Origin: Arachidicoccus terrestris
GTDB lineage: Bacteria; Bacteroidota; Bacteroidia; Chitinophagales; Chitinophagaceae
DNA length: 64,000 nt
Direction of reading: 5' to 3'
NCBI RefSeq assembly: GCF_020042345.1
Contig: NZ_CP083387.1
Span: 2,418,001-2,482,000 of the forward strand
Shown: positions 1-64,000 of the stretch, one piece after another
Layout of the letters: each line of letters starts with the position of its first letter
Numbering within the stretch: position 1 is the stretch's first letter
Notes under the pieces: model-generated
Seen by the model: only the letters and a program-made list of their open reading frames with translations
Told to the model about the DNA's origin: nothing
Database searches by the model: none
Translations under genes and position numbers: made by a program

Positions 1-593
1 CCAATAGCAAACAAAACAGACTTATCAGAAACCTGCGGATTATGCGTGAAAAAACAGTCAACAGCAGAGGGACTGAAAAATAAAAAGCCATGAATGTCTC
101 CGCGAATGGTTGAGGGTGCGCAGGACGTATTATAACTGATTATTTCTTCTAAAGGGATTCCGAGCTGCTGAAAAGTCAGGGGTAGCGTAGGCATTCTGCG
201 GTTTCCGCAGAAGAAGACCGCCGGCCTTTCTTTCAAGGGGTCCGGATGTGCTTTGATTATAACGGAAAGATCCGAACTGTTGCGCCCCATTGCGGCGATC
301 AGAGTCTCTGGAATAAACTTTAAAAGCGTTGTTCTGGTCTTGCCGCTTAAGCAATAGATATTCCAATCCGGTTGTTGTTCAAGTCTTTCAAATACCGATC
401 TCACAGCAACCTCACTGGTAAATATTGCGTTGATCTTTTCTCTTCCCCGTTGAAATATCAACTGTTCCACTTCACTGTCATAGGAAAGTTCCTTTCGTAT
501 TAAAGGAAAGGTATACAGTCTGTACGAGAACTCCCAGCTATCAATAGCGCTCGAATCTGAAATTTCTGCTGTAGTAATTATACATTTGATCAT
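1..593 (-). CDS. hemD: Uroporphyrinogen-III synthase (HemD), 3' part cut by window edge
   Basis: The minus-strand frame is open from an ATG at 593 to the window edge (197 codons, C-terminus missing). It starts MIKCIITTAE and reads as a two-lobed alpha/beta protein with blocks such as FFCGNRRMPTLP and FLFFSPSAVDCFF; the latter resembles the (V/F)xFTSxxAV segment of uroporphyrinogen-III synthases. This enzyme closes and inverts ring D of hydroxymethylbilane in the cytoplasm. Sequence conservation in HemD is low, so the name leans heavily on position: it begins 12 bases after the hemC stop and follows hemA-hemC in the same direction. The start is the first ATG after the hemC stop. Confidence 0.75.
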   Translation of the reverse strand, partial: MIKCIITTAEISDSSAIDSWEFSYRLYTFPLIRKELSYDSEVEQLIFQRGREKINAIFTSEVAVRSVFERLEQQPDWNIYCLSGKTRTTLLKFIPETLIAAMGRNSSDLSVIIKAHPDPLKERPAVFFCGNRRMPTLPLTFQQLGIPLEEIISYNTSCAPSTIRGDIHGFLFFSPSAVDCFFTHNPQVSDKSVLFAI

Positions 594-605
594 GACGGTA
601 CAATT

Positions 606-1571
606 TTAAGACTTCTGAGCATCTGATGAGCCTGTCTCTTGTTTGATCTGGCGTACGATTTTATCAGCCCCCTGGTCCAGTAAGGCCTTCGCAGCCGTTA
701 TTCCCAGATCCTGACAGGAGCTGAGTGCGGCCACTTCCCGGCATTCAAATTTTTGCCGGCCATCCGGCGACAGGATACTGCCGGCGAATAGGACCTGGCC
801 ATCTTTTATCCGGGCATAGGCGCTGATCGGGGTGGAACACCCTCCCATCAGTGTACTTAAAAAGTCGCGTTCTATCTGTACGGCTTTTTCTGTATGTACA
901 TCATTAAGTGGGCGAACAGCTTCCAATGCCGTGGTATCATCTGTGCGGGCAACCACTACTATAGCCCCTTGAGCCGGAGCCGGCAGCATCCAGGGAATCG
1001 CTGAAGCATTTACGGGACGTTCACCTATGCGCTCTAATCCTGCCGCGGCAAAGATGGCGCCGTCCCACCCGTGATGGTGAAGTTTTTGCATGCGGGTCTG
1101 TACGTTGCCGCGAAGGTTCTCTATTTTAAGTAAGGGGAATTTTTGCAGGATCTGCGCTTTGCGCCTTACAGAACCGGTGGCAATAGTTCCGGAAAGCTGA
1201 CTGTCTTCTCCTTTAAGAAAAGCCTCGGCGAAGGCCGGTTCTTTAAACACCAGAAGGTCTTTTTCGCTGGCCCTGGGCAGCACGGCTCCCTGGGCGATGC
1301 CAGCCGCCAACTGTGTAGGAACGTCCTTAAAAGAATGCACGACAATATCTATTTTGCGGCTCAGTAAGAAAGCGTCGAGGGTTTTGGTAAAAACCCCCTG
1401 AACACCCATGGCATATAGCGGCGTTACCAAATCTAAATCACCTTCACTTTTTACGGGCACTAATTCAGTTTGAATGCCGAGTCGTTGGAGTAAGCCCTGA
1501 ACAGTTGTTGCCTGCCACATGGCTAACCGACTATCTCTGGTTCCTATTTTTAATACACGGGATCTGTCCAT
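606..1571 (-). CDS. hemC: Hydroxymethylbilane synthase (porphobilinogen deaminase)
   Basis: The product (321 aa) joins four porphobilinogen units into hydroxymethylbilane, using a covalently bound dipyrromethane cofactor. The N-terminal KIGTRDSRLAMWQA block, the catalytic Asp in HSFKDVPT (D83), the arginine-rich ATGSVRRKAQ and NLRGNVQTR blocks that hold the growing acidic chain, and the cofactor cysteine in MGGCSTP (C245) are all present. Length fits the family (about 310 aa). The gene lies 80 bases downstream of hemA and 12 bases upstream of hemD, so the three probably form one transcript. The ATG at 1571 directly precedes the conserved N-terminus. Confidence 0.97.
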   Translation of the reverse strand: MDRSRVLKIGTRDSRLAMWQATTVQGLLQRLGIQTELVPVKSEGDLDLVTPLYAMGVQGVFTKTLDAFLLSRKIDIVVHSFKDVPTQLAAGIAQGAVLPRASEKDLLVFKEPAFAEAFLKGEDSQLSGTIATGSVRRKAQILQKFPLLKIENLRGNVQTRMQKLHHHGWDGAIFAAAGLERIGERPVNASAIPWMLPAPAQGAIVVVARTDDTTALEAVRPLNDVHTEKAVQIERDFLSTLMGGCSTPISAYARIKDGQVLFAGSILSPDGRQKFECREVAALSSCQDLGITAAKALLDQGADKIVRQIKQETGSSDAQKS

Positions 1572-1651
1572 CAGTGCTTTTTTTATTCAGAAGATCTCTA
1601 AAGGGCAAGAGAAAGAGACCGGTTATAAAAGATTCAATAAGGTTGCCTGGA

Positions 1652-2932
1652 TTATCCCAGCTCGGATGCCAGCGACTCCGGGTTGTCCTTTCTTTTACGG
1701 GCAAGGCCGGTCGAAGCCGTAAAGTTGACAAAATCATGAAGGGTCTCTATATAGGCGCATCCCGGCGTTTGTTCCTGGCTGCGCATTTTGACTGCAAGGT
1801 TTTTAATAGCCGTCTTGATGGCGTCTTCCTGTTGTGCGGCATTTTCGGGGGCCTCCATCTGGAGGGACTGAAACCAGGCGCAGTGATGGATATCCATGAG
1901 CGACTGCTTGGCAGCGCGGATGATGGGTACATTTTTGCGCATCTGGTACCACTGTTTAAATTCCTCCAGATAGCTATCGATAATGGAAAGAGCTTTAGGG
2001 ACTTCTGCCTGTCTTGTTTTTAACGTGGCATCACCCAATTTGGAAAGGTCGTCAACATTGACCAAAATAGTCTGTGCTCTGTTTTTCACCGATATATCAA
2101 TATTACGGGGAACAGAAAGGTCAATCAGTATTTTTTTACCTGTGGTGTTCAGGTCTTCTTTGAATAGAATAGGCCCTGGGGCGTTCGTTGCCACTATGAC
2201 AATATCAGCATGTGCGGATGCTTGTTGAAGCTGTTCAAAAGGAGCGATTTTAAGACCCAGTTCATCTGCAATAACTTGCGCTTTTTCCTGACTCCTGTTG
2301 ATCAGGGTAATATCCTTTGCTCCCAAATAATCAATCAGGTTTTTGCAGGTGTTGTAACCGATTTTGCCGGTACCGATGAGCACAAACTTTTTGTGACTGA
2401 TATCTGAACAGTGTAATTTCAGGAACTGGATGGCTGCAAACGCTACCGAAACAGTGCCACCGCTCAGGGACGTCTGGTTTTTTATAGCTTTAGATGTCTG
2501 GAAGGCGGTATTGGATAACCTTTCTAAAAAGGCATTGATGCAATTGTGTGCCTTTGCGAATTTTACGGCCTGCCTGATCTGGCCGACGATTTCATAATCC
2601 CCTAAAATCTGTGAATCCAGTCCACAGGCAACGTGAAAATAATGTTCGATAGCGGCTTTGCCTCTTTTGTGATAAGCCAGCGGTTTAAAGGTGGCGATAT
2701 CCCCCTGCGTTTCGGAGCAAAGCAGATCTGCCAATAGTTCTGCAGATGGGGCAATACCATAGATTTCTGTGCGGTTACAAGTAGAAAGTACAAATAAACT
2801 ATTGATACCCAGCCCCTGCGCTTTCATTAATAGATTAGCATATCCTTCGTTGTTTAAGGCAAATTGCCCCCTGATCGATGTATCTGTCTTTTTATAATTT
2901 ATGCCAACTATATGAAACTGTTCAATTTCCAT
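1652..2932 (-). CDS. hemA: Glutamyl-tRNA reductase
   Basis: The product (426 aa) reduces the glutamate of Glu-tRNA to glutamate-1-semialdehyde with NADPH, the committed step of C5-pathway tetrapyrrole synthesis. The catalytic cysteine lies in STCNRTEIYG (C52). A Rossmann NADPH site follows near residues 185-200 (VLIGTGKIGYN), and a helical C-terminal dimerisation region covers about residues 310-420. The length is typical. It is first in a hemA-hemC-hemD run. The ATG at 2932 begins MEIEQFHIVGINYKK, matching the usual start. A possible promoter -7 element (AAACTTTG on the minus strand) lies around 3048-3055, about 120 bases upstream. Confidence 0.96.
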   Translation of the reverse strand: MEIEQFHIVGINYKKTDTSIRGQFALNNEGYANLLMKAQGLGINSLFVLSTCNRTEIYGIAPSAELLADLLCSETQGDIATFKPLAYHKRGKAAIEHYFHVACGLDSQILGDYEIVGQIRQAVKFAKAHNCINAFLERLSNTAFQTSKAIKNQTSLSGGTVSVAFAAIQFLKLHCSDISHKKFVLIGTGKIGYNTCKNLIDYLGAKDITLINRSQEKAQVIADELGLKIAPFEQLQQASAHADIVIVATNAPGPILFKEDLNTTGKKILIDLSVPRNIDISVKNRAQTILVNVDDLSKLGDATLKTRQAEVPKALSIIDSYLEEFKQWYQMRKNVPIIRAAKQSLMDIHHCAWFQSLQMEAPENAAQQEDAIKTAIKNLAVKMRSQEQTPGCAYIETLHDFVNFTASTGLARKRKDNPESLASELG

Positions 2933-3541
2933 GTCCTTATCAATGTCAATGTCCCTGTTTGTTAATTGCGAGACCTGCGGTAATTGTTTCGGATTGCCAT
3001 AGCGATAAAAATATTAGAGACCGCTGAATGCCATATGAATACAAAGTTTAATACCACGGGATTTCACTCGGCAAAGGTACTCACAGGCTCTGTTGAAAAA
3101 AAATGATTTTGGTCATGCAAGTGTCATATTTAGGCTCGCTTCTTTTCCAAACAAATTGATAATGAGTTATTTATTCTTTTCCGGGCATTATTTGATTTTA
3201 TATCTGTTGTCTGAATCAATGTCACGGCACTAAAGATTGTGCTCAATAAATAACAAAGGAATGATTTTACTTGCAGGAATCTATGTTGCTACCTGCTGCT
3301 TTTTGCATAATAGCTTGCTCACCGTTATTATTAAATTGCTAATAAACTAACGAATTTTTCATAAAGTTTCAGAAAATTGACGGAGCAAATACATAGTGGG
3401 TGTAATCCGTAAGCGATTAATTATTATTAAATTGTGACTTATTTTAAAAAAAAATTAAAAAAAATACAATTCTTATCATAAAAAATTAAAAGTTTATTCT
3501 ACTTTCATGCTTTCAATTGGTCTTTTTTAAAGCGATGGTCA
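2933..3541. other. Intergenic region between divergent hemA and the ROK regulator
   Basis: This 609-base AT-rich stretch separates hemA (minus) from the ROK gene (plus). It contains no convincing reading frame. It should hold both promoters: a candidate minus-strand -7 box lies near 3048-3055, and the last 120 bases before 3542 are extremely AT-rich, with runs of A and T that may bend DNA or act as upstream elements. I see no clear operator palindrome and no recognised RNA motif. Confidence 0.5.
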
Positions 3542-4759
3542 ATGGCAACCAAAACAATCCTAAATAAGAAAAATATCATCAAAGCCCTCTTTTTGTCTGA
3601 TGGGTTATCTTTTTCCGAGATCAGCGAACAAATCGGGAAAAGCCATTCCCTGACCATGAAGCTGGTTGCAGAATTGGTGGAAGACGGAATTCTTATAGAA
3701 AAAGGATTGGCGCCTTCAAGCGGAGGACGGCGGCCACAGACACATTCCCTTAGGCCGGACACTTTTTATTTAGTAGCCGTTGCAATGGACCAATTTGTTT
3801 CACGGATCGTGATATTAGATGCGAATAGAGGCGCGATCGCGCCTGTACATCAGATTGAACTCCATTTGGCAGACAATCTCCAATCTTTGGATGTGCTTAC
3901 CAAGGCCATTCAACAATATATCGCAGAAGCCCCGATTGACAGAAGTAAAATTCTCGGTATCGGTATCGGAATGCCAGGATTTATCAATGCGGAAAAGGGC
4001 GCCAATTTTACTTTTTTAGGAACAAACGTTGGTACGCATATTAAAGAGCAAACTGGTTACCCCACATTTATTGAAAATGACTCTTCAACCATCGCTATCG
4101 CAGAAATCAAATATGGGCAGGCTACCGAAGAGAAAAACGCCATGATATTAAACCTGAGTTGGGGAATCGGGTTGGGGATGATCCTGGAAGGAAAGCTTTT
4201 TAGAGGTAATGACGGATTTGCTGGTGAATTCAGCCACATCCCATTATTTAAAAATGGAAAGCTATGTAGCTGCGGAAAGACTGGGTGTCTGGAAACAGAA
4301 ACCTCATTATCCTATATGATCAAAAAAGCGAAATCAGAGATTCGTTCGGGGAGAGCAACCTATCTGACAAAAATTCCCTTAGATGACATTGATCACGAGG
4401 CGATAGCCAGGCAATTTATAGAAGCGGCAATATTAGGGGACACGCTGGTTATTGAGATCATTTCGTCAGTAGCTTATAATATAGGAAGAGGGATTGCGAT
4501 TTTGATGCATCTCATCAATCCCGGAAAGGTGATATTAAGTGGCCGGATGGCTGGTGCAGGCCGGGTATGGCTGGCGCCCATACAGCAGGCTATTAATGAA
4601 TTCTGCATTCCCAAATTGGTCAGTAATACAAAAATAGAATTATCAAAGTTAGGGCATGAAGCCGAAATTATCGGAGCTGCGACTTTGGTTATAGAAAATA
4701 TAAAGCAATGTCCGATGGAGCATATTTTGACTGCAAAGCAAATATCGGATAATCTATGA
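3542..4759 (+). CDS. ROK-family protein with N-terminal winged helix (transcriptional regulator)
   Basis: This 405-aa protein has an N-terminal MarR/NagC-like helix-turn-helix (about residues 10-60, ISEQIGKSHSLTMKLVAELVEDG) fused to a ROK sugar-kinase fold. The ROK part carries GIGIGMPG, the Asp of ENDSSTIA where ROK kinases keep their catalytic Asp, and the zinc signature CSCGKTGCLE near residues 245-255. Proteins of this build (NagC, XylR, Mlc) usually bind DNA and respond to a sugar or sugar phosphate. It sits 97 bases upstream of a SusC/SusD pair in the same direction, so it probably controls uptake of one sugar or oligosaccharide. The ATG at 3542 is the only sensible start. Kinase activity cannot be excluded, and the ligand is unknown. 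Confidence 0.88.
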   Translation: MATKTILNKKNIIKALFLSDGLSFSEISEQIGKSHSLTMKLVAELVEDGILIEKGLAPSSGGRRPQTHSLRPDTFYLVAVAMDQFVSRIVILDANRGAIAPVHQIELHLADNLQSLDVLTKAIQQYIAEAPIDRSKILGIGIGMPGFINAEKGANFTFLGTNVGTHIKEQTGYPTFIENDSSTIAIAEIKYGQATEEKNAMILNLSWGIGLGMILEGKLFRGNDGFAGEFSHIPLFKNGKLCSCGKTGCLETETSLSYMIKKAKSEIRSGRATYLTKIPLDDIDHEAIARQFIEAAILGDTLVIEIISSVAYNIGRGIAILMHLINPGKVILSGRMAGAGRVWLAPIQQAINEFCIPKLVSNTKIELSKLGHEAEIIGAATLVIENIKQCPMEHILTAKQISDNL

Positions 4760-4856
4760 GAGCATGTGCGTCTTGACCGAAACGAAAGCCGCAAGTACAA
4801 TGTAAGAATAATCATTTAGAAAGTTCAAAATTCAATTCAAAGCAAAAGAAGTGTTT

Positions 4857-7800
4857 ATGAAAAAATCGACACAAGTTGTTCTAAGGGCTGTATATCTTTT
4901 TATTGCAGGCCTTCTCCTTTGGGGCAACGCCTTTGCCCAAACCCAGGAAGTTTCCGGGGTGGTCAAATCTAGTGAAGGGGCGCCTCTTGCAGGGGTGGTC
5001 GTTGCCGTTAAAGATGGTCAGCAAAAGGTGCTGTCGCAGGATAACGGATCCTTCCATATTAAGGCAACCAATGGTGATGTCTTAACATTTTCCTATATCG
5101 GCTTCGCAGATGCTGAGCAAACGGTAACGGGGCCAACAATGGAAGTTACCATGACAGCAAATGAAGCGGCCTCAGCAGGCAGTGATGTAGTAGTGACGGC
5201 ATTGGGTATTAAAAGAGAAAGTAAATCTCTTGGATATGGCGTGCAGGAAATTAAAGGCGCCGAGTTGGCGGATCGTCATGAACCCAACGTGACTAATACC
5301 CTCTCTGGAAAGGTTGCCGGGTTACAAGTGATCAAGTCCAGTAACGGGCCGGCGGGATCTACCAAGATTGTATTAAGAGGATACAATTCTCTTACCGGAG
5401 ATAACCAACCGCTGATCGTTGTGGATGGTATTCCAATTGATAACTATGCCGGTGTTCCACGTGGTGGAACCAACGATTTCTGGAATCCGTCTCTGGATAT
5501 GGGTAATGGTCTCTCTGACATCAATGCTGATGATATTGCCAGTGTGAGCGTGCTCAAGGGGCCGGCTGCAGCTGCGCTATATGGTTCCCGGGCTGGTAAC
5601 GGTGTTATACTGATAACAACCAAGACGGGAAAAAAGCAGAACGGCCTTGGCATCACCGTTTCGTCCAATTTTGGAATGGAAAACGTGTTTACCCAGCCTG
5701 ATATGCAAAGTACCTATGGCCAGGGAGAAAACGGCGTTTATGACAAAACGTCGGGCTCCAGCTGGGGACCGGAGATAAAAGGTCAATCGTATGAAAAGTG
5801 GGATGGTACAACGGGGGCAATGCAGGCTTATGATAACGTGAAGAGTTTCTTTAACACAGGGTTTAATAATAGCACAAATGTTTCCTTCTCCCAGTTGTAT
5901 AATAAAACTTCTATATACACCTCTTTTAACAGGTTATATGACAAGAGTATGTTGCCAGGCTCTAAATATGAGCGGACTAACTTGACTTCCAGAGCGGTCA
6001 GCAAGTTTGGCAAAGATGACCGCTGGACCCTGGATACCAAAGTTCAGTATAGCAAGTCAACTGCCAGTAACCGTCCCAGCGGTGGCGTCAATGCCGGTAA
6101 TGCGTTCGCTGTGATGTATCAGCTGCCGCGCAGTCTGGATATCCGGGATTTCTCAGCAGCTACTGACCCTTATGGTAATATGATCTGGTATGAGCCGGCA
6201 TCCTCCGCGGTTAACCCTTATTGGGGGGCATTGTACAATCTGAACAGCGATACGAGAGACCGTTTTTTACTGAACGGGTCTTTAAAATACCAGTTTAATG
6301 ACTGGCTGAACGCAGAGATTAAAGGTGGTGCAGACATATACAATACCGCGACCGAAGCAAAAGCATATGCCGGAGGTCCGATCACTAACCAATATAGCCA
6401 GGGCAAAAATTCTTTTACAGAAACAAACTATAGCTTTCTGGTCAATGCCCAGAAAGATAACATCTTTGGTAAATTCGGGGGATTGGTAAATGTTGGCGGT
6501 AACCTGATGGACCGTACGGTCTCTTCTTTGAGCTCGGGATCGGGAGAGTTGGTCGTGCCCGACTTGTTCTTATTGAACAATGGTAAAAACAGCCCGACCG
6601 TAAGTCAGTCTTACAGCCATCAGAAAATTAATTCTCTTTACGGAACGATACAGGTGAACTATGACGGTTACATCTTCCTGGATGGAACTTTCAGAAATGA
6701 CTGGTCCTCTACCCTCAGCAAGGACAACAGGTCATATTTTTATCCATCTCTTAGCTTATCCTATGTCTTTACAGATATGATACGCAAGACAGGAGGTTCT
6801 GTTCCTTCCTGGTTTACCTATGGCAAATTGCGCGCTTCCGTTGCTGAAGTGGGTAATAGCCTTCAGCCATATCAGTTATATAATACTTATAGCATCGGAA
6901 AGGACCCTAATGGTAATACAACAGCCAGTACAGGAAGCACATTCTATAATTCAGATGTACGCAGTGAGTTAATTAAGTCTACAGAAATCGGTACGGAGCT
7001 CAGGTTTCTTCAAAGCAGGATAGGACTGGATGTTTCTTGGTACAAAACGAACGCTACCAGGCAGCTGTTGGCTATTCCGCAGGATGCACTAAGTGGCTAT
7101 TCCAGCAAAATGATCAATGCAGGAAATATTCAGAACGAGGGTATTGAAGTAATATTAAATACCAGTATCTTGAACAAGCCAGAATCACTGAACTGGAATA
7201 TGACAGTGAATTTCTCCAAGAACAATAATAAAATTATTTCTCTGACTGAAGGAAACCCTTCTTATGGTCTAGGCGGTTATGATGCCCTTTCTATTGTGGC
7301 TGAAACCGGCAAGAATTATGGAGAAATTTATGGAACAGCCTTTCAGCGTGTAGAAGATCCAAATAGTAAATATTATGGTGAATTACTTTTAGATGGAACC
7401 GGTTTGCCAAAGGGTACCTCCGACAAACGCGATCTTGGCAATCAGCAAGCAGACTATCTGTTGGGTATCACCAATCAGTTTTCTTTCGGGGGATTTAACT
7501 TGTCTTTCTTGGTAGATGGCCGTTTTGGCGGAAAAATCTTTTCTGCAACCTATGCTGCAATGGAAGCGGCGGGCACTGCCGGGATTACCGGCAGCCGAGG
7601 CAAAATGGTGGTTGATGGGGTTGTAGAAGATGGCAAAGGCGGATATACAAAAAATACGGCAGAAATTACGACAGAGCAATATTGGACAGCTATCCAAAGC
7701 GGCAATATCGGCATTGTCGAGGCCAATCTGTATGATGCAACCAATATCAGGCTTCGTAATGTACAGCTGAGTTATAACCTCCCTCATAGATGGTTGGAAA

Positions 7801-7982
7801 GGTCCCCGATTCAGAGAGCTAGCGTAGGATTGTCCTGCAATAATGTCTGGATGATTTCCAGTCATATGCATGGCATTGATCCGGAATCGGTTTATGCGAC
7901 CGGGACAAATGCAGTGGGCTTTGAAAGTTCTGCTCCTCCGACAACAAGATCTATCATGTTCAACCTTAGCCTGAGCTTCTAA
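4857..7982 (+). CDS. SusC/RagA-like TonB-linked outer-membrane transporter
   Basis: This 1041-aa protein imports oligosaccharides or peptides across the outer membrane with a SusD-like lid, powered by TonB. A signal peptide (about residues 1-28) is followed by a carboxypeptidase-regulatory-like domain (about 30-110, starting VSGVVKSSEGAPLAGV), then a plug domain (about 125-240) with LRGYNSLTGDNQPLIVVDG and the SusC signature NGVILITTK. A long beta-barrel ends in LSLSF with a terminal phenylalanine, as outer-membrane barrels do. The ATG at 4857 (MKKSTQ) is preferred over an in-frame GTG six bases upstream because it begins the signal peptide directly. The SusD partner follows at 8002. The substrate cannot be read from sequence. 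Confidence 0.95.
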   Translation: MKKSTQVVLRAVYLFIAGLLLWGNAFAQTQEVSGVVKSSEGAPLAGVVVAVKDGQQKVLSQDNGSFHIKATNGDVLTFSYIGFADAEQTVTGPTMEVTMTANEAASAGSDVVVTALGIKRESKSLGYGVQEIKGAELADRHEPNVTNTLSGKVAGLQVIKSSNGPAGSTKIVLRGYNSLTGDNQPLIVVDGIPIDNYAGVPRGGTNDFWNPSLDMGNGLSDINADDIASVSVLKGPAAAALYGSRAGNGVILITTKTGKKQNGLGITVSSNFGMENVFTQPDMQSTYGQGENGVYDKTSGSSWGPEIKGQSYEKWDGTTGAMQAYDNVKSFFNTGFNNSTNVSFSQLYNKTSIYTSFNRLYDKSMLPGSKYERTNLTSRAVSKFGKDDRWTLDTKVQYSKSTASNRPSGGVNAGNAFAVMYQLPRSLDIRDFSAATDPYGNMIWYEPASSAVNPYWGALYNLNSDTRDRFLLNGSLKYQFNDWLNAEIKGGADIYNTATEAKAYAGGPITNQYSQGKNSFTETNYSFLVNAQKDNIFGKFGGLVNVGGNLMDRTVSSLSSGSGELVVPDLFLLNNGKNSPTVSQSYSHQKINSLYGTIQVNYDGYIFLDGTFRNDWSSTLSKDNRSYFYPSLSLSYVFTDMIRKTGGSVPSWFTYGKLRASVAEVGNSLQPYQLYNTYSIGKDPNGNTTASTGSTFYNSDVRSELIKSTEIGTELRFLQSRIGLDVSWYKTNATRQLLAIPQDALSGYSSKMINAGNIQNEGIEVILNTSILNKPESLNWNMTVNFSKNNNKIISLTEGNPSYGLGGYDALSIVAETGKNYGEIYGTAFQRVEDPNSKYYGELLLDGTGLPKGTSDKRDLGNQQADYLLGITNQFSFGGFNLSFLVDGRFGGKIFSATYAAMEAAGTAGITGSRGKMVVDGVVEDGKGGYTKNTAEITTEQYWTAIQSGNIGIVEANLYDATNIRLRNVQLSYNLPHRWLERSPIQRASVGLSCNNVWMISSHMHGIDPESVYATGTNAVGFESSAPPTTRSIMFNLSLSF

Positions 7983-8001
7983 ACTTCAAAACAAAATAGT
8001 G

Positions 8002-9942
8002 ATGAAAACGATAATAAAACGAACTTTTAAATATGCATGTTGGCTAGCAGCGACTTCGCTGACGCTTGCCTCCTGTTCTAAATTTGATGAGGTAAACACA
8101 GATCCTACTGCCGCCAATGAGGACCAGGTACAGGTGGAATATCTGATTAATAACGCTATCTTGGGTGCACAGATGAATCCGGAAGTGGCGGAACGGTCCT
8201 TTGTTTTATACTGGGAGCCTGCAGGCCGGCAGGTCTCAGATTTTGATGCGGGCGCTATCAATGTTGCCAATTACAGTGATGACTGGACTTCCAATTATTG
8301 GGGCTACCAAGCTGGTTGGCAAACGAAGATCAACAAGGCAGTTGACATTGCCCGTAGCAGAATAGAATCAAAGCAAAATATAAAAGAATATACCAATAAC
8401 CTTTTACAGGTGGCGAGGATCTGGCGTGTTTATCTTATGAGTGAATTAACGGATAACTTTGGTCCCATCCCAATTGATGGGTTTAAAGGAACCAATCCTG
8501 AATATGCAAGTGTAAAGGATGTCTATTATTTTATGCTGGACGAGTTAAAAGATGCTACTGAAAACCTCGATGAGTCTATAACGGTCCCCGATGAGGTGGC
8601 TAAAGAAGATCCTGCATTTGCCTATAACTTTACCAAATGGAAAAAATACGGGAACTCAATGCGGCTCAGGCTTGCTATGCGCTTATCTGAAGTGGATCCT
8701 GCTAAGGCAAAAGCTGCATTTGAAGAAGCAGCCAAATCAATGGACGATCTGATTACCGATAACAGTGATAATTTTGCTGTTCAGGAAAAAGACGGTTGGT
8801 CAGACCTTTCGGGCGTGATGAGCCGATCCTGGGATGTACAACCCTTGTCTGTGACGTATAGAAACCTGGCGGTTGGTTTAGGGGGGGTTAAATCTGCGGA
8901 TCAACTGGATTCTAAATTTGACAGCTATATTAAACCCGCAGATGATTTAGGCCAGCGATATTTTGATTTCTTCCCATTGAAGAACAATGATCCAAATGCG
9001 GGGTATTGGCTAGATGGCTTACCTAATAAAATTGACCCCAGAGCCTATGTTATTTATTGTATTCCAGGGGACACGCTTAATAGTGGTTTCCCGGATCAAA
9101 ACGGTGATTATGACAAGAACCCGGTAAGGAAGCTCTACAAAAAAGTAGGCGATGATCTCCAGACCGTAAAAACAGTAAATGCAAAATACACATTCAATGC
9201 ACGCATCGATGGGGATTGGGGCGACAAGGACCAGTTAAATGAACTGGTGAATTATGGAGGAACGATGCCCCGGTTAAATATGCGTTTTAGAACGAGTACC
9301 GAAAAACGTGTTTTCTTTGGTGCCTGGGAGACCTATTTCCTACTGGCCGAAGCCAGTGCTCGCAATTGGAATGTCCCGCTTTCCGGTAAGCAGGCCTATG
9401 AGGATGGCGTTGCTGCAAGTTTCAAATTTTGGGGTATTGAAAAATATCTTGGCACATATCTGGCCTCCACTGATTATAATAATAATGGAACTTCTGTTAA
9501 CTGGGATAATACAACAGAGCCCCCCGCTACGCATCCGATGAAATTTACCGATGGAATAACCGGCGCTTCAGGTACTGTGCAGATTAAGTATCCTGATAAT
9601 GCACTGTATAAAGCGGGCAAAAAGAATGATCACCTCAGCAAAATAATTACCCAGAAATTCCTCGCACAGGTACCCTGGGTGCCCTTGGAAAACTGGAGCG
9701 ATCACCGCCGGCTCGGGCTGCCTTTCTTTGAAAACCCAACGGTTGAACAGGCGATCACTACGCTGCCTGGTCTGACAGACGGGACTTACTCAAAATCCAG
9801 CATTAAATTTCTGCCACAGCGATTAAAATATCCTTCAGGTCTGCAAAACCAAAACGCCAATGGCTATCAGCAAGCAGTAAGCCTGTTAGGTGGTGCAGGT
9901 GATGCGATACTGACCCCATTATGGTGGGCTCAACAACAATAG
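8002..9942 (+). CDS. SusD/RagB-like surface lipoprotein
   Basis: This 646-aa protein is the probable substrate-binding lid of the SusC transporter 19 bases upstream. The N-terminus is a lipoprotein signal with the lipobox LASC (Cys25), followed by SKFDEVNTDP, a start shared by the SusD_2 group. Helical TPR-like stretches such as LLQVARIWRVYLMSELTDNFGPIP and the C-terminal block VPWVPLENWSDHRRLGLP are typical of the family. It carries no enzyme motif. The ATG at 8002 is preferred over the overlapping GTG at 7999. A strong terminator follows about 50 bases after the stop, closing the SusC-SusD transcript. Substrate unknown. Confidence 0.93.
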   Translation: MKTIIKRTFKYACWLAATSLTLASCSKFDEVNTDPTAANEDQVQVEYLINNAILGAQMNPEVAERSFVLYWEPAGRQVSDFDAGAINVANYSDDWTSNYWGYQAGWQTKINKAVDIARSRIESKQNIKEYTNNLLQVARIWRVYLMSELTDNFGPIPIDGFKGTNPEYASVKDVYYFMLDELKDATENLDESITVPDEVAKEDPAFAYNFTKWKKYGNSMRLRLAMRLSEVDPAKAKAAFEEAAKSMDDLITDNSDNFAVQEKDGWSDLSGVMSRSWDVQPLSVTYRNLAVGLGGVKSADQLDSKFDSYIKPADDLGQRYFDFFPLKNNDPNAGYWLDGLPNKIDPRAYVIYCIPGDTLNSGFPDQNGDYDKNPVRKLYKKVGDDLQTVKTVNAKYTFNARIDGDWGDKDQLNELVNYGGTMPRLNMRFRTSTEKRVFFGAWETYFLLAEASARNWNVPLSGKQAYEDGVAASFKFWGIEKYLGTYLASTDYNNNGTSVNWDNTTEPPATHPMKFTDGITGASGTVQIKYPDNALYKAGKKNDHLSKIITQKFLAQVPWVPLENWSDHRRLGLPFFENPTVEQAITTLPGLTDGTYSKSSIKFLPQRLKYPSGLQNQNANGYQQAVSLLGGAGDAILTPLWWAQQQ

Positions 9943-9991
9943 TTAAAGGACATAAGTCATGTCGGTATTCTGCGCCTAAGAAACAATGCAG

Positions 9992-10022
9992 AAGGCCATC
10001 CTTACAACGGGATGGCCTTTTT
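9992..10022 (+). terminator. Intrinsic terminator after susD-like gene
   Basis: A perfect 10-base-pair GC-rich stem (9992-10001 with 10010-10019) with an eight-base loop runs into five T residues. It lies about 50 bases after the SusD stop and is oriented to end the SusC/SusD transcript. The remaining bases up to 10204 hold no gene that I can support. Confidence 0.9.
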
Positions 10023-10204
10023 GCATTGGATCAGAAAGATAATAGCCTCATGCTGTTTTCTTTTCTTTGCGTATCTGGTTCTATGATGGCCCGGCCCTTG
10101 CATATTATGCCTAACAGCCTTAATAAATAGCAAAAAAATGCCGTTATACAAGGGCTTTACCTATTGTTTAGAAAGAAGGGCTCATTAAACGATATGCCAC
10201 TGGT

Positions 10205-10771
10205 TTATAGCATATTCTTGGCGGACGTCTGAATGTAGTGGCTGAAATTCTCCAAAAGCGATTCTCCATATTCATTTAAAGAATCCCAGGTATGCGGATA
10301 TAGCTTATCCGCTCCCGACCGGACCTGTTGTTTTACCTGGAAGGATACCTGGGTGGCGCCTGTATTTTTTCTGGATTTTCCTTTAGGCTGGCCGGGGGTG
10401 TAGGATAACCGGTCTAATTTAATCTGAATGACCTGATCCTTCCATTTTATATGCAGTGTGCCCTGGTAGTATAAAGGAGCCTGGATGTGTTGATCATCTA
10501 TTTTAAAATGGACTTCTGCCTGTAATTGCTGATCCTCATTTTTGCTTTCTTTAAATTTAGCTGTTGGATAGTTCTGCTCTATCCAGGCTTTTGCAATGGC
10601 ATAAAAATCCTCCGCATAAAGAGCCGAAGCGGTATCGTTCTGCAAGAAGGCGACTTCTCCGGCAACCATGGGCAGATTAAAGGCGTTATTACGTATAAAC
10701 TGTCCATTAGCGGTATGCAGTGAAGATGCGCCTATTAAAATGAGCACAAAAAGTACGAAAGTACGCTTCAT
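10205..10771 (-). CDS. Secreted protein with DUF4468-like domain
   Basis: This 188-aa protein begins with a clear signal peptide (hydrophobic LFVLILIGASS, cleavage near ANGQ). The body (about residues 50-135) contains FYAIAKAWIEQNYPTAKF and GTLHIKWKDQVIQIKLDRLSY. It resembles the DUF4468 (TBP-like fold) proteins of Bacteroidota, in which a helix with a YxxxxxW pattern precedes a curved sheet. The function of that family is unknown. It is the last of three small exported proteins on the minus strand, with its own ATG at 10771. The family assignment is by pattern resemblance only; that it is a secreted protein is more certain. Confidence 0.65.
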   Translation of the reverse strand: MKRTFVLFVLILIGASSLHTANGQFIRNNAFNLPMVAGEVAFLQNDTASALYAEDFYAIAKAWIEQNYPTAKFKESKNEDQQLQAEVHFKIDDQHIQAPLYYQGTLHIKWKDQVIQIKLDRLSYTPGQPKGKSRKNTGATQVSFQVKQQVRSGADKLYPHTWDSLNEYGESLLENFSHYIQTSAKNML

Positions 10772-10836
10772 TTGTTTTATCGTTTAGTTTTTATTTTAAT
10801 ACCTTCTTGCTGTAGATATACTATAAAAACGACAAA

Positions 10837-10860
10837 GGACCGGTTTTATTTTACCGGTCC
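10837..10860 (-). terminator. Hairpin terminator after the tyrosine/glycine-rich secreted protein
   Basis: An eight-base-pair perfect stem (GGACCGGT at 10837-10844 with its complement at 10853-10860) has an eight-base loop. It lies 30 bases after the stop of the minus-strand gene at 10891. Read on the minus strand it is followed by only three T residues, so termination may be weak. Confidence 0.6.
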
Positions 10861-10890
10861 CCTGCATTTATTCCATTGTTTAAGTTCGGT

Positions 10891-11394
10891 TTAGTAGCCG
10901 TAGTAACCTCCGCCATAACGGCCATAACCTCTGTTATATCCCCGGTTATAATTTCTTCTTTGCTCTGCCTGCTGATTATATTGCTCCTGGCGCTGTTTCT
11001 CCATTTCATCTTGCCGCTTTTTCTGGCGTGCCTCAAAAGCCTCCAGACGCTGAAGTTCATCCATGGACAATAAGGCTCCAAGATGCATATATTTATCGTT
11101 TTCCAACATGCCGTAACGCACCTCTTTATCTTCCTTCGTAAGGGTTTTGTCATCAGAAACCTTCATTCTCTTTAACAGAAACTGAATCTGTAAAGCGGCT
11201 ACCGTATCTCTTTTTTCACGTGGAATTTGCAGAGAGTCACCCAGTAATTTGGCGTAGCTGGTTTTAAAAGCCATCAGTTGCGCTTCTGTGGGGGCATTAG
11301 ATTTGTCTTTTTTTCGCTTTTTATGCCTTTGTGCAAAACTGGTTGCACAAAATATCATTACAAATAGCGTTAAAAAAGTGGCGATCTTTTTCAT
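10891..11394 (-). CDS. Small exported protein with charged helix and Gly/Tyr/Arg-rich tail
   Basis: I do not recognise a family. The 167-aa product has a signal peptide ending near SFAQ, a lysine-rich segment (RHKKRKKDKS), and a helical middle (about 35-110) with the pattern AFKTSYAKLLGDSLQIPREKRD. A strongly charged coiled-coil-like helix (about 110-145) leads to a tail rich in Tyr, Gly and Arg (YNRGYNRGYGRYGGGYYGY). The middle resembles Spy/LTXXQ-like periplasmic helical proteins only loosely. The neighbouring gene at 11566 is of that general type, so both may be small envelope proteins. The ATG at 11394 starts the signal peptide. Confidence 0.7.
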   Translation of the reverse strand: MKKIATFLTLFVMIFCATSFAQRHKKRKKDKSNAPTEAQLMAFKTSYAKLLGDSLQIPREKRDTVAALQIQFLLKRMKVSDDKTLTKEDKEVRYGMLENDKYMHLGALLSMDELQRLEAFEARQKKRQDEMEKQRQEQYNQQAEQRRNYNRGYNRGYGRYGGGYYGY

Positions 11395-11421
11395 CCTGGG
11401 TGGTTTATTTTACTTGTAAAA

Positions 11422-11468
11422 ATAGAAAAAGCGGTGCAATCCTCAAAATAGATTGAGTATTACACCGC
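11422..11468 (-). terminator. Intrinsic terminator after the LTXXQ-like gene
   Basis: A six-base GC stem (11431-11436 with 11463-11468) encloses an imperfect inner hairpin built from CCTCAA/TTGAG. On the minus strand it is followed by a run of five T residues. It lies about 100 bases downstream of the stop of the gene at 11566 and separates it from the next gene. Confidence 0.75.
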
Positions 11469-11565
11469 CCTTTCAGCGAATAGCTGGAAGCATTATTTAT
11501 AGTATAATAATTAATTGCCTGAAACTCAGGTTTTAATTAAATCTCCTGTGGAATTTATAACGCTC

Positions 11566-11988
11566 TTATTCCTGTGCTTTGTTCATTTGGGGGCGATTGC
11601 CTCTTCTGTTGCCCCTTTGTTGACGGCGCTCCTGCATTGTTTTTTTGATGATTTCTTTTTGTTCATCTGTGTAAATAGCATTACGCGCCTCCCGGTTCTT
11701 TTTGAACAGATCACGGAATGCGGCTTTCTTTTGATCATCAGAGAGTGCACTATTATTTTTTATAGCGTCTCCTTGCTTTCTGAAGTCTTCATTGATTGCC
11801 TTAAGTTTCGTCTGTTGATCAGCCGTAAGGTTCAGCTTTTTAGCGAGAGCGCCTCCCGGTCCCATCATCCCGCCGCCACGGCGGTGTTCCATGTGGTGCC
11901 GGGGTGTAGCAGAGGTATCTGCTGATTGTGCCTGGGATGCGGCTGCAAATAAAAACAGCCCGAATGTGAATAAGAGTATTTTTTTCAT
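11566..11988 (-). CDS. Periplasmic LTXXQ/Spy-like protein
   Basis: The 140-aa product has a signal peptide (cleavage near SQAQS), a His/Arg/Gly/Met-rich linker (HHMEHRRGGGMMGPGG), and then helices with the motif LNLTADQQTKLKAI. This is the LTXXQ signature of Spy/CpxP-like periplasmic proteins. Family members act as small helical chaperones or metal/envelope-stress sensors; a chaperone role here is inference. The C-terminus is arginine-rich. It has its own terminator downstream, and the 200 bases between it and tgt must hold its promoter. The ATG at 11988 starts the signal peptide. Confidence 0.75.
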   Translation of the reverse strand: MKKILLFTFGLFLFAAASQAQSADTSATPRHHMEHRRGGGMMGPGGALAKKLNLTADQQTKLKAINEDFRKQGDAIKNNSALSDDQKKAAFRDLFKKNREARNAIYTDEQKEIIKKTMQERRQQRGNRRGNRPQMNKAQE

Positions 11989-12194
11989 CTTTTTAAAAAT
12001 TTAAATGGTGGTCAATTGTCATTAGGAAAGAATGTGATTTTTGTTCTCCTAATCGAATTTACCGGTATAAGATGAAATTATATTCTTTTGGTTTAGAGCA
12101 TAGCAGACCTTTTCGGTAGGATTGCGCTTTTAACACGTGAACCGCCCTTTTTTGAAATAGATTTATACAACGATGGCTGCTCCTTCTGTTTAAC

Positions 12195-13334
12195 CTATAG
12201 CCTGGTTTTTAGCCGCGGGATCATTTGCTCTTTCCAGGGGGTGAAATCTCCCTGAATAATATATTCACGGGCCTGTCCGACTAACCACAGATAAAAGGAC
12301 AGGTTCTGGAGGCTGGCCAGCTGGCCGGCCAGTAGTTCTTTAGAAACAAATAAATGTCTTAAATAGGCTTTGCTGTAGTAATTGCTTGTTATACAAGGAA
12401 ATCCGTCGTCAATGGGTGAAAAATCATCTTCCCATTTTTTATTTTTTATATTAATAACTCCTTCCGTTGTAAACAACATTCCATTGCGGCCATTTCTGGT
12501 GGGCATGACACAATCAAACATATCGACTCCTAAAGAAATGCCTTCCAGAATATTCCAGGGTGTACCTACCCCCATCAGGTAACGAGGTTTGTCTGCCGGT
12601 AATATATTACAGCACAGGTCGGTAAATGCGTACAGTTCTTCTTCTGGCTCCCCGACGGAGAGGCCGCCGATGGCATTTCCGGCCGCCTCCTTGGAGGCAA
12701 TGTATTCTGCTGAAGCCGTTCTTAGATCTTTATAGGTACTACCCTGAACAATAGGGAACAGATTCTGCGTGTAACCGTATTTATCAGGGGTTTCTGCCAA
12801 CCTGTGGATACAGCGGTCCAGCCATCTGTGCGTCAGTTCCATACTTTTTAAGGCATAGGCGTATTCGCAACCCGCAGGAGGACATTCGTCAAAGGCCATA
12901 ATTATATCAGCCCCAATACTACGCTGGATATCCATTACTTTTTCGGGCGAAAACAGATGACGGCTGCCATCAATATGTGATTGGAAGATGACGCCTTCTT
13001 CCTTGATCTTACGCGTGCCTGCTAATGAAAAGACCTGATAGCCACCACTATCTGTCAAAATGGGGTGATCCCAGCCGTTAAACCGGTGGAGTCCTCCGGC
13101 TTTTTCCAGGATTTCGGTACCAGGCCTAAGATATAAATGATAAGTGTTACCAAGTATAATCTGTGCCCGCACAATATCTTCGAGTTCCTGTTGGTTAACG
13201 GCTTTAACGCTGCCAACGGTACCCACAGGCATGAAAATTGGGGTCAGTATCTGACCATGATCAGTAGTAATTACGCCCGCTCTTGCTTTGGAGGCGCTGT
13301 CCGTTTTTTCCAGCTTGTATCGCAAAGTGCCCAT
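12195..13334 (-). CDS. tgt: Queuine tRNA-guanine transglycosylase, zinc ligands largely replaced
   Basis: This enzyme swaps guanine-34 for preQ1 in tRNAs with GUN anticodons. The 379-aa sequence keeps the conserved core: TPIFMPVGT, the Asp of LTDSGGYQVFSL, ADIIMAFDECPP, AIGGLSVGEP, and the nucleophile-bearing MFDCVMPTRNGRNG. The usual C-terminal zinc site (CxCxxC plus a His 26 residues on) is not intact. Aligning around SKAYLRHL, only C314 remains, and the other three positions read F312, S317 and Q343. The rest of the fold looks normal. The ATG at 13334 is the family start. It is transcribed away from the antiporter at 13451. Confidence 0.95.
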   Translation of the reverse strand: MGTLRYKLEKTDSASKARAGVITTDHGQILTPIFMPVGTVGSVKAVNQQELEDIVRAQIILGNTYHLYLRPGTEILEKAGGLHRFNGWDHPILTDSGGYQVFSLAGTRKIKEEGVIFQSHIDGSRHLFSPEKVMDIQRSIGADIIMAFDECPPAGCEYAYALKSMELTHRWLDRCIHRLAETPDKYGYTQNLFPIVQGSTYKDLRTASAEYIASKEAAGNAIGGLSVGEPEEELYAFTDLCCNILPADKPRYLMGVGTPWNILEGISLGVDMFDCVMPTRNGRNGMLFTTEGVINIKNKKWEDDFSPIDDGFPCITSNYYSKAYLRHLFVSKELLAGQLASLQNLSFYLWLVGQAREYIIQGDFTPWKEQMIPRLKTRL

Positions 13335-13450
13335 GGCGCGAAGATAGTTCGGGATTTTCGAATTTACGGAACTTTATGGGAGAGGATGTCAGACCGCAAT
13401 TAAATTTGGAATTTCATCGATAGATTTTTGAATTGCCGTAATTTTAGGCG

Positions 13451-15052
13451 ATGGAGAATATTACCCTGATCATCATTTTGCTTTTTGTCATTGCCTTTTT
13501 GTGGCTGCTCAGCAAGCGGTTTAATTTTCCCTTTCCGATCATGCTGGTACTTTTCGGGATCGTTATTTCTCTTATACCGGGATTGCCTACGCTTAAAGTC
13601 TCTCCGGACATTATCTTTTTTCTGTTTTTGCCTCCCCTGCTCTATCATGCAGCATGGAATACCAGCTGGCATGACTTTAGGGCCGCGATCCGCCCCATCA
13701 GCCTGGCCGCTATCGGATTGGTTTTGTTTACGACGATAGCAGTCGCTATTGTAGCCCATTATCTGATTCCTTCTTTTGGCTGGCCGGTGGCGTTTTTATT
13801 GGGGGCGATTATTTCTCCTCCTGACGTTGTATCCGCTACAGCAGTCACTAAAGGGTTGGGCCTGCACCCGGGGCTACTGACAATTTTAGAAGGAGAGAGC
13901 CTTATCAATGACGCCAGTGCTTTGATTGCCTATCGTTACGCACTGGCAGCGATTACGACTGCCGGATTCGCCTGGTGGCAGGCCGGCCTTAACTTTGTAT
14001 ATGTTGCTGCCGTGGGGATTGCTGTGGGCTGGGGCGTGGCCATGATTATGCGGGTGATACATGAAAAGTTCAGCTGTGACGCCGTTGTAGATGTAACGCT
14101 TACTTTCCTGACGCCCTATACTTCTTATTTAATCGCCGAACATTTTCATGCGTCCGGGGTGCTTGCTGTGGTGACAACCGGATTATATTTATCGTTCAGG
14201 TCGAACACCCTTTTTTCGCATCAGGGCAGGATTATGACCGATGCCATATGGGAGGTTGTCATGTTTGTCTTAAATGGCCTGATTTTTATTCTGATCGGCT
14301 TGCAACTCAGAACCGTTTCTGAAGGGCTTGAAGATTATTCAAAGGGAAGCCTGATTGCCTATGGGGTTACAATTAGTCTGCTGGTGATCTTAATCAGGTT
14401 TGTATGGATACTGCCTTCTATGCTCTGGCCAGATAAGGTGGGCAAGAGTATATACGGGGACAGGGGATATGAAAGAAAGAATCTGGTGATATTTGGCTGG
14501 TCGGGCATGCGGGGGATTGTTTCTATGGCAGCCGCCATGGCGCTGCCACTCAGTTTTGCCGGAAGCCATATCTTTCCCCACCGAAACCTGTTGATCTTCC
14601 TGACTTTTTGTGTGATCCTGACCACGCTGGTTCTTTTAGGTCTTACCTTGCCGTGGCTGATCAGGCTCATGAAACTCGAACCTTATTCTGTCGTGGCGCA
14701 GGAATACGAAGTCCGTACCAAGATTGTAGCCAACGCTATCAATAAAATAGAAGAAGAATACTCTTTGTTGCCAGATGAAATATTGAATAATATTAAGAGT
14801 AAGTATGAAGTGAAGTACAACAGACTTCAAAAGACGGCGTTGCCATCTAATTACTTCGGGCAGGGAAAAACACTTTCAAGTCAGGTTTTTAATGAGTATA
14901 CGCAGGTCCAGCTGAACCTCTTAGAGGTAGAAAGAAGCTCTGTGCAGCAGATGCATCTCAGTGGCTCCGCCAGTGAGTCTATCTTAAAGAAGATTGAACG
15001 GGAATTGGATGTTGAGGAGATGCGCCTCAGAATGGAGATGTATGAGTCTTGA
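13451..15052 (+). CDS. CPA1-family Na+(K+)/H+ antiporter
   Basis: The 533-aa product is an inner-membrane protein with about 12 hydrophobic segments in residues 1-400, followed by a hydrophilic helical cytoplasmic tail (about 415-533). The conserved exchanger motifs are present in variant form: SPPDVVSATAV (the ion-binding Asp region) and EGESLINDASAL. These identify the NhaP/YjcE branch of monovalent cation/proton antiporters, which trade internal Na+ or K+ for protons for pH and salt balance. It is a single gene, divergent from tgt, with about 115 bases for both promoters. The ATG at 13451 begins the first membrane helix. Ion preference cannot be inferred. Confidence 0.92.
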   Translation: MENITLIIILLFVIAFLWLLSKRFNFPFPIMLVLFGIVISLIPGLPTLKVSPDIIFFLFLPPLLYHAAWNTSWHDFRAAIRPISLAAIGLVLFTTIAVAIVAHYLIPSFGWPVAFLLGAIISPPDVVSATAVTKGLGLHPGLLTILEGESLINDASALIAYRYALAAITTAGFAWWQAGLNFVYVAAVGIAVGWGVAMIMRVIHEKFSCDAVVDVTLTFLTPYTSYLIAEHFHASGVLAVVTTGLYLSFRSNTLFSHQGRIMTDAIWEVVMFVLNGLIFILIGLQLRTVSEGLEDYSKGSLIAYGVTISLLVILIRFVWILPSMLWPDKVGKSIYGDRGYERKNLVIFGWSGMRGIVSMAAAMALPLSFAGSHIFPHRNLLIFLTFCVILTTLVLLGLTLPWLIRLMKLEPYSVVAQEYEVRTKIVANAINKIEEEYSLLPDEILNNIKSKYEVKYNRLQKTALPSNYFGQGKTLSSQVFNEYTQVQLNLLEVERSSVQQMHLSGSASESILKKIERELDVEEMRLRMEMYES

Positions 15053-15234
15053 TGCATGGATGCGACCATTTATTCCGACAATGTGTAATCAACGGAAATG
15101 AATATAATGTGGTGATGAGTAGGTAGATAACAGTGGATTCCTGGTGTTTATTGGATCTTTTCATAGGTCGCCCATATCGTTTATCGTTAGTATGGGCTAA
15201 AAAAATAAAGCTGCCTTTCTCTATGGAGGTTTTA

Positions 15235-16329
15235 TTATCTCAGGCTTAAAATCGCGGGATCAATTCTCTTGTTCAGGCTAGAAAGACCAAATGAGTCACC
15301 ATTATTTTCCTGAGCGACTATCTGATTAATAATCAACGGGAGTATCCGGTCCATGAAAAAAGCAGATTGTCTGACTGCTGTACGGTCGTCCACCACTTGG
15401 TTTACCGCAATGACAGCCTGCAAATCGGGTATTAAGATCAAAAACTGGCCAGCCCAGCCCATGCCATAGGTAACTGGCAAATTATGATAGAGCTTGTGAT
15501 AGAAGGTGAGTCCATATGTCGTGTTTAACAATCCCCAGGGAGCGGGATATGTTTTTTCAGGCCGAAGCAATGATTTTGTCCACCTCTTGGAAACAATCTG
15601 TTTGCCATTGAATTTACCTCGTTGGAGAATCAACCGGCCTATTTTATTCATATCGGCAGCGCTCATATGCACACTGAGCAATCCACATCCATCATAATAA
15701 CTATCTTTCATTTCGGGCCATTTAACACGGGATATCTGAAGCGGTGCGAACAGATATTTCTTTGCGAATGCAAGAGTAGACTGACCCGTAGCTTTTGACA
15801 GGATCACGGACATGAGATGAGAGGCCGCATTATTGTAGTGAAGCACTGTTCCGGGGGCAGCAACTAAAGGCTGCTGTAAAACATAACCGGAAGGGTTATT
15901 CAGGCTGAGATACTGCCCCAGATTCTCCAGGTTTTCGTGCCATAAACCGGAAGCCTGATTCATGATTTCTCTTAGCGTAATCTTTGCTTTGCGCCCATCG
16001 GGATCCTTTTTTAATTCCGGAAAAAAATTGGCAATAGGAACATCTAACGAATCAATATATCCTTTGTCGATAGCAATCCCTATTAATAACGCCATCACAT
16101 TTTTAGTCAGCGATTGATTATTAAAAAGATCATCATTGCTGTGGCCATTAAAGCTCTGGGCATATGCCAGGCTATCAGATACATAGACAACTAATGATAG
16201 TATCGACTGATTATGCCGTATAAAGGATGATGTGTCAAGCCGGATCTGTGCTTTGATGCCTCCTGCCATTAATGCTGTCAGCACCATAGAAGCCAGCGCT
16301 CTTTTTATTGAAAAAAGGGTTTCTATCAT
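15235..16329 (-). CDS. Serine hydrolase, beta-lactamase/class C penicillin-binding-like
   Basis: The 364-aa protein has a signal peptide and a beta-lactamase-like fold. It shows the SxxK motif in NNQSLTKNVM (S73, K76) and the YxN motif in LHYNNAAS (Y165). The third motif is GMGWAGQF in place of the K(T/S)G triad, as in esterase and peptidase members of this group. Such exported enzymes hydrolyse esters, D-amino acid amides or peptides; a true beta-lactamase is less likely. It is a single gene reading on the minus strand, with a promoter-like TATATTTA around 16393-16400. The ATG at 16329 begins the exported N-terminus. The substrate is unknown. Confidence 0.85.
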   Translation of the reverse strand: MIETLFSIKRALASMVLTALMAGGIKAQIRLDTSSFIRHNQSILSLVVYVSDSLAYAQSFNGHSNDDLFNNQSLTKNVMALLIGIAIDKGYIDSLDVPIANFFPELKKDPDGRKAKITLREIMNQASGLWHENLENLGQYLSLNNPSGYVLQQPLVAAPGTVLHYNNAASHLMSVILSKATGQSTLAFAKKYLFAPLQISRVKWPEMKDSYYDGCGLLSVHMSAADMNKIGRLILQRGKFNGKQIVSKRWTKSLLRPEKTYPAPWGLLNTTYGLTFYHKLYHNLPVTYGMGWAGQFLILIPDLQAVIAVNQVVDDRTAVRQSAFFMDRILPLIINQIVAQENNGDSFGLSSLNKRIDPAILSLR

Positions 16330-16720
16330 AGGAAAAGATTTTTTGTAAAACTAAAAATCTGTCCATGCATAAGTGTAATGCAACTCTCTAAATGTAAATA
16401 TACTTAACCTTACCGGTTGCATAGTTGATATTTGTTACCGTTTAGTAGCTAGCTGCATACTAACTGAATGGAGCCACTGGCGTTGTTCGCTTATATATTC
16501 TCTGCCATAAGGCTTAGACCCTTCAACCGAAGCAAAGGCGGCAAGTTAATATTCTTATCATTTTCTGATCGCCAAATTTGGGCTTCTGAGTTGAAAAAAT
16601 GGATTTCGAAAAGTTTTGCACAGCTACGGGACTATAGTGCCCGGATAATAACTGCAACGACATCAGTAGAACTGAGAAAGAACGCTGGAATTTAAAGCAA
16701 GATTTTCTCGTTTGAAGACG
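16330..16720. other. Intergenic region upstream of the serine hydrolase
   Basis: These 391 bases lie between the fabD stop and the serine-hydrolase start, both on the minus strand. The right part must carry the fabD 3' end. A minus-strand TATATTTA near 16393-16400 resembles a -7 box for the hydrolase. A 75-codon plus-strand frame at 16468-16695 has no recognisable protein features, and I do not call it a gene. Confidence 0.4.
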
Positions 16721-17611
16721 CTACTGCCGTCCGTCTGTAATGGCTTCTTTATGAATTTTCAAAATCAGCCCCTGTAACACTTTACCCGGGCCACATTCCG
16801 TAAAATGAGTAGCACCGTCTGCAACCATCTGCTGAACGGTCTGTGTCCATTTAACCGCACCGGTAAGCTGGGCGATCAGATTGGCCTTGATCGCCGCCGG
16901 ATCCGTGACAGCCGTTGCTGTTATATTCTGATACACCGGAGCGGACGGGCGATGAAAACTGGTGGCCTCAATGGCGGATGCCAGTTCTTCACGGGCCGGT
17001 TCCATAAGCGGAGAATGAAAGGCGCCGCCTACCGGCAGGACTAAAGCTCTCTTGGCACCGGCTTCCTTTAATGCTGCACAGGCCAGGTCTATTCCCTTAA
17101 GAGAACCACTGATGACCAACTGGCCAGGACAGTTATAATTTGCAGGGACGACGACTTCTCCAGAGCCGGCCTCAATCTCTTTACAAATCTCTTCAACTTT
17201 TTCGTCGGAGAGCGCCAGTATCGCCGCCATCGTAGAAGGGTTAATTTCGCAGGCTTTCTGCATTGCCTGCGCACGAATGCTGACTAGTTTTAAACCATCC
17301 TCAAAGCTCAGAACGCCGTTCGCGACCAAGGCAGAAAACTCTCCCAGCGAATGGCCCGCCACCATATCCGGCTTAGGCTTATCCAGTGTTTTATAAGCGA
17401 TTACAGAATGTAAAAAGACGGCCGGCTGGGTAACCTTGGTCTCTTTTAGTTCCTCAGGGGTGCCGCTGAACATGATATCTGTGATCCTGAACCCCAGGAT
17501 CCCGTTGGCCTGCTCAAAATACCCTCTGGCTTTGTCATTGCCTTCGTAAAGGGCTTTGCCCATGCCACTGAACTGGGCTCCCTGCCCCGGAAATACAAAT
17601 GCGTGTTTCAT
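16721..17611 (-). CDS. fabD: Malonyl-CoA:ACP transacylase
   Basis: The 296-aa enzyme moves malonyl from CoA to acyl carrier protein, feeding fatty-acid elongation in the cytoplasm. It starts with FVFPGQGAQFSGMGK, has the nucleophile elbow GHSLGEFSAL (S88), and the histidine partner in GGAFHSPLM (H199). It ends with the conserved ECGPGKVLQGL block. The length matches FabD. It is last in a minus-strand group behind folE (stop 17703), about 90 bases apart; that linkage is not functional in an obvious way. The start is the ATG beginning MKHAFVFPGQG. Confidence 0.96.
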   Translation of the reverse strand: MKHAFVFPGQGAQFSGMGKALYEGNDKARGYFEQANGILGFRITDIMFSGTPEELKETKVTQPAVFLHSVIAYKTLDKPKPDMVAGHSLGEFSALVANGVLSFEDGLKLVSIRAQAMQKACEINPSTMAAILALSDEKVEEICKEIEAGSGEVVVPANYNCPGQLVISGSLKGIDLACAALKEAGAKRALVLPVGGAFHSPLMEPAREELASAIEATSFHRPSAPVYQNITATAVTDPAAIKANLIAQLTGAVKWTQTVQQMVADGATHFTECGPGKVLQGLILKIHKEAITDGRQ

Positions 17612-17702
17612 CTATGTTTATTTAATGATTTAGGTGTTGAGTAAGTGTAACTGTCTTCACTGCGGAGATTTACCTGATCCAACACGCAACAATTAAGTAT
17701 TA

Positions 17703-18299
17703 TTAATGAAGATTAGCGGAAATGAGTTTCATAAATTCGCTTCTCGTACGGTCGTTCGCAAACTCCCCGTCAAATGAGGATGTCGTCGTATAGGAATTTT
17801 GCTTGGCGACGCCGCGCATCATCATGCACAGGTGTTTGGCTTCAATGACGACAGCAACCCCTAAAGGGTTCAGGGCTTCCTTGATGGCCTCAAGGATTTG
17901 TACGGTTAGCCTTTCCTGGACCTGCAGCCGGTGAGAAAATACATCCACCACTCTGGCAATTTTACTTAGCCCGGTAATCCATCCGTTCGGGATATAGGCG
18001 ACATGTGCTTTTCCTATAAAAGGTAACAAATGGTGTTCACAAAGACTATAGAGTTCAATATCCTTCACGATGACCATTTCGCTGATGGGTTCATGGAATT
18101 TTGCAGAATTCAGAATTTCTACTGCATCCATCTGATAGCCCTGGGTCAGGTATTGCATGGCTTTGGCCAGCCTGTCCGGCGTTTTTAGCAGACCTTCTCT
18201 ATCGGGGTTCTCTCCCAAAAGCCCTAGTGCAGATTTATAATGACCAGCCAGTGCTTCAGTTACTTGTTCATCGTATGATTCTAGTTTTGTATATGCCAT
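17703..18299 (-). CDS. folE: GTP cyclohydrolase I
   Basis: The 198-aa enzyme turns GTP into 7,8-dihydroneopterin triphosphate, the entry to folate, queuosine and biopterin-type cofactors. The zinc ligands are visible: Cys and His in LCEHHLLP (C87, H90) and Cys in HLCMMMRGV (C158). [10 protein letters not shown] and QERLT are typical too. It lies directly behind two 6-pyruvoyltetrahydropterin-synthase genes in the same direction, which would act on its product. The ATG at 18299 is about 30 bases after the preceding stop. Confidence 0.97.
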
Positions 18300-18332
18300 A
18301 TAGATTGAGTTGTATAAGTTACTAAGTGTGGA

Positions 18333-18755
18333 TTAGGCGACCGGAAACTCAACGAAGTTCCTTTCGGTCTCGTATAGACGTACCTGTATATTCAGTGCGA
18401 GATCCACATGCGGTCGAAGAAGTCTGTAAATAACAATAGCTATATTTTCCGCAGTCGGAATCAGCGTTCTAAATTCCTGAGTGTCCAGGTTCAGGTTTTT
18501 GTGATCAAAACGGTGAATGATTTCTTGCTGGATAATGTCGTTTAACCATTTTAGATCCACTACAAATCCGGTTACCGGGTCTACCGGACCCGTTACTTTT
18601 ACCACCAGTTCATAGTTGTGACCGTGAAAATGGGGATTGTTACATTTGCCAAAAACCCGGTCATTTTCTTGTTCCGACCAGCCCTCAACATGCAGGCGGT
18701 GTGCGGCATTAAAATGGGCTTTTCTGAATACAGCGACTTTTTCTTGTCCCATCAT
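18333..18755 (-). CDS. 6-pyruvoyl/6-carboxytetrahydropterin synthase, copy 1
   Basis: The 140-aa protein belongs to the PTPS/QueD family, which rearranges dihydroneopterin triphosphate. Zinc ligands are His14 (AHFNAAH) and the pair H44/H46 of HGH. The catalytic Cys38 lies in CNNPHFHGHNY, a Cys-x5-HGH spacing, and FDHKNLN and YETERNFVE complete the active site. It has the same build as the neighbour at 18772 but is clearly divergent. Two adjacent ATGs (18755 and 18752) are the likely start; a longer frame from a TTG at 18788 would overlap the preceding gene. With folE it forms a pterin operon. It may be QueD (queuosine) or a biopterin-type synthase. Confidence 0.88.
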   Translation of the reverse strand: MMGQEKVAVFRKAHFNAAHRLHVEGWSEQENDRVFGKCNNPHFHGHNYELVVKVTGPVDPVTGFVVDLKWLNDIIQQEIIHRFDHKNLNLDTQEFRTLIPTAENIAIVIYRLLRPHVDLALNIQVRLYETERNFVEFPVA

Positions 18756-18771
18756 AGAAAGATTTGTAATG

Positions 18772-19188
18772 TTACTGGTTTTCTCCAAAATATTCTACAT
18801 ATATGCGTGGAGTCTCGTATAATTTTACACAGTGTAACTGAACACCAGCCGGCAGATATGGGTGGATCTGTTCCCAGATAGCCATGGCCAGGTTTTCAGT
18901 CGTACACATTTTGCCCTGCAGAAATGGCACTTCGATATTCAGGTTTTTGTGGTCGAGTGCTTCGATTACCTGTTCATTCACAATCCGGCTTAAAACCTTG
19001 ACGTCCATTAAAAAACCTGTTTCCGGATCCGGGTTCCCCTTAACCGTTACATAGAGCTCAAAGTTGTGCCCATGCCAGTTTTCATTCGCACAGAGACCAA
19101 ATACGGCTTCATTTTTTTCCTTTGTCCAAGTGGGGTTATAGAGTTTATGCGCTGCATTAAAATGTTCCAGGCGCGTAAGATAAACCAT
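18772..19188 (-). CDS. 6-pyruvoyl/6-carboxytetrahydropterin synthase, copy 2
   Basis: This is the second PTPS-family enzyme (138 aa) and the first gene of the pterin run. It carries zinc ligands in EHFNAAH (H9 or neighbouring His) and HGH (H39, H41). The catalytic Cys33 lies in CANENWHGHNF, again with Cys-x5-HGH spacing, followed by LDHKNLN and LYETPRIYVEY. The start at ATG 19188 is fixed by a near-perfect promoter just upstream: the TTG that would open a longer frame at 19233 is itself the -33 element. It ends 16 bases before copy 1. The likely division of labour is one enzyme for queuosine and one for another reduced pterin. Confidence 0.88.
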   Translation of the reverse strand: MVYLTRLEHFNAAHKLYNPTWTKEKNEAVFGLCANENWHGHNFELYVTVKGNPDPETGFLMDVKVLSRIVNEQVIEALDHKNLNIEVPFLQGKMCTTENLAMAIWEQIHPYLPAGVQLHCVKLYETPRIYVEYFGENQ

Positions 19189-19203
19189 CTCTAAAAATTT
19201 TGA

Positions 19204-19233
19204 CAAAGATAATTGGATTATTTGGGTAAACAA
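19204..19233 (-). promoter_or_regulatory. Bacteroidota-type promoter of the pterin operon
   Basis: On the minus strand, TTG (19233-19231) and TATCTTTG (19211-19204) are separated by exactly 19 bases, matching the TTG-N19-TAnnTTTG pattern of the phylum. The predicted transcript would begin only about ten bases before the ATG at 19188. Confidence 0.8.
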
Positions 19234-19326
19234 GGGGCAGAAGTCCAGTGTTGGGCTATCTCTTACTTAAAGGAGGCTGCCAGCCCTGTATTGTAGCAAA
19301 AAGCATGGATTGTACCATTGATTTAG

Positions 19327-19334
19327 TACTTTTG
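19327..19334 (+). promoter_or_regulatory. Promoter -7 element of the acetyltransferase gene
   Basis: TACTTTTG matches TAnnTTTG exactly and lies 46 bases before the preferred ATG at 19380. No TTG is found at the ideal upstream distance. Confidence 0.5.
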
Positions 19335-19379
19335 GGCGCGAATTACGCAGATTTCTAATCCATTTTAATGTTCTGGCCC

Positions 19380-19835
19380 ATGAAGACGATTATCCGTAAA
19401 GCTGTTAAAGAAGACTGTCCGCAAATGATGGAACTGGTTAAAGAACTGGCTCTTTTTGAAAAGGCGCCGGAAGAGGTGACTGTTGACCTTCAACATTTTG
19501 AAGACAGCGGATTTGGAGCCCATCCGGTATGGTGGTCTCTTGTAATAGCGGATGAGGCCTCAGGAAAGCTTATCGGGATGGCGCTCTATTATATTCGTTA
19601 TTCTACATGGAAAGGGCAAAGGTTATATCTGGAAGACCTGATTGTCAGTGAGCAACACAGGGGGCGGGGTCTGGGCAAAGCGCTATTTGATGCGCTATTG
19701 GACATCGCTAAAAATGAAGGCTTCAGAGGGATGGTCTGGCAGGCGCTGGACTGGAATACCCCAGCTTTGGATTTTTATCGGAAATACGGCGCCCGCCTGG
19801 ATAATGAATGGGTGAACTGCTCGCTGGATTTTTAA
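19380..19835 (+). CDS. GNAT acetyltransferase, spermidine/diamine acetyltransferase-like
   Basis: The 151-aa protein is a GCN5-type N-acetyltransferase. It shows the acetyl-CoA loop EQHRGRGLGKALFDAL and the blocks EKAPEEVTV, ALYYIRYSTWKGQRLYLEDLIV and WQALDWNTPALDFYRKYGA, which are characteristic of the SAT1-like subgroup. Those enzymes acetylate polyamines or related amines; the actual substrate here is not proven. The ATG at 19380 (MKTIIRKAV) fits the subgroup start; an in-frame ATG at 19368 would add four residues. It is a single gene with its own promoter. Confidence 0.9.
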   Translation: MKTIIRKAVKEDCPQMMELVKELALFEKAPEEVTVDLQHFEDSGFGAHPVWWSLVIADEASGKLIGMALYYIRYSTWKGQRLYLEDLIVSEQHRGRGLGKALFDALLDIAKNEGFRGMVWQALDWNTPALDFYRKYGARLDNEWVNCSLDF

Positions 19836-20154
19836 ACCAGAATCTCAGCTCTGGCCATATTGAAACACATCTCCCGGTCGGTCAGCCCTATAATAAAGCT
19901 TGTGTATGCCAAATTAATTTATCAGCTGCCTCTCAGATGACGGCGTTGGAGTGGGCGCACTTTGCTTCGTGTAAGCCTGATTGGTTCTGCTTTTCTGTGT
20001 GAGTTAGCGTAAGCGCATTTATGTAGCACCCATGTCAGGTTGAACACCGGGCTGTCTGATCCCTATAAGATCCCAATCCATTACCTGACTGATTTCTTAT
20101 CAAATGGTAATTGTCGTATGCTGCGGTTGTATGTCCTTTGTAGAAAAATAAGCA
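19836..20154. other. Intergenic region without a supported gene
   Basis: These 319 bases lie between the acetyltransferase and the SDR gene, both on the plus strand. Short open frames are present but lack any protein signature. I see no strong terminator hairpin or exact promoter match; the SDR promoter presumably lies in the last 100 bases. Confidence 0.4.
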
Positions 20155-21183
20155 ATGAAACACAAAAACGTATTGTTAACCGGTATAACAGGCTTTCTGG
20201 GGGCTCACACGGCTATTCAGCTTTTAAACAAAGGGTACAATATTGTCGGCACGCTAAGGGACAGAAAAAGAGAGCCTGCCATCCGGGCAATTATTGGAGA
20301 ACACGTATCCAATATTAACAATTTAACCTTTGCCGAGGCGGACCTGAATAACGCCATTGTTTGGAATGAACTTACCAAAAACGTGGATTATGTTCAGCAT
20401 ATAGCCTCTCCTTTTCCTAGAAAATTACCCAAAAACGAAAACGATCTGATTTCCCCGGCAAAAAACGGGACACTGAATATATTGAAATCGGCGGCGGATA
20501 ATGGCGTAAAACGGGTGGTGATGACTTCCTCGATGGCAGCAGTGGTATACGGTAAATCAAAGGATCGATTGAGTCGTGTTTTTACGGAAGCTGACTGGAC
20601 AGATGAAACCAATAGAAGAGACACGGCGCCATATATCAGAAGCAAAACCATCGCGGAAAAAGCTGCCTGGGCGTTCATGGAAAATAGTAAATCCGGCTTA
20701 GAGTTGACGACGGTATTGCCAGGAGCGATCTTGGGACCGGTTTTAGAAAAGGATTTTGGCACTTCGGCGAATATTATCGCTCATATTTTACAAGGGCAGG
20801 TTCCCGCCTTACCCAAAATCGGGTTTGATATTGTCGATGTTCGGTCGGTCGCTGATTTGTTGATCAAGGTAATGGAATCGCCAAAGGCAGCCGATAACAG
20901 ATACATCGCGTCAGCAGGTTATCTGACATTTAGTGAAATTGCGCTTTTGCTCAGCGCACAGTATCCGGACAGGAAGATCCCATCCGGGGAGCTTCCCAAC
21001 TTTGCCGCCAGGTTATTCTCTGTATTTGAACCTGCTTTAAAGCCTGTTCTGCTGGATTTGGGGGTAAAAAGAAAAGTTTATATTGACAAGGCAAAAAGTG
21101 AATTAAACTGGGAGCCTCTGCCACTTAAAGAAGCGGTAACGGCTTGTGCGGAAAGCCTTTTTAAACAGAAGATTATTGTATAA
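20155..21183 (+). CDS. Extended short-chain dehydrogenase, dihydroflavonol-reductase-like
   Basis: The 342-aa protein starts with the Rossmann motif GITGFLG (GxxGxxG), has the catalytic YxxxK in YIRSK, and a conserved HIASPFP block as in dihydroflavonol-4-reductase-like and cinnamoyl-CoA-reductase-like enzymes. It should reduce a carbonyl or oxidise an alcohol with NADP(H). The downstream Crp-type regulator starts nine bases after the stop, and a GNAT gene overlaps that, so the three probably form one operon. The ATG at 20155 immediately precedes KHKNVLLTG. The physiological substrate is unknown. Confidence 0.9.
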   Translation: MKHKNVLLTGITGFLGAHTAIQLLNKGYNIVGTLRDRKREPAIRAIIGEHVSNINNLTFAEADLNNAIVWNELTKNVDYVQHIASPFPRKLPKNENDLISPAKNGTLNILKSAADNGVKRVVMTSSMAAVVYGKSKDRLSRVFTEADWTDETNRRDTAPYIRSKTIAEKAAWAFMENSKSGLELTTVLPGAILGPVLEKDFGTSANIIAHILQGQVPALPKIGFDIVDVRSVADLLIKVMESPKAADNRYIASAGYLTFSEIALLLSAQYPDRKIPSGELPNFAARLFSVFEPALKPVLLDLGVKRKVYIDKAKSELNWEPLPLKEAVTACAESLFKQKIIV

Positions 21184-21192
21184 ATATAAAAC

Positions 21193-21780
21193 ATGGAAAA
21201 TTTAAGATCGGTACTCTCTTTTGGAGGAATCCTTACTAAACAAGAAATTGCGCATGTTGCCGCCTCTTTTAGATATTCGAAATTAAAAACGGAGGAACAT
21301 TTTCAGGAGCCCGACAAGATTGCCCATAAAATTGCTTTTGTGGAAACAGGCATTGCAAGAGTGTATACGGTTGACCCGGAAGGTAATGACGTAACCAAGC
21401 ATTTCATAAAGGAAAATCAGTTTTTTGTTGATCTGGAAAGCTATTATACGGGAAAACCGGCAACGGAGGCCTTCCAGGCGGTTACTGTTTGTGAGCTGAT
21501 GGTCATTCACAAATCGGTAATTGAAAAACTGAGTAATGAGATCCCCAACTTCTATATTTTTCTTAAAAGCATCACCGAAGTTGCTCTCCTGAATAAGATC
21601 AAAAACAATGACTTTTTGAATTTCGGCAATGCCAAAACAAAATACCTTGAATTTGTCAGACGCGACCCGGTATTGGCCCAACAGGTTCCACAACAGTATA
21701 TTGCCTCTTATCTCAAAATAACGCCACAGTCGCTAAGCAGGATAAGAAAGGAGCTAACCCCTAAAAACATAAAAAAATGA
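21193..21780 (+). CDS. Crp/Fnr-family transcriptional regulator
   Basis: The 195-aa protein has an N-terminal cyclic-nucleotide-binding-like beta-roll (about residues 20-120, with FVETGIARVYTVDPEGNDVTKHFIKENQFF) and a C-terminal helix-turn-helix (about 150-190). The recognition region reads QYIASYLKITPQSLSRIRKEL, typical of the small Crp-like regulators common in Bacteroidota. The effector is unknown, and I see no cysteine cluster for iron-sulfur binding. It is coupled to the SDR gene (nine bases upstream) and overlaps the GNAT gene by four bases, so it may control its own operon. Confidence 0.92.
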   Translation: MENLRSVLSFGGILTKQEIAHVAASFRYSKLKTEEHFQEPDKIAHKIAFVETGIARVYTVDPEGNDVTKHFIKENQFFVDLESYYTGKPATEAFQAVTVCELMVIHKSVIEKLSNEIPNFYIFLKSITEVALLNKIKNNDFLNFGNAKTKYLEFVRRDPVLAQQVPQQYIASYLKITPQSLSRIRKELTPKNIKK

Positions 21781-22277
21781 TTGAAATTGTTCCCGCAAAC
21801 ATAGCCGATATTCATACGATCCAACAAATTGCTCATCAAACCTGGCCAGAAACGTTTGGTGATATTTTGTCAAAGGAGCAAATAGACTATATGTTGGAAA
21901 TGATGTATTCAACGACTTCCCTGATTACGCAGATGGTAGGAGAAGGGCATCATTTCGTTCTGGCCCGAAAAAATGGAATTCATATGGGCTACGCTTCCTT
22001 CGAATCGAATTACAAAAAGCTGAGCAAAACGAAGATTCACAAAATCTACGTCTTACCGGACACGCAAGGAACTGGCGTAGGCCGGTCCCTGATAGCTTAT
22101 ATTGAGCAAGCAGCTAAAGCCACCAGTGCTGACAAAAAGCTGTTACTGCATGTCAACAGGGATAACAAAGCTGTTAAGTTTTATGAGCACATCGGATTTA
22201 GCGTGGAGGGAACACAAGATCTTCCGATCGGAAATGGCTTTCTGATGGAGGATTTTATTATGGAAAAAAATATCTGA
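21777..22277 (+). CDS. GNAT acetyltransferase
   Basis: The 166-aa protein carries the acetyl-CoA-binding block KIYVLPDTQGTGVGRSLIAYIEQ (the Q/RxxGxG/A loop) and LLLHVNRDNKAVKFYEHIGF near the C-terminus, which define the GNAT fold. Its start overlaps the stop of the Crp-type gene (ATGA arrangement), indicating translational coupling within the SDR-Crp-GNAT operon. The acceptor substrate cannot be predicted. Confidence 0.9.
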   Translation: MIEIVPANIADIHTIQQIAHQTWPETFGDILSKEQIDYMLEMMYSTTSLITQMVGEGHHFVLARKNGIHMGYASFESNYKKLSKTKIHKIYVLPDTQGTGVGRSLIAYIEQAAKATSADKKLLLHVNRDNKAVKFYEHIGFSVEGTQDLPIGNGFLMEDFIMEKNI

Positions 22278-22459
22278 ACCTCACAATTGTCAGTTTGTGC
22301 TGCAGACGGATAGGATGGCTGACTGGCCGGCCATAAACGCAGAAGGGCAGGCCGGTACAGCAAAGATTAACCTATTTCACTTCATTGAAATTGGAGGAAA
22401 GTACAAAAAAGCCCTCATCAGCAGGGACAAAAAGCCTCAATCCGGGGAAACTCCATGCT

Positions 22460-22615
22460 TTAATCTTTACCGGAGTTTGGATCATTGACGCCCTTATTTT
22501 GTTTATCCCACTCGGGCACAGACGGCTGTTTCTTCTTGCGATTCAACCATTTAACCAGAAAATTAGTGATAATTGCCGCTACAATAACGATAACTGCTAT
22601 ACCTAATAACCACAT
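22460..22615 (-). CDS. Small single-span membrane protein
   Basis: This 51-residue product starts at ATG 22615 with a strong membrane helix (WLLGIAVIVIVAAIITNFLV). A basic stretch (KWLNRKKKQ) and a polar tail ending NDPNSGKD follow. The positive charges after the helix suggest that the C-terminus is cytoplasmic. I do not recognise a family. A promoter-like arrangement (TTG, 18 bases, TTACTTTA) lies just upstream on the minus strand. The frame can be extended to a TTG at 22678, but that part is not protein-like. Its size means that the call rests on the helix, the charge pattern and isolation between genes. Confidence 0.5.
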   Translation of the reverse strand: MWLLGIAVIVIVAAIITNFLVKWLNRKKKQPSVPEWDKQNKGVNDPNSGKD

Positions 22616-22704
22616 GATTTTACGAATTAAAGTAAGGTAGCGGGTAAATCCCACAACCCAATACCCTAATTGGTACAAGGACTATTCCAGGCTGCATGTT
22701 GATG

Positions 22705-22718
22705 GCGCCGGCCGGCGC
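22705..22718. repeat. Fourteen-base perfect GC palindrome ahead of the Lpt permease gene
   Basis: GCGCCGGCCGGCGC is self-complementary without a loop. It lies between the small membrane-protein gene and the LptF/LptG-like gene, about 125 bases before the latter. It is the most GC-rich spot in an AT-rich spacer; a binding site or a dispersed element are both possible. Confidence 0.4.
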
Positions 22719-22843
22719 TACCCGTTAAAAGAGAAAACCAATACTTTGTACTTGAATACGGCTTTTATCTACAGGCGATTCGCCAATATTCCCTAAAATT
22801 GTAATAGAACTGCCTAAATTGTTTTTACTTTGTAGCCATCAGT

Positions 22844-23938
22844 ATGAAGAAAATTGACTGGTATATCATAAGCAAATTTCTGAAGACCTTTTTCTTCTCT
22901 ATCTTCCTGTTCACCATAATTTCCGTGGTGATCGACGTGGGGGAGAAAACGGACAATTTTGTGCAAAGCGGATGGTCTTTATACAAGATCATTACAGACT
23001 ATTATTTCTCTTTTATTCCGCATATTATCGCCCTTCTTTTCCCCTTGTTTGTGTTTATTGCCGTCATTTTCTTTACGTCGAAAATGGCGGGCAGAAGTGA
23101 AATTGTCGCGATTTTGGCCAGCGGTACCAGCTTCCGGCGGTTTTTAAGGCCTTATATGGTCACCGGGATTGCACTGGCTTTGTTGCTGGGGTTTGCGGCC
23201 TCCTTTGTCGTGCCCAAGGCCGAGGTTAAGAGAACCTATTTTGAGGATGTCTATGTACACGGCAACTCTAATTACGCTAAACTGACAAAAAAAGACCCGC
23301 TTTTATATTTTAAGCTGGACTCATTCAGCTATGCCGGTATCCGAAACTTTAATGCGGAAACCAAAAGTGGAGGCCCGTTTTTTGTAAACCGGATTAAGAA
23401 TAACGAATTGGTCTATAATCTGAGAGCCAGTACCATTCGGTGGGATACCGCAGGCGGCCCGCACTGGAATCTGAGTCAGGTTGTTGAAAGGACGATCAAC
23501 GGAATGAAAGAAACCGTAACTTCCAGTAACGATAAAAAAGTCAGTTTTAATTTCGATCCCAGCAACCTTAAGAATGACGATTATGCAGAGGTAAAGATGA
23601 CTACGCCGGAGCTTAAAAGTTATATTAAACAGGAACAACTACGGGGTAGCGAAGACATCAATACGTTTAAGATAGAATACTACAGACGCTTCACAACACC
23701 ATTTTCCGTGCTGATCCTGACGATGATCGGGGTTATTCTCTCCAGCAGGAAGGTGCGGGGAGGCAGCGGAGCGCATTTAGCGTTGGGGTTTGTCATGGCG
23801 GCCACTTTTATTGTGATGGACAGGTTTTCCACGATCTTTTCTACCAAAGGTAATTTTACACCTATGCTTGCGGCCTGGCTGCCCAATTTTGTGTTTACCC
23901 TGGTCGCGATCTATTTGTATCGTAAAGCCCCTAAATAA
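22844..23938 (+). CDS. LptF/LptG-family permease (YjgP/YjgQ)
   Basis: The 364-aa inner-membrane protein has a pair of membrane helices at the N-terminus (residues 12-30 and 55-80). The GRSEIVAILASGTSFRRFLRPY coupling segment contacts the LptB ATPase in homologues. A third helix (105-125), a periplasmic beta-jellyroll (about 130-270) and three C-terminal helices follow. This is the build of LptF/LptG, which pull lipopolysaccharide from the inner membrane into the Lpt bridge. Whether it is F or G cannot be told; the partner and LptB are not in the window. A TTACTTTG box at 22825-22832 lies just ahead of the ATG. Confidence 0.92.
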   Translation: MKKIDWYIISKFLKTFFFSIFLFTIISVVIDVGEKTDNFVQSGWSLYKIITDYYFSFIPHIIALLFPLFVFIAVIFFTSKMAGRSEIVAILASGTSFRRFLRPYMVTGIALALLLGFAASFVVPKAEVKRTYFEDVYVHGNSNYAKLTKKDPLLYFKLDSFSYAGIRNFNAETKSGGPFFVNRIKNNELVYNLRASTIRWDTAGGPHWNLSQVVERTINGMKETVTSSNDKKVSFNFDPSNLKNDDYAEVKMTTPELKSYIKQEQLRGSEDINTFKIEYYRRFTTPFSVLILTMIGVILSSRKVRGGSGAHLALGFVMAATFIVMDRFSTIFSTKGNFTPMLAAWLPNFVFTLVAIYLYRKAPK

Positions 23939-24014
23939 TGTTCATTTATGATAAGTTTCGGATATTTTTTAGAAATTTGACTGACTAATAAGTATCTTTA
24001 CGCTGCTTTATATC

Positions 24015-24039
24015 ATTCAGGGGCTCTCTGCCCCTGAAT
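24015..24039 (+). repeat. Perfect hairpin between the Lpt permease and citrate synthase
   Basis: A ten-base-pair perfect stem (24015-24024 with 24030-24039) has a five-base loop. It is not followed by a T run, so it is a poor terminator. It sits downstream of a TATCTTTA box (23993-24000) and about 135 bases ahead of the citrate synthase ATG, where it would be part of the leader if that box is used. Confidence 0.55.
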
Positions 24040-24175
24040 TGCATTTAAATTGGTGGAGATTACCTTTAAAACGGGCTTCGGCATTAAAAAAGATATACAT
24101 TTGCTAAATATGTAATATGTGCTTTATGGGTACGATTGCATAGAAAGCAGGGAATTTGATGGAAAAAATGACAAG

Positions 24176-25501
24176 ATGATTGAGATTAAAAAGAAGTTTT
24201 ACGCCAAAGCAGAAGTAGCTGCAGCAGAAATAAAAGACCTATTAAAGACGAACGGGCAAACACCTGTGGAAAATATAACGGTCGCTCAGTTATACCAGGG
24301 GATGAGGGGTATTACCAGTATCGTGAGTGAAGTGAGTTTACTGGATCCGTTAGAAGGCATCAAGTTCAGGGGTTATACCATTCCGGAATTGCGTGAAAAG
24401 CTTCCCAAAGCAGACCAGGGAAGCGAACCTCTGCCTGAAGGTTTGTTTTATCTGATGCTGATAGGGGAATTGCCTACGGATGAAGATGTGAGGGGAATTT
24501 CTAAGGAATTGGCCAGGCGCAGTGAAATTCCTGACCATGTATATAAAACGATTGACGCCTTGCCGATAAGTGCCCATCCGATGACCCAGTTTGTTACGGG
24601 TATCATGGCGTTGCAGACGGAGAGCAAGTTTGCCAAAGCCTATTCAGATGGAATTAATAAAAAAGAGTATTGGGATCCGATTTTTGAAGATGCTGTAGAC
24701 CTGATTGCCCGTGTTCCTTATATTGCTGCTTACGTATATAACAGAAAATATAGAAACGGGGCTCCGCTTAACTGCGATAAGTCTTTAGACTGGGCAGCGA
24801 ATTTTGCTCAAATGCTGGGATTTGATCACCCTGATTTTCTGAAGCTGATGCGCCTTTATCTGACGATCCACGCTGATCACGAAGGGGGTAATGTATCGGC
24901 CCATACCGTGCATTTGGTTGGATCGGCTTTAAGTGATCCTTATCTGAGTTTTGCCGCAGGCATGAATGGGCTGGCGGGACCATTACATGGGCTGGCCAAT
25001 CAGGAGGTCGTTAAGTGGATCTTTGAAATGCAGGAGAAGCTGGGAACAGATCTGCCTACTAAAGAGCAGATTGTTCAGTACACGAAAGATACGCTGGCTG
25101 CCGGAAAGGTGGTTCCGGGATATGGCCATGGTGTATTACGCCGCACCGACCCCCGTTTTCTGGCGCAAATGGAATTCGGCAAGCAATATATGCCGGATGA
25201 CAAAATGGTGCAGACGGTCTGGAATATATTTGAAGCCGTGCCCGATGTATTAGGTGCGACCGGCAAGATCAAAAACCCATGGCCTAATGTAGATGCGCAC
25301 AGTGGTGCACTGCTGGTCCATTTTGGGATGAAAGAATATGAATTCTATACCGTACTGTTTGGCGTGTCCCGCGCACTCGGCGTAATGGCCAACATGTGCT
25401 GGTCCAGAGCCTTAGGGTTTCCTCTGGAAAGGCCAAAGTCCATCACCACGCGCGGCATTAAAGAATGGTTGGCCGCTGGTGCAGAACAAGGTGCTATTTA
25501 A
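24176..25501 (+). CDS. Citrate synthase
   Basis: The 441-aa enzyme condenses acetyl-CoA with oxaloacetate in the TCA cycle. The catalytic set is visible: His in GPLHGLANQE, His in GYGHGVLRRTDPR and Asp in NVDAHSGALLVHFG. IHADHEGGNVSAHTVHLVGSALSDPYLSFAAGMNGLAGPLHG is spread over residues 255-300. The sequence resembles the eukaryote-like si-citrate synthase group more than the 430-aa GltA group. I prefer the ATG at 24176 (MIEIKKKFYAKAEV); the frame continues 19 codons upstream to a GTG with no family resemblance. A two-way terminator follows the stop. Confidence 0.95.
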   Translation: MIEIKKKFYAKAEVAAAEIKDLLKTNGQTPVENITVAQLYQGMRGITSIVSEVSLLDPLEGIKFRGYTIPELREKLPKADQGSEPLPEGLFYLMLIGELPTDEDVRGISKELARRSEIPDHVYKTIDALPISAHPMTQFVTGIMALQTESKFAKAYSDGINKKEYWDPIFEDAVDLIARVPYIAAYVYNRKYRNGAPLNCDKSLDWAANFAQMLGFDHPDFLKLMRLYLTIHADHEGGNVSAHTVHLVGSALSDPYLSFAAGMNGLAGPLHGLANQEVVKWIFEMQEKLGTDLPTKEQIVQYTKDTLAAGKVVPGYGHGVLRRTDPRFLAQMEFGKQYMPDDKMVQTVWNIFEAVPDVLGATGKIKNPWPNVDAHSGALLVHFGMKEYEFYTVLFGVSRALGVMANMCWSRALGFPLERPKSITTRGIKEWLAAGAEQGAI

Positions 25502-25531
25502 TGGATTTCTGCCGGACAGGATTGATTAATA

Positions 25532-25579
25532 AAAAAACGAAAGACCCGCCTCAATATTGGGACGGGTCTTTCGTTTTTT
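25532..25579. terminator. Two-way intrinsic terminator between citrate synthase and the zinc-ribbon gene
   Basis: A perfect 17-base-pair stem (25532-25548 with 25563-25579), A-rich on the left and T-rich on the right, flanks a 14-base loop. It ends with T runs in both directions, so it can stop the convergent transcripts of citrate synthase (plus) and the minus-strand zinc-ribbon gene. Confidence 0.93.
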
Positions 25580-25625
25580 ATAAGACAGCGTCAGATGGTC
25601 AATGCCGGACGCTGCTATGAGGTGA

Positions 25626-26381
25626 TTAGTCGATCTGTATTGAGTCAGACAATTCTTCGTCGATTAAGATACGGCCACAGTTTTCGCAAACTAATACTTT
25701 TTTGCGTTGGCGAATTTCGCTTTGCTTTTGAGGAGGGATCGCATTGAAGCAACCGCCGCAAGCGTCTCTTTCAACCGGAACTACAGCCAGCCCATTGCGG
25801 AAATTTTTACGGATACGATCATATGAATATAACAACCTTTCCTCAATTTCTTCTCTTGCTTTGTCAATTTTAGCCTGATAGGCTTTTTCTTCTTTTTCTG
25901 TTTCGGCGATGATCTTACCTAGTTCGTCCTTTTTGGTTTTAAGGACAGCGTCTTTACCCTCGATTTTCTTTTTCACATCGTCAAGCGCCTCGATTTTCTG
26001 GGTCAATTCAATATTGGCATCACGTATATGCTTTTCTGCCAGCTTCCCTTCCAGTTGTTGCAGTTCGATCTCTTTATTAATCGCCTCGAACTCTCGGTTA
26101 TTTTTTACGTTTTCGCTTTGCTTCTCGTATTTAATAGCCAGTGCTTCAGAGTCTTTAATGATCGCTTTTTTCTGCTCGATATATTCAGAGATGCCATTGA
26201 TCTCTTCTTCAACTCTGTTTTTTCTATTGTTGAGGCCCGCCAGTTCATCCTCCAGGTCACTTACTTCCATAGGAAGTTCGCCTTTCAGAATCTGGATCTG
26301 GTCCAATTTGCTGTCCAGTTTTTGCAACTTAGCCAGCTCAACTAATTTTTCTTCAACAGAGAAGTCTTTAACGATAGCCAT
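25626..26381 (-). CDS. Coiled-coil protein with C4-type zinc ribbon (CT398/DUF164-like)
   Basis: The 251-aa protein is mostly a long antiparallel coiled coil (about residues 10-190). It ends in a zinc ribbon with CxxC pairs in ACGGCFNAIPP and VCENCGRILI. This is the CT398-type architecture; family members have been linked to nucleic acids or to secretion and flagellar proteins, and no firm role is known. The ATG at 26381 (MAIVKDFSVEEK) is chosen because a longer frame would run into the nif3-like gene. It follows that gene by 14 bases and completes an mqnD-nif3-CT398 run. Confidence 0.9.
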   Translation of the reverse strand: MAIVKDFSVEEKLVELAKLQKLDSKLDQIQILKGELPMEVSDLEDELAGLNNRKNRVEEEINGISEYIEQKKAIIKDSEALAIKYEKQSENVKNNREFEAINKEIELQQLEGKLAEKHIRDANIELTQKIEALDDVKKKIEGKDAVLKTKKDELGKIIAETEKEEKAYQAKIDKAREEIEERLLYSYDRIRKNFRNGLAVVPVERDACGGCFNAIPPQKQSEIRQRKKVLVCENCGRILIDEELSDSIQID

Positions 26382-26395
26382 ATTTCTTTCAGCTT

Positions 26396-27499
26396 TTAGA
26401 TATAATACAAAACCGGATTCGTACAATATTCCGATTTTAAGATGGCAAAGGTAGGAAATTTTTGCGCCAAAATGTCAAATAATAATTCTATAGTAAACTG
26501 TTCGCTCTCAAAATGCCCGATATCTGCCAGAACCATCTGACTATCTGCATCAAAAAACTCATGATATTTAACATCTGCGGTAATGTATACCTCCGCGCCG
26601 GCTGTCATGGCTGTTTTGGTCAGAAAGCTGCCGGCCCCTCCACACAGCGCTATATTCCGGATCTTTTTAGGGCTATCGGGTAAAGCGGTGTGACGGATAA
26701 CCTTGACGGCAAATATTTTTTTAATATTGTCAAATAGTTGTTGAATATCAATTGGTTGTGGAAGGTTGCCGATTATGCCGCTGCCGACTTCGCTGAATGT
26801 ATTCGATAAAGGGTGTATATAATAGGCAACTTCTTCATAGGGATGTGCCTTTATAAGTGACTGTACAAGTGTCTGTTGCAAGTAGCTGGGAAAAACGAGT
26901 TCAATGCGTTCTTCCGCTACATTTTCTGCTGTTCCGACTGTACCTATAGCAGGATGGGCCCCTTGCTGGGGCTGGAAGGTTCCTGTGCCGGAGGTGCTGA
27001 ATGCACAATTGTTGTAATGGCCAATACTGCCGCCGCCGGCTTCAAATAGAGCCTGCCGTACTTTTTCGGCATCTGCTGCCGGTACAAAGGTAACCAGGCT
27101 GCTCAGGAGCCCGGATTTCGGGGCCAGAATACGCTGGTTTTCCAGCCCGAGCAGATCTGCTATTTTTTTATTGACACCAGAGCGGACATTATCGAGGTTC
27201 GTATGAATGGCGTAAATCGCAATATCTGCCTTAATGGCTTTAATCAGCGTTCTTTGTATATAGTCTTTGCCGGTTAGGTGCCTGGTGGCTTTAAATAATA
27301 TCGGATGATGAGCGACCACCAGATTACAACCTTTTTTAATCGCTTCTTCGATTGTGGCTTCTATACAATCCAGCGTTACCAGCACTCCTTTGCATTCCCA
27401 TGCAGGGCTGCCTGTCAACAGACCGGCATTGTCATATGATTCCTGGAAAGCAGGTGGAGCTGCCTGTTCTAAAACTTTTATCAGTTCATGAATCAACAT
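26396..27499 (-). CDS. Nif3-like dinuclear metal-centre protein
   Basis: The 367-aa protein belongs to the Nif3/YbgI family of toroidal hexamers with a two-metal site. Metal-binding residues appear in VVAHHPILFK near the N-terminus and in ADIGHFESEQ near the C-terminus. An inserted PII-like domain of about 100 residues in the middle (YKxxTFVPxxxAEKVRQALFEAGGGSIGHYNNCAF-like region) marks the long form. The biochemical role is unsettled; some members are annotated as GTP cyclohydrolase 1 type 2 without strong support. The ATG at 27499 (MLIHELIKVLEQ) is used; a TTG three codons upstream is less likely. It follows mqnD by 18 bases. Confidence 0.92.
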   Translation of the reverse strand: MLIHELIKVLEQAAPPAFQESYDNAGLLTGSPAWECKGVLVTLDCIEATIEEAIKKGCNLVVAHHPILFKATRHLTGKDYIQRTLIKAIKADIAIYAIHTNLDNVRSGVNKKIADLLGLENQRILAPKSGLLSSLVTFVPAADAEKVRQALFEAGGGSIGHYNNCAFSTSGTGTFQPQQGAHPAIGTVGTAENVAEERIELVFPSYLQQTLVQSLIKAHPYEEVAYYIHPLSNTFSEVGSGIIGNLPQPIDIQQLFDNIKKIFAVKVIRHTALPDSPKKIRNIALCGGAGSFLTKTAMTAGAEVYITADVKYHEFFDADSQMVLADIGHFESEQFTIELLFDILAQKFPTFAILKSEYCTNPVLYYI

Positions 27500-27517
27500 G
27501 GGATGCAATATATTTGA

Positions 27518-28363
27518 TTAATATACTTTAGTCGCAAAGATCTCCAGGTCACCGATATTAGATTCGGGATGCAGCTCTTTGTATACTTTCATCAGATTTC
27601 TGACGGCGTCACGGCCCGTCTTACCCAGTTTAAAACTAAAGCTGTTGACATAAAGGCTAATGTGTTGCAGCATAACCTCTTCACTCATTTCCTGGGCATG
27701 TTCTTTCACATAGTCCGGTAATTCGTCTTTATACTTATTGACATAGGCGTATTCAATACTGTGACGGATCAGGCTATCCAGTTTCTTGAGCACAGGCAGT
27801 GGCAAAGTGCGTTTACCCACGATGCCGCCTAAGGGGATAGGAGAGCCGGTTTTCTGCTCCCAATAGTCGCCCAGATCTACCACTTTGTGTAATCCTTTTT
27901 CTTCATAAGTAAAGCGGTTTTCGTGGATAATGACTCCCAGGCCGTTGCCTTCCAAAACAAAAGGCTCTATTTCATTAAAGACCTTGAATACTTTGTTTTT
28001 TGCATTGGGATAAGCAAGAGAGAAAAGTAAGTGCGCAGTCGTGTTTTCACCCGGGATGGCGATGGCACTATTATTAATTTCCTCATCGGTGACATTGCCT
28101 TTGCTAATGAGCAGCGGGCCGCAGCCATTACCGATGGCGCCACCGCTTGACATTACATAATAGTCTTTGTTAATAAAGGGCAGTACGCCATAGCTGACTT
28201 TTGTCACATCCAGTTTTCCTTCCATTGCCCACTGGTTCAGGGTTTGAACATCTTCAAGGTGTACATCAAACTCAAAACCTTCCACATCAAATTTCTGGTT
28301 AATCAATGCCTCAAAAATAAAGGTATCATTAGGACAGGGGCTGAAGCCAAGCGTTAATTTCAT
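27518..28363 (-). CDS. mqnD: 1,4-dihydroxy-6-naphthoate synthase (futalosine pathway)
   Basis: The 281-aa enzyme converts cyclic dehypoxanthinyl futalosine to 1,4-dihydroxy-6-naphthoate on the alternative menaquinone route. The periplasmic-binding-protein-like fold starts LGFSPCPNDTFIF. It continues with LDVTKVSYGVLPF, SGGAIGNGCGPLLISK, GVIIHENRFTYEEKGL and a C-terminal helix, all close to MqnD. The ATG at 28363 is clear. It is first in a run with nif3 and the CT398-like gene. A minus-strand -7 box (TATGTTTG, 28449-28456) lies about 90 bases upstream. Presence of mqnD implies that this organism makes menaquinone through futalosine rather than through the MenFDHCEB route. Confidence 0.95.
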   Translation of the reverse strand: MKLTLGFSPCPNDTFIFEALINQKFDVEGFEFDVHLEDVQTLNQWAMEGKLDVTKVSYGVLPFINKDYYVMSSGGAIGNGCGPLLISKGNVTDEEINNSAIAIPGENTTAHLLFSLAYPNAKNKVFKVFNEIEPFVLEGNGLGVIIHENRFTYEEKGLHKVVDLGDYWEQKTGSPIPLGGIVGKRTLPLPVLKKLDSLIRHSIEYAYVNKYKDELPDYVKEHAQEMSEEVMLQHISLYVNSFSFKLGKTGRDAVRNLMKVYKELHPESNIGDLEIFATKVY

Positions 28364-28448
28364 CCGATTTTGTTTAATAACGTCGTTTAAAAAATTGTTT
28401 AATGATTAGATCGTTAGCATTTATGTCTGTTTCTATATCACTGTTAAT

Positions 28449-28456
28449 CAAACATA
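28449..28456 (-). promoter_or_regulatory. Candidate -7 element for mqnD
   Basis: On the minus strand the bases read TATGTTTG, an exact TAnnTTTG match, about 90 bases before the mqnD ATG. No TTG is found at the ideal spacing upstream, so confidence is moderate. Confidence 0.4.
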
Positions 28457-28707
28457 GGGCTAAAGATAATTTTTTTTTAAAACTAACCTACGGGACTTAC
28501 ATAAAAATTTCCATTGCTAAAGAATGGTTGTAAGTCTCGGAGACGCAAAATTCCATCATTTTCCCATGAAATCAAGCTATTTTCAGAAAAGATTTCATAG
28601 CTAAAATCATTGTTGAATTTGTTTGGCCTGCGAAACGCCATCAGTCACATCAGGGAAAATCTCTTATTGTCACAATAATAAAAAGATAGCCACTTTCTGC
28701 CATTAAA

Positions 28708-28730
28708 GCCCGCCTTGCGCCAAGGCGGGC
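28708..28730. repeat. Perfect GC-rich palindromic hairpin
   Basis: Two ten-base arms (28708-28717 and 28721-28730) are perfectly complementary around a three-base loop. No T run follows in either direction. It stands in an otherwise AT-rich intergenic region and looks like a dispersed palindromic element rather than a terminator. Confidence 0.6.
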
Positions 28731-28779
28731 AGAACAGGATTAATATGTATGGTTGATCCGATAAACGCTGAACTATATG

Positions 28780-28787
28780 TAACTTTG
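28780..28787 (+). promoter_or_regulatory. Promoter -7 element of the flavin reductase gene
   Basis: TAACTTTG is an exact TAnnTTTG match, 87 bases before the ATG at 28875. A TTG lies upstream at 28753-28755, but the spacing (24 bases) is longer than ideal. Confidence 0.5.
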
Positions 28788-28874
28788 CGCCTTAATCTTT
28801 ATCTAAGGACTGGAAAATGAGACAAAAAGGCAAAGCGGTCCCGGTCTATTAGAACAACGTACAAAATAACATAC

Positions 28875-29420
28875 ATGAACATAGAAATTGTATCAGGAAG
28901 TGCCCGACAGGAAAGTATTACGCTTAGAGCCGCCAAATACCTGCAGGCACATTTAAGTGAAGTGGCTTCTCAACACAATTTTGGTTTGATTGATTTAAAA
29001 GAACATCCCCTGCCCTTTATTGATAAGGTTTATTTTACACCGGCTCATGCGCCTGAAAACATCCGGCCCCTGGCTGAAAGAATGTTTGCCGCGGATGCTT
29101 TTATTTTGGTGACACCGGAATATAATGGCACCATGGCGCCCTCACTGGTTAACTGGTTTGGACATTTTCCCAAACAGCTGCATAAGGCGTTCGGTTTGGT
29201 GACAGCCTCTAATGGCGCTTTAGGGGGTATCCGGGCTGCAATGGATCTGCAACATTTTTCCCTGGCCCTGTTTGGTGTTCCTTCAGCACAGATGCTGGTG
29301 ATCGGAGAAGTGGATAAGAAATTTGACGCATCGGGCAACCTGACAGCGGAAGTTTTTCAGTCCAATATAGATAATTTTGTGGCGGAATTTCTCTGGCTGG
29401 CCGAAAAAATCCATGGATAA
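28875..29420 (+). CDS. NADPH-dependent FMN reductase-like flavoprotein
   Basis: The 181-aa protein has the flavodoxin-like fold of NAD(P)H-dependent FMN/azo/quinone reductases. The phosphate loop is near the N-terminus (SGSARQESITLR), followed by TPEYNGTMAPSLVNWFGHFPK, which contacts flavin in this family, and SNGALGGIRAAMDL. It probably reduces flavin, quinones or metal ions in the cytoplasm with NADPH. It is a single gene with its own promoter and a terminator 16 bases after the stop. The ATG at 28875 fits the family start. Confidence 0.9.
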   Translation: MNIEIVSGSARQESITLRAAKYLQAHLSEVASQHNFGLIDLKEHPLPFIDKVYFTPAHAPENIRPLAERMFAADAFILVTPEYNGTMAPSLVNWFGHFPKQLHKAFGLVTASNGALGGIRAAMDLQHFSLALFGVPSAQMLVIGEVDKKFDASGNLTAEVFQSNIDNFVAEFLWLAEKIHG

Positions 29421-29436
29421 CAAAGGTGGTCTGGGC

Positions 29437-29458
29437 AAAAGCGGTATAGACCGCTTTT
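29437..29458 (+). terminator. Intrinsic terminator after the flavin reductase
   Basis: A perfect nine-base-pair stem AAAAGCGGT/ACCGCTTTT (29437-29445 with 29450-29458) with a four-base loop ends in four T residues. It starts 16 bases after the stop of the gene at 28875. Confidence 0.85.
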
Positions 29459-29636
29459 CAATTGTTAACAAAGGTCAATTTCTTTTTATGGACGGGGTGC
29501 CTTTAGTGCTAATAAATAATTGCCATTCAGTCAGATGTATGATTGAAGCGGGCCAAAAAAACGGTAAAATATACTGAATTCTTCACCGCCTGTCAGGCAG
29601 ATGGGCTGATTTCTTTTTTAAGATAAATACTTAGTG

Positions 29637-29644
29637 TAACTTTG
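29637..29644 (+). promoter_or_regulatory. Promoter -7 element of the PurF-like gene
   Basis: TAACTTTG matches TAnnTTTG exactly. Its last bases contain the TTG that would open the longest frame, so translation must start further down, at the ATG at 29663. The predicted leader is only about a dozen bases long. Confidence 0.65.
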
Positions 29645-29662
29645 CACTTTCTATTCTATCCA

Positions 29663-31510
29663 ATGAGCGACGCAATAAAACATGAATGCGGATTGGCTTA
29701 TATCCGTTTGAAAAAGCCACTTTCCTTCTATTTAGAAAAATACGGAACAGTTTCCTACGGCCTCAATAAGTTATACCTATTGATGGAAAAGCAGCACAAC
29801 CGTGGCCAGGATGGCGCAGGTGTCGCTACTGTAAAACTGGATGTGGAAAACGGGTATGAGTTTTTACACCGCCTGCGCAGTAATGCCAGACAGCCGATTT
29901 CTGATATCTTTTCACAGATCGGTACCCAAATTGGTGATCTTGAGAAATACCTCCCCGAAATTCAGTCTCAGCCGGAAATCATGAAAGGCCACGTACCGAT
30001 GCTGGGCGAGCTGCTATTGGGACATTTACGCTACGGTACCCAGGGTAGAAATGACGTCGAGTTCTGTCACCCCTTCATTAAACGGAGCCTGAACAAGGCG
30101 ACCAATATGGCGATGGCCGGGAACTTCAATCTGGTTAATACGAAAGAGTTGTTTGAAATTATTGGTATGGAACCCGGTACTTTCCAGAAGCAGAGTGATC
30201 TGGCTGCTATGATGGAGATCGTCCACCATTTTCTGGTAAAAGAAGCAGCGGCTACCGGTAATAATATCAATGTCGCCAATATCCTGAGACAGGCCGCCAG
30301 TTTATTCGACGGCGGGTATACAGTCAGCGGCCTGATTGGTAATGGAAAGAGTTTTGTGTTACGTGACGAGCATGGCATTCGTCCGGCTTATTATTATGCG
30401 GATGATGAGGTTGTAGTGGCCGCCAGTGAAAGAGCCTCCATCAGAACAACATTCAATGTTGGTGAGAATGAGGTTAAAGAATTGATGCCCGGCACCGCTC
30501 TTATCGTAGATGAAAAAGGAAATCATCAAGTTGAGCAGATTCTTGAACCCAAAGAGCGAAGAGCCTGTAGCTTTGAAAGAATTTACTTTAGCCGTGGGGG
30601 TGATGAGAAGATATACCGGGAAAGAATTGCACTCGGTTATCACTTAAGCAAACGCATTTTGGATCTCATCGACGCTGATCTTAAGAATACCATATTCTCG
30701 TATATTCCCAATACGGCAGAAGTTGCCTTCTATGGCCTTGTAAAAGGAATGGAAGATTATTTGAATACAATCAAAGTTCAGCGTATTATGAGCTGGAACG
30801 GGGACTTTGATGAGCAGAAGCTGGAAGAGATGGTTAATCGTAAGATCCGACAGGAGAAGATTGCGATCAAGGACGTCAAAATGCGCACCTTTATTACAGC
30901 TGATGCCGGCCGTAATGAAATGGTGCAACACGTATACGATATTACATATGGCACAGTCAGAAGGAATGAAGATACGCTGGTGGTGATCGATGATTCCATT
31001 GTAAGAGGAACCACGCTGAAAGAAAGTATTGTCCGGATGCTGTCACGCCTGGAGCCTAAAAAGATTATCGTGGTATCCTCTGCCCCGCAGATCAGATATC
31101 CCGACTGTTACGGAATTGATATGAGCCGCATGGGCGATTTTGTGGCGTTCAGGGCGGCACTGGCGTTGCATAAAGACAGGGGCACCGAACAGGTGATCCA
31201 GGATGTCTTTAATAAATGCCTGGAATTACAGAAAAGGGATGAGATGCACACGGAAAATGCGGTACAGGGAATTTATGCAGACTTTACACCTGAGGAGATC
31301 TCTGATAAAATCGCTGAATTAATTACACCCGAAGATGTAACTGTACCGGTAGAGGTGATATACCAGACCATTGAAGATTTACATGACAGCTGCCCCACCA
31401 ATACGGGTGACTGGTATTTTACCGGAAATTATCCTACACCAGGGGGTAACCGGGTGGTCAATAAGGCCTTTATTAATTATATGGAAGGTGTGAACTCCAG
31501 AGGATATTAA
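29663..31510 (+). CDS. Long PurF-like amidophosphoribosyltransferase
   Basis: The 615-aa protein combines an N-terminal class II glutamine amidotransferase domain (about residues 9-290) with a phosphoribosyltransferase domain (about 300-540). The N-nucleophile cysteine is C9 of MSDAIKHEC, implying removal of an eight-residue propeptide. KQHNRGQDGAG, GHLRYGTQG and GNFNLVN are glutamine-site blocks, and VVIDDSIVRGTTLKES is the PRPP motif. All catalytic signatures look intact. It is about 110-140 residues longer than typical PurF, with extra sequence in the first domain and at the C-terminus. It may make phosphoribosylamine for purines, or be a specialised paralogue. Confidence 0.9.
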   Translation: MSDAIKHECGLAYIRLKKPLSFYLEKYGTVSYGLNKLYLLMEKQHNRGQDGAGVATVKLDVENGYEFLHRLRSNARQPISDIFSQIGTQIGDLEKYLPEIQSQPEIMKGHVPMLGELLLGHLRYGTQGRNDVEFCHPFIKRSLNKATNMAMAGNFNLVNTKELFEIIGMEPGTFQKQSDLAAMMEIVHHFLVKEAAATGNNINVANILRQAASLFDGGYTVSGLIGNGKSFVLRDEHGIRPAYYYADDEVVVAASERASIRTTFNVGENEVKELMPGTALIVDEKGNHQVEQILEPKERRACSFERIYFSRGGDEKIYRERIALGYHLSKRILDLIDADLKNTIFSYIPNTAEVAFYGLVKGMEDYLNTIKVQRIMSWNGDFDEQKLEEMVNRKIRQEKIAIKDVKMRTFITADAGRNEMVQHVYDITYGTVRRNEDTLVVIDDSIVRGTTLKESIVRMLSRLEPKKIIVVSSAPQIRYPDCYGIDMSRMGDFVAFRAALALHKDRGTEQVIQDVFNKCLELQKRDEMHTENAVQGIYADFTPEEISDKIAELITPEDVTVPVEVIYQTIEDLHDSCPTNTGDWYFTGNYPTPGGNRVVNKAFINYMEGVNSRGY

Positions 31511-31524
31511 TTTTTAGCAGTAAG

Positions 31525-32133
31525 TTATTTTTTCGAAGCAGGCCGGGTCTTTACGATCCGGTCTTCGTTTTTAGAAAGAAACTCTTCCCAGTTTTTCATA
31601 ACTTTTTTTCTGCCTGGCAGAAACCTGCTTTGGTAGTGATGACAGAGTGCTACGGCAAGGGCATCGGAAGCATCAAAGTATTTTGGGCTCTGCTCGATGG
31701 TGAAAATCTGCTGCAGCATTTTCCACACCTGTTCTTTACTGGCGTTACCATTGCCGGTAACCGACTGCTTTACTTTTTTAGGAGAATATTCCGTTACGCC
31801 GATAGCGTGTTGCATGGCAGCTGCAATCGCCACCCCTTGTGCCCGGCCCAGCTTTAGCATACTCTGGACATTTTTGCCGTAAAATGGTGCTTCGATCGCA
31901 AAAGTAGCCGGTTTATGAATCCGGATCAGTTCCCCTACCGTCGTATGGATCTTTTCCAATCGCTGATAGATGTCCTTGTAAGAGGAAAGCAATAAAGTTC
32001 CCATTGCGACTAATTCCGGATTACCCGTCCCCGCTTTAATAATGGCCCATCCCATTTTGATCGAACCAGGATCAATGGCTAGAATGATCGGATGCGGATT
32101 CATGACGGTATTATTGTCGGTCTTGCTACTCAT
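31525..32133 (-). CDS. ruvC: Holliday-junction resolvase RuvC
   Basis: The 202-aa endonuclease cuts Holliday junctions with RuvAB. The four acidic catalytic residues of the RNase H-like fold are visible: D21 in LAIDPGS, E81 in FAIEAPF, and D154/D157 in YFDASDALAVALCHH. QSMLKLGRAQGV and YSPKKVKQSVTGNGNASKEQV are typical RuvC blocks. The C-terminal 40 residues are basic and longer than in E. coli. It is convergent with the PurF-like gene, leaving 14 bases between the stops. ATGs at 32133 and ten codons later are both possible; the first is used. Confidence 0.95.
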   Translation of the reverse strand: MSSKTDNNTVMNPHPIILAIDPGSIKMGWAIIKAGTGNPELVAMGTLLLSSYKDIYQRLEKIHTTVGELIRIHKPATFAIEAPFYGKNVQSMLKLGRAQGVAIAAAMQHAIGVTEYSPKKVKQSVTGNGNASKEQVWKMLQQIFTIEQSPKYFDASDALAVALCHHYQSRFLPGRKKVMKNWEEFLSKNEDRIVKTRPASKK

Positions 32134-32207
32134 ATGTTATAGGCCAATGCCCGGTTGAACTGCTTTACAACCTTTATTAACCGGGGCGTCAGCACATTGA
32201 TTTTGAA

Positions 32208-32215
32208 CAAAAATA
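32208..32215 (-). promoter_or_regulatory. Candidate -7 element for ruvC
   Basis: The minus strand reads TATTTTTG, an exact TAnnTTTG match, about 75 bases upstream of the ruvC ATG. No TTG at the ideal distance. Confidence 0.4.
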
Positions 32216-32398
32216 CTAAAGAATATGTTTGCTGTGGGAATAAGACCGCTAAATGACGGTTTTGACCGACAAAATGTTGTGTTGATATAGCGGCTGAACA
32301 GATTCAAATGCCATAAAGTCTACAAAATATATATAAAAACATAGATAATCAGCAAATTGTAAAATAAAACATGGAATTTTGCCATAAGATCAGCATAC

Positions 32399-33412
32399 AT
32401 GCGCAAACAAAACTGGAAAAAAATATTGAACTATGTGGTTGGCCCGATCCTATTTGTCGTGCTGGCTTATTCTATATATAATAAGATTCAAAAACAGCCC
32501 AACCTCCCAAAATCCTGGGATACCATTAAAGAAACCTTTAGTTCACATGCTTATCTGCTGATATTGATGTTTTTGCTGATGGTGCTGAACTGGAGCCTGG
32601 AGGCAAGAAAATGGCAGTTATTGATCCGCCCAGTGCAGAAAGTCAGTCTGATGACCGGTTTCAAGGCTGTATTATCCGGCCTTTCCTTCTCTTTATTTAT
32701 CCCCAACGGCATGGGTGAATATTTAGGAAGAATGCTCTACATGCAGGAAGGGAATCGCTTAAAGTCAGTGGCCGTCAGCTTTATGGGAAGCCTGAGCCAG
32801 GTGATCGTTACGCTGGTGATTGGCGTCATTGGTCTGGAGTTCATGATGCATTATGTACCATCGGCCGGGCTGGAAAATACCGGCCTTACCCGTTTCTGGC
32901 TGAAGGCATTGGTCTACGCTGTGATTATCTTTATCGGATTCTTTCTCCTGTTATATTTTAAAATTTCTCTATTTGTTAACTGGTTTGAAAAAATCCCTTT
33001 TGTCTATAAACATCGGCTGTTAATTGACAGTCTAAAAGAATTTGACAGGAAGCTTTTACTACGTGTACTTTTACTGGCCTTTTGCCGGTATTCAGTTTTT
33101 ATTGCTCAATACGTATTAATGTTTTACCTTTTTAACGTAATGATGCCTTTGAAAGAGGCCATCTGGTCGGTAAGTATCTTATTTTTACTGATAGCGATCG
33201 TACCCACGATTCCGATAGCCGAGTTGGGTGTGAGAGGAGAGATCAGTATTAAGGTCTTTGGGCTGTTTAGCAGTAATACACTGGGGATCGTGAGTGCGGC
33301 GGGCTTCATCTGGCTCATTAATTTAATCATTCCTGCTTTGGTAGGAAGTTTGTTTGTGTTAAGTTTGAGAATATTTAAGCGAACTGAGATCAAAGCGATG
33401 AAAACTGAATAA
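32399..33412 (+). CDS. Flippase-like membrane protein (LPG synthase TM / UPF0104)
   Basis: The 337-aa inner-membrane protein has about eight hydrophobic segments. The family blocks are NWSLEARKWQLLIRP, FIPNGMGEYLGRMLYM and IAELGVRGEISIKVFG. It belongs to the large group related to the membrane part of lysylphosphatidylglycerol synthase, whose members move lipids or lipid-linked sugars across the membrane or act in lipid biosynthesis. No soluble synthase domain is attached. A DUF3108 gene follows 22 bases downstream, suggesting a joint envelope role. The ATG at 32399 is clear. Confidence 0.88.
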   Translation: MRKQNWKKILNYVVGPILFVVLAYSIYNKIQKQPNLPKSWDTIKETFSSHAYLLILMFLLMVLNWSLEARKWQLLIRPVQKVSLMTGFKAVLSGLSFSLFIPNGMGEYLGRMLYMQEGNRLKSVAVSFMGSLSQVIVTLVIGVIGLEFMMHYVPSAGLENTGLTRFWLKALVYAVIIFIGFFLLLYFKISLFVNWFEKIPFVYKHRLLIDSLKEFDRKLLLRVLLLAFCRYSVFIAQYVLMFYLFNVMMPLKEAIWSVSILFLLIAIVPTIPIAELGVRGEISIKVFGLFSSNTLGIVSAAGFIWLINLIIPALVGSLFVLSLRIFKRTEIKAMKTE

Positions 33413-33434
33413 GGATACCAAAAACAAAGCAAGC

Positions 33435-34232
33435 ATGAAAAAATTTTGGATAATAGGGTTAATTATAATGTGCTTTGCCTTTAAACCTGTGCAGCCGGGT
33501 GACAGCAGCATGTGTCATCTGAAAAACACTTCATTTAAGGCAGGGGAAGAGTTTACCTTGACAGTGTATTATTCTGTCGCAGGTATATATGTTAATGCCG
33601 GAAATGCGACCGTAAAGACCACGCTGACCCGTTTGAATAACCGCCCTGTCTATCATGTGGCCGCTGTTGGTAAATCCAATTCGTCCTATGACTGGATTTT
33701 TAAGGTTCGCGATAACTATGAGTCCTATATTGACACGGCTACAATGCAGCCGCTAAAATTTATCCGTAAAATAAGAGAAGGCAGCTATAAACGAAATGAG
33801 AATATTGTGTTTAATAAGCAGACCAATACCGCTGTTACCAATAAAGGCGTGTTTAAAGTGCCGGATTGCGTGCAGGATGTCGTCAGTGCTGTATTTACTG
33901 CCAGAAGTATCGATTTTTCCAAGTGCAAAGTGGGGGATAAAATCCCTTTTGAAATGTTTTTAAGCGATGAACTCTATCATCTCTATATCCGCTATCTGGG
34001 GAAAGAAAAGATCAAGACACGATATGGCACCTTTAATGCAATTAAATTCAAGCCTTTGCTCATCAAAGGAGAAATGTTTAAAGGCGGAGAAAAGATGACC
34101 GTATGGGTCAGCGATGACGCCAATCATATTCCGCTTCGGGTACAAAGCCCCATTGTTGTCGGCAGTGTAAAAGTTGATTTAACCGGATATAAAAATCTTC
34201 GTTATCCCTTAAGTTCACAAATTAAAGACTAA
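33435..34232 (+). CDS. Exported DUF3108 protein
   Basis: The 265-aa product has a signal peptide (about residues 1-18) and a beta-rich body with FKAGEEFTLTVYYSVAGIYVNAGNATV, KVRDNYESYIDTATMQPLKFIRKIREGSYKRNE and KTRYGTFNAIKFKP...MTVWVSDDANHIPLRVQSPI. This matches DUF3108, a periplasmic family with a lipocalin-like sheet and unknown function. It is co-oriented with the flippase-like gene 22 bases upstream, so a periplasmic step linked to lipid transport is a reasonable guess. A very strong hairpin lies about 55 bases after the stop. Confidence 0.9.
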   Translation: MKKFWIIGLIIMCFAFKPVQPGDSSMCHLKNTSFKAGEEFTLTVYYSVAGIYVNAGNATVKTTLTRLNNRPVYHVAAVGKSNSSYDWIFKVRDNYESYIDTATMQPLKFIRKIREGSYKRNENIVFNKQTNTAVTNKGVFKVPDCVQDVVSAVFTARSIDFSKCKVGDKIPFEMFLSDELYHLYIRYLGKEKIKTRYGTFNAIKFKPLLIKGEMFKGGEKMTVWVSDDANHIPLRVQSPIVVGSVKVDLTGYKNLRYPLSSQIKD

Positions 34233-34287
34233 AGGGCTGCCGACAGGATGATGCTGTTACGTTAAATGCCCTTGATATATATTTTGT

Positions 34288-34333
34288 GCAAATCCGTTTC
34301 ATAAGCCGTTACAGGCTTATGAAACGGATTTGC
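34288..34333 (+). terminator. Perfect 20-base-pair hairpin, probable terminator of the flippase-DUF3108 transcript
   Basis: Arms 34288-34307 and 34314-34333 are perfectly complementary, with a six-base loop. The sequence after the right arm is CTCTTTCC rather than a pure T run, so it may stop transcription by stem strength, protect a 3' end, or be a palindromic element. The length and perfection are unusual for a simple terminator. Confidence 0.6.
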
Positions 34334-34639
34334 TCTTTCCCTGATTTATGCCAAAGGAGAAAAGGCTTATGGTCAGCAACGATAAATGATAGAATCTGAA
34401 TGTGCTGCACTGAAATATTCAATATTTCGGGATGTTTTTATATGCCCGGAAAATACATGTCTAAAATATCCCATTTTTAAAAGTCCCAGATTAGAATCAT
34501 CACATATATAAAATTTACGCATAACCCTGTGGTGACGGGCATTCTGGACGTTGAATCCAAATGTTTTAAATTGCCAAATTTTTCGACGAATATTTTACTC
34601 CTTTATTTTTGATATTTCCTGCTTTTTCACGCCTGTTAT

Positions 34640-34891
34640 TTTGCTGTACTATCTGGCTTGATTACCTTTGCATCTGTATTGGCCGTGCCATATTCATTGC
34701 AGCAGCCCTCTACAGCATTCATTCGCTTTCAAGTGTCTACCCGTGTGGAATAGGTTAATTTTGCCCCGTCATCGGAAAAGCACTGATAGAGACGATGACG
34801 AACCTACTTCGTTGATTTGACCTGACTGTACATCTGCCGCTTTGCCATAAGCAGTAAGAACAGCCATCAATCCAAATATTATTGAAATCAT
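34640..34891 (-). pseudogene. Possible decayed gene for a small secreted protein
   Basis: From ATG 34891 the minus strand reads MISIIFGLMAVLTAYGKA, a plausible signal peptide, and stays open for 40 codons to a stop at 34769. Shifting by one base, the frame continues with protein-like sequence (SDDGAKLTYSTRVDT), meets a stop, then reads MNAVEGCCNEYGTANTDAKV and ends KPDSTAK. This looks like a short exported protein broken by a frameshift and a nonsense change, next to the TnpB insertion. I recognise no family, and chance cannot be excluded. Confidence 0.28.
34641..34670 (+). promoter_or_regulatory. Full promoter match reading towards the TnpB gene
   Basis: TTG (34641-34643) and TACCTTTG (34663-34670) are separated by exactly 19 bases, the Bacteroidota consensus. 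The next plus-strand gene is tnpB, about 280 bases downstream, so the transcript would have a long leader. It may instead be an orphan promoter outside the element. Confidence 0.5.
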
Positions 34892-34954
34892 GCCCTGGTC
34901 GTATAAGACCACATTAAAGGGGTACAGGCATTCTATTGTAAAAAAAATTAAATT

Positions 34955-36163
34955 GTGAAAAGCACGCACCTGAAAGCTTATAAATTTCGGATCTACCCCG
35001 AAGGGGAGCAGATTAATTTTCTGGCCCGGCAATTTGGCTGTTGTCGGTTCGTGTACAATTATGCCCTTGAACTGCGGCAAAAGACCTATGAAGAGACCGG
35101 CAAATCCCTGTCTTACTATGACACCACCAAAATGCTGCCTGTCCTTAAAAGCCGGCAGGAAACCGGGTGGCTGGGCGAGGTGATCGCCCAGCCACTGCAG
35201 ATGGCCATGCAAAATGTAGAGGATAGCTATAAGCGTTTCTTTAAGGGACAGAACAGGTACCCCAGATTCAGGTGCAGGAGCGACCGTCAGTGCTTTAAGC
35301 TGCCACAGGGCTTCAGGGTGGAGGGTGACCTTCTCTGGCTCCCTAAACTGAAAACAGGGATCAGAATAAAAATAAGCAGGCAGATCAAAGGGAAAATATT
35401 ATACCTGCATCTGTCCAGGACTACTACAGGCAACTATTATGTTTCCTTTACCTGTGAGGTCCCCAGGGAGATACTGGCCGGTACGGGTAAGGATACCGGT
35501 GTCGATGTAGGGGTCAAGGATGCCGCCATCCTGTCGGATGGCACCAGATATGAAAACATCAAACCGCTGAAGAAACTGGAGAAGAAACTAAAACACAGAC
35601 AAAAGCAACTCTCCAAAAAGCAGAAAGGCAGCCAATCCAGGAAACGGCAACGCCGTATAGTAGCCCGGCTGCATGAAAGGATAAAGAACCTCAGGGAGGA
35701 CCACCTGCATAAGATCACTACCGACATCGTCAAGAATCACGACACCGTCGCGGTAGAGGACATTGCGGTGAAAAACATGTTGAAAAACCACTGTCTGGCA
35801 AAATCCCTGTCAGACGCTTCACTGGGAAAGCTACTGACCCAGCTAGCGTACAAATGCGACTGGTATGGCCGGAAGTTCGTGAAAGTTGACCGGTTCTTCC
35901 CCTCTTCCAAAACCTGTCATGTCTGCGGGGAAAAGAAAGAAGACCTGACTCTGGCAGACAGGGCCTGGACCTGCAGCTGCTGCCATACCACGCATGACAG
36001 AGATGTCAATGCCGCCCGGAACATACTCAGGGAAGGTCTGAAAATATTGTCTGGCTGTGGTGCGCAGTCGGACACTAAACAAAAACAGGCGGAGGCGTCC
36101 CCACTGGGGGAGTCTGTGAAGCCTGAAGCAAAGGCTAAGCAAAAGGAGAAACCTGATGCATAG
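34955..36163 (+). CDS. tnpB: TnpB, RNA-guided endonuclease of IS200/IS605 elements
   Basis: The 402-aa protein has an N-terminal wedge/REC region (KAYKFRIYPEGEQINFL, RFVYNYAL, YPRFRCR). A split RuvC nuclease follows with D184 (GVDVGVKDA), E268 (VAVEDIAVKNM) and D350 (HDRDVNAARNI). A zinc ribbon formed by C321/C324 and C340/C343 lies before the last motif. All catalytic residues of active TnpB proteins are present. The start is a GTG at 34955, as no ATG lies near the conserved N-terminus. The C-terminal 40 residues are charged and low in complexity, consistent with DNA that also encodes the guide-RNA scaffold. Confidence 0.95.
   Translation: MKSTHLKAYKFRIYPEGEQINFLARQFGCCRFVYNYALELRQKTYEETGKSLSYYDTTKMLPVLKSRQETGWLGEVIAQPLQMAMQNVEDSYKRFFKGQNRYPRFRCRSDRQCFKLPQGFRVEGDLLWLPKLKTGIRIKISRQIKGKILYLHLSRTTTGNYYVSFTCEVPREILAGTGKDTGVDVGVKDAAILSDGTRYENIKPLKKLEKKLKHRQKQLSKKQKGSQSRKRQRRIVARLHERIKNLREDHLHKITTDIVKNHDTVAVEDIAVKNMLKNHCLAKSLSDASLGKLLTQLAYKCDWYGRKFVKVDRFFPSSKTCHVCGEKKEDLTLADRAWTCSCCHTTHDRDVNAARNILREGLKILSGCGAQSDTKQKQAEASPLGESVKPEAKAKQKEKPDA
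36098..36111 (+). ncRNA. Hairpin in the presumed omega/re-RNA scaffold at the tnpB 3' end
   Basis: TCCCC (36098-36102) pairs with GGGGA (36107-36111) over a four-base loop inside the last codons of tnpB. In characterised elements the guide RNA overlaps the tnpB 3' end and carries GC hairpins before the variable guide. Only this local structure is visible, so the true RNA limits (perhaps about 36040 to 36200) are unknown. Confidence 0.4.
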
Positions 36164-36273
36164 CTGAGTAGCAACAAGGGAATCAGATGGTGAAGTGCAA
36201 CTATTAGATTGTTCTTTCTGAGGGAGGAGATATTGTTTGCCGGAATAAAGATTGTTAACTGAAAACTGATAAA

Positions 36274-37265
36274 ATGAAAAAATACACGATAGACAGGACG
36301 TGTTCGGACCTTGCCAGACAGGCCTGTGAAACAAAGCCCGTACCAGCAGATAAAAGCGGTGTGAATGAGGGTAACGCAAGTATTCGGGAAGAAGAAGCGG
36401 GTGTTTTTGTAAACCCGCTCAGTGATGCGGGGTTCAAAATTCTTTTTGAAAAAAGTGGCGTTTCGGAAAATGCCACAGGGCTAAAGGAAGGGGAACTGTT
36501 ACGTGATATGCTGAATGCATTTTTTGATGAACGGATAGCCCCAATTAATAAAGTGCGGTACAAGAACACGGAATTATTTGGAGAAACAATTAATCAGAGA
36601 AAAACAGTTTTTGATATATATTTTGTAGATGGAACAGAGCGTAACTTCGTGATTGAAATGCAGGATGAGAGAGACGAGTTTATGGTAAACAGGGCTCGTA
36701 ATTATATATGCCGAGCCCATTCAAATGCACTGGAAAAGGGAAAGAAGTTCGAGCATCGTCAGGCACCCGTAATTGGCGTTGTAATTGCCAACTTTTACAT
36801 GCATCAACAAAAAGAAATGCCCTGTATATCTGTTATTGAAAGCGCCGAATTGAAAGCCAGCCTGGTGGCTATCGAACTGACGAAGCTCGTAACGATTGAG
36901 TTGCCGAAGTTTAACAAGAGAATTGAGGACCTGAAAGATAAAAAGGATGTATATTTGTTCCTGTTAAAGAACATGGGGAAGCTTAAGGAAGTTCCCCCGC
37001 AATTTGATAACGACGATTACAGGCCATATTTGAGATTGCGAGAATTGCCAATTTAAACCCGAAAGATAAAATGATGTACGACAAAGAAAGAATATACGCG
37101 ACCAAATGGCAGCATGTTGTTGAGACTGCCGTAAATGACAGTAAAAGAGCAATTGTTGAAAGCTTTTTGAAAGAAAACTGCTTGACAATAGCACAGATCG
37201 CTAAAGGCTGCGGATTGGAAATAGAAGAGGTAGAAGCAATAAATGATACCCTAAAAAATGCATAA
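36274..37265 (+). pseudogene. Rpn/PD-(D/E)XK recombination-promoting nuclease, frameshifted
   Basis: The first part (36274-37056, 260 codons) starts with an unusual 43-residue leader, then the Rpn block FVNPLSDAGFKILFEKSG. It has the nuclease residues D114 (KTVFDIYF) and E128/Q130 (FVIEMQ), and ends abruptly at LRELPI. The conserved continuation (IFEIARIANLNPKDKMMYDKER, about 37026-37091, then a C-terminal helix-turn-helix-like tail to 37265) lies in the -1 frame. Joining at about 37025 restores a typical Rpn protein, so one base has probably been lost. The nuclease part itself may still be made. Rpn proteins are PDDEXK nucleases that raise RecA-independent recombination. It starts 110 bases behind tnpB. 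Confidence 0.85.
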
Positions 37266-37433
37266 GCAGGCAGTTAGAAGATGTATAAGCCAAGCTAAGT
37301 CGATGGCCGTGACGCAGATCATGAGCGTTCGGTCTCGCAGTGCAGCGGTAACCGTTAGAACCGGACGCTGGATGGCCCTGGCCGGGGGCTTCTCTCCATC
37401 AGATGACTTTTTTGTGATCCTTGCTCTGCCTGG

Positions 37434-37877
37434 CTAATCCATAAACCGGTCGCTGAGTTCCGGCGTCGGCACCATACAGTGATCTTTCTTGCCGTACCAC
37501 CGGTAACGGTTTTTCGCGATAAAATTATACAGTTTGTCACGGACTGCGCGAGGGAGGATATAAAAAACAGTGGCTAATTTCCATGGAAAGCCCAATGCGC
37601 CCATAATTTCTAATACGGCTTTTGAACGGGTGAAGGCCTTACCGTTCAATATAAAGACAATTGAACCCCAATCGGGATCAGGTCCGGCGTTGCTACGTTG
37701 GCCAACCTCCGGATAGTTTTTTAATATTCGCTCTGCATATGCGGATTGCAGTGCTGCAAATTTAAATTTGCCTCCGGGATCATGGCGGATCACAAACTGA
37801 ACGGAACGGTTGCAGAGATTACACACGCCGTCAAATAACAACAGGTGCTCGGGTATGTCCCTGCTATTTCCCGGCAT
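37434..37877 (-). CDS. DUF393 / DCC-family thiol-disulfide oxidoreductase-like protein
   Basis: The 147-aa protein has the family-defining N-terminal motif LLFDGVCNLCNRSVQF, that is Asp16 followed by Cys19-x-x-Cys22. FAALQSAYAERIL and a C-terminal region with GKAFTRSKAVLEIMGALGFPWKL and NRYRWYGKKDHCMVP follow. The dithiol suggests thiol-disulfide exchange, but the biochemical role of the family is not settled. Its ATG at 37877 overlaps the 3' end of the DoxX-like gene by 14 bases, so the two are translationally coupled. Confidence 0.9.
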   Translation of the reverse strand: MPGNSRDIPEHLLLFDGVCNLCNRSVQFVIRHDPGGKFKFAALQSAYAERILKNYPEVGQRSNAGPDPDWGSIVFILNGKAFTRSKAVLEIMGALGFPWKLATVFYILPRAVRDKLYNFIAKNRYRWYGKKDHCMVPTPELSDRFMD

Positions 37878-39009
37878 GTGCTTTTATGAATTGGATGAAG
37901 TCATTAAGATCTGCCTCTGATTTCTTTTCAGCCACCAGGTCCCCTTCCATATAAAAATAGGTCGGATTCGCCCTGGCTGCCGTTTTTTCAACGACAGCGT
38001 CCAGTTGGAAAATGTGATCAGCTCCACTGATGAGGCTTTGGGCCTGGGTGGCCAACGGCGTGGCGATCATGACAGGCAGGCTTAACCGGTGCCCTTCCTG
38101 AATAACATTACCCAGGGCTGCTTTATGGTCCTCAAAATCATCAAAGAATCTAAACATGACCAGTATATATTTGCTGCCACCGCCCAATATGTCCTGGGTG
38201 GAATCTATACCATCTATAGATTTAAGGGAAAAATCTGTAATAGCCGGGATGGCGTTCCCTTTACGGATCAGCTTATCATAACGATCTACATATTCAAAGG
38301 TAGAGTCAAAGTTCTCCGGAAAATGGGCCGCATCAAATTCAACAACCTTTCCCTGATGTTTGTATCTGAAGGTAATGGCAAAACTGTCTGCTACTGCACC
38401 GGGAGGTACCTGCATCTGCTCGAGTAAATGATTCCCCTTTTTATAGGGCAGGCAGTCTACAAAAGGCAGATGCCTGAGTACATAGGACTGTACCGACAGG
38501 CCTAATATTAATGCCAGGCCCAATATCGCCACACAGGCTTTAATGCTGATGGCCGGTTGTATTTTGTGGCGGTAGATAAATATATAAAGCACCAGAATGA
38601 GCAGGACCATATCTTTCAGAAAAGACTGCACCGGCGTTAAAGGCAGACAGTCACCGAAACAGCCACAACTCTGAAATTTTCCGCTTAGCGCCGCATAGCC
38701 GGTCAAAAAACCAAAAAAGACGGTCAGTAGTAAAATCAGCCAGCTGAAGAGCCGCATCCTGTAACCTACGAGCATCGCCACGCCGAGAAGGATCTCAAAC
38801 GTATTCATGGCAATAGAAAGGCTAAAGGTGCTCCAGTTGAGTGCATTCCACCCCCAGGCTTCAAAAAATTCCTGCATTTTATAGCTGAGCCCCAACGGAT
38901 CATTGGCTTTAATCAACCCGGAAAAAATAAAGAGCACCCCGACGATTACACGTGTTACGGTAACGGCTGCCGGTACTGATGCTGTGTTTGTCCTTGAATG
39001 GTTATTCAT
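37864..39009 (-). CDS. DoxX/BT_3928-like membrane protein with thioredoxin-like tail
   Basis: The 381-aa protein has four membrane helices in residues 15-165 with VLFIFSGLIKANDPLGLSYKMQEFFEAWG, the DoxX/MauE-like start seen in Bacteroidota BT_3928-type proteins. A cysteine-rich loop CGCFGDCLPL lies before the fourth helix. A fifth helix (about 155-175) leads to a periplasmic domain of about 200 residues that resembles a redox-type fold. A role in disulfide or quinone-linked redox chemistry of the envelope is inferred from the DoxX part and from the dithiol protein encoded next to it. The ATG at 39009 is clear. Confidence 0.85.
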   Translation of the reverse strand: MNNHSRTNTASVPAAVTVTRVIVGVLFIFSGLIKANDPLGLSYKMQEFFEAWGWNALNWSTFSLSIAMNTFEILLGVAMLVGYRMRLFSWLILLLTVFFGFLTGYAALSGKFQSCGCFGDCLPLTPVQSFLKDMVLLILVLYIFIYRHKIQPAISIKACVAILGLALILGLSVQSYVLRHLPFVDCLPYKKGNHLLEQMQVPPGAVADSFAITFRYKHQGKVVEFDAAHFPENFDSTFEYVDRYDKLIRKGNAIPAITDFSLKSIDGIDSTQDILGGGSKYILVMFRFFDDFEDHKAALGNVIQEGHRLSLPVMIATPLATQAQSLISGADHIFQLDAVVEKTAARANPTYFYMEGDLVAEKKSEADLNDFIQFIKAHAGK

Positions 39010-39103
39010 TACACTTTTTTTGGGTGTGATTATTGGTATTCAGTATGCACAATTGCTTTCAGCCCGTTTAAAGGCCATTATAATATCTGGCCGGTACTTG
39101 ACT

Positions 39104-39667
39104 TTATGCCGGCTGCGGTTTTTGCTTATTCTGTTGCTCGATAAGGATCAGTGCAAACGCGGCATAATTGAGTATATCCGTATAGTTAGCGTCCAGTCCT
39201 TCACTGATCAGTGTCCTGCCGTCATTTTCCAGGATCTGTTTCATGCGCAGAAGCTTCACCAGTATCAGGTCTACCAGGCTCTGCTGGCTCATTTCCCGCC
39301 AGGCCTCGCCATAATCATGATTTTTAGAGATCATGATTTCTTTTACGGCTTGTACTGTCTGATCATACAGGTCGGAGGCTTGTTCAACGGATAGTTCATC
39401 CACCGTTGCTTCCTTCATCTGTAGCTGAATCAGGCCGATGACCGCATAATTCAGGATGCCGATAAATTCAGAGGGAATGTCGTCCGCTACTTTCTGTTCT
39501 TTGATTTCCTGGAGATTGCGGATCCGCAAGGCTTTAATATAGATCTGGTCAATGACAGAGATGGTTCTGAGCACGCGCCAGGAAGTACCATAATCTTTGG
39601 TCTTCTTTATAAAGATATCTTTACATACTTTTACTGCCTGATCATATTGTTGCAAGGTAGCGGACAT
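39104..39667 (-). CDS. DUF1599 tandem-domain protein
   Basis: The 187-aa protein is an internal duplication. Residues about 8-85 and 104-180 share the pattern YDQxV, then KDYGTSWR or HDYGEAWR, a D-x-I/L-x-x-K-x-LR block and ILNYA. DUF1599 is a helical family related to nucleotide-modification-associated domains; its function is unknown, and the conserved K/H-DYG, D and E positions suggest metal and nucleotide binding. It is divergent from folP with only 37 bases between the starts, an arrangement suggesting a shared control region. The ATG at 39667 is clear. Confidence 0.9.
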   Translation of the reverse strand: MSATLQQYDQAVKVCKDIFIKKTKDYGTSWRVLRTISVIDQIYIKALRIRNLQEIKEQKVADDIPSEFIGILNYAVIGLIQLQMKEATVDELSVEQASDLYDQTVQAVKEIMISKNHDYGEAWREMSQQSLVDLILVKLLRMKQILENDGRTLISEGLDANYTDILNYAAFALILIEQQNKQKPQPA

Positions 39668-39704
39668 AGTTCACGTATTGGATTGTCACAAAAATAGAAT
39701 AAAT

Positions 39705-40541
39705 ATGTTTACCCTGAACTGTAAAGGACGGCTTTTAACGCTTCAGAAGCCGGCCATTATGGGCATTATCAATGTTAATCAAGACTCTTTCTTTGCCGGC
39801 AGCCGGGAAGCAGATCCTTCGGCGGTTGCCGAGACGGCATCCCGGATGCTGGAAGCGGGAGCGGCCTATATCGATTTAGGAGGCCAGAGCACACATCCAA
39901 AAAGCCCAAGGATAGGTGCTGCAGCCGAGATGAACCGTGTCGTTCCCGCTATTAAAGCAATCCTGGAAAGACATCCCGATGCCGTGATCTCAGTAGACAC
40001 ATATTTCAGTGAAGTGGCCGGGGCTGCCGTGCAGGCGGGAGCGCTGATGGTCAATGATATAAGTGCCGGCAACCTGGATACCAATATGCTCTCCACGGTC
40101 GGTGAGCTGGAAGTGCCATACATTGCCATGCATATGCGGGGTAATCCCAATACCATGTCAACCCTGACAGATTATGAAGATGTCGTCTTAAGTGTCTTTG
40201 ATTATTTTGTTACAAAAGCGGAAGCCTGTAAAGAAGCCGGTATTAAAGATATTATTCTTGACCCGGGATTTGGTTTTGCTAAAACACAGGTGCAGAATTA
40301 TAATTTACTGTCCCGGCTCGATGCATTCAAAGTGCTCGAAAAGCCTATTCTTGTAGGGGTATCCAGAAAATCAATGATCTATAAATTTTTAGGTATTACT
40401 GCGGACGAAGCTTTAAATGCCAGCACAGTATTGCACACCTATGCATTAGAGCGAGGTGCGCATATACTCAGGGTGCATGACGTTGAAGCGGCCATAGAGG
40501 CCGTTCGCCTGCTGGCCATGCTGGATGAGTGCCGTTCTTAA
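39705..40541 (+). CDS. folP: Dihydropteroate synthase
   Basis: The 278-aa TIM-barrel enzyme joins 6-hydroxymethyl-dihydropterin diphosphate to p-aminobenzoate in folate synthesis. Conserved blocks are IMGIINVNQDSF (phosphate loop), AYIDLGGQSTHP, ISVDTYFSEVA, VNDISAG, IILDPGFGFAK, VGVSRKSMI and LRVHDVEA. The ATG at 39705 (MFTLNCKGRLL) is used; the frame reaches nine codons further to a TTG that lies in the short divergent promoter region shared with the DUF1599 gene. It converges on the aldose epimerase gene with three bases between the stops. Confidence 0.96.
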   Translation: MFTLNCKGRLLTLQKPAIMGIINVNQDSFFAGSREADPSAVAETASRMLEAGAAYIDLGGQSTHPKSPRIGAAAEMNRVVPAIKAILERHPDAVISVDTYFSEVAGAAVQAGALMVNDISAGNLDTNMLSTVGELEVPYIAMHMRGNPNTMSTLTDYEDVVLSVFDYFVTKAEACKEAGIKDIILDPGFGFAKTQVQNYNLLSRLDAFKVLEKPILVGVSRKSMIYKFLGITADEALNASTVLHTYALERGAHILRVHDVEAAIEAVRLLAMLDECRS

Positions 40542-40544
40542 ATA

Positions 40545-41501
40545 TCAGATCTGCGTGAGCCTGTACGTCGTACTAAAGGTCCGGCTTGCCCCCGCCTCCA
40601 ATATAATTAACCCCGTCTTGTTATTCAGCGAATCGGGTATGGAAGACAGGTTTTCCACCGCAATGCTTTTCCTGGATGGCGGCGTATAGATCTGCAGATA
40701 AGGATAGGCTTCGTCGGGATAGACGCTCAAAGATAATCCGAGCTGCTCATCCTTGATCTCAAAGGCAGGCAGATCTCCGTCATAGGACGGCTGGTTGAGC
40801 GTAAAGCAATTGTCCAGCTCTGTATCTCCGAATACCTTAAATAGATTAAAGCTATTGTATAGACTTGTCTTCCCGTTGGGTAGCAATGCTTCGTCAAATT
40901 CAACCAATTCTTTGGAATCAAAGCGTATTGATGCGGTATTGATTGTGGCACCCAATTTAAAATAAGGGTGCCAGCCGTCATTGAGTGGCATATTGCCCGT
41001 ACCTGTGTTGGTAACATGAGTTGTCACCTGCAGATCATTTTGGACCGAGAGCTTGTAAATAATTTCAATATCAAAATTAAAAGGAAAACCTTGGCTATTG
41101 TCCCTGTATTCATAGAGCAGGGACAATGTTGCCTTATTTTCATCTACATGGGTGGCAGATACTTTGAATGGAGCGTCGTAAAGCAGTCCGTGGATGGCAC
41201 TGTCTCCCATATAAAATTTATCAATCTTATAATCTTTGCCTTCGAAGGAATATGCTCCCAGATGCAGCCGACAGACGAACGGACTCAGCTTCGCGCTGTG
41301 AAACCCATCGGTTATATTGGCTTTAGCATCGGTGACGTCTTCAAAACCATCAATGACGTTAATGGTTTCGCCCCCTTTCACAGGGATCGTAAATCTATTC
41401 AAAAGGGCCCCAAAGGTCAGGATCTCAGCTGTTGTACCGCTTGTATTGTCTTTCAATGTATAGCTTTGCTGATCCGCTCCGGGAATAATTTCAAATCTCA
41501 T
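40545..41501 (-). CDS. Aldose 1-epimerase (galactose mutarotase-like)
   Basis: The 318-aa protein has the galactose-mutarotase beta-sandwich. Catalytic histidines are in SAIHGLLYDAPF (about H104) and NDGWHPYF (about H176), and a glutamate near the C-terminus lies in GLIILEAGASR. It interconverts alpha and beta anomers of hexoses in the cytoplasm; the exact sugar is not determined. It lacks a signal peptide. It follows the HIT gene by 12 bases on the minus strand, so both are probably co-transcribed. The ATG at 41501 is clear. Confidence 0.92.
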   Translation of the reverse strand: MRFEIIPGADQQSYTLKDNTSGTTAEILTFGALLNRFTIPVKGGETINVIDGFEDVTDAKANITDGFHSAKLSPFVCRLHLGAYSFEGKDYKIDKFYMGDSAIHGLLYDAPFKVSATHVDENKATLSLLYEYRDNSQGFPFNFDIEIIYKLSVQNDLQVTTHVTNTGTGNMPLNDGWHPYFKLGATINTASIRFDSKELVEFDEALLPNGKTSLYNSFNLFKVFGDTELDNCFTLNQPSYDGDLPAFEIKDEQLGLSLSVYPDEAYPYLQIYTPPSRKSIAVENLSSIPDSLNNKTGLIILEAGASRTFSTTYRLTQI

Positions 41502-41513
41502 GTATGATAATGT

Positions 41514-41909
41514 TTATGATTTTAATGCACTGGTGATCGTCTGCTGTATTTCCTGCATTTCTGTTTCCGCCAGCTGCAGTTTACCTCTGGTAAAATTGGT
41601 GTCGTCCATTTCATTGATGGGCAGCAGGTGTAAATGGGCATGCGGCACTTCCAGTCCCACGACCGACAAGCCGCATCTTTTACAGTTCATCGTTTTTTCC
41701 AGGGCATGGGCAATGGGTTTGGCAAAAACCAGCATCCGGCTCAGATAAGTGTCATCCAGATCGAAGACTTTGTCGACCTCTACTTTGGGAATCACCAGCA
41801 CATGGCCCTTCACCAGTGGTGCAATATCCAGAAAGGCATAAAAATAATCATCTTCGGCGATCTTATAAGAAGGGATCTCGCCTGCGATGATTTTTGAAAA
41901 TATTGTCAT
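41514..41909 (-). CDS. HIT-family nucleotide hydrolase (Hint-like)
   Basis: The 131-aa protein begins TIFSKIIAGEIPSYKIAEDD and carries the histidine triad HAHLHLLP in the C-terminal half, the active site of histidine-triad purine nucleoside phosphoramidases. It probably hydrolyses AMP-linked phosphoramidates. The ATG at 41909 is preferred over an upstream TTG, which lies in promoter-like sequence (TATCTTTC on the minus strand at 41946-41953). It is followed after 12 bases by the aldose epimerase. Confidence 0.94.
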   Translation of the reverse strand: MTIFSKIIAGEIPSYKIAEDDYFYAFLDIAPLVKGHVLVIPKVEVDKVFDLDDTYLSRMLVFAKPIAHALEKTMNCKRCGLSVVGLEVPHAHLHLLPINEMDDTNFTRGKLQLAETEMQEIQQTITSALKS

Positions 41910-41990
41910 AGTCTTTAATGTATTATGATGATGTAAATACAAGAGGAAAGATACAGAAAAATTGTTTCTTCTTATCTAACCTGCCGCACC

Positions 41991-43682
41991 TTAAAGTAGA
42001 TACTCTCCAACGATGGGTATTCTTCTGCCTACGCCAAAGGCCTTGGGTGATACCCGGATGATCGGACAGAACTGGTTACGCTTATATTCATTGCGGTTGA
42101 CCATCTTAAGGGTCCGGTCGACCAGGGCTTCGTCGGCGCCCGGTACGCCAAGGGCCTTGATTTCGGAAGGACCTTGCCGGCGCTCGATATATTGGTACAA
42201 AATCTGGTCCAGAACACTATAGTCGGGCAGAGAATCGCTGTCTTTTTGGTTCGGGCGCAGCTCTGCGCTCGGCGCTTTATCGATGATATGTTGCGGAATA
42301 ATTTCTTTTTCCCGGTTGATATAGCGAGCCAACGCATACACCTGCAGCTTATAACAATCTCCCAGTACGCCCAGTCCACCGGCCATATCGCCATAAAGCG
42401 TACCATAGCCGGTTGCCAGCTCACTTTTATTGGAGGTGTTCAACAATATATAGCCCAGTTTATTGGCAATCGCCATTAAGAGATTGCCGCGGCTGCGGCT
42501 TTGAATATTTTCCTCAGCCACGCTAAACGGCAAATCGCCAAAAATGGGGCTTAATTCAGTTAAGAAAGCGTCGTAGATCTTATCGATGTGGATAATGTCA
42601 TAAGGACTGTTAAGGTGCTGACTGAGCTGAACCGCGTCATCCACAGAATGGGAAGTGGAATAAGGGGAAGGCATCAGGATGGAGCGAACATTTTCAGGGC
42701 CGAGTGCAGCAGCGGCCAGCGCAATTGTAACTGCAGAGTCGATCCCGCCGGAGGAACCAATAATGGCTTTGGAGAAGCCCATCTTGGCAAAATAGTCCTG
42801 AATACCCATCACGAGCGCCTGATAGATCTGCCCGATGTTAAGTTCCGGTTCAAGTGTCAGGGGATTGATCTCATGCAAGGGAAGTCTGTCGGCTGTTTCC
42901 TGAACAGGGCCGGCAATGGAATTGTCCTGCTGGAGTGTTGTTCCGATTAAGGCTTCCTCAAATAAGGGCAGCTTCTTGACCATATTCCCTTTTTTGTCAA
43001 ATACAAAAGAGCCTCCGTCAAAAACAATCTCTGTCTGAGAGCCAACTGCATTACAGTAGAAAACAGGAATCTGATACTTGAGCGCATTAGCCCGGATAAT
43101 CGCCTGCCGGTCTTCATCATGGGTATAATCAAAAGGGGAGGCGGAAAGATTCACCATAAAATCCGGCTGCTGGGCCGTCAAGATATCCATAGGGCAGACC
43201 CTGTAGAGGGGGTTATCGCCGAGGTTCCAGATATCTTCGCAGATGGTAACAGCGATGCGCTGCCCTTTAAAATCCATGACTTCATGAAGGATCGCCTGTT
43301 CAAAGTAGCGATTTTCATCAAAGACATCATAGGTGGGCAGCAAAGTTTTGTGTTGAACCGCCTGGATCTTTTTATCGTACAACAGATAAGCAGCATTAAA
43401 AAGCCTTTTTCCGTTGGGGTCGGGATTTCTGGCGGGGGCGCCGACCAGAACACCGATGGTGTCCGCGTATGCCGCAATCTGGTCGATCGCCTGTTCTGAG
43501 CGCCGGATAAAATCCTCAAATTCCAGAAAATCTCTTGGCGGGTAACCGGTGATGGCTAACTCACTAAAAATGATGAGATCGCCGCCCTGTTTTTTGGCCT
43601 CCTGAATAGCGGCTATAATTTTCGCTGTATTGGCTTTAAAGTTCCCTATATGATAATTCTGCTGCGCTATAAATATCTGCAT
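41991..43682 (-). CDS. nadE: Glutamine-dependent NAD+ synthetase
   Basis: The 563-aa enzyme makes NAD+ from deamido-NAD+, ATP and glutamine. An N-terminal nitrilase-type glutaminase domain (about 1-260) has E41 (FSELAITGYPP) and the nucleophile Cys in AVTICEDIWN. The C-terminal synthetase domain (about 275-563) has the ATP loop GSSGGIDSAV and LLNTSNKSELATGYGTLYGDMAGGL. The ATG at 43682 (MQIFIAQQNY) is chosen; the extra upstream codons from a TTG overlap a promoter-like TTAGTTTG on the minus strand. It is a single unit between the GNAT and HIT genes. Confidence 0.96.
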   Translation of the reverse strand: MQIFIAQQNYHIGNFKANTAKIIAAIQEAKKQGGDLIIFSELAITGYPPRDFLEFEDFIRRSEQAIDQIAAYADTIGVLVGAPARNPDPNGKRLFNAAYLLYDKKIQAVQHKTLLPTYDVFDENRYFEQAILHEVMDFKGQRIAVTICEDIWNLGDNPLYRVCPMDILTAQQPDFMVNLSASPFDYTHDEDRQAIIRANALKYQIPVFYCNAVGSQTEIVFDGGSFVFDKKGNMVKKLPLFEEALIGTTLQQDNSIAGPVQETADRLPLHEINPLTLEPELNIGQIYQALVMGIQDYFAKMGFSKAIIGSSGGIDSAVTIALAAAALGPENVRSILMPSPYSTSHSVDDAVQLSQHLNSPYDIIHIDKIYDAFLTELSPIFGDLPFSVAEENIQSRSRGNLLMAIANKLGYILLNTSNKSELATGYGTLYGDMAGGLGVLGDCYKLQVYALARYINREKEIIPQHIIDKAPSAELRPNQKDSDSLPDYSVLDQILYQYIERRQGPSEIKALGVPGADEALVDRTLKMVNRNEYKRNQFCPIIRVSPKAFGVGRRIPIVGEYLL

Positions 43683-43800
43683 ATATGCGTTTTTTGTGTT
43701 TCGCAGCGTGAAATTACAAACTAATCGCAAGAATTAACCGCCAATCTACGCTAATGGTGCCGGGATGGACCTAAAAGCGATGACTGTGCCGGCAGGGAGC

Positions 43801-44394
43801 CTACTGCTTAAACGCTAAAAAATCTTTTCGCAAAAGGGCCCATTCCCGTTTTAAGATACTGTAACAGGCCGTATTCCTTCTAAACCCATCATACATCAAT
43901 GTATGGCATCTTAAGAGCCCCTCAAATTGCCCTCCGATTTTTTCTATAGCGTCGCGTGAAGCCGTATTCCTTTCATCAGTTTTGAATTCAACACGGACCG
44001 CCCCCAGTGTCTTAAAGGCAAATTCCAGCATCAGGAACTTACAATTCCTGTTGAGGCCTGTTCTCTGAAACTGTTTACTGTACCAGGTACCTCCGATTTC
44101 AAGCCTGTCGTTGACGTTCGATATATTTAAAAAGCTCGTACTCCCTGCATAGCGGTTTTGGATCTTGTCAAATACGCAAAAGGTATATCTGTTATGCAGC
44201 TTGCGTTCCCCGATAGCTTTGTCAATGTATTTTTTCAAAAGCACTTCGGTATGGACCGGATTTGGAGAATATTGAAGGAGGTCTTCCTGCTGACTGGTAA
44301 AATAGATCAAATTACGGGTGTCTGCGGCCGTTATCGGCCTCAGCAATACCCTGTCGTTTTCAAGTATAATTTCTTTATTAAACTGGAATTCCAT
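43801..44394 (-). CDS. RimJ/RimL-like GNAT acetyltransferase
   Basis: The 197-aa protein starts EFQFNKEIILENDRVLLRPITAADT, the usual beginning of RimJ/RimL-type acetyltransferases. It has GGTWYSKQFQRTGLNRNCKFLMLEFAF, a variant acetyl-CoA loop, and VEFKTDERNTASRDAIEKIGGQFEGLLR near the end. It may acetylate a protein N-terminus or a small amine. The ATG at 44394 is used because the longer frame from a TTG runs into the fbp gene. It is 28 bases downstream of fbp and 118 bases upstream of the nadE start. Confidence 0.88.
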   Translation of the reverse strand: MEFQFNKEIILENDRVLLRPITAADTRNLIYFTSQQEDLLQYSPNPVHTEVLLKKYIDKAIGERKLHNRYTFCVFDKIQNRYAGSTSFLNISNVNDRLEIGGTWYSKQFQRTGLNRNCKFLMLEFAFKTLGAVRVEFKTDERNTASRDAIEKIGGQFEGLLRCHTLMYDGFRRNTACYSILKREWALLRKDFLAFKQ

Positions 44395-44422
44395 CCGTAT
44401 CAAAAAATAAATGAATGGATGA

Positions 44423-45430
44423 TTAATCTGCCGGTTGCCGGTTGCAGGCTTCAAACCGGTCAATCATCTGTTTGCTGCCAATAAAAATAGGGGTTCTTTC
44501 ATGAAAATCAGTCGGCTCAATCTCCATGATCCTGCGTGTGCCGTCGGTCGCCGACCCGCCACAAAGCTCGGTCAAAAATGCCATGGGGTTACATTCATAC
44601 ATCAGCCGCAGTTTGCCCTGAGGTTTGTTCTTTCTGGAAGGATACAGGAACATGCCGCCTTTTAAAAAGATGCGGTGCATATCCGCTACCATGCAGCCCG
44701 CATTCTTATTGGCGAAACGGCCATCCTGCCCGTCTATGGATTCATTACAATAGTTGAGAAAATTCCGGACTTTGTCGTCCACTCCATGATAGTATTTATA
44801 GTCGAAATGATAGGTCTTGCCGTCAACAGGCATCTGCATATGGGGATTACTCAGGTAAAACTCCCCTACGCTATTGTCCAGGGTAAAACCATTGACACTG
44901 TGTCTGCGTGTGCCATAGACAAACATAGTAGACGAGCCGTAGAGCACATATCCTGCTGCAAACTGATTCTCTCCTTTTTGCAGAAAATCCTCTTTGGTAC
45001 AGGGCTCGCCCAATTTAGACACCCGGCGGTAAATACTGAAAATAGTGCCGATTGGGGCATTGACATCTGTATTAGAAGAGCCGTCCAGTGGATCCATCAA
45101 TACAACATACTTGGACTGATTATTTTTGGGATCATCAAAAATAATCATTTCTTCATTTTCTTCGGAGACGATACCGGCACAATGAATACCATGACGCAGT
45201 ACATTGATAAAGGTATTATTGGCCAGTGAGTCCAGTTTTTGAACGGTTTCTCCCTGTACGTTAACTGCCCCGCCATCTTCTCCCAGGATATCGGCAATCG
45301 CGGCCTTGTTGACCTGTACATTGACCATTTTAGCAGCCAGGCCAATGCCTCTGAGCAGGCCAGAGAGTTCGCCGGTTGCCTGAGGATATAAGCGTAATTG
45401 CTGGATCGTGAATTCGTCGAGTGTGATCAT
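44423..45430 (-). CDS. fbp: Fructose-1,6-bisphosphatase class I
   Basis: The 335-aa enzyme removes the 1-phosphate of fructose-1,6-bisphosphate in gluconeogenesis. The metal and phosphate motif VLMDPLDGSSNTDVN (about residues 108-122), the EENE acidic pair, and the substrate-binding YIPSxKNKPQGKLRLMYECNPMAFL-like block near residues 255-285 are clear. The length is that of class I enzymes. It is read away from the amidohydrolase gene. The ATG at 45430 is clear. Confidence 0.96.
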   Translation of the reverse strand: MITLDEFTIQQLRLYPQATGELSGLLRGIGLAAKMVNVQVNKAAIADILGEDGGAVNVQGETVQKLDSLANNTFINVLRHGIHCAGIVSEENEEMIIFDDPKNNQSKYVVLMDPLDGSSNTDVNAPIGTIFSIYRRVSKLGEPCTKEDFLQKGENQFAAGYVLYGSSTMFVYGTRRHSVNGFTLDNSVGEFYLSNPHMQMPVDGKTYHFDYKYYHGVDDKVRNFLNYCNESIDGQDGRFANKNAGCMVADMHRIFLKGGMFLYPSRKNKPQGKLRLMYECNPMAFLTELCGGSATDGTRRIMEIEPTDFHERTPIFIGSKQMIDRFEACNRQPAD

Positions 45431-45760
45431 GGCGGAGAAGATTAATGATTATAATTAATGAATATTGAATAACTGAATTTGGGGAGCAAAGCTAAAATTA
45501 TGTTAGCACACTAAAAAAGAAATCTATGAAACATTTGCATAAATTCTATGAAAGCAACTGAAAGGTAATTATTTAGGTATGCGGGGGCCGCGAAGGGCAG
45601 TTGTCATAAAATTAAAGCAATTGTGAATATTTATAAACTGTTAACAGAGTGCCGTCGGCTGGCGTGGCTGCACAACTCTTCCGTATCATAATATTATACG
45701 CTTCTGCTGTACTGCTAGAGTTTGCTATATTTGTTTCAGTTTGACAGACAATTCATATTC
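45431..45760. other. Divergent promoter region of fbp and the amidohydrolase
   Basis: These 330 bases hold no reading frame of note. The right part carries the exact TATATTTG box at 45726-45733 for the plus-strand gene. The fbp promoter should lie in the AT-rich left part, where I see no exact box. Confidence 0.45.
45726..45733 (+). promoter_or_regulatory. Promoter -7 element of the amidohydrolase gene
   Basis: TATATTTG is an exact TAnnTTTG match. It lies inside the 5' extension of the frame that would begin at a TTG at 45722, which argues for the ATG at 45761 as the start. Confidence 0.6.
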
Positions 45761-46942
45761 ATGCAAGAACGAAAGCTGAAAGCAGATTTTATATTTGATG
45801 GCCAACGGTTGTTGAAAGACACCGTTTTGGTACTAAAGGCAGATGGAACAGTTTTGGACCTGGTGGGTGCCAATACGCTGGACGACACGCTGGTAGAATC
45901 ACTGGACGGAATCCTGTCACCGGGGTTCGTCAACGCCCACTGCCACCTGGAACTCAGCCACCTAAAATCTGCTATCGAGACAGGTACCGGGCTTCCGGGT
46001 TTTGTCAGTCAGGTGATGCGTCTTCGACATTTTGACAAGGTAGAGATTCTCGCGGCGATTGCAGAAGCCGAGACGGAAATGTGGCAGTCCGGTATTCAGG
46101 CCGTCGGGGATATCTGTAATACCACCGATACTTTGGCGCAAAAGCAAAACAGCCCCATTCATTACCGTAACTTTATTGAGTGTCTCGGATTTTTACCCGA
46201 ACAGGCCGGGGCGCGTTTTGAATATGCCCGCCAAAAGGTCTGGGCGCCCATGTTTGCACAGAACCCGGCAACCACGCTGGTCCCTCATGCGCCCTATTCC
46301 GTCTCAGGTGCCTTATTGGGGAAGATCAATGAGGCACTAAAAGATATTCCCAAAGCGCATGACAGGATCGTCACCATGCATAATCAGGAATCTGCGCCTG
46401 AGAATGCTTTTTTTCAGCAGGGAACCGGTGCGTTTATTGATTTTTACAGGCAGCTGGGCAGCGATATATCCTTTTACAATCCGACAGGGAAAACCAGTCT
46501 GCAGTCAGTCTTACCTTATATCACTACGGCCCAGGTCGTATTATTGGTGCATAATACTTTTACTTCCAGGGTGGATGTGGAATTTGCCTGTGAGCAGGCG
46601 GCCCGTCTGGGGCAGTCTATCTTTTATGTGCTTTGCCCCGGTGCTAATCTGTATATAGAAAAGAGACTGCCGGATATAACCATGCTTTTGGAAACAGGGG
46701 TGCCAATCGCTCTCGGTACAGATAGCCTTGCCAGTAATCACCAGTTAAGTATTGCCAGGGAAATGGGGTATCTTTTAAATGCTTATCCTCATCTGGGTAA
46801 GGAACAGTTATTAAGCTGGGCTACCTATAATGGCGCGCGGGCACTGGGTTTTGAAGATAAGCTGGGCCTTTTAGCGACCGGCAAAAAGCCAGGCATCCTG
46901 TTGCTGAGTGAAGGGCTGGATACTGTTCGGCGAATTGCCTGA
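45761..46942 (+). CDS. Metal-dependent amidohydrolase (deaminase-like)
   Basis: The 393-aa protein belongs to the amidohydrolase superfamily. It has the HxH metal motif in GFVNAHCHLELSHL, His in VPHAPYSVS, His in LVHNTF and the metal Asp in ALGTDSLASN, so the metal site looks complete. The pattern is that of cytosine/adenine/chlorohydrolase-type deaminases. Because mqnD is present in the window, a role as aminofutalosine deaminase (MqnX-type) is possible but unproven. It is a single gene. The ATG at 45761 is chosen because the promoter overlaps the longer frame. Confidence 0.87.
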   Translation: MQERKLKADFIFDGQRLLKDTVLVLKADGTVLDLVGANTLDDTLVESLDGILSPGFVNAHCHLELSHLKSAIETGTGLPGFVSQVMRLRHFDKVEILAAIAEAETEMWQSGIQAVGDICNTTDTLAQKQNSPIHYRNFIECLGFLPEQAGARFEYARQKVWAPMFAQNPATTLVPHAPYSVSGALLGKINEALKDIPKAHDRIVTMHNQESAPENAFFQQGTGAFIDFYRQLGSDISFYNPTGKTSLQSVLPYITTAQVVLLVHNTFTSRVDVEFACEQAARLGQSIFYVLCPGANLYIEKRLPDITMLLETGVPIALGTDSLASNHQLSIAREMGYLLNAYPHLGKEQLLSWATYNGARALGFEDKLGLLATGKKPGILLLSEGLDTVRRIA

Positions 46943-47295
46943 CCCCTTCCTTTCCTTATCAGGCTATTGAGGAGTATATTGATGTCAGCGTTAGTGATGG
47001 ACCGATAACGTTTTGCATTTGTCTTTTGATGCACTAGCTGATTTACATTCTATTCTGAACTCTTTGTATAATTGCGCAACATATGCGGAGAATACCTATG
47101 CTAATCTCCGCATATGTTGCGGAGATTAGTATTCAAATGCGGAGATTAATGTGTCTTTTTGCCGTATAATTTGCGGAGAATGCATGTTTATCAATTAAAA
47201 CAATGGCCATAATTTACCTGGGATTCGGCTGAGATAGCGCCGTTATTAGCGTCCGTTCGGTTTAAACAAGGTAAACTAATAGGGTATATCGACAC
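46943..47295. other. Intergenic region with a cluster of five short repeats
   Basis: The 353 bases between the amidohydrolase and the HAD gene (convergent) contain no supported gene. Their outstanding feature is a set of five copies of TGCGGAGAWT within 47075-47183, two of them forming a 17-base-pair inverted repeat. The rest is AT-rich, without an obvious terminator. Confidence 0.6.
47075..47183. repeat. Cluster of five TGCGGAGAWT repeats, including a 17-bp inverted repeat
   Basis: Copies lie at 47084-47093 (plus), 47103-47112 (minus), 47118-47127 (plus), 47138-47147 (plus) and 47172-47181 (plus). The first two sit inside perfect inverted arms 47075-47091 and 47105-47121, with a 13-base spacer. 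Spacing between copies is irregular (about 10 to 25 bases), which rules out a CRISPR array. It could be a multi-site protein-binding region or a dispersed palindromic element. Confidence 0.8.
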
Positions 47296-47949
47296 TTAGG
47301 CAAATAATCTTTCCAGGCGTCCATCTGTATAATCCTGTACACACATCAGCACATTGCCGAGATGGGCAAAATCTTCCGGGCCATGGAAGGTCGTCACAAC
47401 AACCGCCTTCATGCCACCCCGCTCTGCCGCTTCTACTCCTTTAGGAGAATCTTCAAAGACGATGCATTTTTCAGGGGCTATTTTTAAACCGGCTGCCGCA
47501 CTCAGAAAGACTTCAGGGTCCGGCTTGCTGGTCCTGACATCTTCGGCACCGATGATCTCCTGGAATAAAGAGTGGAGCTGTAAACCATCCATCACATAAT
47601 CTACGTTGGTTTTTGGCGCTGCTGTACCTATCGCCAGTCCAATCCCTGCTGCCCTGGCTTTTTGCAAAAAAGCGCCCAGCCCGTCGATAAGTTTTAGATG
47701 TGGGCGGAACGCATCCTGATAGGCCAGTTCTTTATTTAAGATGATTTCATGAAGCTCCTGTTCACTGAATTTATCCGGGCCAAAGACGCGGTCAAACATC
47801 TCTTCCGCTTTGCCATACATGTGCAGTTTGGTTTGTTCCATACTAAGTCCGGCACCCAAATCATTCAATACCTTATACCAGGCCCTGGTATGGTAATCCA
47901 TGTCATCAATCATAGTGCCGTTCATGTCAAAAATAAATGCGCTCTCCAT
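47296..47949 (-). CDS. HAD-superfamily beta-phosphoglucomutase-like protein
   Basis: The 217-aa protein has the HAD fold with a helical cap after motif I. Motif I reads FDMNGTMIDD (D8, N10), motif II lies in IGTAAP, and motifs III/IV in KPDPEVFLSAA and FEDSPKGVEAA. In most phosphatases and mutases of this group the second acidic residue is Asp (DxD); here it is Asn. It may be a sugar-phosphate mutase or phosphatase with altered chemistry. It follows rpiA by 15 bases, linking it to sugar-phosphate metabolism. The ATG at 47949 is clear. Confidence 0.88.
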   Translation of the reverse strand: MESAFIFDMNGTMIDDMDYHTRAWYKVLNDLGAGLSMEQTKLHMYGKAEEMFDRVFGPDKFSEQELHEIILNKELAYQDAFRPHLKLIDGLGAFLQKARAAGIGLAIGTAAPKTNVDYVMDGLQLHSLFQEIIGAEDVRTSKPDPEVFLSAAAGLKIAPEKCIVFEDSPKGVEAAERGGMKAVVVTTFHGPEDFAHLGNVLMCVQDYTDGRLERLFA

Positions 47950-47964
47950 ATGTGTTCTCTATGC

Positions 47965-48639
47965 TTATTTTCTGTTGTGTGTAACAACTGACCCGTCATT
48001 ATTGCCGATAATCAGCGTTCCGGTTCTGTCTACAAATAGTCCGCATTCCACAACACCGGGAATCAGGTCGATCTTCGTTTGCAAATCGCGGGGTTCAAAG
48101 ATGGCACCAAAATCACAATCCAGAATATAATTGCCATTGTCTGTGATATAAATAGCAGTATCCCGCTGTCTGAGATGTGGCTTTGCGCCTAATGCCTCCA
48201 GATGGTCAAATGTCCGCTGCCAGCCAAAGGGAATGACTTCCACGGGTAAATGAAATTTACCCAGAGTCTCTACATACTTGGACTGGTCTGCAATGATCAC
48301 ATAATGGTCCGTCATATAGGCGATGATCTTTTCTCTCAACAGTGCGCCGCCGCCGCCCTTGATGAGCTGCAGTTGGTGATCTGCTTCATCTGCCCCATCG
48401 ATTGTGATATCAAGCCGTTTTAGGGTATCAAAGCCGGCCATGGGAATATTGAGGGATTTTGCGAGTTCTTCAGACTGAATCGAGGTGGCAATGCAAGTCA
48501 CCTGCAGGCCTTCTTCTTTTACACGCTGGCCAATTTTCTGAATAGCAAAATAGGCTGTAGATCCTGTGCCCAGACCTACTTTCATGCCGTTTTCTATTAA
48601 TGCAACCGCTGCATGTGCAGCCAACTGTTTAGGATTCAT
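47965..48639 (-). CDS. rpiA: Ribose-5-phosphate isomerase A
   Basis: The 224-aa enzyme interconverts ribose-5-phosphate and ribulose-5-phosphate in the pentose phosphate pathway. The three signature blocks are VGLGTGSTAYFAI, ITIDGADEADHQLQLIKGGGGALLREKI (general-base Asp and phosphate-binding Lys) and VEVIPFGW. The length is typical. It is located between psd (12 bases upstream) and the HAD gene (15 bases downstream) in one minus-strand operon. The ATG at 48639 is clear. Confidence 0.97.
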   Translation of the reverse strand: MNPKQLAAHAAVALIENGMKVGLGTGSTAYFAIQKIGQRVKEEGLQVTCIATSIQSEELAKSLNIPMAGFDTLKRLDITIDGADEADHQLQLIKGGGGALLREKIIAYMTDHYVIIADQSKYVETLGKFHLPVEVIPFGWQRTFDHLEALGAKPHLRQRDTAIYITDNGNYILDCDFGAIFEPRDLQTKIDLIPGVVECGLFVDRTGTLIIGNNDGSVVTHNRK

Positions 48640-48651
48640 GATTTGTGTTTA

Positions 48652-49311
48652 TTACCAGGTGGCCAGTACGGTTACCCCGCCAAGAACCGCCTGATTGAGT
48701 TCAACATTCACTTTGGTGCCCAAAGGTAAAAGCAAATCGACCCGGCTGCCAAATTTTATAAACCCCAGTTCGTCATTTTGCTTTACTTTTTCTCCTGTTT
48801 TGGCATAATTACAAATGCGTCTGGCCAGTGCGCCGGCAATTTGTTTTACCAGTATCTCGCCTTTGCCCGGTTGATTGATTACGATGCTATGTCTTTCATT
48901 GTCAGTAGAAGACTTCGGATGCCAGGCAGCCAGGTATTTGCCTTTATGGTACTGGTTGTATACGATCTCCCCGCTTACGGGGTAGCGGTTAACGTGTACA
49001 TTGGCAGGGCTCATGAAAATGCTGACCTGCAGGCGTTTACCTTTAAAGTATTCCGGATCTTCAGCTTCTTCAATAACCACTACTTTACCGTCTGCCGGTG
49101 CGATGATCTTATTATCTCCAAACGTCATATTCCGCTCGGGGATCCTGAAGAAGGAGACGATAAATAGAAAGAGGATGATCAGGATCAGCAAAATAATCAG
49201 ATAGATCCAGCCATATACCGGCATTAGGAAATAATTGGCAATCAGTGAGGCTACGGCCACAATAATGGCGGCCAGCACAATGGATGCGGTTCCTTCTTTA
49301 TGTATTGTCAT
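48652..49311 (-). CDS. psd: Phosphatidylserine decarboxylase, short form
   Basis: The 219-aa membrane-anchored enzyme makes phosphatidylethanolamine from phosphatidylserine. Two N-terminal hydrophobic helices (about 8-55) precede the catalytic region with ADGKVVVIEEAEDP, FMSPANVHVNRYPVSG and HKGKYLAAWHPKSS. It ends near residue 187 in FIKFGSRVDLLLP, where cleavage before Ser of FGS creates the pyruvoyl cofactor; this is the short bacterial/archaeal form. The ATG at 49311 is chosen since a TTG at 49344 lies in the TATCTTTG promoter box. It heads the psd-rpiA-HAD run and lies downstream of cdsA, tying it to phospholipid synthesis. Confidence 0.94.
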   Translation of the reverse strand: MTIHKEGTASIVLAAIIVAVASLIANYFLMPVYGWIYLIILLILIILFLFIVSFFRIPERNMTFGDNKIIAPADGKVVVIEEAEDPEYFKGKRLQVSIFMSPANVHVNRYPVSGEIVYNQYHKGKYLAAWHPKSSTDNERHSIVINQPGKGEILVKQIAGALARRICNYAKTGEKVKQNDELGFIKFGSRVDLLLPLGTKVNVELNQAVLGGVTVLATW

Positions 49312-49341
49312 CTGAACGCAGATTATTTTTAAAATGAGTCG

Positions 49342-49349
49342 CAAAGATA
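49342..49349 (-). promoter_or_regulatory. Promoter -7 element of the psd-rpiA-HAD operon
   Basis: TATCTTTG on the minus strand is an exact match, about 30 bases ahead of the psd ATG and downstream of the cdsA stop. This indicates separate transcription of psd from cdsA. Confidence 0.6.
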
Positions 49350-49428
49350 CGGCGCTTCGGGCGATTATCCGCCGCCAGGGGTGATTTAGCCATGGCCCGA
49401 TCCGTTAATGAATTGTTGCCAGGCTATT

Positions 49429-50295
49429 TCAGGAAAGCGCTACCCAAAGCTGGGCCGCCAGCCATACCAATGGTGTTGAAACAATCAGGCTGTCGAACCG
49501 GTCCAGAAAACCGCCATGGCCTGGCATAAAATGCCCGCTGTCTTTCACCCCCGCTAATCTTTTGATCTTGCTTTCCAGCAGATCCCCGGCAGTACCGGCA
49601 ATCGCTGCAATGGCGGAGACAACGATAAATAGCCAGCCTGCATTTTTATCCACAAAGTAATAGCCAATTGAAGAAACGACTATTATGCAGAGCAGACTGC
49701 CGCCAATGGTTCCTTCTAGGGTCTTGTTAGGGGATATTTTGGAAAAGGGCGTCTTGCCGATTAAAGATCCCACCATGTACTGCATGGTATCATTGATCCA
49801 TACACCAGCCACCAGGGTCAGAGCAGCCATAAATCCAAGAGGATATTGCAGGAAATAGAAAAACCGGAGATGGATCATCAGTCCCCAGCTGAGGGAAATG
49901 TACAGCAATCCCAAAACGGCTCCTTTTAACAGGAGCGGCCGTAACGTGCCTGCCCGGGCCCAAAGAGAGATAAATTTAACAGCACCAACCACCATGATCA
50001 GTATGCCGATAAAATCGAGCTCGACACCGGCTATTGTATAATGATGGGGGAGGCAATAGACCAGAAAACCACAGCCGATCAGCCTGGGTAGGTTAGTAAT
50101 TCTGAGATCTGCCGCCAAATATTTTGGATAGATCTTTTTAAATAACTGGTCAAATTCAGTCCAGCAGCCCCAGTGAATCACAAAAAACAGGATGGCGAAG
50201 GTCCAGGAGCTGATCAATAGCCCCGCCAGCATGATTGCTACAAATATAATGGCGGTAAGAGCCCTTGTTTTAAATACTTGTTGATTAAGTGCCAT
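49429..50295 (-). CDS. cdsA: Phosphatidate cytidylyltransferase
   Basis: The 288-aa inner-membrane enzyme makes CDP-diacylglycerol, the branch point of phospholipid synthesis. It has about eight hydrophobic segments. The C-terminal CDS signature runs GDLLESKIKRLAGVKDSG, then MPGHGGFLDRFDSL, with NDTMQYMVGSLIGKTPF and SPNKTLEGTIGG before it. The start overlaps the stop of the CPBP protease gene by one base (TAATG arrangement), so the two are coupled. psd follows 117 bases downstream behind its own promoter. Confidence 0.95.
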   Translation of the reverse strand: MALNQQVFKTRALTAIIFVAIMLAGLLISSWTFAILFFVIHWGCWTEFDQLFKKIYPKYLAADLRITNLPRLIGCGFLVYCLPHHYTIAGVELDFIGILIMVVGAVKFISLWARAGTLRPLLLKGAVLGLLYISLSWGLMIHLRFFYFLQYPLGFMAALTLVAGVWINDTMQYMVGSLIGKTPFSKISPNKTLEGTIGGSLLCIIVVSSIGYYFVDKNAGWLFIVVSAIAAIAGTAGDLLESKIKRLAGVKDSGHFMPGHGGFLDRFDSLIVSTPLVWLAAQLWVALS

Positions 50296-51248
50296 TAGTC
50301 GTCATATCGGTTTTGAGGGTGCGTTGTAGACAAAAGCGCACCCGGGGTATCTGTGCCATTTATTTGGAGGGCCAGTTTTCTAAAATAATAAAATAGAATA
50401 ATAAGGGCCATCATCGAAATGATTTCCAGCGAAAGAGAGCTCTGGCCGTGCATGGCTTCTTTCAGAGAGCCGCTTTTAAGATTATGATAAAACAAGACCG
50501 CCACAATGACGCCATTATTGATAAAATGGATGACCATATTCAGCGCTATATTGCGGCCATAATAAAATACATAACCCAGTATCATACCGATAAAGAGCCG
50601 GGGCAGAAAGCCTATGTACGAGCCATGGATCGCGCTGAATATGACAGAGGTGATCAAAATGGCCCAAAATGGCTTTTTTATCCACCGGAGCATGATCTGT
50701 TGCAGACAGCCTCTGAACAAGAGCTCTTCAAAAAGGGCTGGCAGTAAGGCTATGAGAATCAATGATTTGATAAAGCCGCCCCAGGAATCCAACTCTAACA
50801 TGTAGAGCATTTGCTGGTCGTACCGGGTCTCCACCTGGTCAAAGTGTGCTTTCAGGTCCGTTGATAATGGAATCTGATCCTGTAACCAGGAAACCAGATC
50901 CGTTGCGGAAATCGTCGCCACTGCGATAAAAATCACCAGTAACCATAGGCGCCAGGGCCGGCGATTTTTGATCATAAAATAGTCCGGATGGGGCCTTACA
51001 AATAAATTAAATAAAAACGCCGGGCCGGCGAAAATGCAGAAAGTGCTGATTATCTGCATCCACCTGGCCAGCTCTGCAAAGGCGGGATCCCCGCCGGTAA
51101 TGCCTTCGATCGTCGCTCCGGGCGTAGAACTGATCATAATAAAGCTGATAATACCACTGAATAGCAGGCCAAAACAGACCATTCCCAGCAATATAAAGAA
51201 TTGCCTGCGGGCGCTTACTTGTAATTTTAAAGGGGGGAATTGATCCAT
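50295..51248 (-). CDS. CPBP-family intramembrane glutamic protease
   Basis: The 317-aa membrane protein has about eight hydrophobic segments and the CPBP (CAAX protease/bacteriocin-processing) motifs. These are the EExxxR block LFEELLFRGCLQQ (about residue 180) and the histidine motifs FSAIHGSYIGFLPRLF and VIHFINN. Family members cut or modify peptides within the membrane, for example in bacteriocin maturation or self-immunity; here the substrate is unknown. The ATG at 51248 (MDQFPPLKL) is preferred over a TTG two codons upstream. It is coupled to cdsA by a one-base overlap. Confidence 0.9.
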   Translation of the reverse strand: MDQFPPLKLQVSARRQFFILLGMVCFGLLFSGIISFIMISSTPGATIEGITGGDPAFAELARWMQIISTFCIFAGPAFLFNLFVRPHPDYFMIKNRRPWRLWLLVIFIAVATISATDLVSWLQDQIPLSTDLKAHFDQVETRYDQQMLYMLELDSWGGFIKSLILIALLPALFEELLFRGCLQQIMLRWIKKPFWAILITSVIFSAIHGSYIGFLPRLFIGMILGYVFYYGRNIALNMVIHFINNGVIVAVLFYHNLKSGSLKEAMHGQSSLSLEIISMMALIILFYYFRKLALQINGTDTPGALLSTTHPQNRYDD

Positions 51249-51285
51249 CCACAAACCGGTTTATGGTAATAAAAGATATTGAGTG

Positions 51286-51293
51286 TATTTTTG
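51286..51293 (+). promoter_or_regulatory. Promoter -7 element of dusB
   Basis: TATTTTTG is an exact TAnnTTTG match, about 60 bases before the ATG at 51352, in the short divergent space shared with the CPBP gene. Confidence 0.55.
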
Positions 51294-51351
51294 CAGCGAA
51301 TATACGGCCAATATCCAAGATGGATGATCGCTGTATTGTTTAATTAGATAT

Positions 51352-52395
51352 ATGATAAAAATTGGTTCAATAGAATTACCAGACTTTCCCTTGCTGCTGG
51401 CGCCTATGGAGGATGTCAGTGACCCCCCTTTTCGTTCTGTGTGCAAAGTAAACGGAGCGGACCTGATGTATACCGAATTTATCAGTAGCGAGGGGCTGAT
51501 CCGGGATGCGATCAAAAGCAGGAGAAAACTGGATATATATGAAGAAGAACGACCTATCGGGATCCAGATCTTTGGTGGGGATGAAGAGGCGATGGGCATG
51601 AGCGCCGCTATTGTGGACGCCGTAGGTCCCGATCTGCTGGATATTAATTTTGGCTGTCCGGTAAAGAAAGTCGTAACCAAGGGTGCCGGCGCCGGCGTTT
51701 TAAAGGACGTGGATCTTATGGTCCGGTTGACCAGTTCAGTGATAAAGCATACCAATTTACCGGTTACTGTAAAGACGCGCCTGGGCTGGGATGACCAGAG
51801 CAAAAATATTGAAGAGGTGGCTGAGCGCTTACAGGATATCGGGATTGCTGCGCTGTCTATTCATGGCAGGACCCGCTGTCAGATGTATAAAGGAGAGGCG
51901 GACTGGGCATTGATCGGCAAGATCAAAGACAATCCCCGCATCAAAATCCCGGTCTTTGGCAACGGGGATATTGATTCCCCTGAAAAGGCATTAGCCTACA
52001 AAAACCGGTATGGGGTAGATGGCATTATGATTGGCCGGGCAGCGATCGGCTATCCCTGGATCTTTAATGAGATTAAGCATTTTCTGGCTACAGGTGAGCA
52101 TCTGCCGCTGCCTACCGTTCAACAGCGTGTAGCAGTTATTCGTCAACACCTCAAATACTCCCTGTCCTGGAAAGGACCTGTAGTCGGTATTCGGGAAATG
52201 CGTCGTCATTATACCAATTATCTGAAAGGTTTCCCCAATATCAAAGAATTTAAAAGCCGTTTGGTTCGTCTGGATACCTATGAAGAGATCGACGAAGTGC
52301 TGGAAGAAGTGCTGCGCTATTATGAAGGTTTTGTCGCCGAAAAGAATCTTTGGACGTTTGCAGAAGGTGCCCCTAACTGCGAAACAGCAAAGTAA
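51352..52395 (+). CDS. dusB: tRNA-dihydrouridine synthase (DusB-like)
   Basis: The 347-aa flavoprotein reduces uridines in tRNA with FMN and NADPH. The TIM-barrel carries LLLAPMEDVSDPPFR, the catalytic-cysteine block INFGCPVKKVVTKGAGAGVL, VKTRLGW, IHGRTRCQMYKGEADW and FGNGDI...GIMIGRAAIGYPW, followed by the C-terminal helical domain (about 245-330) that recognises tRNA. The start ATG fits the family. It converges with an AhpD-like gene across a two-way terminator hairpin. Confidence 0.93.
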   Translation: MIKIGSIELPDFPLLLAPMEDVSDPPFRSVCKVNGADLMYTEFISSEGLIRDAIKSRRKLDIYEEERPIGIQIFGGDEEAMGMSAAIVDAVGPDLLDINFGCPVKKVVTKGAGAGVLKDVDLMVRLTSSVIKHTNLPVTVKTRLGWDDQSKNIEEVAERLQDIGIAALSIHGRTRCQMYKGEADWALIGKIKDNPRIKIPVFGNGDIDSPEKALAYKNRYGVDGIMIGRAAIGYPWIFNEIKHFLATGEHLPLPTVQQRVAVIRQHLKYSLSWKGPVVGIREMRRHYTNYLKGFPNIKEFKSRLVRLDTYEEIDEVLEEVLRYYEGFVAEKNLWTFAEGAPNCETAK

Positions 52396-52425
52396 TAGAG
52401 AGATAGCCCAAGTGGTATCATTAAT

Positions 52426-52468
52426 AACAAGCCGGCAGCAAGTAGAGAATGCTTACTGCCGGCTTGTT
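52426..52468. terminator. Two-way hairpin between dusB and the AhpD-like gene
   Basis: Thirteen-base arms AACAAGCCGGCAG (52426-52438) and their complement (52456-52468) enclose a 17-base loop. The outer part is AT, and the hairpin sits between convergent stops, so it can serve both transcripts. Confidence 0.8.
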
Positions 52469-52485
52469 CAGTTTAACTGGTTTAC

Positions 52486-52998
52486 TTAGGCGGACACCTG
52501 TTCCTTTTTGGACTTGGGTGAAAACATGCCTGGTACATATCCGCCTACTTCCGGGGGAAAGGCAATATTAAACCTGTTATAGGTATTAATGGCGGCAATG
52601 CCCAGGGTGAGATCCATCAGCTGACTGCCTGTAAAAAACCGGGCTGCCTCATCATAAATATCCTGAGGCACCTGGCCATTTTCCAGTTTGGTAACTGCCT
52701 CGGCCCAGTTAAGCGCCGCTCTCTCCTCTTCTGTAAAGAACGGCGTTTCCCGCCAGGCATCCATGACAAGTAAACGCTGCACGTTTTCTCCCGCTGCCAG
52801 TAAATCTTTAGAGTGCATATCCAGGCAATAAGCACAGCCATTGATCTGGCTGACCCGGTAATAGATCAGGTGCATGAGATTGACCGGTAGATCAGAGCGC
52901 ATCAGGTGCGTACCAAAATGTTGTAAAGTGCCCATGACAGTTTTGCCATCACTGAGCAGGCTGATGCGGTTCGAATGCCTTTTTGTTGTCGTTTCCAT
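52486..52998 (-). CDS. Carboxymuconolactone decarboxylase/AhpD-like alkylhydroperoxidase
   Basis: The 170-aa helical protein has the AhpD-type redox motif INGCAYCLDMHSKDLLAAGE, a CxxC followed by His, around residues 53-72. Family members reduce peroxides or act in related thiol chemistry. There is no signal peptide. It is a single gene between the dusB terminator and an AT-rich promoter region with a TATATTATATAT stretch near 53030-53040. The ATG at 52998 is clear. Its physiological reductant is unknown. Confidence 0.92.
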   Translation of the reverse strand: METTTKRHSNRISLLSDGKTVMGTLQHFGTHLMRSDLPVNLMHLIYYRVSQINGCAYCLDMHSKDLLAAGENVQRLLVMDAWRETPFFTEEERAALNWAEAVTKLENGQVPQDIYDEAARFFTGSQLMDLTLGIAAINTYNRFNIAFPPEVGGYVPGMFSPKSKKEQVSA

Positions 52999-53106
52999 AG
53001 TGTATTTCTTTTTAATGTTTTCTAATTATATATTATATATGGATACAACGAATGGCAAAGTCAAGATTGGACAAAAGGGCTGTAATTTTTGTAGTATTGG
53101 GAAGGA

Positions 53107-53154
53107 ATCCGCCCCTTCAAATCCATTTAAAGGAAGGGATTTGAAGGGGCGGAT
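53107..53154 (-). repeat. Perfect 18-base-pair palindromic hairpin downstream of GH92
   Basis: Arms 53107-53124 and 53137-53154 are perfectly complementary, with a 12-base spacer. It lies 25 bases after the GH92 stop and could end that transcript, though no T run follows on the minus strand. The GC-rich arms in an AT-rich spacer resemble a dispersed palindromic element. Confidence 0.6.
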
Positions 53155-53178
53155 AAAAGGGTGAAGCAAAAGAGGGCT

Positions 53179-55476
53179 TTAGTAATTAGTTAATCCTTTT
53201 ATGTCCTGCCCCCACTTTTTATTCGGTTTGTTCCCCATTACAAATTCCAGGGTTGCGCCATTTTCAATGTCGCTGTGCCGGATAAAAGGCTTATTATAGA
53301 TTTTGCCGTTCAATTTAACTGACTGAATATATATATTTTCATCGGAGATATTTTTTGCGGTCATTTTAAATACTTTACCATTTTCTAAATGAATGGTGGC
53401 GGATTTTAAGATCGGTGAGCCAATTTCATACTGACCGCTGGCTGGGTTGACGGGATAGAAGCCCATCGCGCTGAAGATATACCAGCTGGACATCTGACCG
53501 CAGTCTTCATTTCCGGAGTAGCCCGAAAATGAATTATTATATAGCTCCCTGAGGACTTTGGAAACATAATATTGCGTCTTCCAGGGCTGTCCGACATAAT
53601 CATAGAGATAGGTGACATGATGGCTGGGTTCGTTCCCATGCGCATATTGACCGATAAAGCCGGATGCGTTACCATTGACCTCTTTAGGCAAGTCTTTAAT
53701 GGTAAAAAAGCTGTCGAGTTTTTCGATGAAACCCTTTTTACCCCCTTCGAGTGCGATCAGTCCAGAGATGTCCTGAGGTACATACCAGAGATATTGCCAG
53801 GCATTGCCTTCTGTGAATGGGTTGCCACCGTTTCCACCATAGGCAAGCGGATTAAAATCCGGTAACCAGTCTCCTTTATCATCTTTGGCCTGGAAGAAGC
53901 CTGATTTTTTGTTAAACAGGTTTTTATAATAGCCGGATCTTTTGAGAAAATACTGATAGTCTTTCTCCTTGCCCAGCTTTTTGGCCAGCATGGCTACACA
54001 CCAGTCGTCATATGCCATTTCCAGGGTAATGGAAACGGATTGGGATTGCTTGTTCTCCGGCATATAATGATATTTATCCCACAGATAGAATGGCGCGCCA
54101 GGATGGTTGGTGATAGAAGAATTCTTAACCGCTTCATAGGCCTTTTCTACATCAAACCCTTTGATGCCCTTAAAAATGGCATCTACGATCACCGGGATAG
54201 CGTGATTACCGATCATACAGTAATTCTCCTCACCCCAGAGTTGCCAGATAGGGAGATAGCCAAACGTCTCATACTGGCGAAGCATGCTGCGGATAAACCC
54301 TGCAGTACGGTCCGGCTGTAAGATCGTATAGAGCGGATGTGCAGCCCGGTATGTATCCCAAAGAGAGAAGGTGGAATAGTGGGTCTTATCATCTGCTTTT
54401 TTTATCGTGTAATCAGTGGCCATATAATCGCCGTTGACATCTGCGAGATTATTAGGTTGGGTATAGGCATGGTAGAGCCCCGTATAAAAGATTTCTTTCT
54501 GGGCTTTAGTGCCTTCAATAGACACCTGACTGAGCTGTTTTTCCCATTTCTGCCTGGCTTCTGCTTCAATCTGATCGAATTTCTTATCGCCGATTTCGGC
54601 CAGCAGGTTTTCTTTGGCGCCGGTTGTGCTGACAGAGGACAGGCCCACTTTAATGCGTAAAGGCTCGCCGTTTCTGGTATCAAAGTTCAATACAGCCCTG
54701 ATATTGGTTCCATTGACTATCTTTTCATTGGCATACATACTGCCACCATTAAAGAGCTCATTGGACTGGATCGGTTGAGAGAACTTCGCGTAGAAATAGA
54801 CTTTACGGAGATTGGCCCAACCGGTTAATATTCGGTATCCCTGAACCGTATAGGCATCGATCTGCCTGATCTCAGCATCGATGACTTTACAAGACCAGTA
54901 TGGACGTTTTTTATTAAGCGTATGATTCAGATCAATGATTAGATGGGCCTTATCCGTCTTTGGAAAGGTATAACGGTGATAACCCGCGTGCTCCGTTGCC
55001 GTGAGTTCTGCATTGATATTATAGTCCAGTAGCTTCACCTGATAATAGCCTACATGGGCAGACTCCTGGTCATGAGAAAACCGGCTGCGATAGCCGCCGT
55101 CGGGGTTATCAGCTTTACCCGGCGTAGCATGTATTTCTCCAGTGGTGGGCATAAACAGTACATCAAATAAATCGGCAACCCCGGTACCACTTAAATGCGT
55201 GTGGCTAAATCCCACAATTGTTTTGTCATTATAGTCATATCCTGAAGCTGGATTGTCCGGGTTGTCCTCGGTGTCAGGACTTAATTGTACGAAGCCGAAA
55301 GGAAGGGTTGCACCCGGAAAATTACTGCCGGACAGACTGGATGCATCCACGGCTCCGGTACCGATAAACGGGTTTACATAACTGGTTACCTCAGTTGAAG
55401 CAGGGGTCTGTGCTTTGACGCTGAGGACGCTGAGAGAGATGCCTACAGCGCAAAGTAAATAAAGTATCTTTTTCAC
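53179..55476 (-). CDS. GH92 alpha-mannosidase, exported
   Basis: The 765-aa enzyme has a signal peptide (KKILYLLCAVGISLSVLSVKA) and the GH92 two-domain build. The N-terminal beta-sandwich (about 25-260) starts YVNPFIGTG with SNFPGATLPFGFVQLSPDT. The (alpha/alpha)6 barrel holds FSLWDTYRAAHPLYT, GNEPSHHVTYLYDY (about residue 612, metal-binding region) and GNEDCGQMSSWYIFSAMGFYP (about residue 657, general-base Asp region). GH92 enzymes are calcium-dependent exo-alpha-mannosidases, often alpha-1,2. No ATG exists; the GTG at 55476 gives the cleanest signal peptide, while a GTG at 55512 would place a 12-base inverted repeat inside the gene. It follows the response-regulator gene by 115 bases. Confidence 0.92.
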   Translation of the reverse strand: MKKILYLLCAVGISLSVLSVKAQTPASTEVTSYVNPFIGTGAVDASSLSGSNFPGATLPFGFVQLSPDTEDNPDNPASGYDYNDKTIVGFSHTHLSGTGVADLFDVLFMPTTGEIHATPGKADNPDGGYRSRFSHDQESAHVGYYQVKLLDYNINAELTATEHAGYHRYTFPKTDKAHLIIDLNHTLNKKRPYWSCKVIDAEIRQIDAYTVQGYRILTGWANLRKVYFYAKFSQPIQSNELFNGGSMYANEKIVNGTNIRAVLNFDTRNGEPLRIKVGLSSVSTTGAKENLLAEIGDKKFDQIEAEARQKWEKQLSQVSIEGTKAQKEIFYTGLYHAYTQPNNLADVNGDYMATDYTIKKADDKTHYSTFSLWDTYRAAHPLYTILQPDRTAGFIRSMLRQYETFGYLPIWQLWGEENYCMIGNHAIPVIVDAIFKGIKGFDVEKAYEAVKNSSITNHPGAPFYLWDKYHYMPENKQSQSVSITLEMAYDDWCVAMLAKKLGKEKDYQYFLKRSGYYKNLFNKKSGFFQAKDDKGDWLPDFNPLAYGGNGGNPFTEGNAWQYLWYVPQDISGLIALEGGKKGFIEKLDSFFTIKDLPKEVNGNASGFIGQYAHGNEPSHHVTYLYDYVGQPWKTQYYVSKVLRELYNNSFSGYSGNEDCGQMSSWYIFSAMGFYPVNPASGQYEIGSPILKSATIHLENGKVFKMTAKNISDENIYIQSVKLNGKIYNKPFIRHSDIENGATLEFVMGNKPNKKWGQDIKGLTNY

Positions 55477-55483
55477 CGATTGG

Positions 55484-55514
55484 TTGTGGTTTATTGTAAA
55501 AAAATAAACCACAA
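55484..55514 (-). promoter_or_regulatory. Perfect inverted repeat just ahead of the GH92 start
   Basis: TTGTGGTTTATT (55484-55495) and its exact complement (55503-55514) are separated by seven bases. The repeat ends eight bases before the GTG start. It could be an operator for a dimeric regulator or an RNA hairpin controlling access to the start codon. Confidence 0.6.
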
Positions 55515-55591
55515 CTTTACGTCAATTCTCTTTGGGCTGGTATTAACCAATGTTAAATGGATCGTTAACGCAATGCGGCTTCCGGCACTCT

Positions 55592-56302
55592 TCAGGTAGT
55601 TTTTTTGACGTTAAAGACGAATCCGACACCATAGACATTGTCAATACTTACCATATCTGAGTGTTGCAATAATTTGCGTAGCCGGGAAATAAATACATCC
55701 AGACTTCTGCCCAGAAAATAGTCATTCTCTCCCCAGAGTTGTAATAAGATCTCCTCCCTTTTAAGCACTCTGTTGGGATGCTTGCACAGATAATGTAAGA
55801 GTTCCGCTTCCCTGACCGTCAACGTGATAGGCTTATCACCCTTGATGGAAAGCCGCAACAGGTCCTTATGCAGTATAATGTCCCCGACCGGAATATCATT
55901 TTTAGTTTCTGTGCTTTCCTGTTCAGGGGGTTGTTTGCGACGGATAATGTTTTTGATGCGAAGGACCAGCTCATCAATATCAAAGGGCTTGCTGATATAA
56001 TCATCCGCCCCGAGTTTCAGACCTTTCAGGCGGTCCTTTTTCTCATTGCGGGCCGTGAGAAATAAAAAGGGAACAGAAACATCCTCTTTGATAATAAGTT
56101 CTGCCAGCTCAAAGCCGTTCATTTCAGGGAGCTGAATGTCAATGATTAGTATATCAAATATCTGTTTCTTTGTCAAAAATGTCCGGTAGGCATCCTTACC
56201 GTTCAGACACCAATGCACCTCAAAGTTCATCGCTTCTAAATATTGTTTGACGACGTTGCCCAGATCTTCCTGGTCTTCTACAAATAGAATTTTGTGTTTC
56301 AT
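55592..56302 (-). CDS. OmpR-family response regulator
   Basis: The 236-aa protein has a receiver domain (residues 1-120) with acidic pocket ED (about 9-10), phospho-acceptor D55 in ILIIDIQLPEMNG, and the conserved Lys in LGADDYISKPFD (about 105). A C-terminal winged helix (about 140-235) has LTVREAELLHYLCKHPNRVLKREEILLQLWG, typical of OmpR/PhoB. The ATG at 56302 (MKHKILFVEDQED) is used instead of a TTG three codons earlier. It lies 15 bases behind the histidine kinase gene and 115 bases ahead of GH92, so it probably controls the flanking glycosidase genes. Confidence 0.95.
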   Translation of the reverse strand: MKHKILFVEDQEDLGNVVKQYLEAMNFEVHWCLNGKDAYRTFLTKKQIFDILIIDIQLPEMNGFELAELIIKEDVSVPFLFLTARNEKKDRLKGLKLGADDYISKPFDIDELVLRIKNIIRRKQPPEQESTETKNDIPVGDIILHKDLLRLSIKGDKPITLTVREAELLHYLCKHPNRVLKREEILLQLWGENDYFLGRSLDVFISRLRKLLQHSDMVSIDNVYGVGFVFNVKKTT

Positions 56303-56317
56303 GTTTTGCAATATTTG

Positions 56318-57760
56318 CTACCCTTTGGGCATCATTATGATAAATTGTGTACCTCGGCCTTCTTTACTTTCTACATCGAGCGTCCAGCCATGCGCCAGAA
56401 TGCATTGTTTGACATAGAACAGGCCTAACCCCAGTCCGTTAACATCTTCCGTGCTTTTATTTTTACTTCTGTAGAACTTTTCAAAAATATGACGGATGGT
56501 TTTTTGAGACATTCCAATCCCGTTATCAGAAATCGATAGCTGGATCATTTTTTTGTCCTGCTCGGCATGGATGCGGATCTTTTTGACAGGAGCGCTATTG
56601 TATTTGATCGCATTTTCCAAAAGATTCAGGATCGTAGTGGTAAACCAGAACTTATCCAATAAGACCAGAAAGTCATCCGGGATCTTGTCCAGTTTGATCT
56701 CTACATTTTTGCTGGTCAAAGTTAAGCGATAATCCAGTAATATTTCCTCCAGTAAATCTCCCAGGTAATAACTTTCTTTTTTCAAGGTGGCATTATTCAT
56801 AACTGTTATGTCCAACACCTGACTGAAAATGGTTTTGAGCCGGCTTGTCTGTCTGGATATAATATCTGTGAGCGGAGCGATATTTTCCTTCTTTTCCAGG
56901 ATCCGCTCATTTTGGAGGCTCTTGTTGGCGACCATAATAGTGGCCAGGGGCGTATGAAACTCATGGGTAATACTGTTCACGAAATCTGATTTCATTTCGG
57001 CAAGCTTTTTTTGTCTGAGCCAGTTGCGAAATGTGAAAAAGTAAATGATCATCACGGCCAGTAGTGAAAAGAAAGACAGTGCGAATGTCGGCTTCATCAG
57101 GCTAAGTATGGCCCATGTCCGGTTGGGGGAGTCTACATATAATTGGAAGGTGATCTGGTAACTATAGGCGTCCGGGGCGCTTACCGTTATCGACGTCACC
57201 TGGTTTTTCATATTGAGGTTTGCCAGGTTTCCGGAAACGGAAGCGCCCTCTGGTATAATATAACTACTGTGTAGTAGGGGCAACCTATGGCCATTTTGGA
57301 ATAATATGATATAATTGCTTCCCGAGAAAGTGATACTGAGTGTCTTGATAACCAGCCGGTACTGAAGATCATGCTTGAGGTGATTTTCCTTCAGGATTTT
57401 TGCAAAAACGGTATCCATGGGGCTGGAAGCCCTTAGTGCCCTAAACAGACTGTCGCAGATCTTCTGCCGTTGAAGATTAAAGGCCGCCGGGTCATTTTTA
57501 TAGAGAAATTCCAGCCGGCGCATGTTTTTGTGGATAAAACTATCGATAATCTTCTGGCCGCCGGGATATACTTTGTCATTGCGTATGTCTCTGGAGTATA
57601 CTTGCTTGATCAACTGTTTCTCTGCATAAAAATAATGCTCATCTTTTAGCTTATAGGTATTGTATACCAAAAAAAACTGCACCCCGAGTAGGACCAGAAA
57701 GCTGAGGACCGCAATAATTTTATAGATCAGAATAGAGGTTGATTTCACGGGCTGCCCCAT
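56318..57760 (-). CDS. Membrane sensor histidine kinase
   Basis: The 480-aa protein has one membrane helix (about 12-33), an extracytoplasmic sensor region of about 190 residues without a recognised domain, and a second helix (about 226-243). The kinase core follows: H-box with H266 (VNSITHEFHTPLATIM), N-box LLENAIKYNS, and G-boxes DNGIGMSQ and GLGLGLFYVK. It should phosphorylate the regulator encoded 15 bases downstream. The ATG at 57760 (MGQPVKSTS) is preferred over a TTG three codons upstream. Position beside GH92, GH43 and GH78 genes suggests that it senses a glycan fragment or envelope state. Confidence 0.94.
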   Translation of the reverse strand: MGQPVKSTSILIYKIIAVLSFLVLLGVQFFLVYNTYKLKDEHYFYAEKQLIKQVYSRDIRNDKVYPGGQKIIDSFIHKNMRRLEFLYKNDPAAFNLQRQKICDSLFRALRASSPMDTVFAKILKENHLKHDLQYRLVIKTLSITFSGSNYIILFQNGHRLPLLHSSYIIPEGASVSGNLANLNMKNQVTSITVSAPDAYSYQITFQLYVDSPNRTWAILSLMKPTFALSFFSLLAVMIIYFFTFRNWLRQKKLAEMKSDFVNSITHEFHTPLATIMVANKSLQNERILEKKENIAPLTDIISRQTSRLKTIFSQVLDITVMNNATLKKESYYLGDLLEEILLDYRLTLTSKNVEIKLDKIPDDFLVLLDKFWFTTTILNLLENAIKYNSAPVKKIRIHAEQDKKMIQLSISDNGIGMSQKTIRHIFEKFYRSKNKSTEDVNGLGLGLFYVKQCILAHGWTLDVESKEGRGTQFIIMMPKG

Positions 57761-57999
57761 TGGTTTCAAATTTAAAAGTAAAGTTCCCTATTAATAATTG
57801 AAAATTATTAAAAATCCATTAACAATAATAGAAAGGCCTTCCTGCGGCTAAAGAGCTTCTAAACGAAAAGTTATGCATTTTAAAATGCAGTGGAATATGT
57901 TTAATATCGCGTTAAATAAAGTAATATCTGTTCCCCGGCGAGCCGTACCAGTTTGTATCTGACAAAACAATCAGCCAGGGGCTAACTGAACGACAATAT

Positions 58000-59004
58000 A
58001 TGGCAAAGAAAAAGAATCTTTTGGCAGTCCTTAACGTAATGTTATTGACCTGCAGTATTTTATCCGCGCAGCAAACAAAAAGTCATGCGTCCAAAGGATA
58101 TGCAGGCAATCCTGTTTTCCCCGGTTGGTATGCGGATCCTGAAGGGGTGATCTATGGAAAACAATACTGGGTGTTTCCTACCTATTCGGCCAGGTACGAG
58201 GATCAGATTTATTTTGACGCGTTCAGTTCTCCTGATCTGGTGCATTGGACAAAACACCATAGTATTCTGGATACCAGTCAGGTAAAATGGGCCAAAAAAG
58301 CGATGTGGGCGCCGGCTGTCTTGGAAAAGGCAGGCAAATACTATCTGTTTTTCGGGGCGAATGACGTTCATGAAGGAGAAATTGGAGGTATCGGCGTCGC
58401 CGTGGCTGACAAGCCCGAGGGCCCCTATAAAGACCTTATCGGCAAGCCGCTGATCGGAACGATCCATAATGGGGCACAGCCCATCGATCAGTATGTTTTT
58501 CATGATACGGATGGAAGCTATTATATGTATTACGGTGGATGGGGGCATTGTAACGTCGTGCGCCTGAAACCTGACTTTACAGGCTTGATACCTTTTGATG
58601 ACGGAACTATTTATAAAGAAGTCACGCCTAAAGGTTATGTAGAGGGGCCGTTTATGTTTATACGGAACGGAAAATATTACTTTATGTGGTCAGAAGGCGG
58701 CTGGGGCGGCCCTGATTACAAGGTGGCTTATGCCATTGCTGACAACCCGCTGGGCCCCTTTAAACGGATCGGTACCATTTTGCAACAGGACAGTGCCGTA
58801 GCCACGGGCGCCGGGCACCATAGTGTGGTCAAAGTGCCGGACGAAGACAGGTATTATATTGTCTATCATAGAAGGCCGCTGGGAGAAACGAAAGCCAATA
58901 GCCGGGAGACATGCATAGACGAGATGCATTTTGATAAAGCGGGCAGGATTCTGCCGGTCAAAATGACTTTTAAAGGGGTTAAGGCACACACCATCAAAAA
59001 CTGA
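58000..59004 (+). CDS. GH43 family glycoside hydrolase, exported
   Basis: The 334-aa enzyme has a signal peptide (LLAVLNVMLLTCSILSAQ) and a single five-bladed beta-propeller. The three acidic catalytic residues of GH43 are visible: base D46 (GWYADPEG), pKa-modulating D163 (QPIDQYVF) and acid E215 (GYVEGPFMF). GAGHHSVVKV carries the calcium-site His. GH43 members remove arabinofuranose, xylose or galactose residues; which one cannot be told. It is the first of the plus-strand genes GH43-GH78-GH92, divergent from the sensor kinase with 239 bases between the starts. Confidence 0.9.
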   Translation: MAKKKNLLAVLNVMLLTCSILSAQQTKSHASKGYAGNPVFPGWYADPEGVIYGKQYWVFPTYSARYEDQIYFDAFSSPDLVHWTKHHSILDTSQVKWAKKAMWAPAVLEKAGKYYLFFGANDVHEGEIGGIGVAVADKPEGPYKDLIGKPLIGTIHNGAQPIDQYVFHDTDGSYYMYYGGWGHCNVVRLKPDFTGLIPFDDGTIYKEVTPKGYVEGPFMFIRNGKYYFMWSEGGWGGPDYKVAYAIADNPLGPFKRIGTILQQDSAVATGAGHHSVVKVPDEDRYYIVYHRRPLGETKANSRETCIDEMHFDKAGRILPVKMTFKGVKAHTIKN

Positions 59005-59077
59005 GGATATATATAAGTGATTAACCGGCAAACATGGAAAATTATTATTTCCATGATCGCTTCACCCGTTCACAGAT

Positions 59078-61906
59078 ATGCAGTTAACAAAGAAAGGATT
59101 TATGCAACTGTTAAGCGCCGGACTGTTATGGTCTGTCAGCTTAACGGCGATCGCTCAAACTGACGCAGGAGCGGCGGCTCAGGTGGCTCCGTTATATGAT
59201 CTGCACTGCAATTACCTGGTCACGCCGCTGGGTATCGATGACAAACATCCGACTCTTTCCTGGAAAGGAAGCTCCGGAAATGCTAATGCCGCAGGCACTG
59301 CTGACCAGCCGCCGGCTCCCGGCTATTATGCCATTATTGTCGCAACGGATTCTGCTTCATTGGCAGATAAGCACACTGCCGCAAAAGGAACTGTATGGTA
59401 CAGTGGTTTTCAGTCCGCTGACAAGCCTTTTTTGCGATATAATGGGCAACCACTTCAACCCTATACGCGTTATTACTGGAAAGTGATACACACCGGTGAC
59501 ACGATCCGTTTAACGGACGCGGCTCAGGCGATGAGTTACTTCGAGACAGGCCTGCAAAGCGTTTACAATTGGAAAGGCGCCTGGATTTCCGATAATCATC
59601 CCATTAGTTTCAAGCCGGCGGGCTATTTTAGAAAAGATTTTACATTACGCAAACCGGTAAAATCTGCCAGAATCTATATCGCCGCTGCCGGTCTGTATCA
59701 ATTAACGCTCAATGGTCAGCCGGTTGGTGACCGGGAACTGGATCCTGTATACAGCCGCTTCGACAAGCGCCTGTATTATACCACGTATGACGTCACTGAT
59801 GCGCTTGATAGCCGTCAGAATGCGTTAGGTGTTATTTTAGGGAATGGGTGGTACAACCTGCAGTCTACTGCTGTCTGGGACTTTGATAAGGCGCCTTGGA
59901 GAGCACGGCCCGCTTTTGTATTAGATATAAGAGTTGTTTACCGGGACGGAACGGTGGAAACGATCTCCACCGGGAAAGACTGGAAAACCAGAACAGGTCC
60001 GATCGTTTTTAATAGTATTTATACGGCAGAGCATCATGATCACCGGATCCGGCTGGATGGCTGGGATCTGCCTCACAAAAATGAAGACGACTGGCATAGG
60101 CGGCATGATTCCCTGTGGCAGGATGTCATCTACCGTTCGGCACCGTCAAAAAACATTACCTCATCCATGTTGGTGCCGATTCGTAAGTCTGCACCGATTG
60201 CTGCGGTAACGATGAACAAATTCAGTGATACGGATTATGTGTTCAACATCGGACAGAATATAGCGGGTATCAGCGAGATCCGTATAAGGGGCAAAAGAGG
60301 TACCGTTCTTCGGGTAAAACATGGCGAACGCCTATATAAAAATGGACATGTGGACCTCTCTAATATTGATGTGCATTACCGGCCGACGGATGATTCCGAC
60401 CCGTTCCAGACAGATATCTATATTCTTTCAGGTCAGGGAGAAGAGACTTTCAGACCAAGGTTTGGTTATAAAGGTTTTCAGTATGTTGAGATCACCAGCA
60501 GCGAGCCTGTGCAGTTGGACAAGTCGTCAGTGACAGCCTATTTTATGCACAGTGACGTGCCGGTCGCCGGCCAGGTACATAGTTCGGATACATTACTCAA
60601 TAAAATATGGGCAGCCACCAACCAGTCTTATCTGTCCAATCTGATGGGCTACCCGACTGATTGCCCCCAAAGGGAGAAAAATGGCTGGACGGGTGACGGA
60701 CAAATTAATATTCAGACCGGCTTGTATAATTTTGATGCCATTACCGTTTATCAAAAATGGATGCAGGACCATTTGGATGAGCAACAGCCCAATGGTGTAT
60801 TGCCTTCAATTATACCTACCGATGGCTGGGGCTATGAATGGGGAAATGGTCCTGATTGGACCAGTACGATCGCTGTTATTCCCTGGAACCTGTATTTATT
60901 TTATGGCGACGCCGAAGTGCTCCGGTCTTGCTATGACGGCATCAAGCGGTATGTCGATTATATCACCCGGATCAGCCCTGAGGGTATCTGCAGCTGGGGG
61001 CTGGGCGACTGGGTGCCTGTGAAATCTAAAACGCCGGTACCCTTTACCTCTACTATTTATTATTATACGGATGCCCGAATACTGGCTGAGGCGGCCCGGA
61101 TTTTTAATAGAAAAGAGGATTATACAAAATACAGCACACTCGCAGAAAAGATTAAAAAAGCATTCAATGATAAATGGCTCAATAAAGAAACAGCCATTTA
61201 CGATAAAGGATTTCAGACGGAAATGAGCGCTCCTTTATATTGGGGAATTGTGCCTGAGGCGTATGCAGTCCGTGTGGCTGCCGCTCTCAATAAAAGGGTG
61301 GAGCAAGACAATTACCATTTAGATGTAGGGTTATTAGGATCTAAGACCATTCTCGATGCGCTGAGTATGTATGGGTATCACAACTCGGCTTATAAAATCG
61401 CGGGCAACAAGACGTTTCCGTCCTGGGGATGGTGGATGGTCAATGGGGCGACCACCTTGTATGAAAACTGGAATATTCAGTCAAGTAGTGATATTTCCTT
61501 GAACCATATCATGTTCGGGCAAATAGGCGCCTGGTTGTATCGCGGACTGGGAGGGATTATTCCCGATCCTGAGTCACCGGGCTTTAAACATTCCATACTC
61601 CGGCCCGGCGTCCCCGACAGCCTGGAAAGATTTAGCGCCAGTCATACAACGCCCTATGGAAAGCTGGCCGTTTCCTGGGAGAGAAAAGAGAAAAGTAAAA
61701 CAGTGGAGGTTCGCCTTGTGATACCGGCCGGTACTACAGCAACATTTTATGCTCCTGCAGGTTATGCACCTGTCAGAGGGGAAAGAAAAGATAAAGTAGC
61801 GGTCAAATGGGAGAAGGAAACGGAGCAACGGTCATTATATGTTGATCTGAATAAAGCGACATTATCCGGCGGAATATATACTTTTGTACTGGAAAAAATG
61901 AAATAA
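59078..61906 (+). CDS. GH78 alpha-L-rhamnosidase, exported
   Basis: The 942-aa enzyme has a signal peptide (about 1-26), N-terminal fibronectin-like and beta-sandwich domains, and the Bac_rhamnosid N-domain (about 185-340, KSARIYIAAAGLYQLTLNGQPVGD). The (alpha/alpha)6 catalytic barrel lies at about 510-840 and a C-terminal beta domain follows. The GH78 signature YPTDCPQREKNGWTGDGQ (about 524-541) and GLGDWVPV (about 640) carry the acidic active-site residues. It releases terminal alpha-L-rhamnose from glycans or glycosides. It follows GH43 by 72 bases and precedes a second GH92 by 121 bases, all on the plus strand. Confidence 0.95.
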   Translation: MQLTKKGFMQLLSAGLLWSVSLTAIAQTDAGAAAQVAPLYDLHCNYLVTPLGIDDKHPTLSWKGSSGNANAAGTADQPPAPGYYAIIVATDSASLADKHTAAKGTVWYSGFQSADKPFLRYNGQPLQPYTRYYWKVIHTGDTIRLTDAAQAMSYFETGLQSVYNWKGAWISDNHPISFKPAGYFRKDFTLRKPVKSARIYIAAAGLYQLTLNGQPVGDRELDPVYSRFDKRLYYTTYDVTDALDSRQNALGVILGNGWYNLQSTAVWDFDKAPWRARPAFVLDIRVVYRDGTVETISTGKDWKTRTGPIVFNSIYTAEHHDHRIRLDGWDLPHKNEDDWHRRHDSLWQDVIYRSAPSKNITSSMLVPIRKSAPIAAVTMNKFSDTDYVFNIGQNIAGISEIRIRGKRGTVLRVKHGERLYKNGHVDLSNIDVHYRPTDDSDPFQTDIYILSGQGEETFRPRFGYKGFQYVEITSSEPVQLDKSSVTAYFMHSDVPVAGQVHSSDTLLNKIWAATNQSYLSNLMGYPTDCPQREKNGWTGDGQINIQTGLYNFDAITVYQKWMQDHLDEQQPNGVLPSIIPTDGWGYEWGNGPDWTSTIAVIPWNLYLFYGDAEVLRSCYDGIKRYVDYITRISPEGICSWGLGDWVPVKSKTPVPFTSTIYYYTDARILAEAARIFNRKEDYTKYSTLAEKIKKAFNDKWLNKETAIYDKGFQTEMSAPLYWGIVPEAYAVRVAAALNKRVEQDNYHLDVGLLGSKTILDALSMYGYHNSAYKIAGNKTFPSWGWWMVNGATTLYENWNIQSSSDISLNHIMFGQIGAWLYRGLGGIIPDPESPGFKHSILRPGVPDSLERFSASHTTPYGKLAVSWERKEKSKTVEVRLVIPAGTTATFYAPAGYAPVRGERKDKVAVKWEKETEQRSLYVDLNKATLSGGIYTFVLEKMK

Positions 61907-62027
61907 CCAAAATAAATGCTTTAAGAATCATTAACACTGCATTGAACTTTGTTTGGCAACTGTAAGAAAAGTGAATAGCTAATTTCACTCCTGACTGCAG
62001 ACAGACTGATGCGGCTATGTTTTAAAA

Positions 62028-64000
62028 ATGAAACAGAACATGCAAAGATTATTATTTATCGTTTGTGGATGGCTGATGTTATCCGCGGTGGCAAGTGCAC
62101 AAACTTCAGCAGGGGCAACTGATTATGCTGACCTGGTCAATCCTTTAATGGGGACGGATTCCAAGCCCAGCCTTTCCAATGGCAATACCTATCCGGCCAT
62201 TGGGCTGCCTTGGGGAATGAATCTGTGGACACCGCAAACCGGAAAAATGGGCGATGGCTGGGCCTACCAATATACCAAAGACAAGATCAATGGGTTTAAA
62301 CAGACGCATCAGCCTTCACCATGGATGAATGATTATGGTGCTTTTGCTATTATGCCGATTACAGGAACCGTCCGTTTTAAAGAAGACGACCGTGCCAGCT
62401 GGTTCTCCCATAAAGCAGAGGTCGCTAAGCCTTATTATTATAAAGTCTACCTGGCGGACGCTGACGTAACAACAGAGATCACACCTACCGAAAGAGCCGC
62501 CAGTTTCAGGTTTACCTTTCCGAAGGCAGACAGCAGTTCTGTTGTGATCGACGCATTGGATAAAGGATCCTATATAAAAGTCATTCCTTCTGAGAACAAA
62601 ATCATAGGCTATACCAAACGCAATAGCGGAGGTGTGACTGATAATTTCAAAAACTATTTTGTAGTTGTTTTCGACAGGCCCTTTGACTATGTTTATACAT
62701 ACAAAGATAATAACCGGACAACGGCCCACGAACAAAGTTGCGACCACGCCGGCGCAGTGATAGGTTTCAAGAACACGGTAAAAGGACAGAAGGTACATGC
62801 AAAAGTAGCCTCATCTTTTATCAGTTTTGATCAGGCTGCACAGAATTTAAAAGAAATCGGTACCGATAATTTTGAGACTGTCAAGAATAAAGCCCATAAA
62901 ACCTGGAATGAGGTACTGAGTAAGGTAGAAGTGTCGGGCGGTACGAGCGAACAGCTGAAAACTTTTTATTCTTGTCTGTATCGGATGGTTTTCTTTCCAT
63001 TAAAGTTCTATGAGATCAATCAGGCCGGGAAAGTCGTGCATTATAGTCCATATAACGGTAAAGTGGAGCCGGGATATATGTTTGGCGGAACCGGATTCTG
63101 GGATACATTCCGGGCGCTGTATCCGTTTCTGAACCTGGTGTATCCGCATATTGTCCGGGAAATGCAGGAAGGCCTCATCAACGATTATAAAGAAGGTGGC
63201 TGGCTGCCTGAATGGTCCGCACCCGGGTACCGTAATATTATGATCGGTAACAATTCAGCCTCTATCGTCGCGGAATCTTATATAAAAGGGCTACGGGGCT
63301 ATGATATTGAGACGCTTTATAAAGCGTTGATCCATGATGCCAATAACGAAGGCCCTATGCAGGCAGTAGGCCGTGCGGGTGTTAAATATTATAATGAATT
63401 AGGGTACGTGCCTTACGATGTTAAGATTAATGAGAATGCCGCCCGTACATTAGAGTATGCCTATGACGATTATTGTATATATACCTTAGGCAAAGCGCTG
63501 GGCAAGCCAGAAGCAGAGATTGATATTTATCGTAAGAGAGCGATGAACTACAAAAACCTTTTTGATCCGACACACCTGTTGATGCGCGGTAAAAATAAAG
63601 ATGGGCAGTTTCAGTCGCCGTTTAATCCATTTAAATGGGGTGATGCCTTTACAGAAGGCAATAGCTGGCATTACAGCTGGTCCGTGTTTCAGGATGTAGA
63701 AGGGCTTATCGGCCTGATGGGTGGAAACGCGAAGTTTACGGCGATGCTGGACTCGGTATTTGTGATGCCGCCTACATTTGATGATAGCTATTATGGTGGG
63801 GTGATCCATGAAATCCGCGAAATGCAGATTGCCGATATGGGTCAATATGCGCATGGCAACCAACCGATTCAGCATATGATCTACTTATACGACTATGCGG
63901 CTGAGCCCTGGAAAACGCAGTATTGGGTCAGGGAAACCATGAACAAGCTATATAAGGCTACGCCGGACGGCTATTGCGGTGACGAAGATAACGGACAAAC
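62028..64000 (+). CDS. Second GH92 family glycoside hydrolase, 3' end beyond the window
   Basis: The frame is open from ATG 62028 to the window end (657 codons). It has a signal peptide (RLLFIVCGWLMLSAVASAQ) and the GH92 start YADLVNPLMGTDSKPSLSNGNTYPAIGLPWGMN. Barrel blocks are GFWDTFRALYPF, EWSAPGYRNIMIGNNS, GNSWHYSWSVFQDVEG, GNQPIQHMIYLYDYA and the beginning of GDEDNGQ. It is related to, but clearly divergent from, the GH92 at 53179: the metal-region GNEP of that enzyme is GNQP here, so linkage preference may differ. It is last visible gene of the GH43-GH78-GH92 run. Residues after about 655 are missing. Confidence 0.92.
   Translation, partial: MKQNMQRLLFIVCGWLMLSAVASAQTSAGATDYADLVNPLMGTDSKPSLSNGNTYPAIGLPWGMNLWTPQTGKMGDGWAYQYTKDKINGFKQTHQPSPWMNDYGAFAIMPITGTVRFKEDDRASWFSHKAEVAKPYYYKVYLADADVTTEITPTERAASFRFTFPKADSSSVVIDALDKGSYIKVIPSENKIIGYTKRNSGGVTDNFKNYFVVVFDRPFDYVYTYKDNNRTTAHEQSCDHAGAVIGFKNTVKGQKVHAKVASSFISFDQAAQNLKEIGTDNFETVKNKAHKTWNEVLSKVEVSGGTSEQLKTFYSCLYRMVFFPLKFYEINQAGKVVHYSPYNGKVEPGYMFGGTGFWDTFRALYPFLNLVYPHIVREMQEGLINDYKEGGWLPEWSAPGYRNIMIGNNSASIVAESYIKGLRGYDIETLYKALIHDANNEGPMQAVGRAGVKYYNELGYVPYDVKINENAARTLEYAYDDYCIYTLGKALGKPEAEIDIYRKRAMNYKNLFDPTHLLMRGKNKDGQFQSPFNPFKWGDAFTEGNSWHYSWSVFQDVEGLIGLMGGNAKFTAMLDSVFVMPPTFDDSYYGGVIHEIREMQIADMGQYAHGNQPIQHMIYLYDYAAEPWKTQYWVRETMNKLYKATPDGYCGDEDNGQ

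What the first reader, a model, noticed from the sequence alone, without database searches (positions are those of the whole stretch)
34896..36200. Complete, transposase-less TnpB unit that may be an active RNA-guided nuclease
TnpB keeps the full RuvC triad (D184, E268, D350) and all four zinc-ribbon cysteines, while no tnpA is nearby. A small hairpin sits at 34896-34911, and a GC hairpin lies inside the tnpB 3' end (36098-36111), where guide-RNA scaffolds of this group lie. An intact catalytic core with no transposase partner suggests selection for nuclease function, domestication or recent arrival.
Basis: partly seen in the sequence, partly recalled or inferred. Interest (0 to 1): 0.55.

Follow-up and report, generated by a model that had tools for sequence, protein, structure and literature searches.

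The report
TnpB nuclease riding an IS66-type transposon
The gene is a damaged copy of a family of jumping DNA in which an RNA-guided DNA cutter, normally found with a different kind of mobile element, travels between the ends of an unrelated transposon, with tiny copies that carry only the guide-RNA part.

Summary
The TnpB gene is real and intact: RuvC triad D184/E268/D350, four zinc-ribbon cysteines, and a predicted three-stem guide-RNA scaffold at its 3' end with covariation. But the unit is not complete.

The family is also not IS200/IS605-like. Its ends are 12-bp terminal inverted repeats (GTAACTGCTCAG) with 8-bp target duplications (exact in 6 of 13 right-end-bearing copies, 7/8 in one). 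These match IS66/ISBst12-group ends: the same 12-mer in ISDge4, and in an IS66 element of a congener. In a second congener a related TnpB lies between such ends together with a (broken) IS66 transposase. The window's genome has neither a Y1 nor an IS66 transposase. Four short, TSD-flanked derivatives (139-386 bp) keep only a left TIR and the guide-RNA end. Sister TnpBs sit behind IS91-type genes, so this lineage seems to have changed vehicles within one genus.

Copies evolved under purifying selection (dN/dS 0.14-0.23). Cleavage, guide processing and homing are inferred, not shown.

The parts
34755..36175 (+). Left-truncated copy of the IS66-type TnpB transposon (full copies elsewhere in the genome are 1577-1590 bp)
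   Evidence: similarity to four other copies begins at 34755 and ends at the right-end repeat
34755..34755 (.). Breakpoint: about 158 bp incl. the left terminal inverted repeat GTAACTGCTCAG are missing left of here
   Evidence: left-end probe finds 4 places in the genome, not this one
34896..34911 (+). Small leader hairpin TGGTC-GTATAA-GACCA, internal to the element, of no demonstrated role
34955..36163 (+). tnpB, 402 aa, RuvC D184/E268/D350 and zinc-ribbon cysteines (321, 324, 340, 343) intact
36049..36073 (+). Guide-RNA scaffold stem 1 (GTCTGGCTGTG...CGCAGTCGGAC)
36086..36125 (+).
36133..36165 (+). Guide-RNA scaffold stem 3, 3' arm touching the right terminal repeat
36164..36175 (-). Right terminal inverted repeat CTGAGTAGCAAC (other copies CTGAGCAGTAAC; IS66/ISBst12 type), changed at two positions in this copy
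36176..36195 (+). Predicted guide AAGGGAATCAGATGGTGAAG (inference: the first 8 nt would be the target duplication)
   Evidence: position inferred from the element end

Best explanation
The window holds a left-truncated copy of a small transposon family whose only gene is an ISDra2-like TnpB nuclease and whose ends are those of an IS66-family (ISBst12-group) DDE transposon. SHOWN by sequence: 12-bp terminal inverted repeats, 8-bp target duplications, a guide-RNA-like scaffold ending at the right terminal repeat, purifying selection on TnpB, miniature derivatives, and in a congener a related TnpB between IS66 ends with an IS66 transposase gene. INFERRED: an IS66 transposase acting in cis (ancestor) or in trans (non-autonomous copies) moved the element; TnpB is loaded with a guide RNA whose scaffold is the tnpB 3' end and whose guide is the duplicated target plus right flank; it cuts the uninterrupted target site when the sequence left of the duplication fits a target-adjacent motif (predicted T-[C/T]-[A/T]-A), and repair from a filled copy restores the element. 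The window copy can no longer move as a unit but could still make TnpB and guide RNA. The confidence given is for the anatomy and vehicle; for the homing step alone it is about 0.45.
For: Four full copies with TIRs; exact 8-bp duplications in L011, L013, L014, L015, L016, L018 and 7/8 in L010, found beside the TIR, against nulls in which 1-3 of 600 random 8-mers did as well, some of which may be the true site itself. The same 12-mer TIR bounds a 2362-bp IS66 element in congener G004 (PF03050 9.4e-35), and a second IS66 in G002 has a perfect TIR of that type and a duplication; ISDge4, an ISBst12-group IS66 caught transposing, has a TIR GTAACTGCTCAGCA and an 8-bp repeat (PMC12898284 passages). 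Composite in G002: ACATGGAG-GTAACT...IS66 tnp-HTH-tnpB-scaffold...CTGAGTAGTAAC-ACATGGAG, left end 280 bp past the transposase stop against 274 bp in G004. TnpBs of G000 and this composite form one clade, 100/96. Scaffold covariation: 8 of 24 pairs with changes on both sides vs 3.3 in shuffles, 0 of 500. dN/dS 0.14-0.23. Left-flank motif TYW|A in 7 of 8 sites, 0 of 8 on the right.
Against: No IS66 transposase is left in this genome (0 matches), so the mover is inferred from relatives. Only one composite with transposase was found and its transposase is frameshifted; its two TIRs match only with one gap, and its 8-bp repeat alone would be found by chance in several percent of such scans (my estimate). 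L012 has only a 5/8 duplication, not above its null (119 of 600), and 5 of 13 right-end copies (L009, L017, L020, L021, L022) show no left end. The motif was read off the same 8 sites that support it, and of three IS66 sites without TnpB one has its +1 A. Nothing here shows RNA, cleavage or homing.
Confidence: 0.78

Rival explanations
1. Ordinary TnpB-only member of IS200/IS605 (IS1341-type) that lost TnpA.
For: Protein domains and NCBIfam/PDB relatives are IS200/IS605 TnpB; congener G001 has a classic IS605 arrangement with Y1 TnpA (PF01797) next to a TnpB 39-41% identical.
Against: IS200/IS605 and TnpB-only elements lack TIRs and target duplications (PMC3627910 passages); here both are present in several independent copies. 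No Y1 gene in the genome.
Confidence: 0.08
2. An IS605-like TnpB unit nested by chance inside an IS66 miniature element and passively carried, with no working link between guide RNA and IS66 ends.
For: Only one extant IS66+TnpB composite was found; a DDE transposase needs no TnpB (established knowledge).
Against: The scaffold's last stem abuts the right TIR with no IS605 remnant between them, miniature copies keep exactly this end, TnpB is under purifying selection, and the left-side target motif is asymmetric.
Confidence: 0.22
3. Domestication: TnpB and its RNA serve the host (like TldR regulators, but nuclease-active).
For: Purifying selection and an intact ORF in a copy that lacks one end.
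Against: Five scattered similar copies, several decayed ones and four mini-elements look selfish; heavy sequence exchange among copies (551 of 946 informative site pairs incompatible) can keep a stranded copy intact. Conservation of the locus across strains was not tested.
Confidence: 0.08

Closest known systems
ISDge4 and the ISBst12 group of IS66 (PMC12898284, passages read)
   Same: TIR GTAACTGCTCAG identical over 12 bp; 8-bp target duplication; single-ORF IS66 transposase as in G004/G002
   Different: ISDge4 is described with a transposase only; no TnpB or guide RNA is mentioned in the passages seen
ISDra2 TnpB (PDB 8h1j, 8bf8)
   Same: Same nuclease architecture, catalytic residues and size; guide scaffold at the gene's 3' end (recalled for ISDra2)
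   Different: ISDra2 is an IS200/IS605 element with Y1 TnpA and no TIR/TSD (recalled)
Fanzor proteins in eukaryotic TIR transposons (PMC3627910, PMC10711439, passages)
   Same: TnpB relative carried by DDE/TIR transposons with target duplications
   Different: Eukaryotic and viral; here the same vehicle switch appears in bacteria, with IS66 and IS91 types
PATEs and other TnpB-less IS605 derivatives (recalled, no call)
   Same: Short non-autonomous elements keeping the element end with guide-RNA sequence
   Different: Those are moved by Y1 TnpA; these have TIRs and 8-bp duplications

Membership tests
TnpB (RNA-guided nuclease) | OrfB_IS605/TNB domains, RuvC D-E-D, four-Cys zinc ribbon | tested here: met
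TnpB (RNA-guided nuclease) | Guide-RNA scaffold at the 3' end of the gene | tested here: inconclusive
   predicted structure and covariation support it; no RNA data; no Rfam family matches
TnpB (RNA-guided nuclease) | RNA-guided DNA cleavage | not testable with these tools
   needs an experiment
IS200/IS605 | Y1 transposase TnpA | tested here: not met
   PF01797 0 matches in the genome, controls ring in 5 of 14
IS200/IS605 | No TIRs and no target duplication | tested here: not met
   TIRs and 8-bp duplications in sister copies
IS66 (ISBst12 group) | Terminal inverted repeats of the group's sequence | tested here: met
   PMC12898284. The window copy itself keeps only the right one
IS66 (ISBst12 group) | 8-bp target duplication | tested here: met
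   exact in 6 of 13 right-end-bearing copies, 7/8 in one, 5/8 in one, none found in 5, the window copy among these
IS66 (ISBst12 group) | IS66 DDE transposase in the element | tested here: not met
   absent from the G000 elements and genome; present but frameshifted in the G002 composite. So: non-autonomous element with IS66-type ends, not a full member
TldR (nuclease-dead TnpB regulators) | RuvC residues lost (recalled) | tested here: not met
IS607 | Serine recombinase | not tested
   no search was made for it

The most novel reading that the evidence does not exclude
In this bacterial genus one TnpB lineage joined two unrelated transposon types other than IS200/IS605, namely IS66 (DDE, TIR, 8-bp duplication) and IS91-like (Y2 plus tyrosine recombinase), exchanging only the last 12-25 nt of its guide-RNA end for the new transposase's recognition end. 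TnpB then works as a portable homing module for a DDE transposon, with guide = target duplication plus flank, and 139-386-bp guide-RNA-only elements are moved by the transposase and retained by TnpB in trans.
Probability: 0.4. Interest if true: 0.8.

Novelty: new variant of a known kind. Interest (0 to 1): 0.62.

Why it matters
Prokaryotic TnpB is described as tied to IS200/IS605 and IS607, and TnpB-only elements as lacking TIRs and duplications (PMC3627910; PMC12477157, passages). A bacterial TnpB in a DDE transposon would show that the vehicle switch known for eukaryotic Fanzors also happened in bacteria, would make 'what does TnpB do for a transposon that does not need it' testable with an 8-bp duplication built into the guide, and would add guide-only mini-elements to the picture.

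Tried and rejected
IS200/IS605 remnant: rejected for want of Y1 and because of TIR/TSD. An early reading of GTAAC as an IS605-type target motif was dropped when the flanking 8-mers proved to be duplicated. Own-genome IS66 transposase: none. An ungapped TIR/TSD scan of 16 TnpB loci from the family found no convincing case (and missed L132, whose TIRs need one gap); G440 (L174) gave one candidate (AAAGATAT, TIR 10/12), but its sister L179 shares no left end. Among 21 TnpB neighbourhoods only L132 has an IS66 gene. Rfam: no match. Plasmids: 3607 records match, all below 60% identity; viral contigs: 3 loci, 39-41%; GTDB contigs outside the genus: the best full-length relatives reach 48-49%. Empty sites rejoined for 8 copies: no convincing interrupted gene restored; not used. 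A transposase preference as the source of the left-flank motif could not be excluded with only three IS66 sites lacking TnpB. IS66-type elements of G432/G372 have the TIR but no duplication was seen. Promoter/terminator scan: at chance level.

Full report
WHAT IS THERE. The window's tnpB (34955-36163, 402 aa) is intact, with D184, E268, D350 and the zinc ribbon; among solved structures it is closest to a designed RNA-guided nuclease (9yyg) and to TnpB entries 8h1j and 8bf8, which I recall as ISDra2 TnpB. The two hairpins are at the stated places. The genome (G000, one 4.9-Mb contig) has no Y1 transposase at all.

COPIES AND ENDS. A DNA search of the genome gave 15 places: five near full-length copies (the window's own and four at 95-96%) and ten partial ones. 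The four other full copies run on to the left past the window copy's breakpoint at 34755 and start with GTAACTGCTCAG or a variant; right ends are CTGAGCAGTAAC or a variant. A left-end probe finds 4 places, a right-end probe 13. The exact pattern GTWACTGCTCAG occurs in the genome only at the ends of copies L010 and L011.

TARGET DUPLICATIONS. For the 13 right-end-bearing loci I looked upstream for a copy of the 8 bases after the right end followed by a TIR-like string. Exact 8-bp duplications: L011, L013 (full length), L014, L015, L016, L018 (short). L010 has 7/8, L012 5/8. None: L009 (window), L017, L020, L021, L022. In a null that swaps in random 8-mers from the same locus, 1-3 of 600 did as well for the seven good cases and 119 of 600 for L012. 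The short ones are 385, 386, 192 and 139 bp. L014, L015 and L016 start at the same point of tnpB (parent position 1203), joined to a left TIR by a shared ACTG, so they probably descend from one deletion that then spread; L018 is a separate one with GTAACTGCT and the last ~115 bp. These keep the guide-RNA end and no complete nuclease gene.

WHOSE ENDS. A search of the six genomes of the genus with GTNACTGYTYAG found, in G004, three contig-edge copies of one 2362-bp element with 16-bp perfect TIRs coding a 519-aa IS66 transposase (PF03050, 9.4e-35, and DUF6444) and a 166-aa HTH protein; flanks on two contigs share TGATTATT, consistent with one insertion split by the assembly (inference). G002 has another IS66, without TnpB nearby, with TIR GTTACTACTCAGGTGG and duplication AAAATATC, 2377 bp (its frame contains stops). 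A published ISBst12-group IS66, ISDge4, has TIRs GTGACTACTCAGCA/GTAACTGCTCAGCA and an 8-bp repeat at a new insertion (PMC12898284, passages). Paracoccus IS66 elements are also tabulated with 8-bp repeats (PMC3281130, passages).

THE LINK TO TnpB. In G002 a TnpB 63% identical to the window's lies in a 3510-bp unit: ACATGGAG | GTAACTATCAGG - IS66 transposase (58-69% identical to G004's in three pieces, frameshifted) - HTH remnant - tnpB - scaffold - CTGAGTAGTAAC | ACATGGAG. The left end lies 280 bp past the transposase, against 274 bp in G004. The exact 8-mer alone is weak, as several thousand positions and five offsets were scanned; its place and the TIR carry the argument. In 394 genomes of the family, matches to the TnpB were found in 12 and to the IS66 transposase in 12, so both are rare, yet both occur in G002 and G004.

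SECOND VEHICLE. Sister TnpBs (55-61%) in G004 and G002 sit behind a conserved block with a Y2_Tnp/Zn_Tnp_IS91 gene and a phage-integrase-type recombinase; no TIR/TSD was found for them, and their outer ends were not defined. In a tree of 23 rows the IS66-borne TnpBs (G000, G002) form one clade (100/96) and the IS91-associated ones another (96/93), sisters at 100/100. G001, same genus, has the classic Y1 TnpA beside a more distant TnpB.

GUIDE RNA. Region 36020-36177 folds at -57 kcal/mol against -41 +/- 3.8 in shuffles. On 13 sequences (A1) 93.9% of cells pair and 7 pairs change on both sides vs 2.9 shuffled (1 of 500 as high); on 18 sequences (17 distinct, A2, stems 1-2) 94.2% and 8 pairs vs 3.3 (0 of 500); sliding the partner drops pairing to 25-45%. 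Relatedness of rows inflates such tests. I left L022, L050, L051 and L168 out of A2. The third stem abuts the right TIR, so the guide would start with the target duplication (inference).

TARGET MOTIF. At the eight sites with 7/8 or 8/8 duplication (seven in G000 and the G002 composite) the four bases before and the first of the duplication read ATCT|A, CTTT|A, GTTA|A, TTCT|A, ATTA|A, TTCT|A, TATA|A, TTTA|A: TYW|A in 7 of 8, against 0 of 8 on the mirrored right side; +1 A is 8 of 8 against 2 of 8 (Fisher 0.007). The motif is post hoc. Three IS66 sites without TnpB read TTT|A, TAC|T and ATT|G on the same side (my reading). I take this as a hint of a TnpB target-adjacent motif, not proof.

SELECTION. 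dN/dS is 0.14-0.23 in all 10 pairs; one of five copies (L013) has a 1-base deletion. Private changes: 37 synonymous, 27 nonsynonymous. Nine of ten possible two-copy groupings occur among 44 informative sites and 551 of 946 site pairs are incompatible: copies exchange sequence. TnpB cuts repaired from another copy would do this, and so would ordinary gene conversion.

NOVELTY. Searches of open full texts showed no report of TnpB in an IS66 or IS91 element; the one paper with IS66, TnpB and 'RNA-guided endonuclease' together (PMC12375680) was seen only in the listing. Altae-Tran et al. 2023 (recalled) is not held, so a report there cannot be excluded. Passages in PMC3627910 and PMC12477157 state that TnpB-only elements lack TIRs and duplications.

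Noticed in passing
36274-37056 (+): A PD-(D/E)XK nuclease-family 'Rpn/transposase' gene (PF12784) starts about 100 bp right of the element end; no link to the TnpB element was found.
   Followed up: no
L167 2898-6237; L169 1995-5730: TnpB genes behind IS91-type Y2 transposase, Zn_Tnp_IS91 and tyrosine recombinase genes in two congeners; ends not defined.
   Followed up: partly
L174 (G440:C2), around 4895-6199 of the reversed locus: A distant TnpB with a possible 8-bp duplication AAAGATAT and 10/12 TIR; may be chance.
   Followed up: partly
G000 copies L009-L013: Strong mosaicism among the five copies (551 of 946 informative site pairs incompatible).
   Followed up: partly
L006 (G000:C1:1414044): A second, distant TnpB (39% identical) in the same genome, which has no Y1 transposase anywhere.
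   Followed up: no
L210, L211, L212 (G432, G372): IS66 elements with TIR GTAACTACTCA.. but no visible target duplication.
   Followed up: no
L183/L102 (G004:C24): A right-end-only remnant of the IS91-associated TnpB type, so guide-end-only leftovers occur there too.
   Followed up: no
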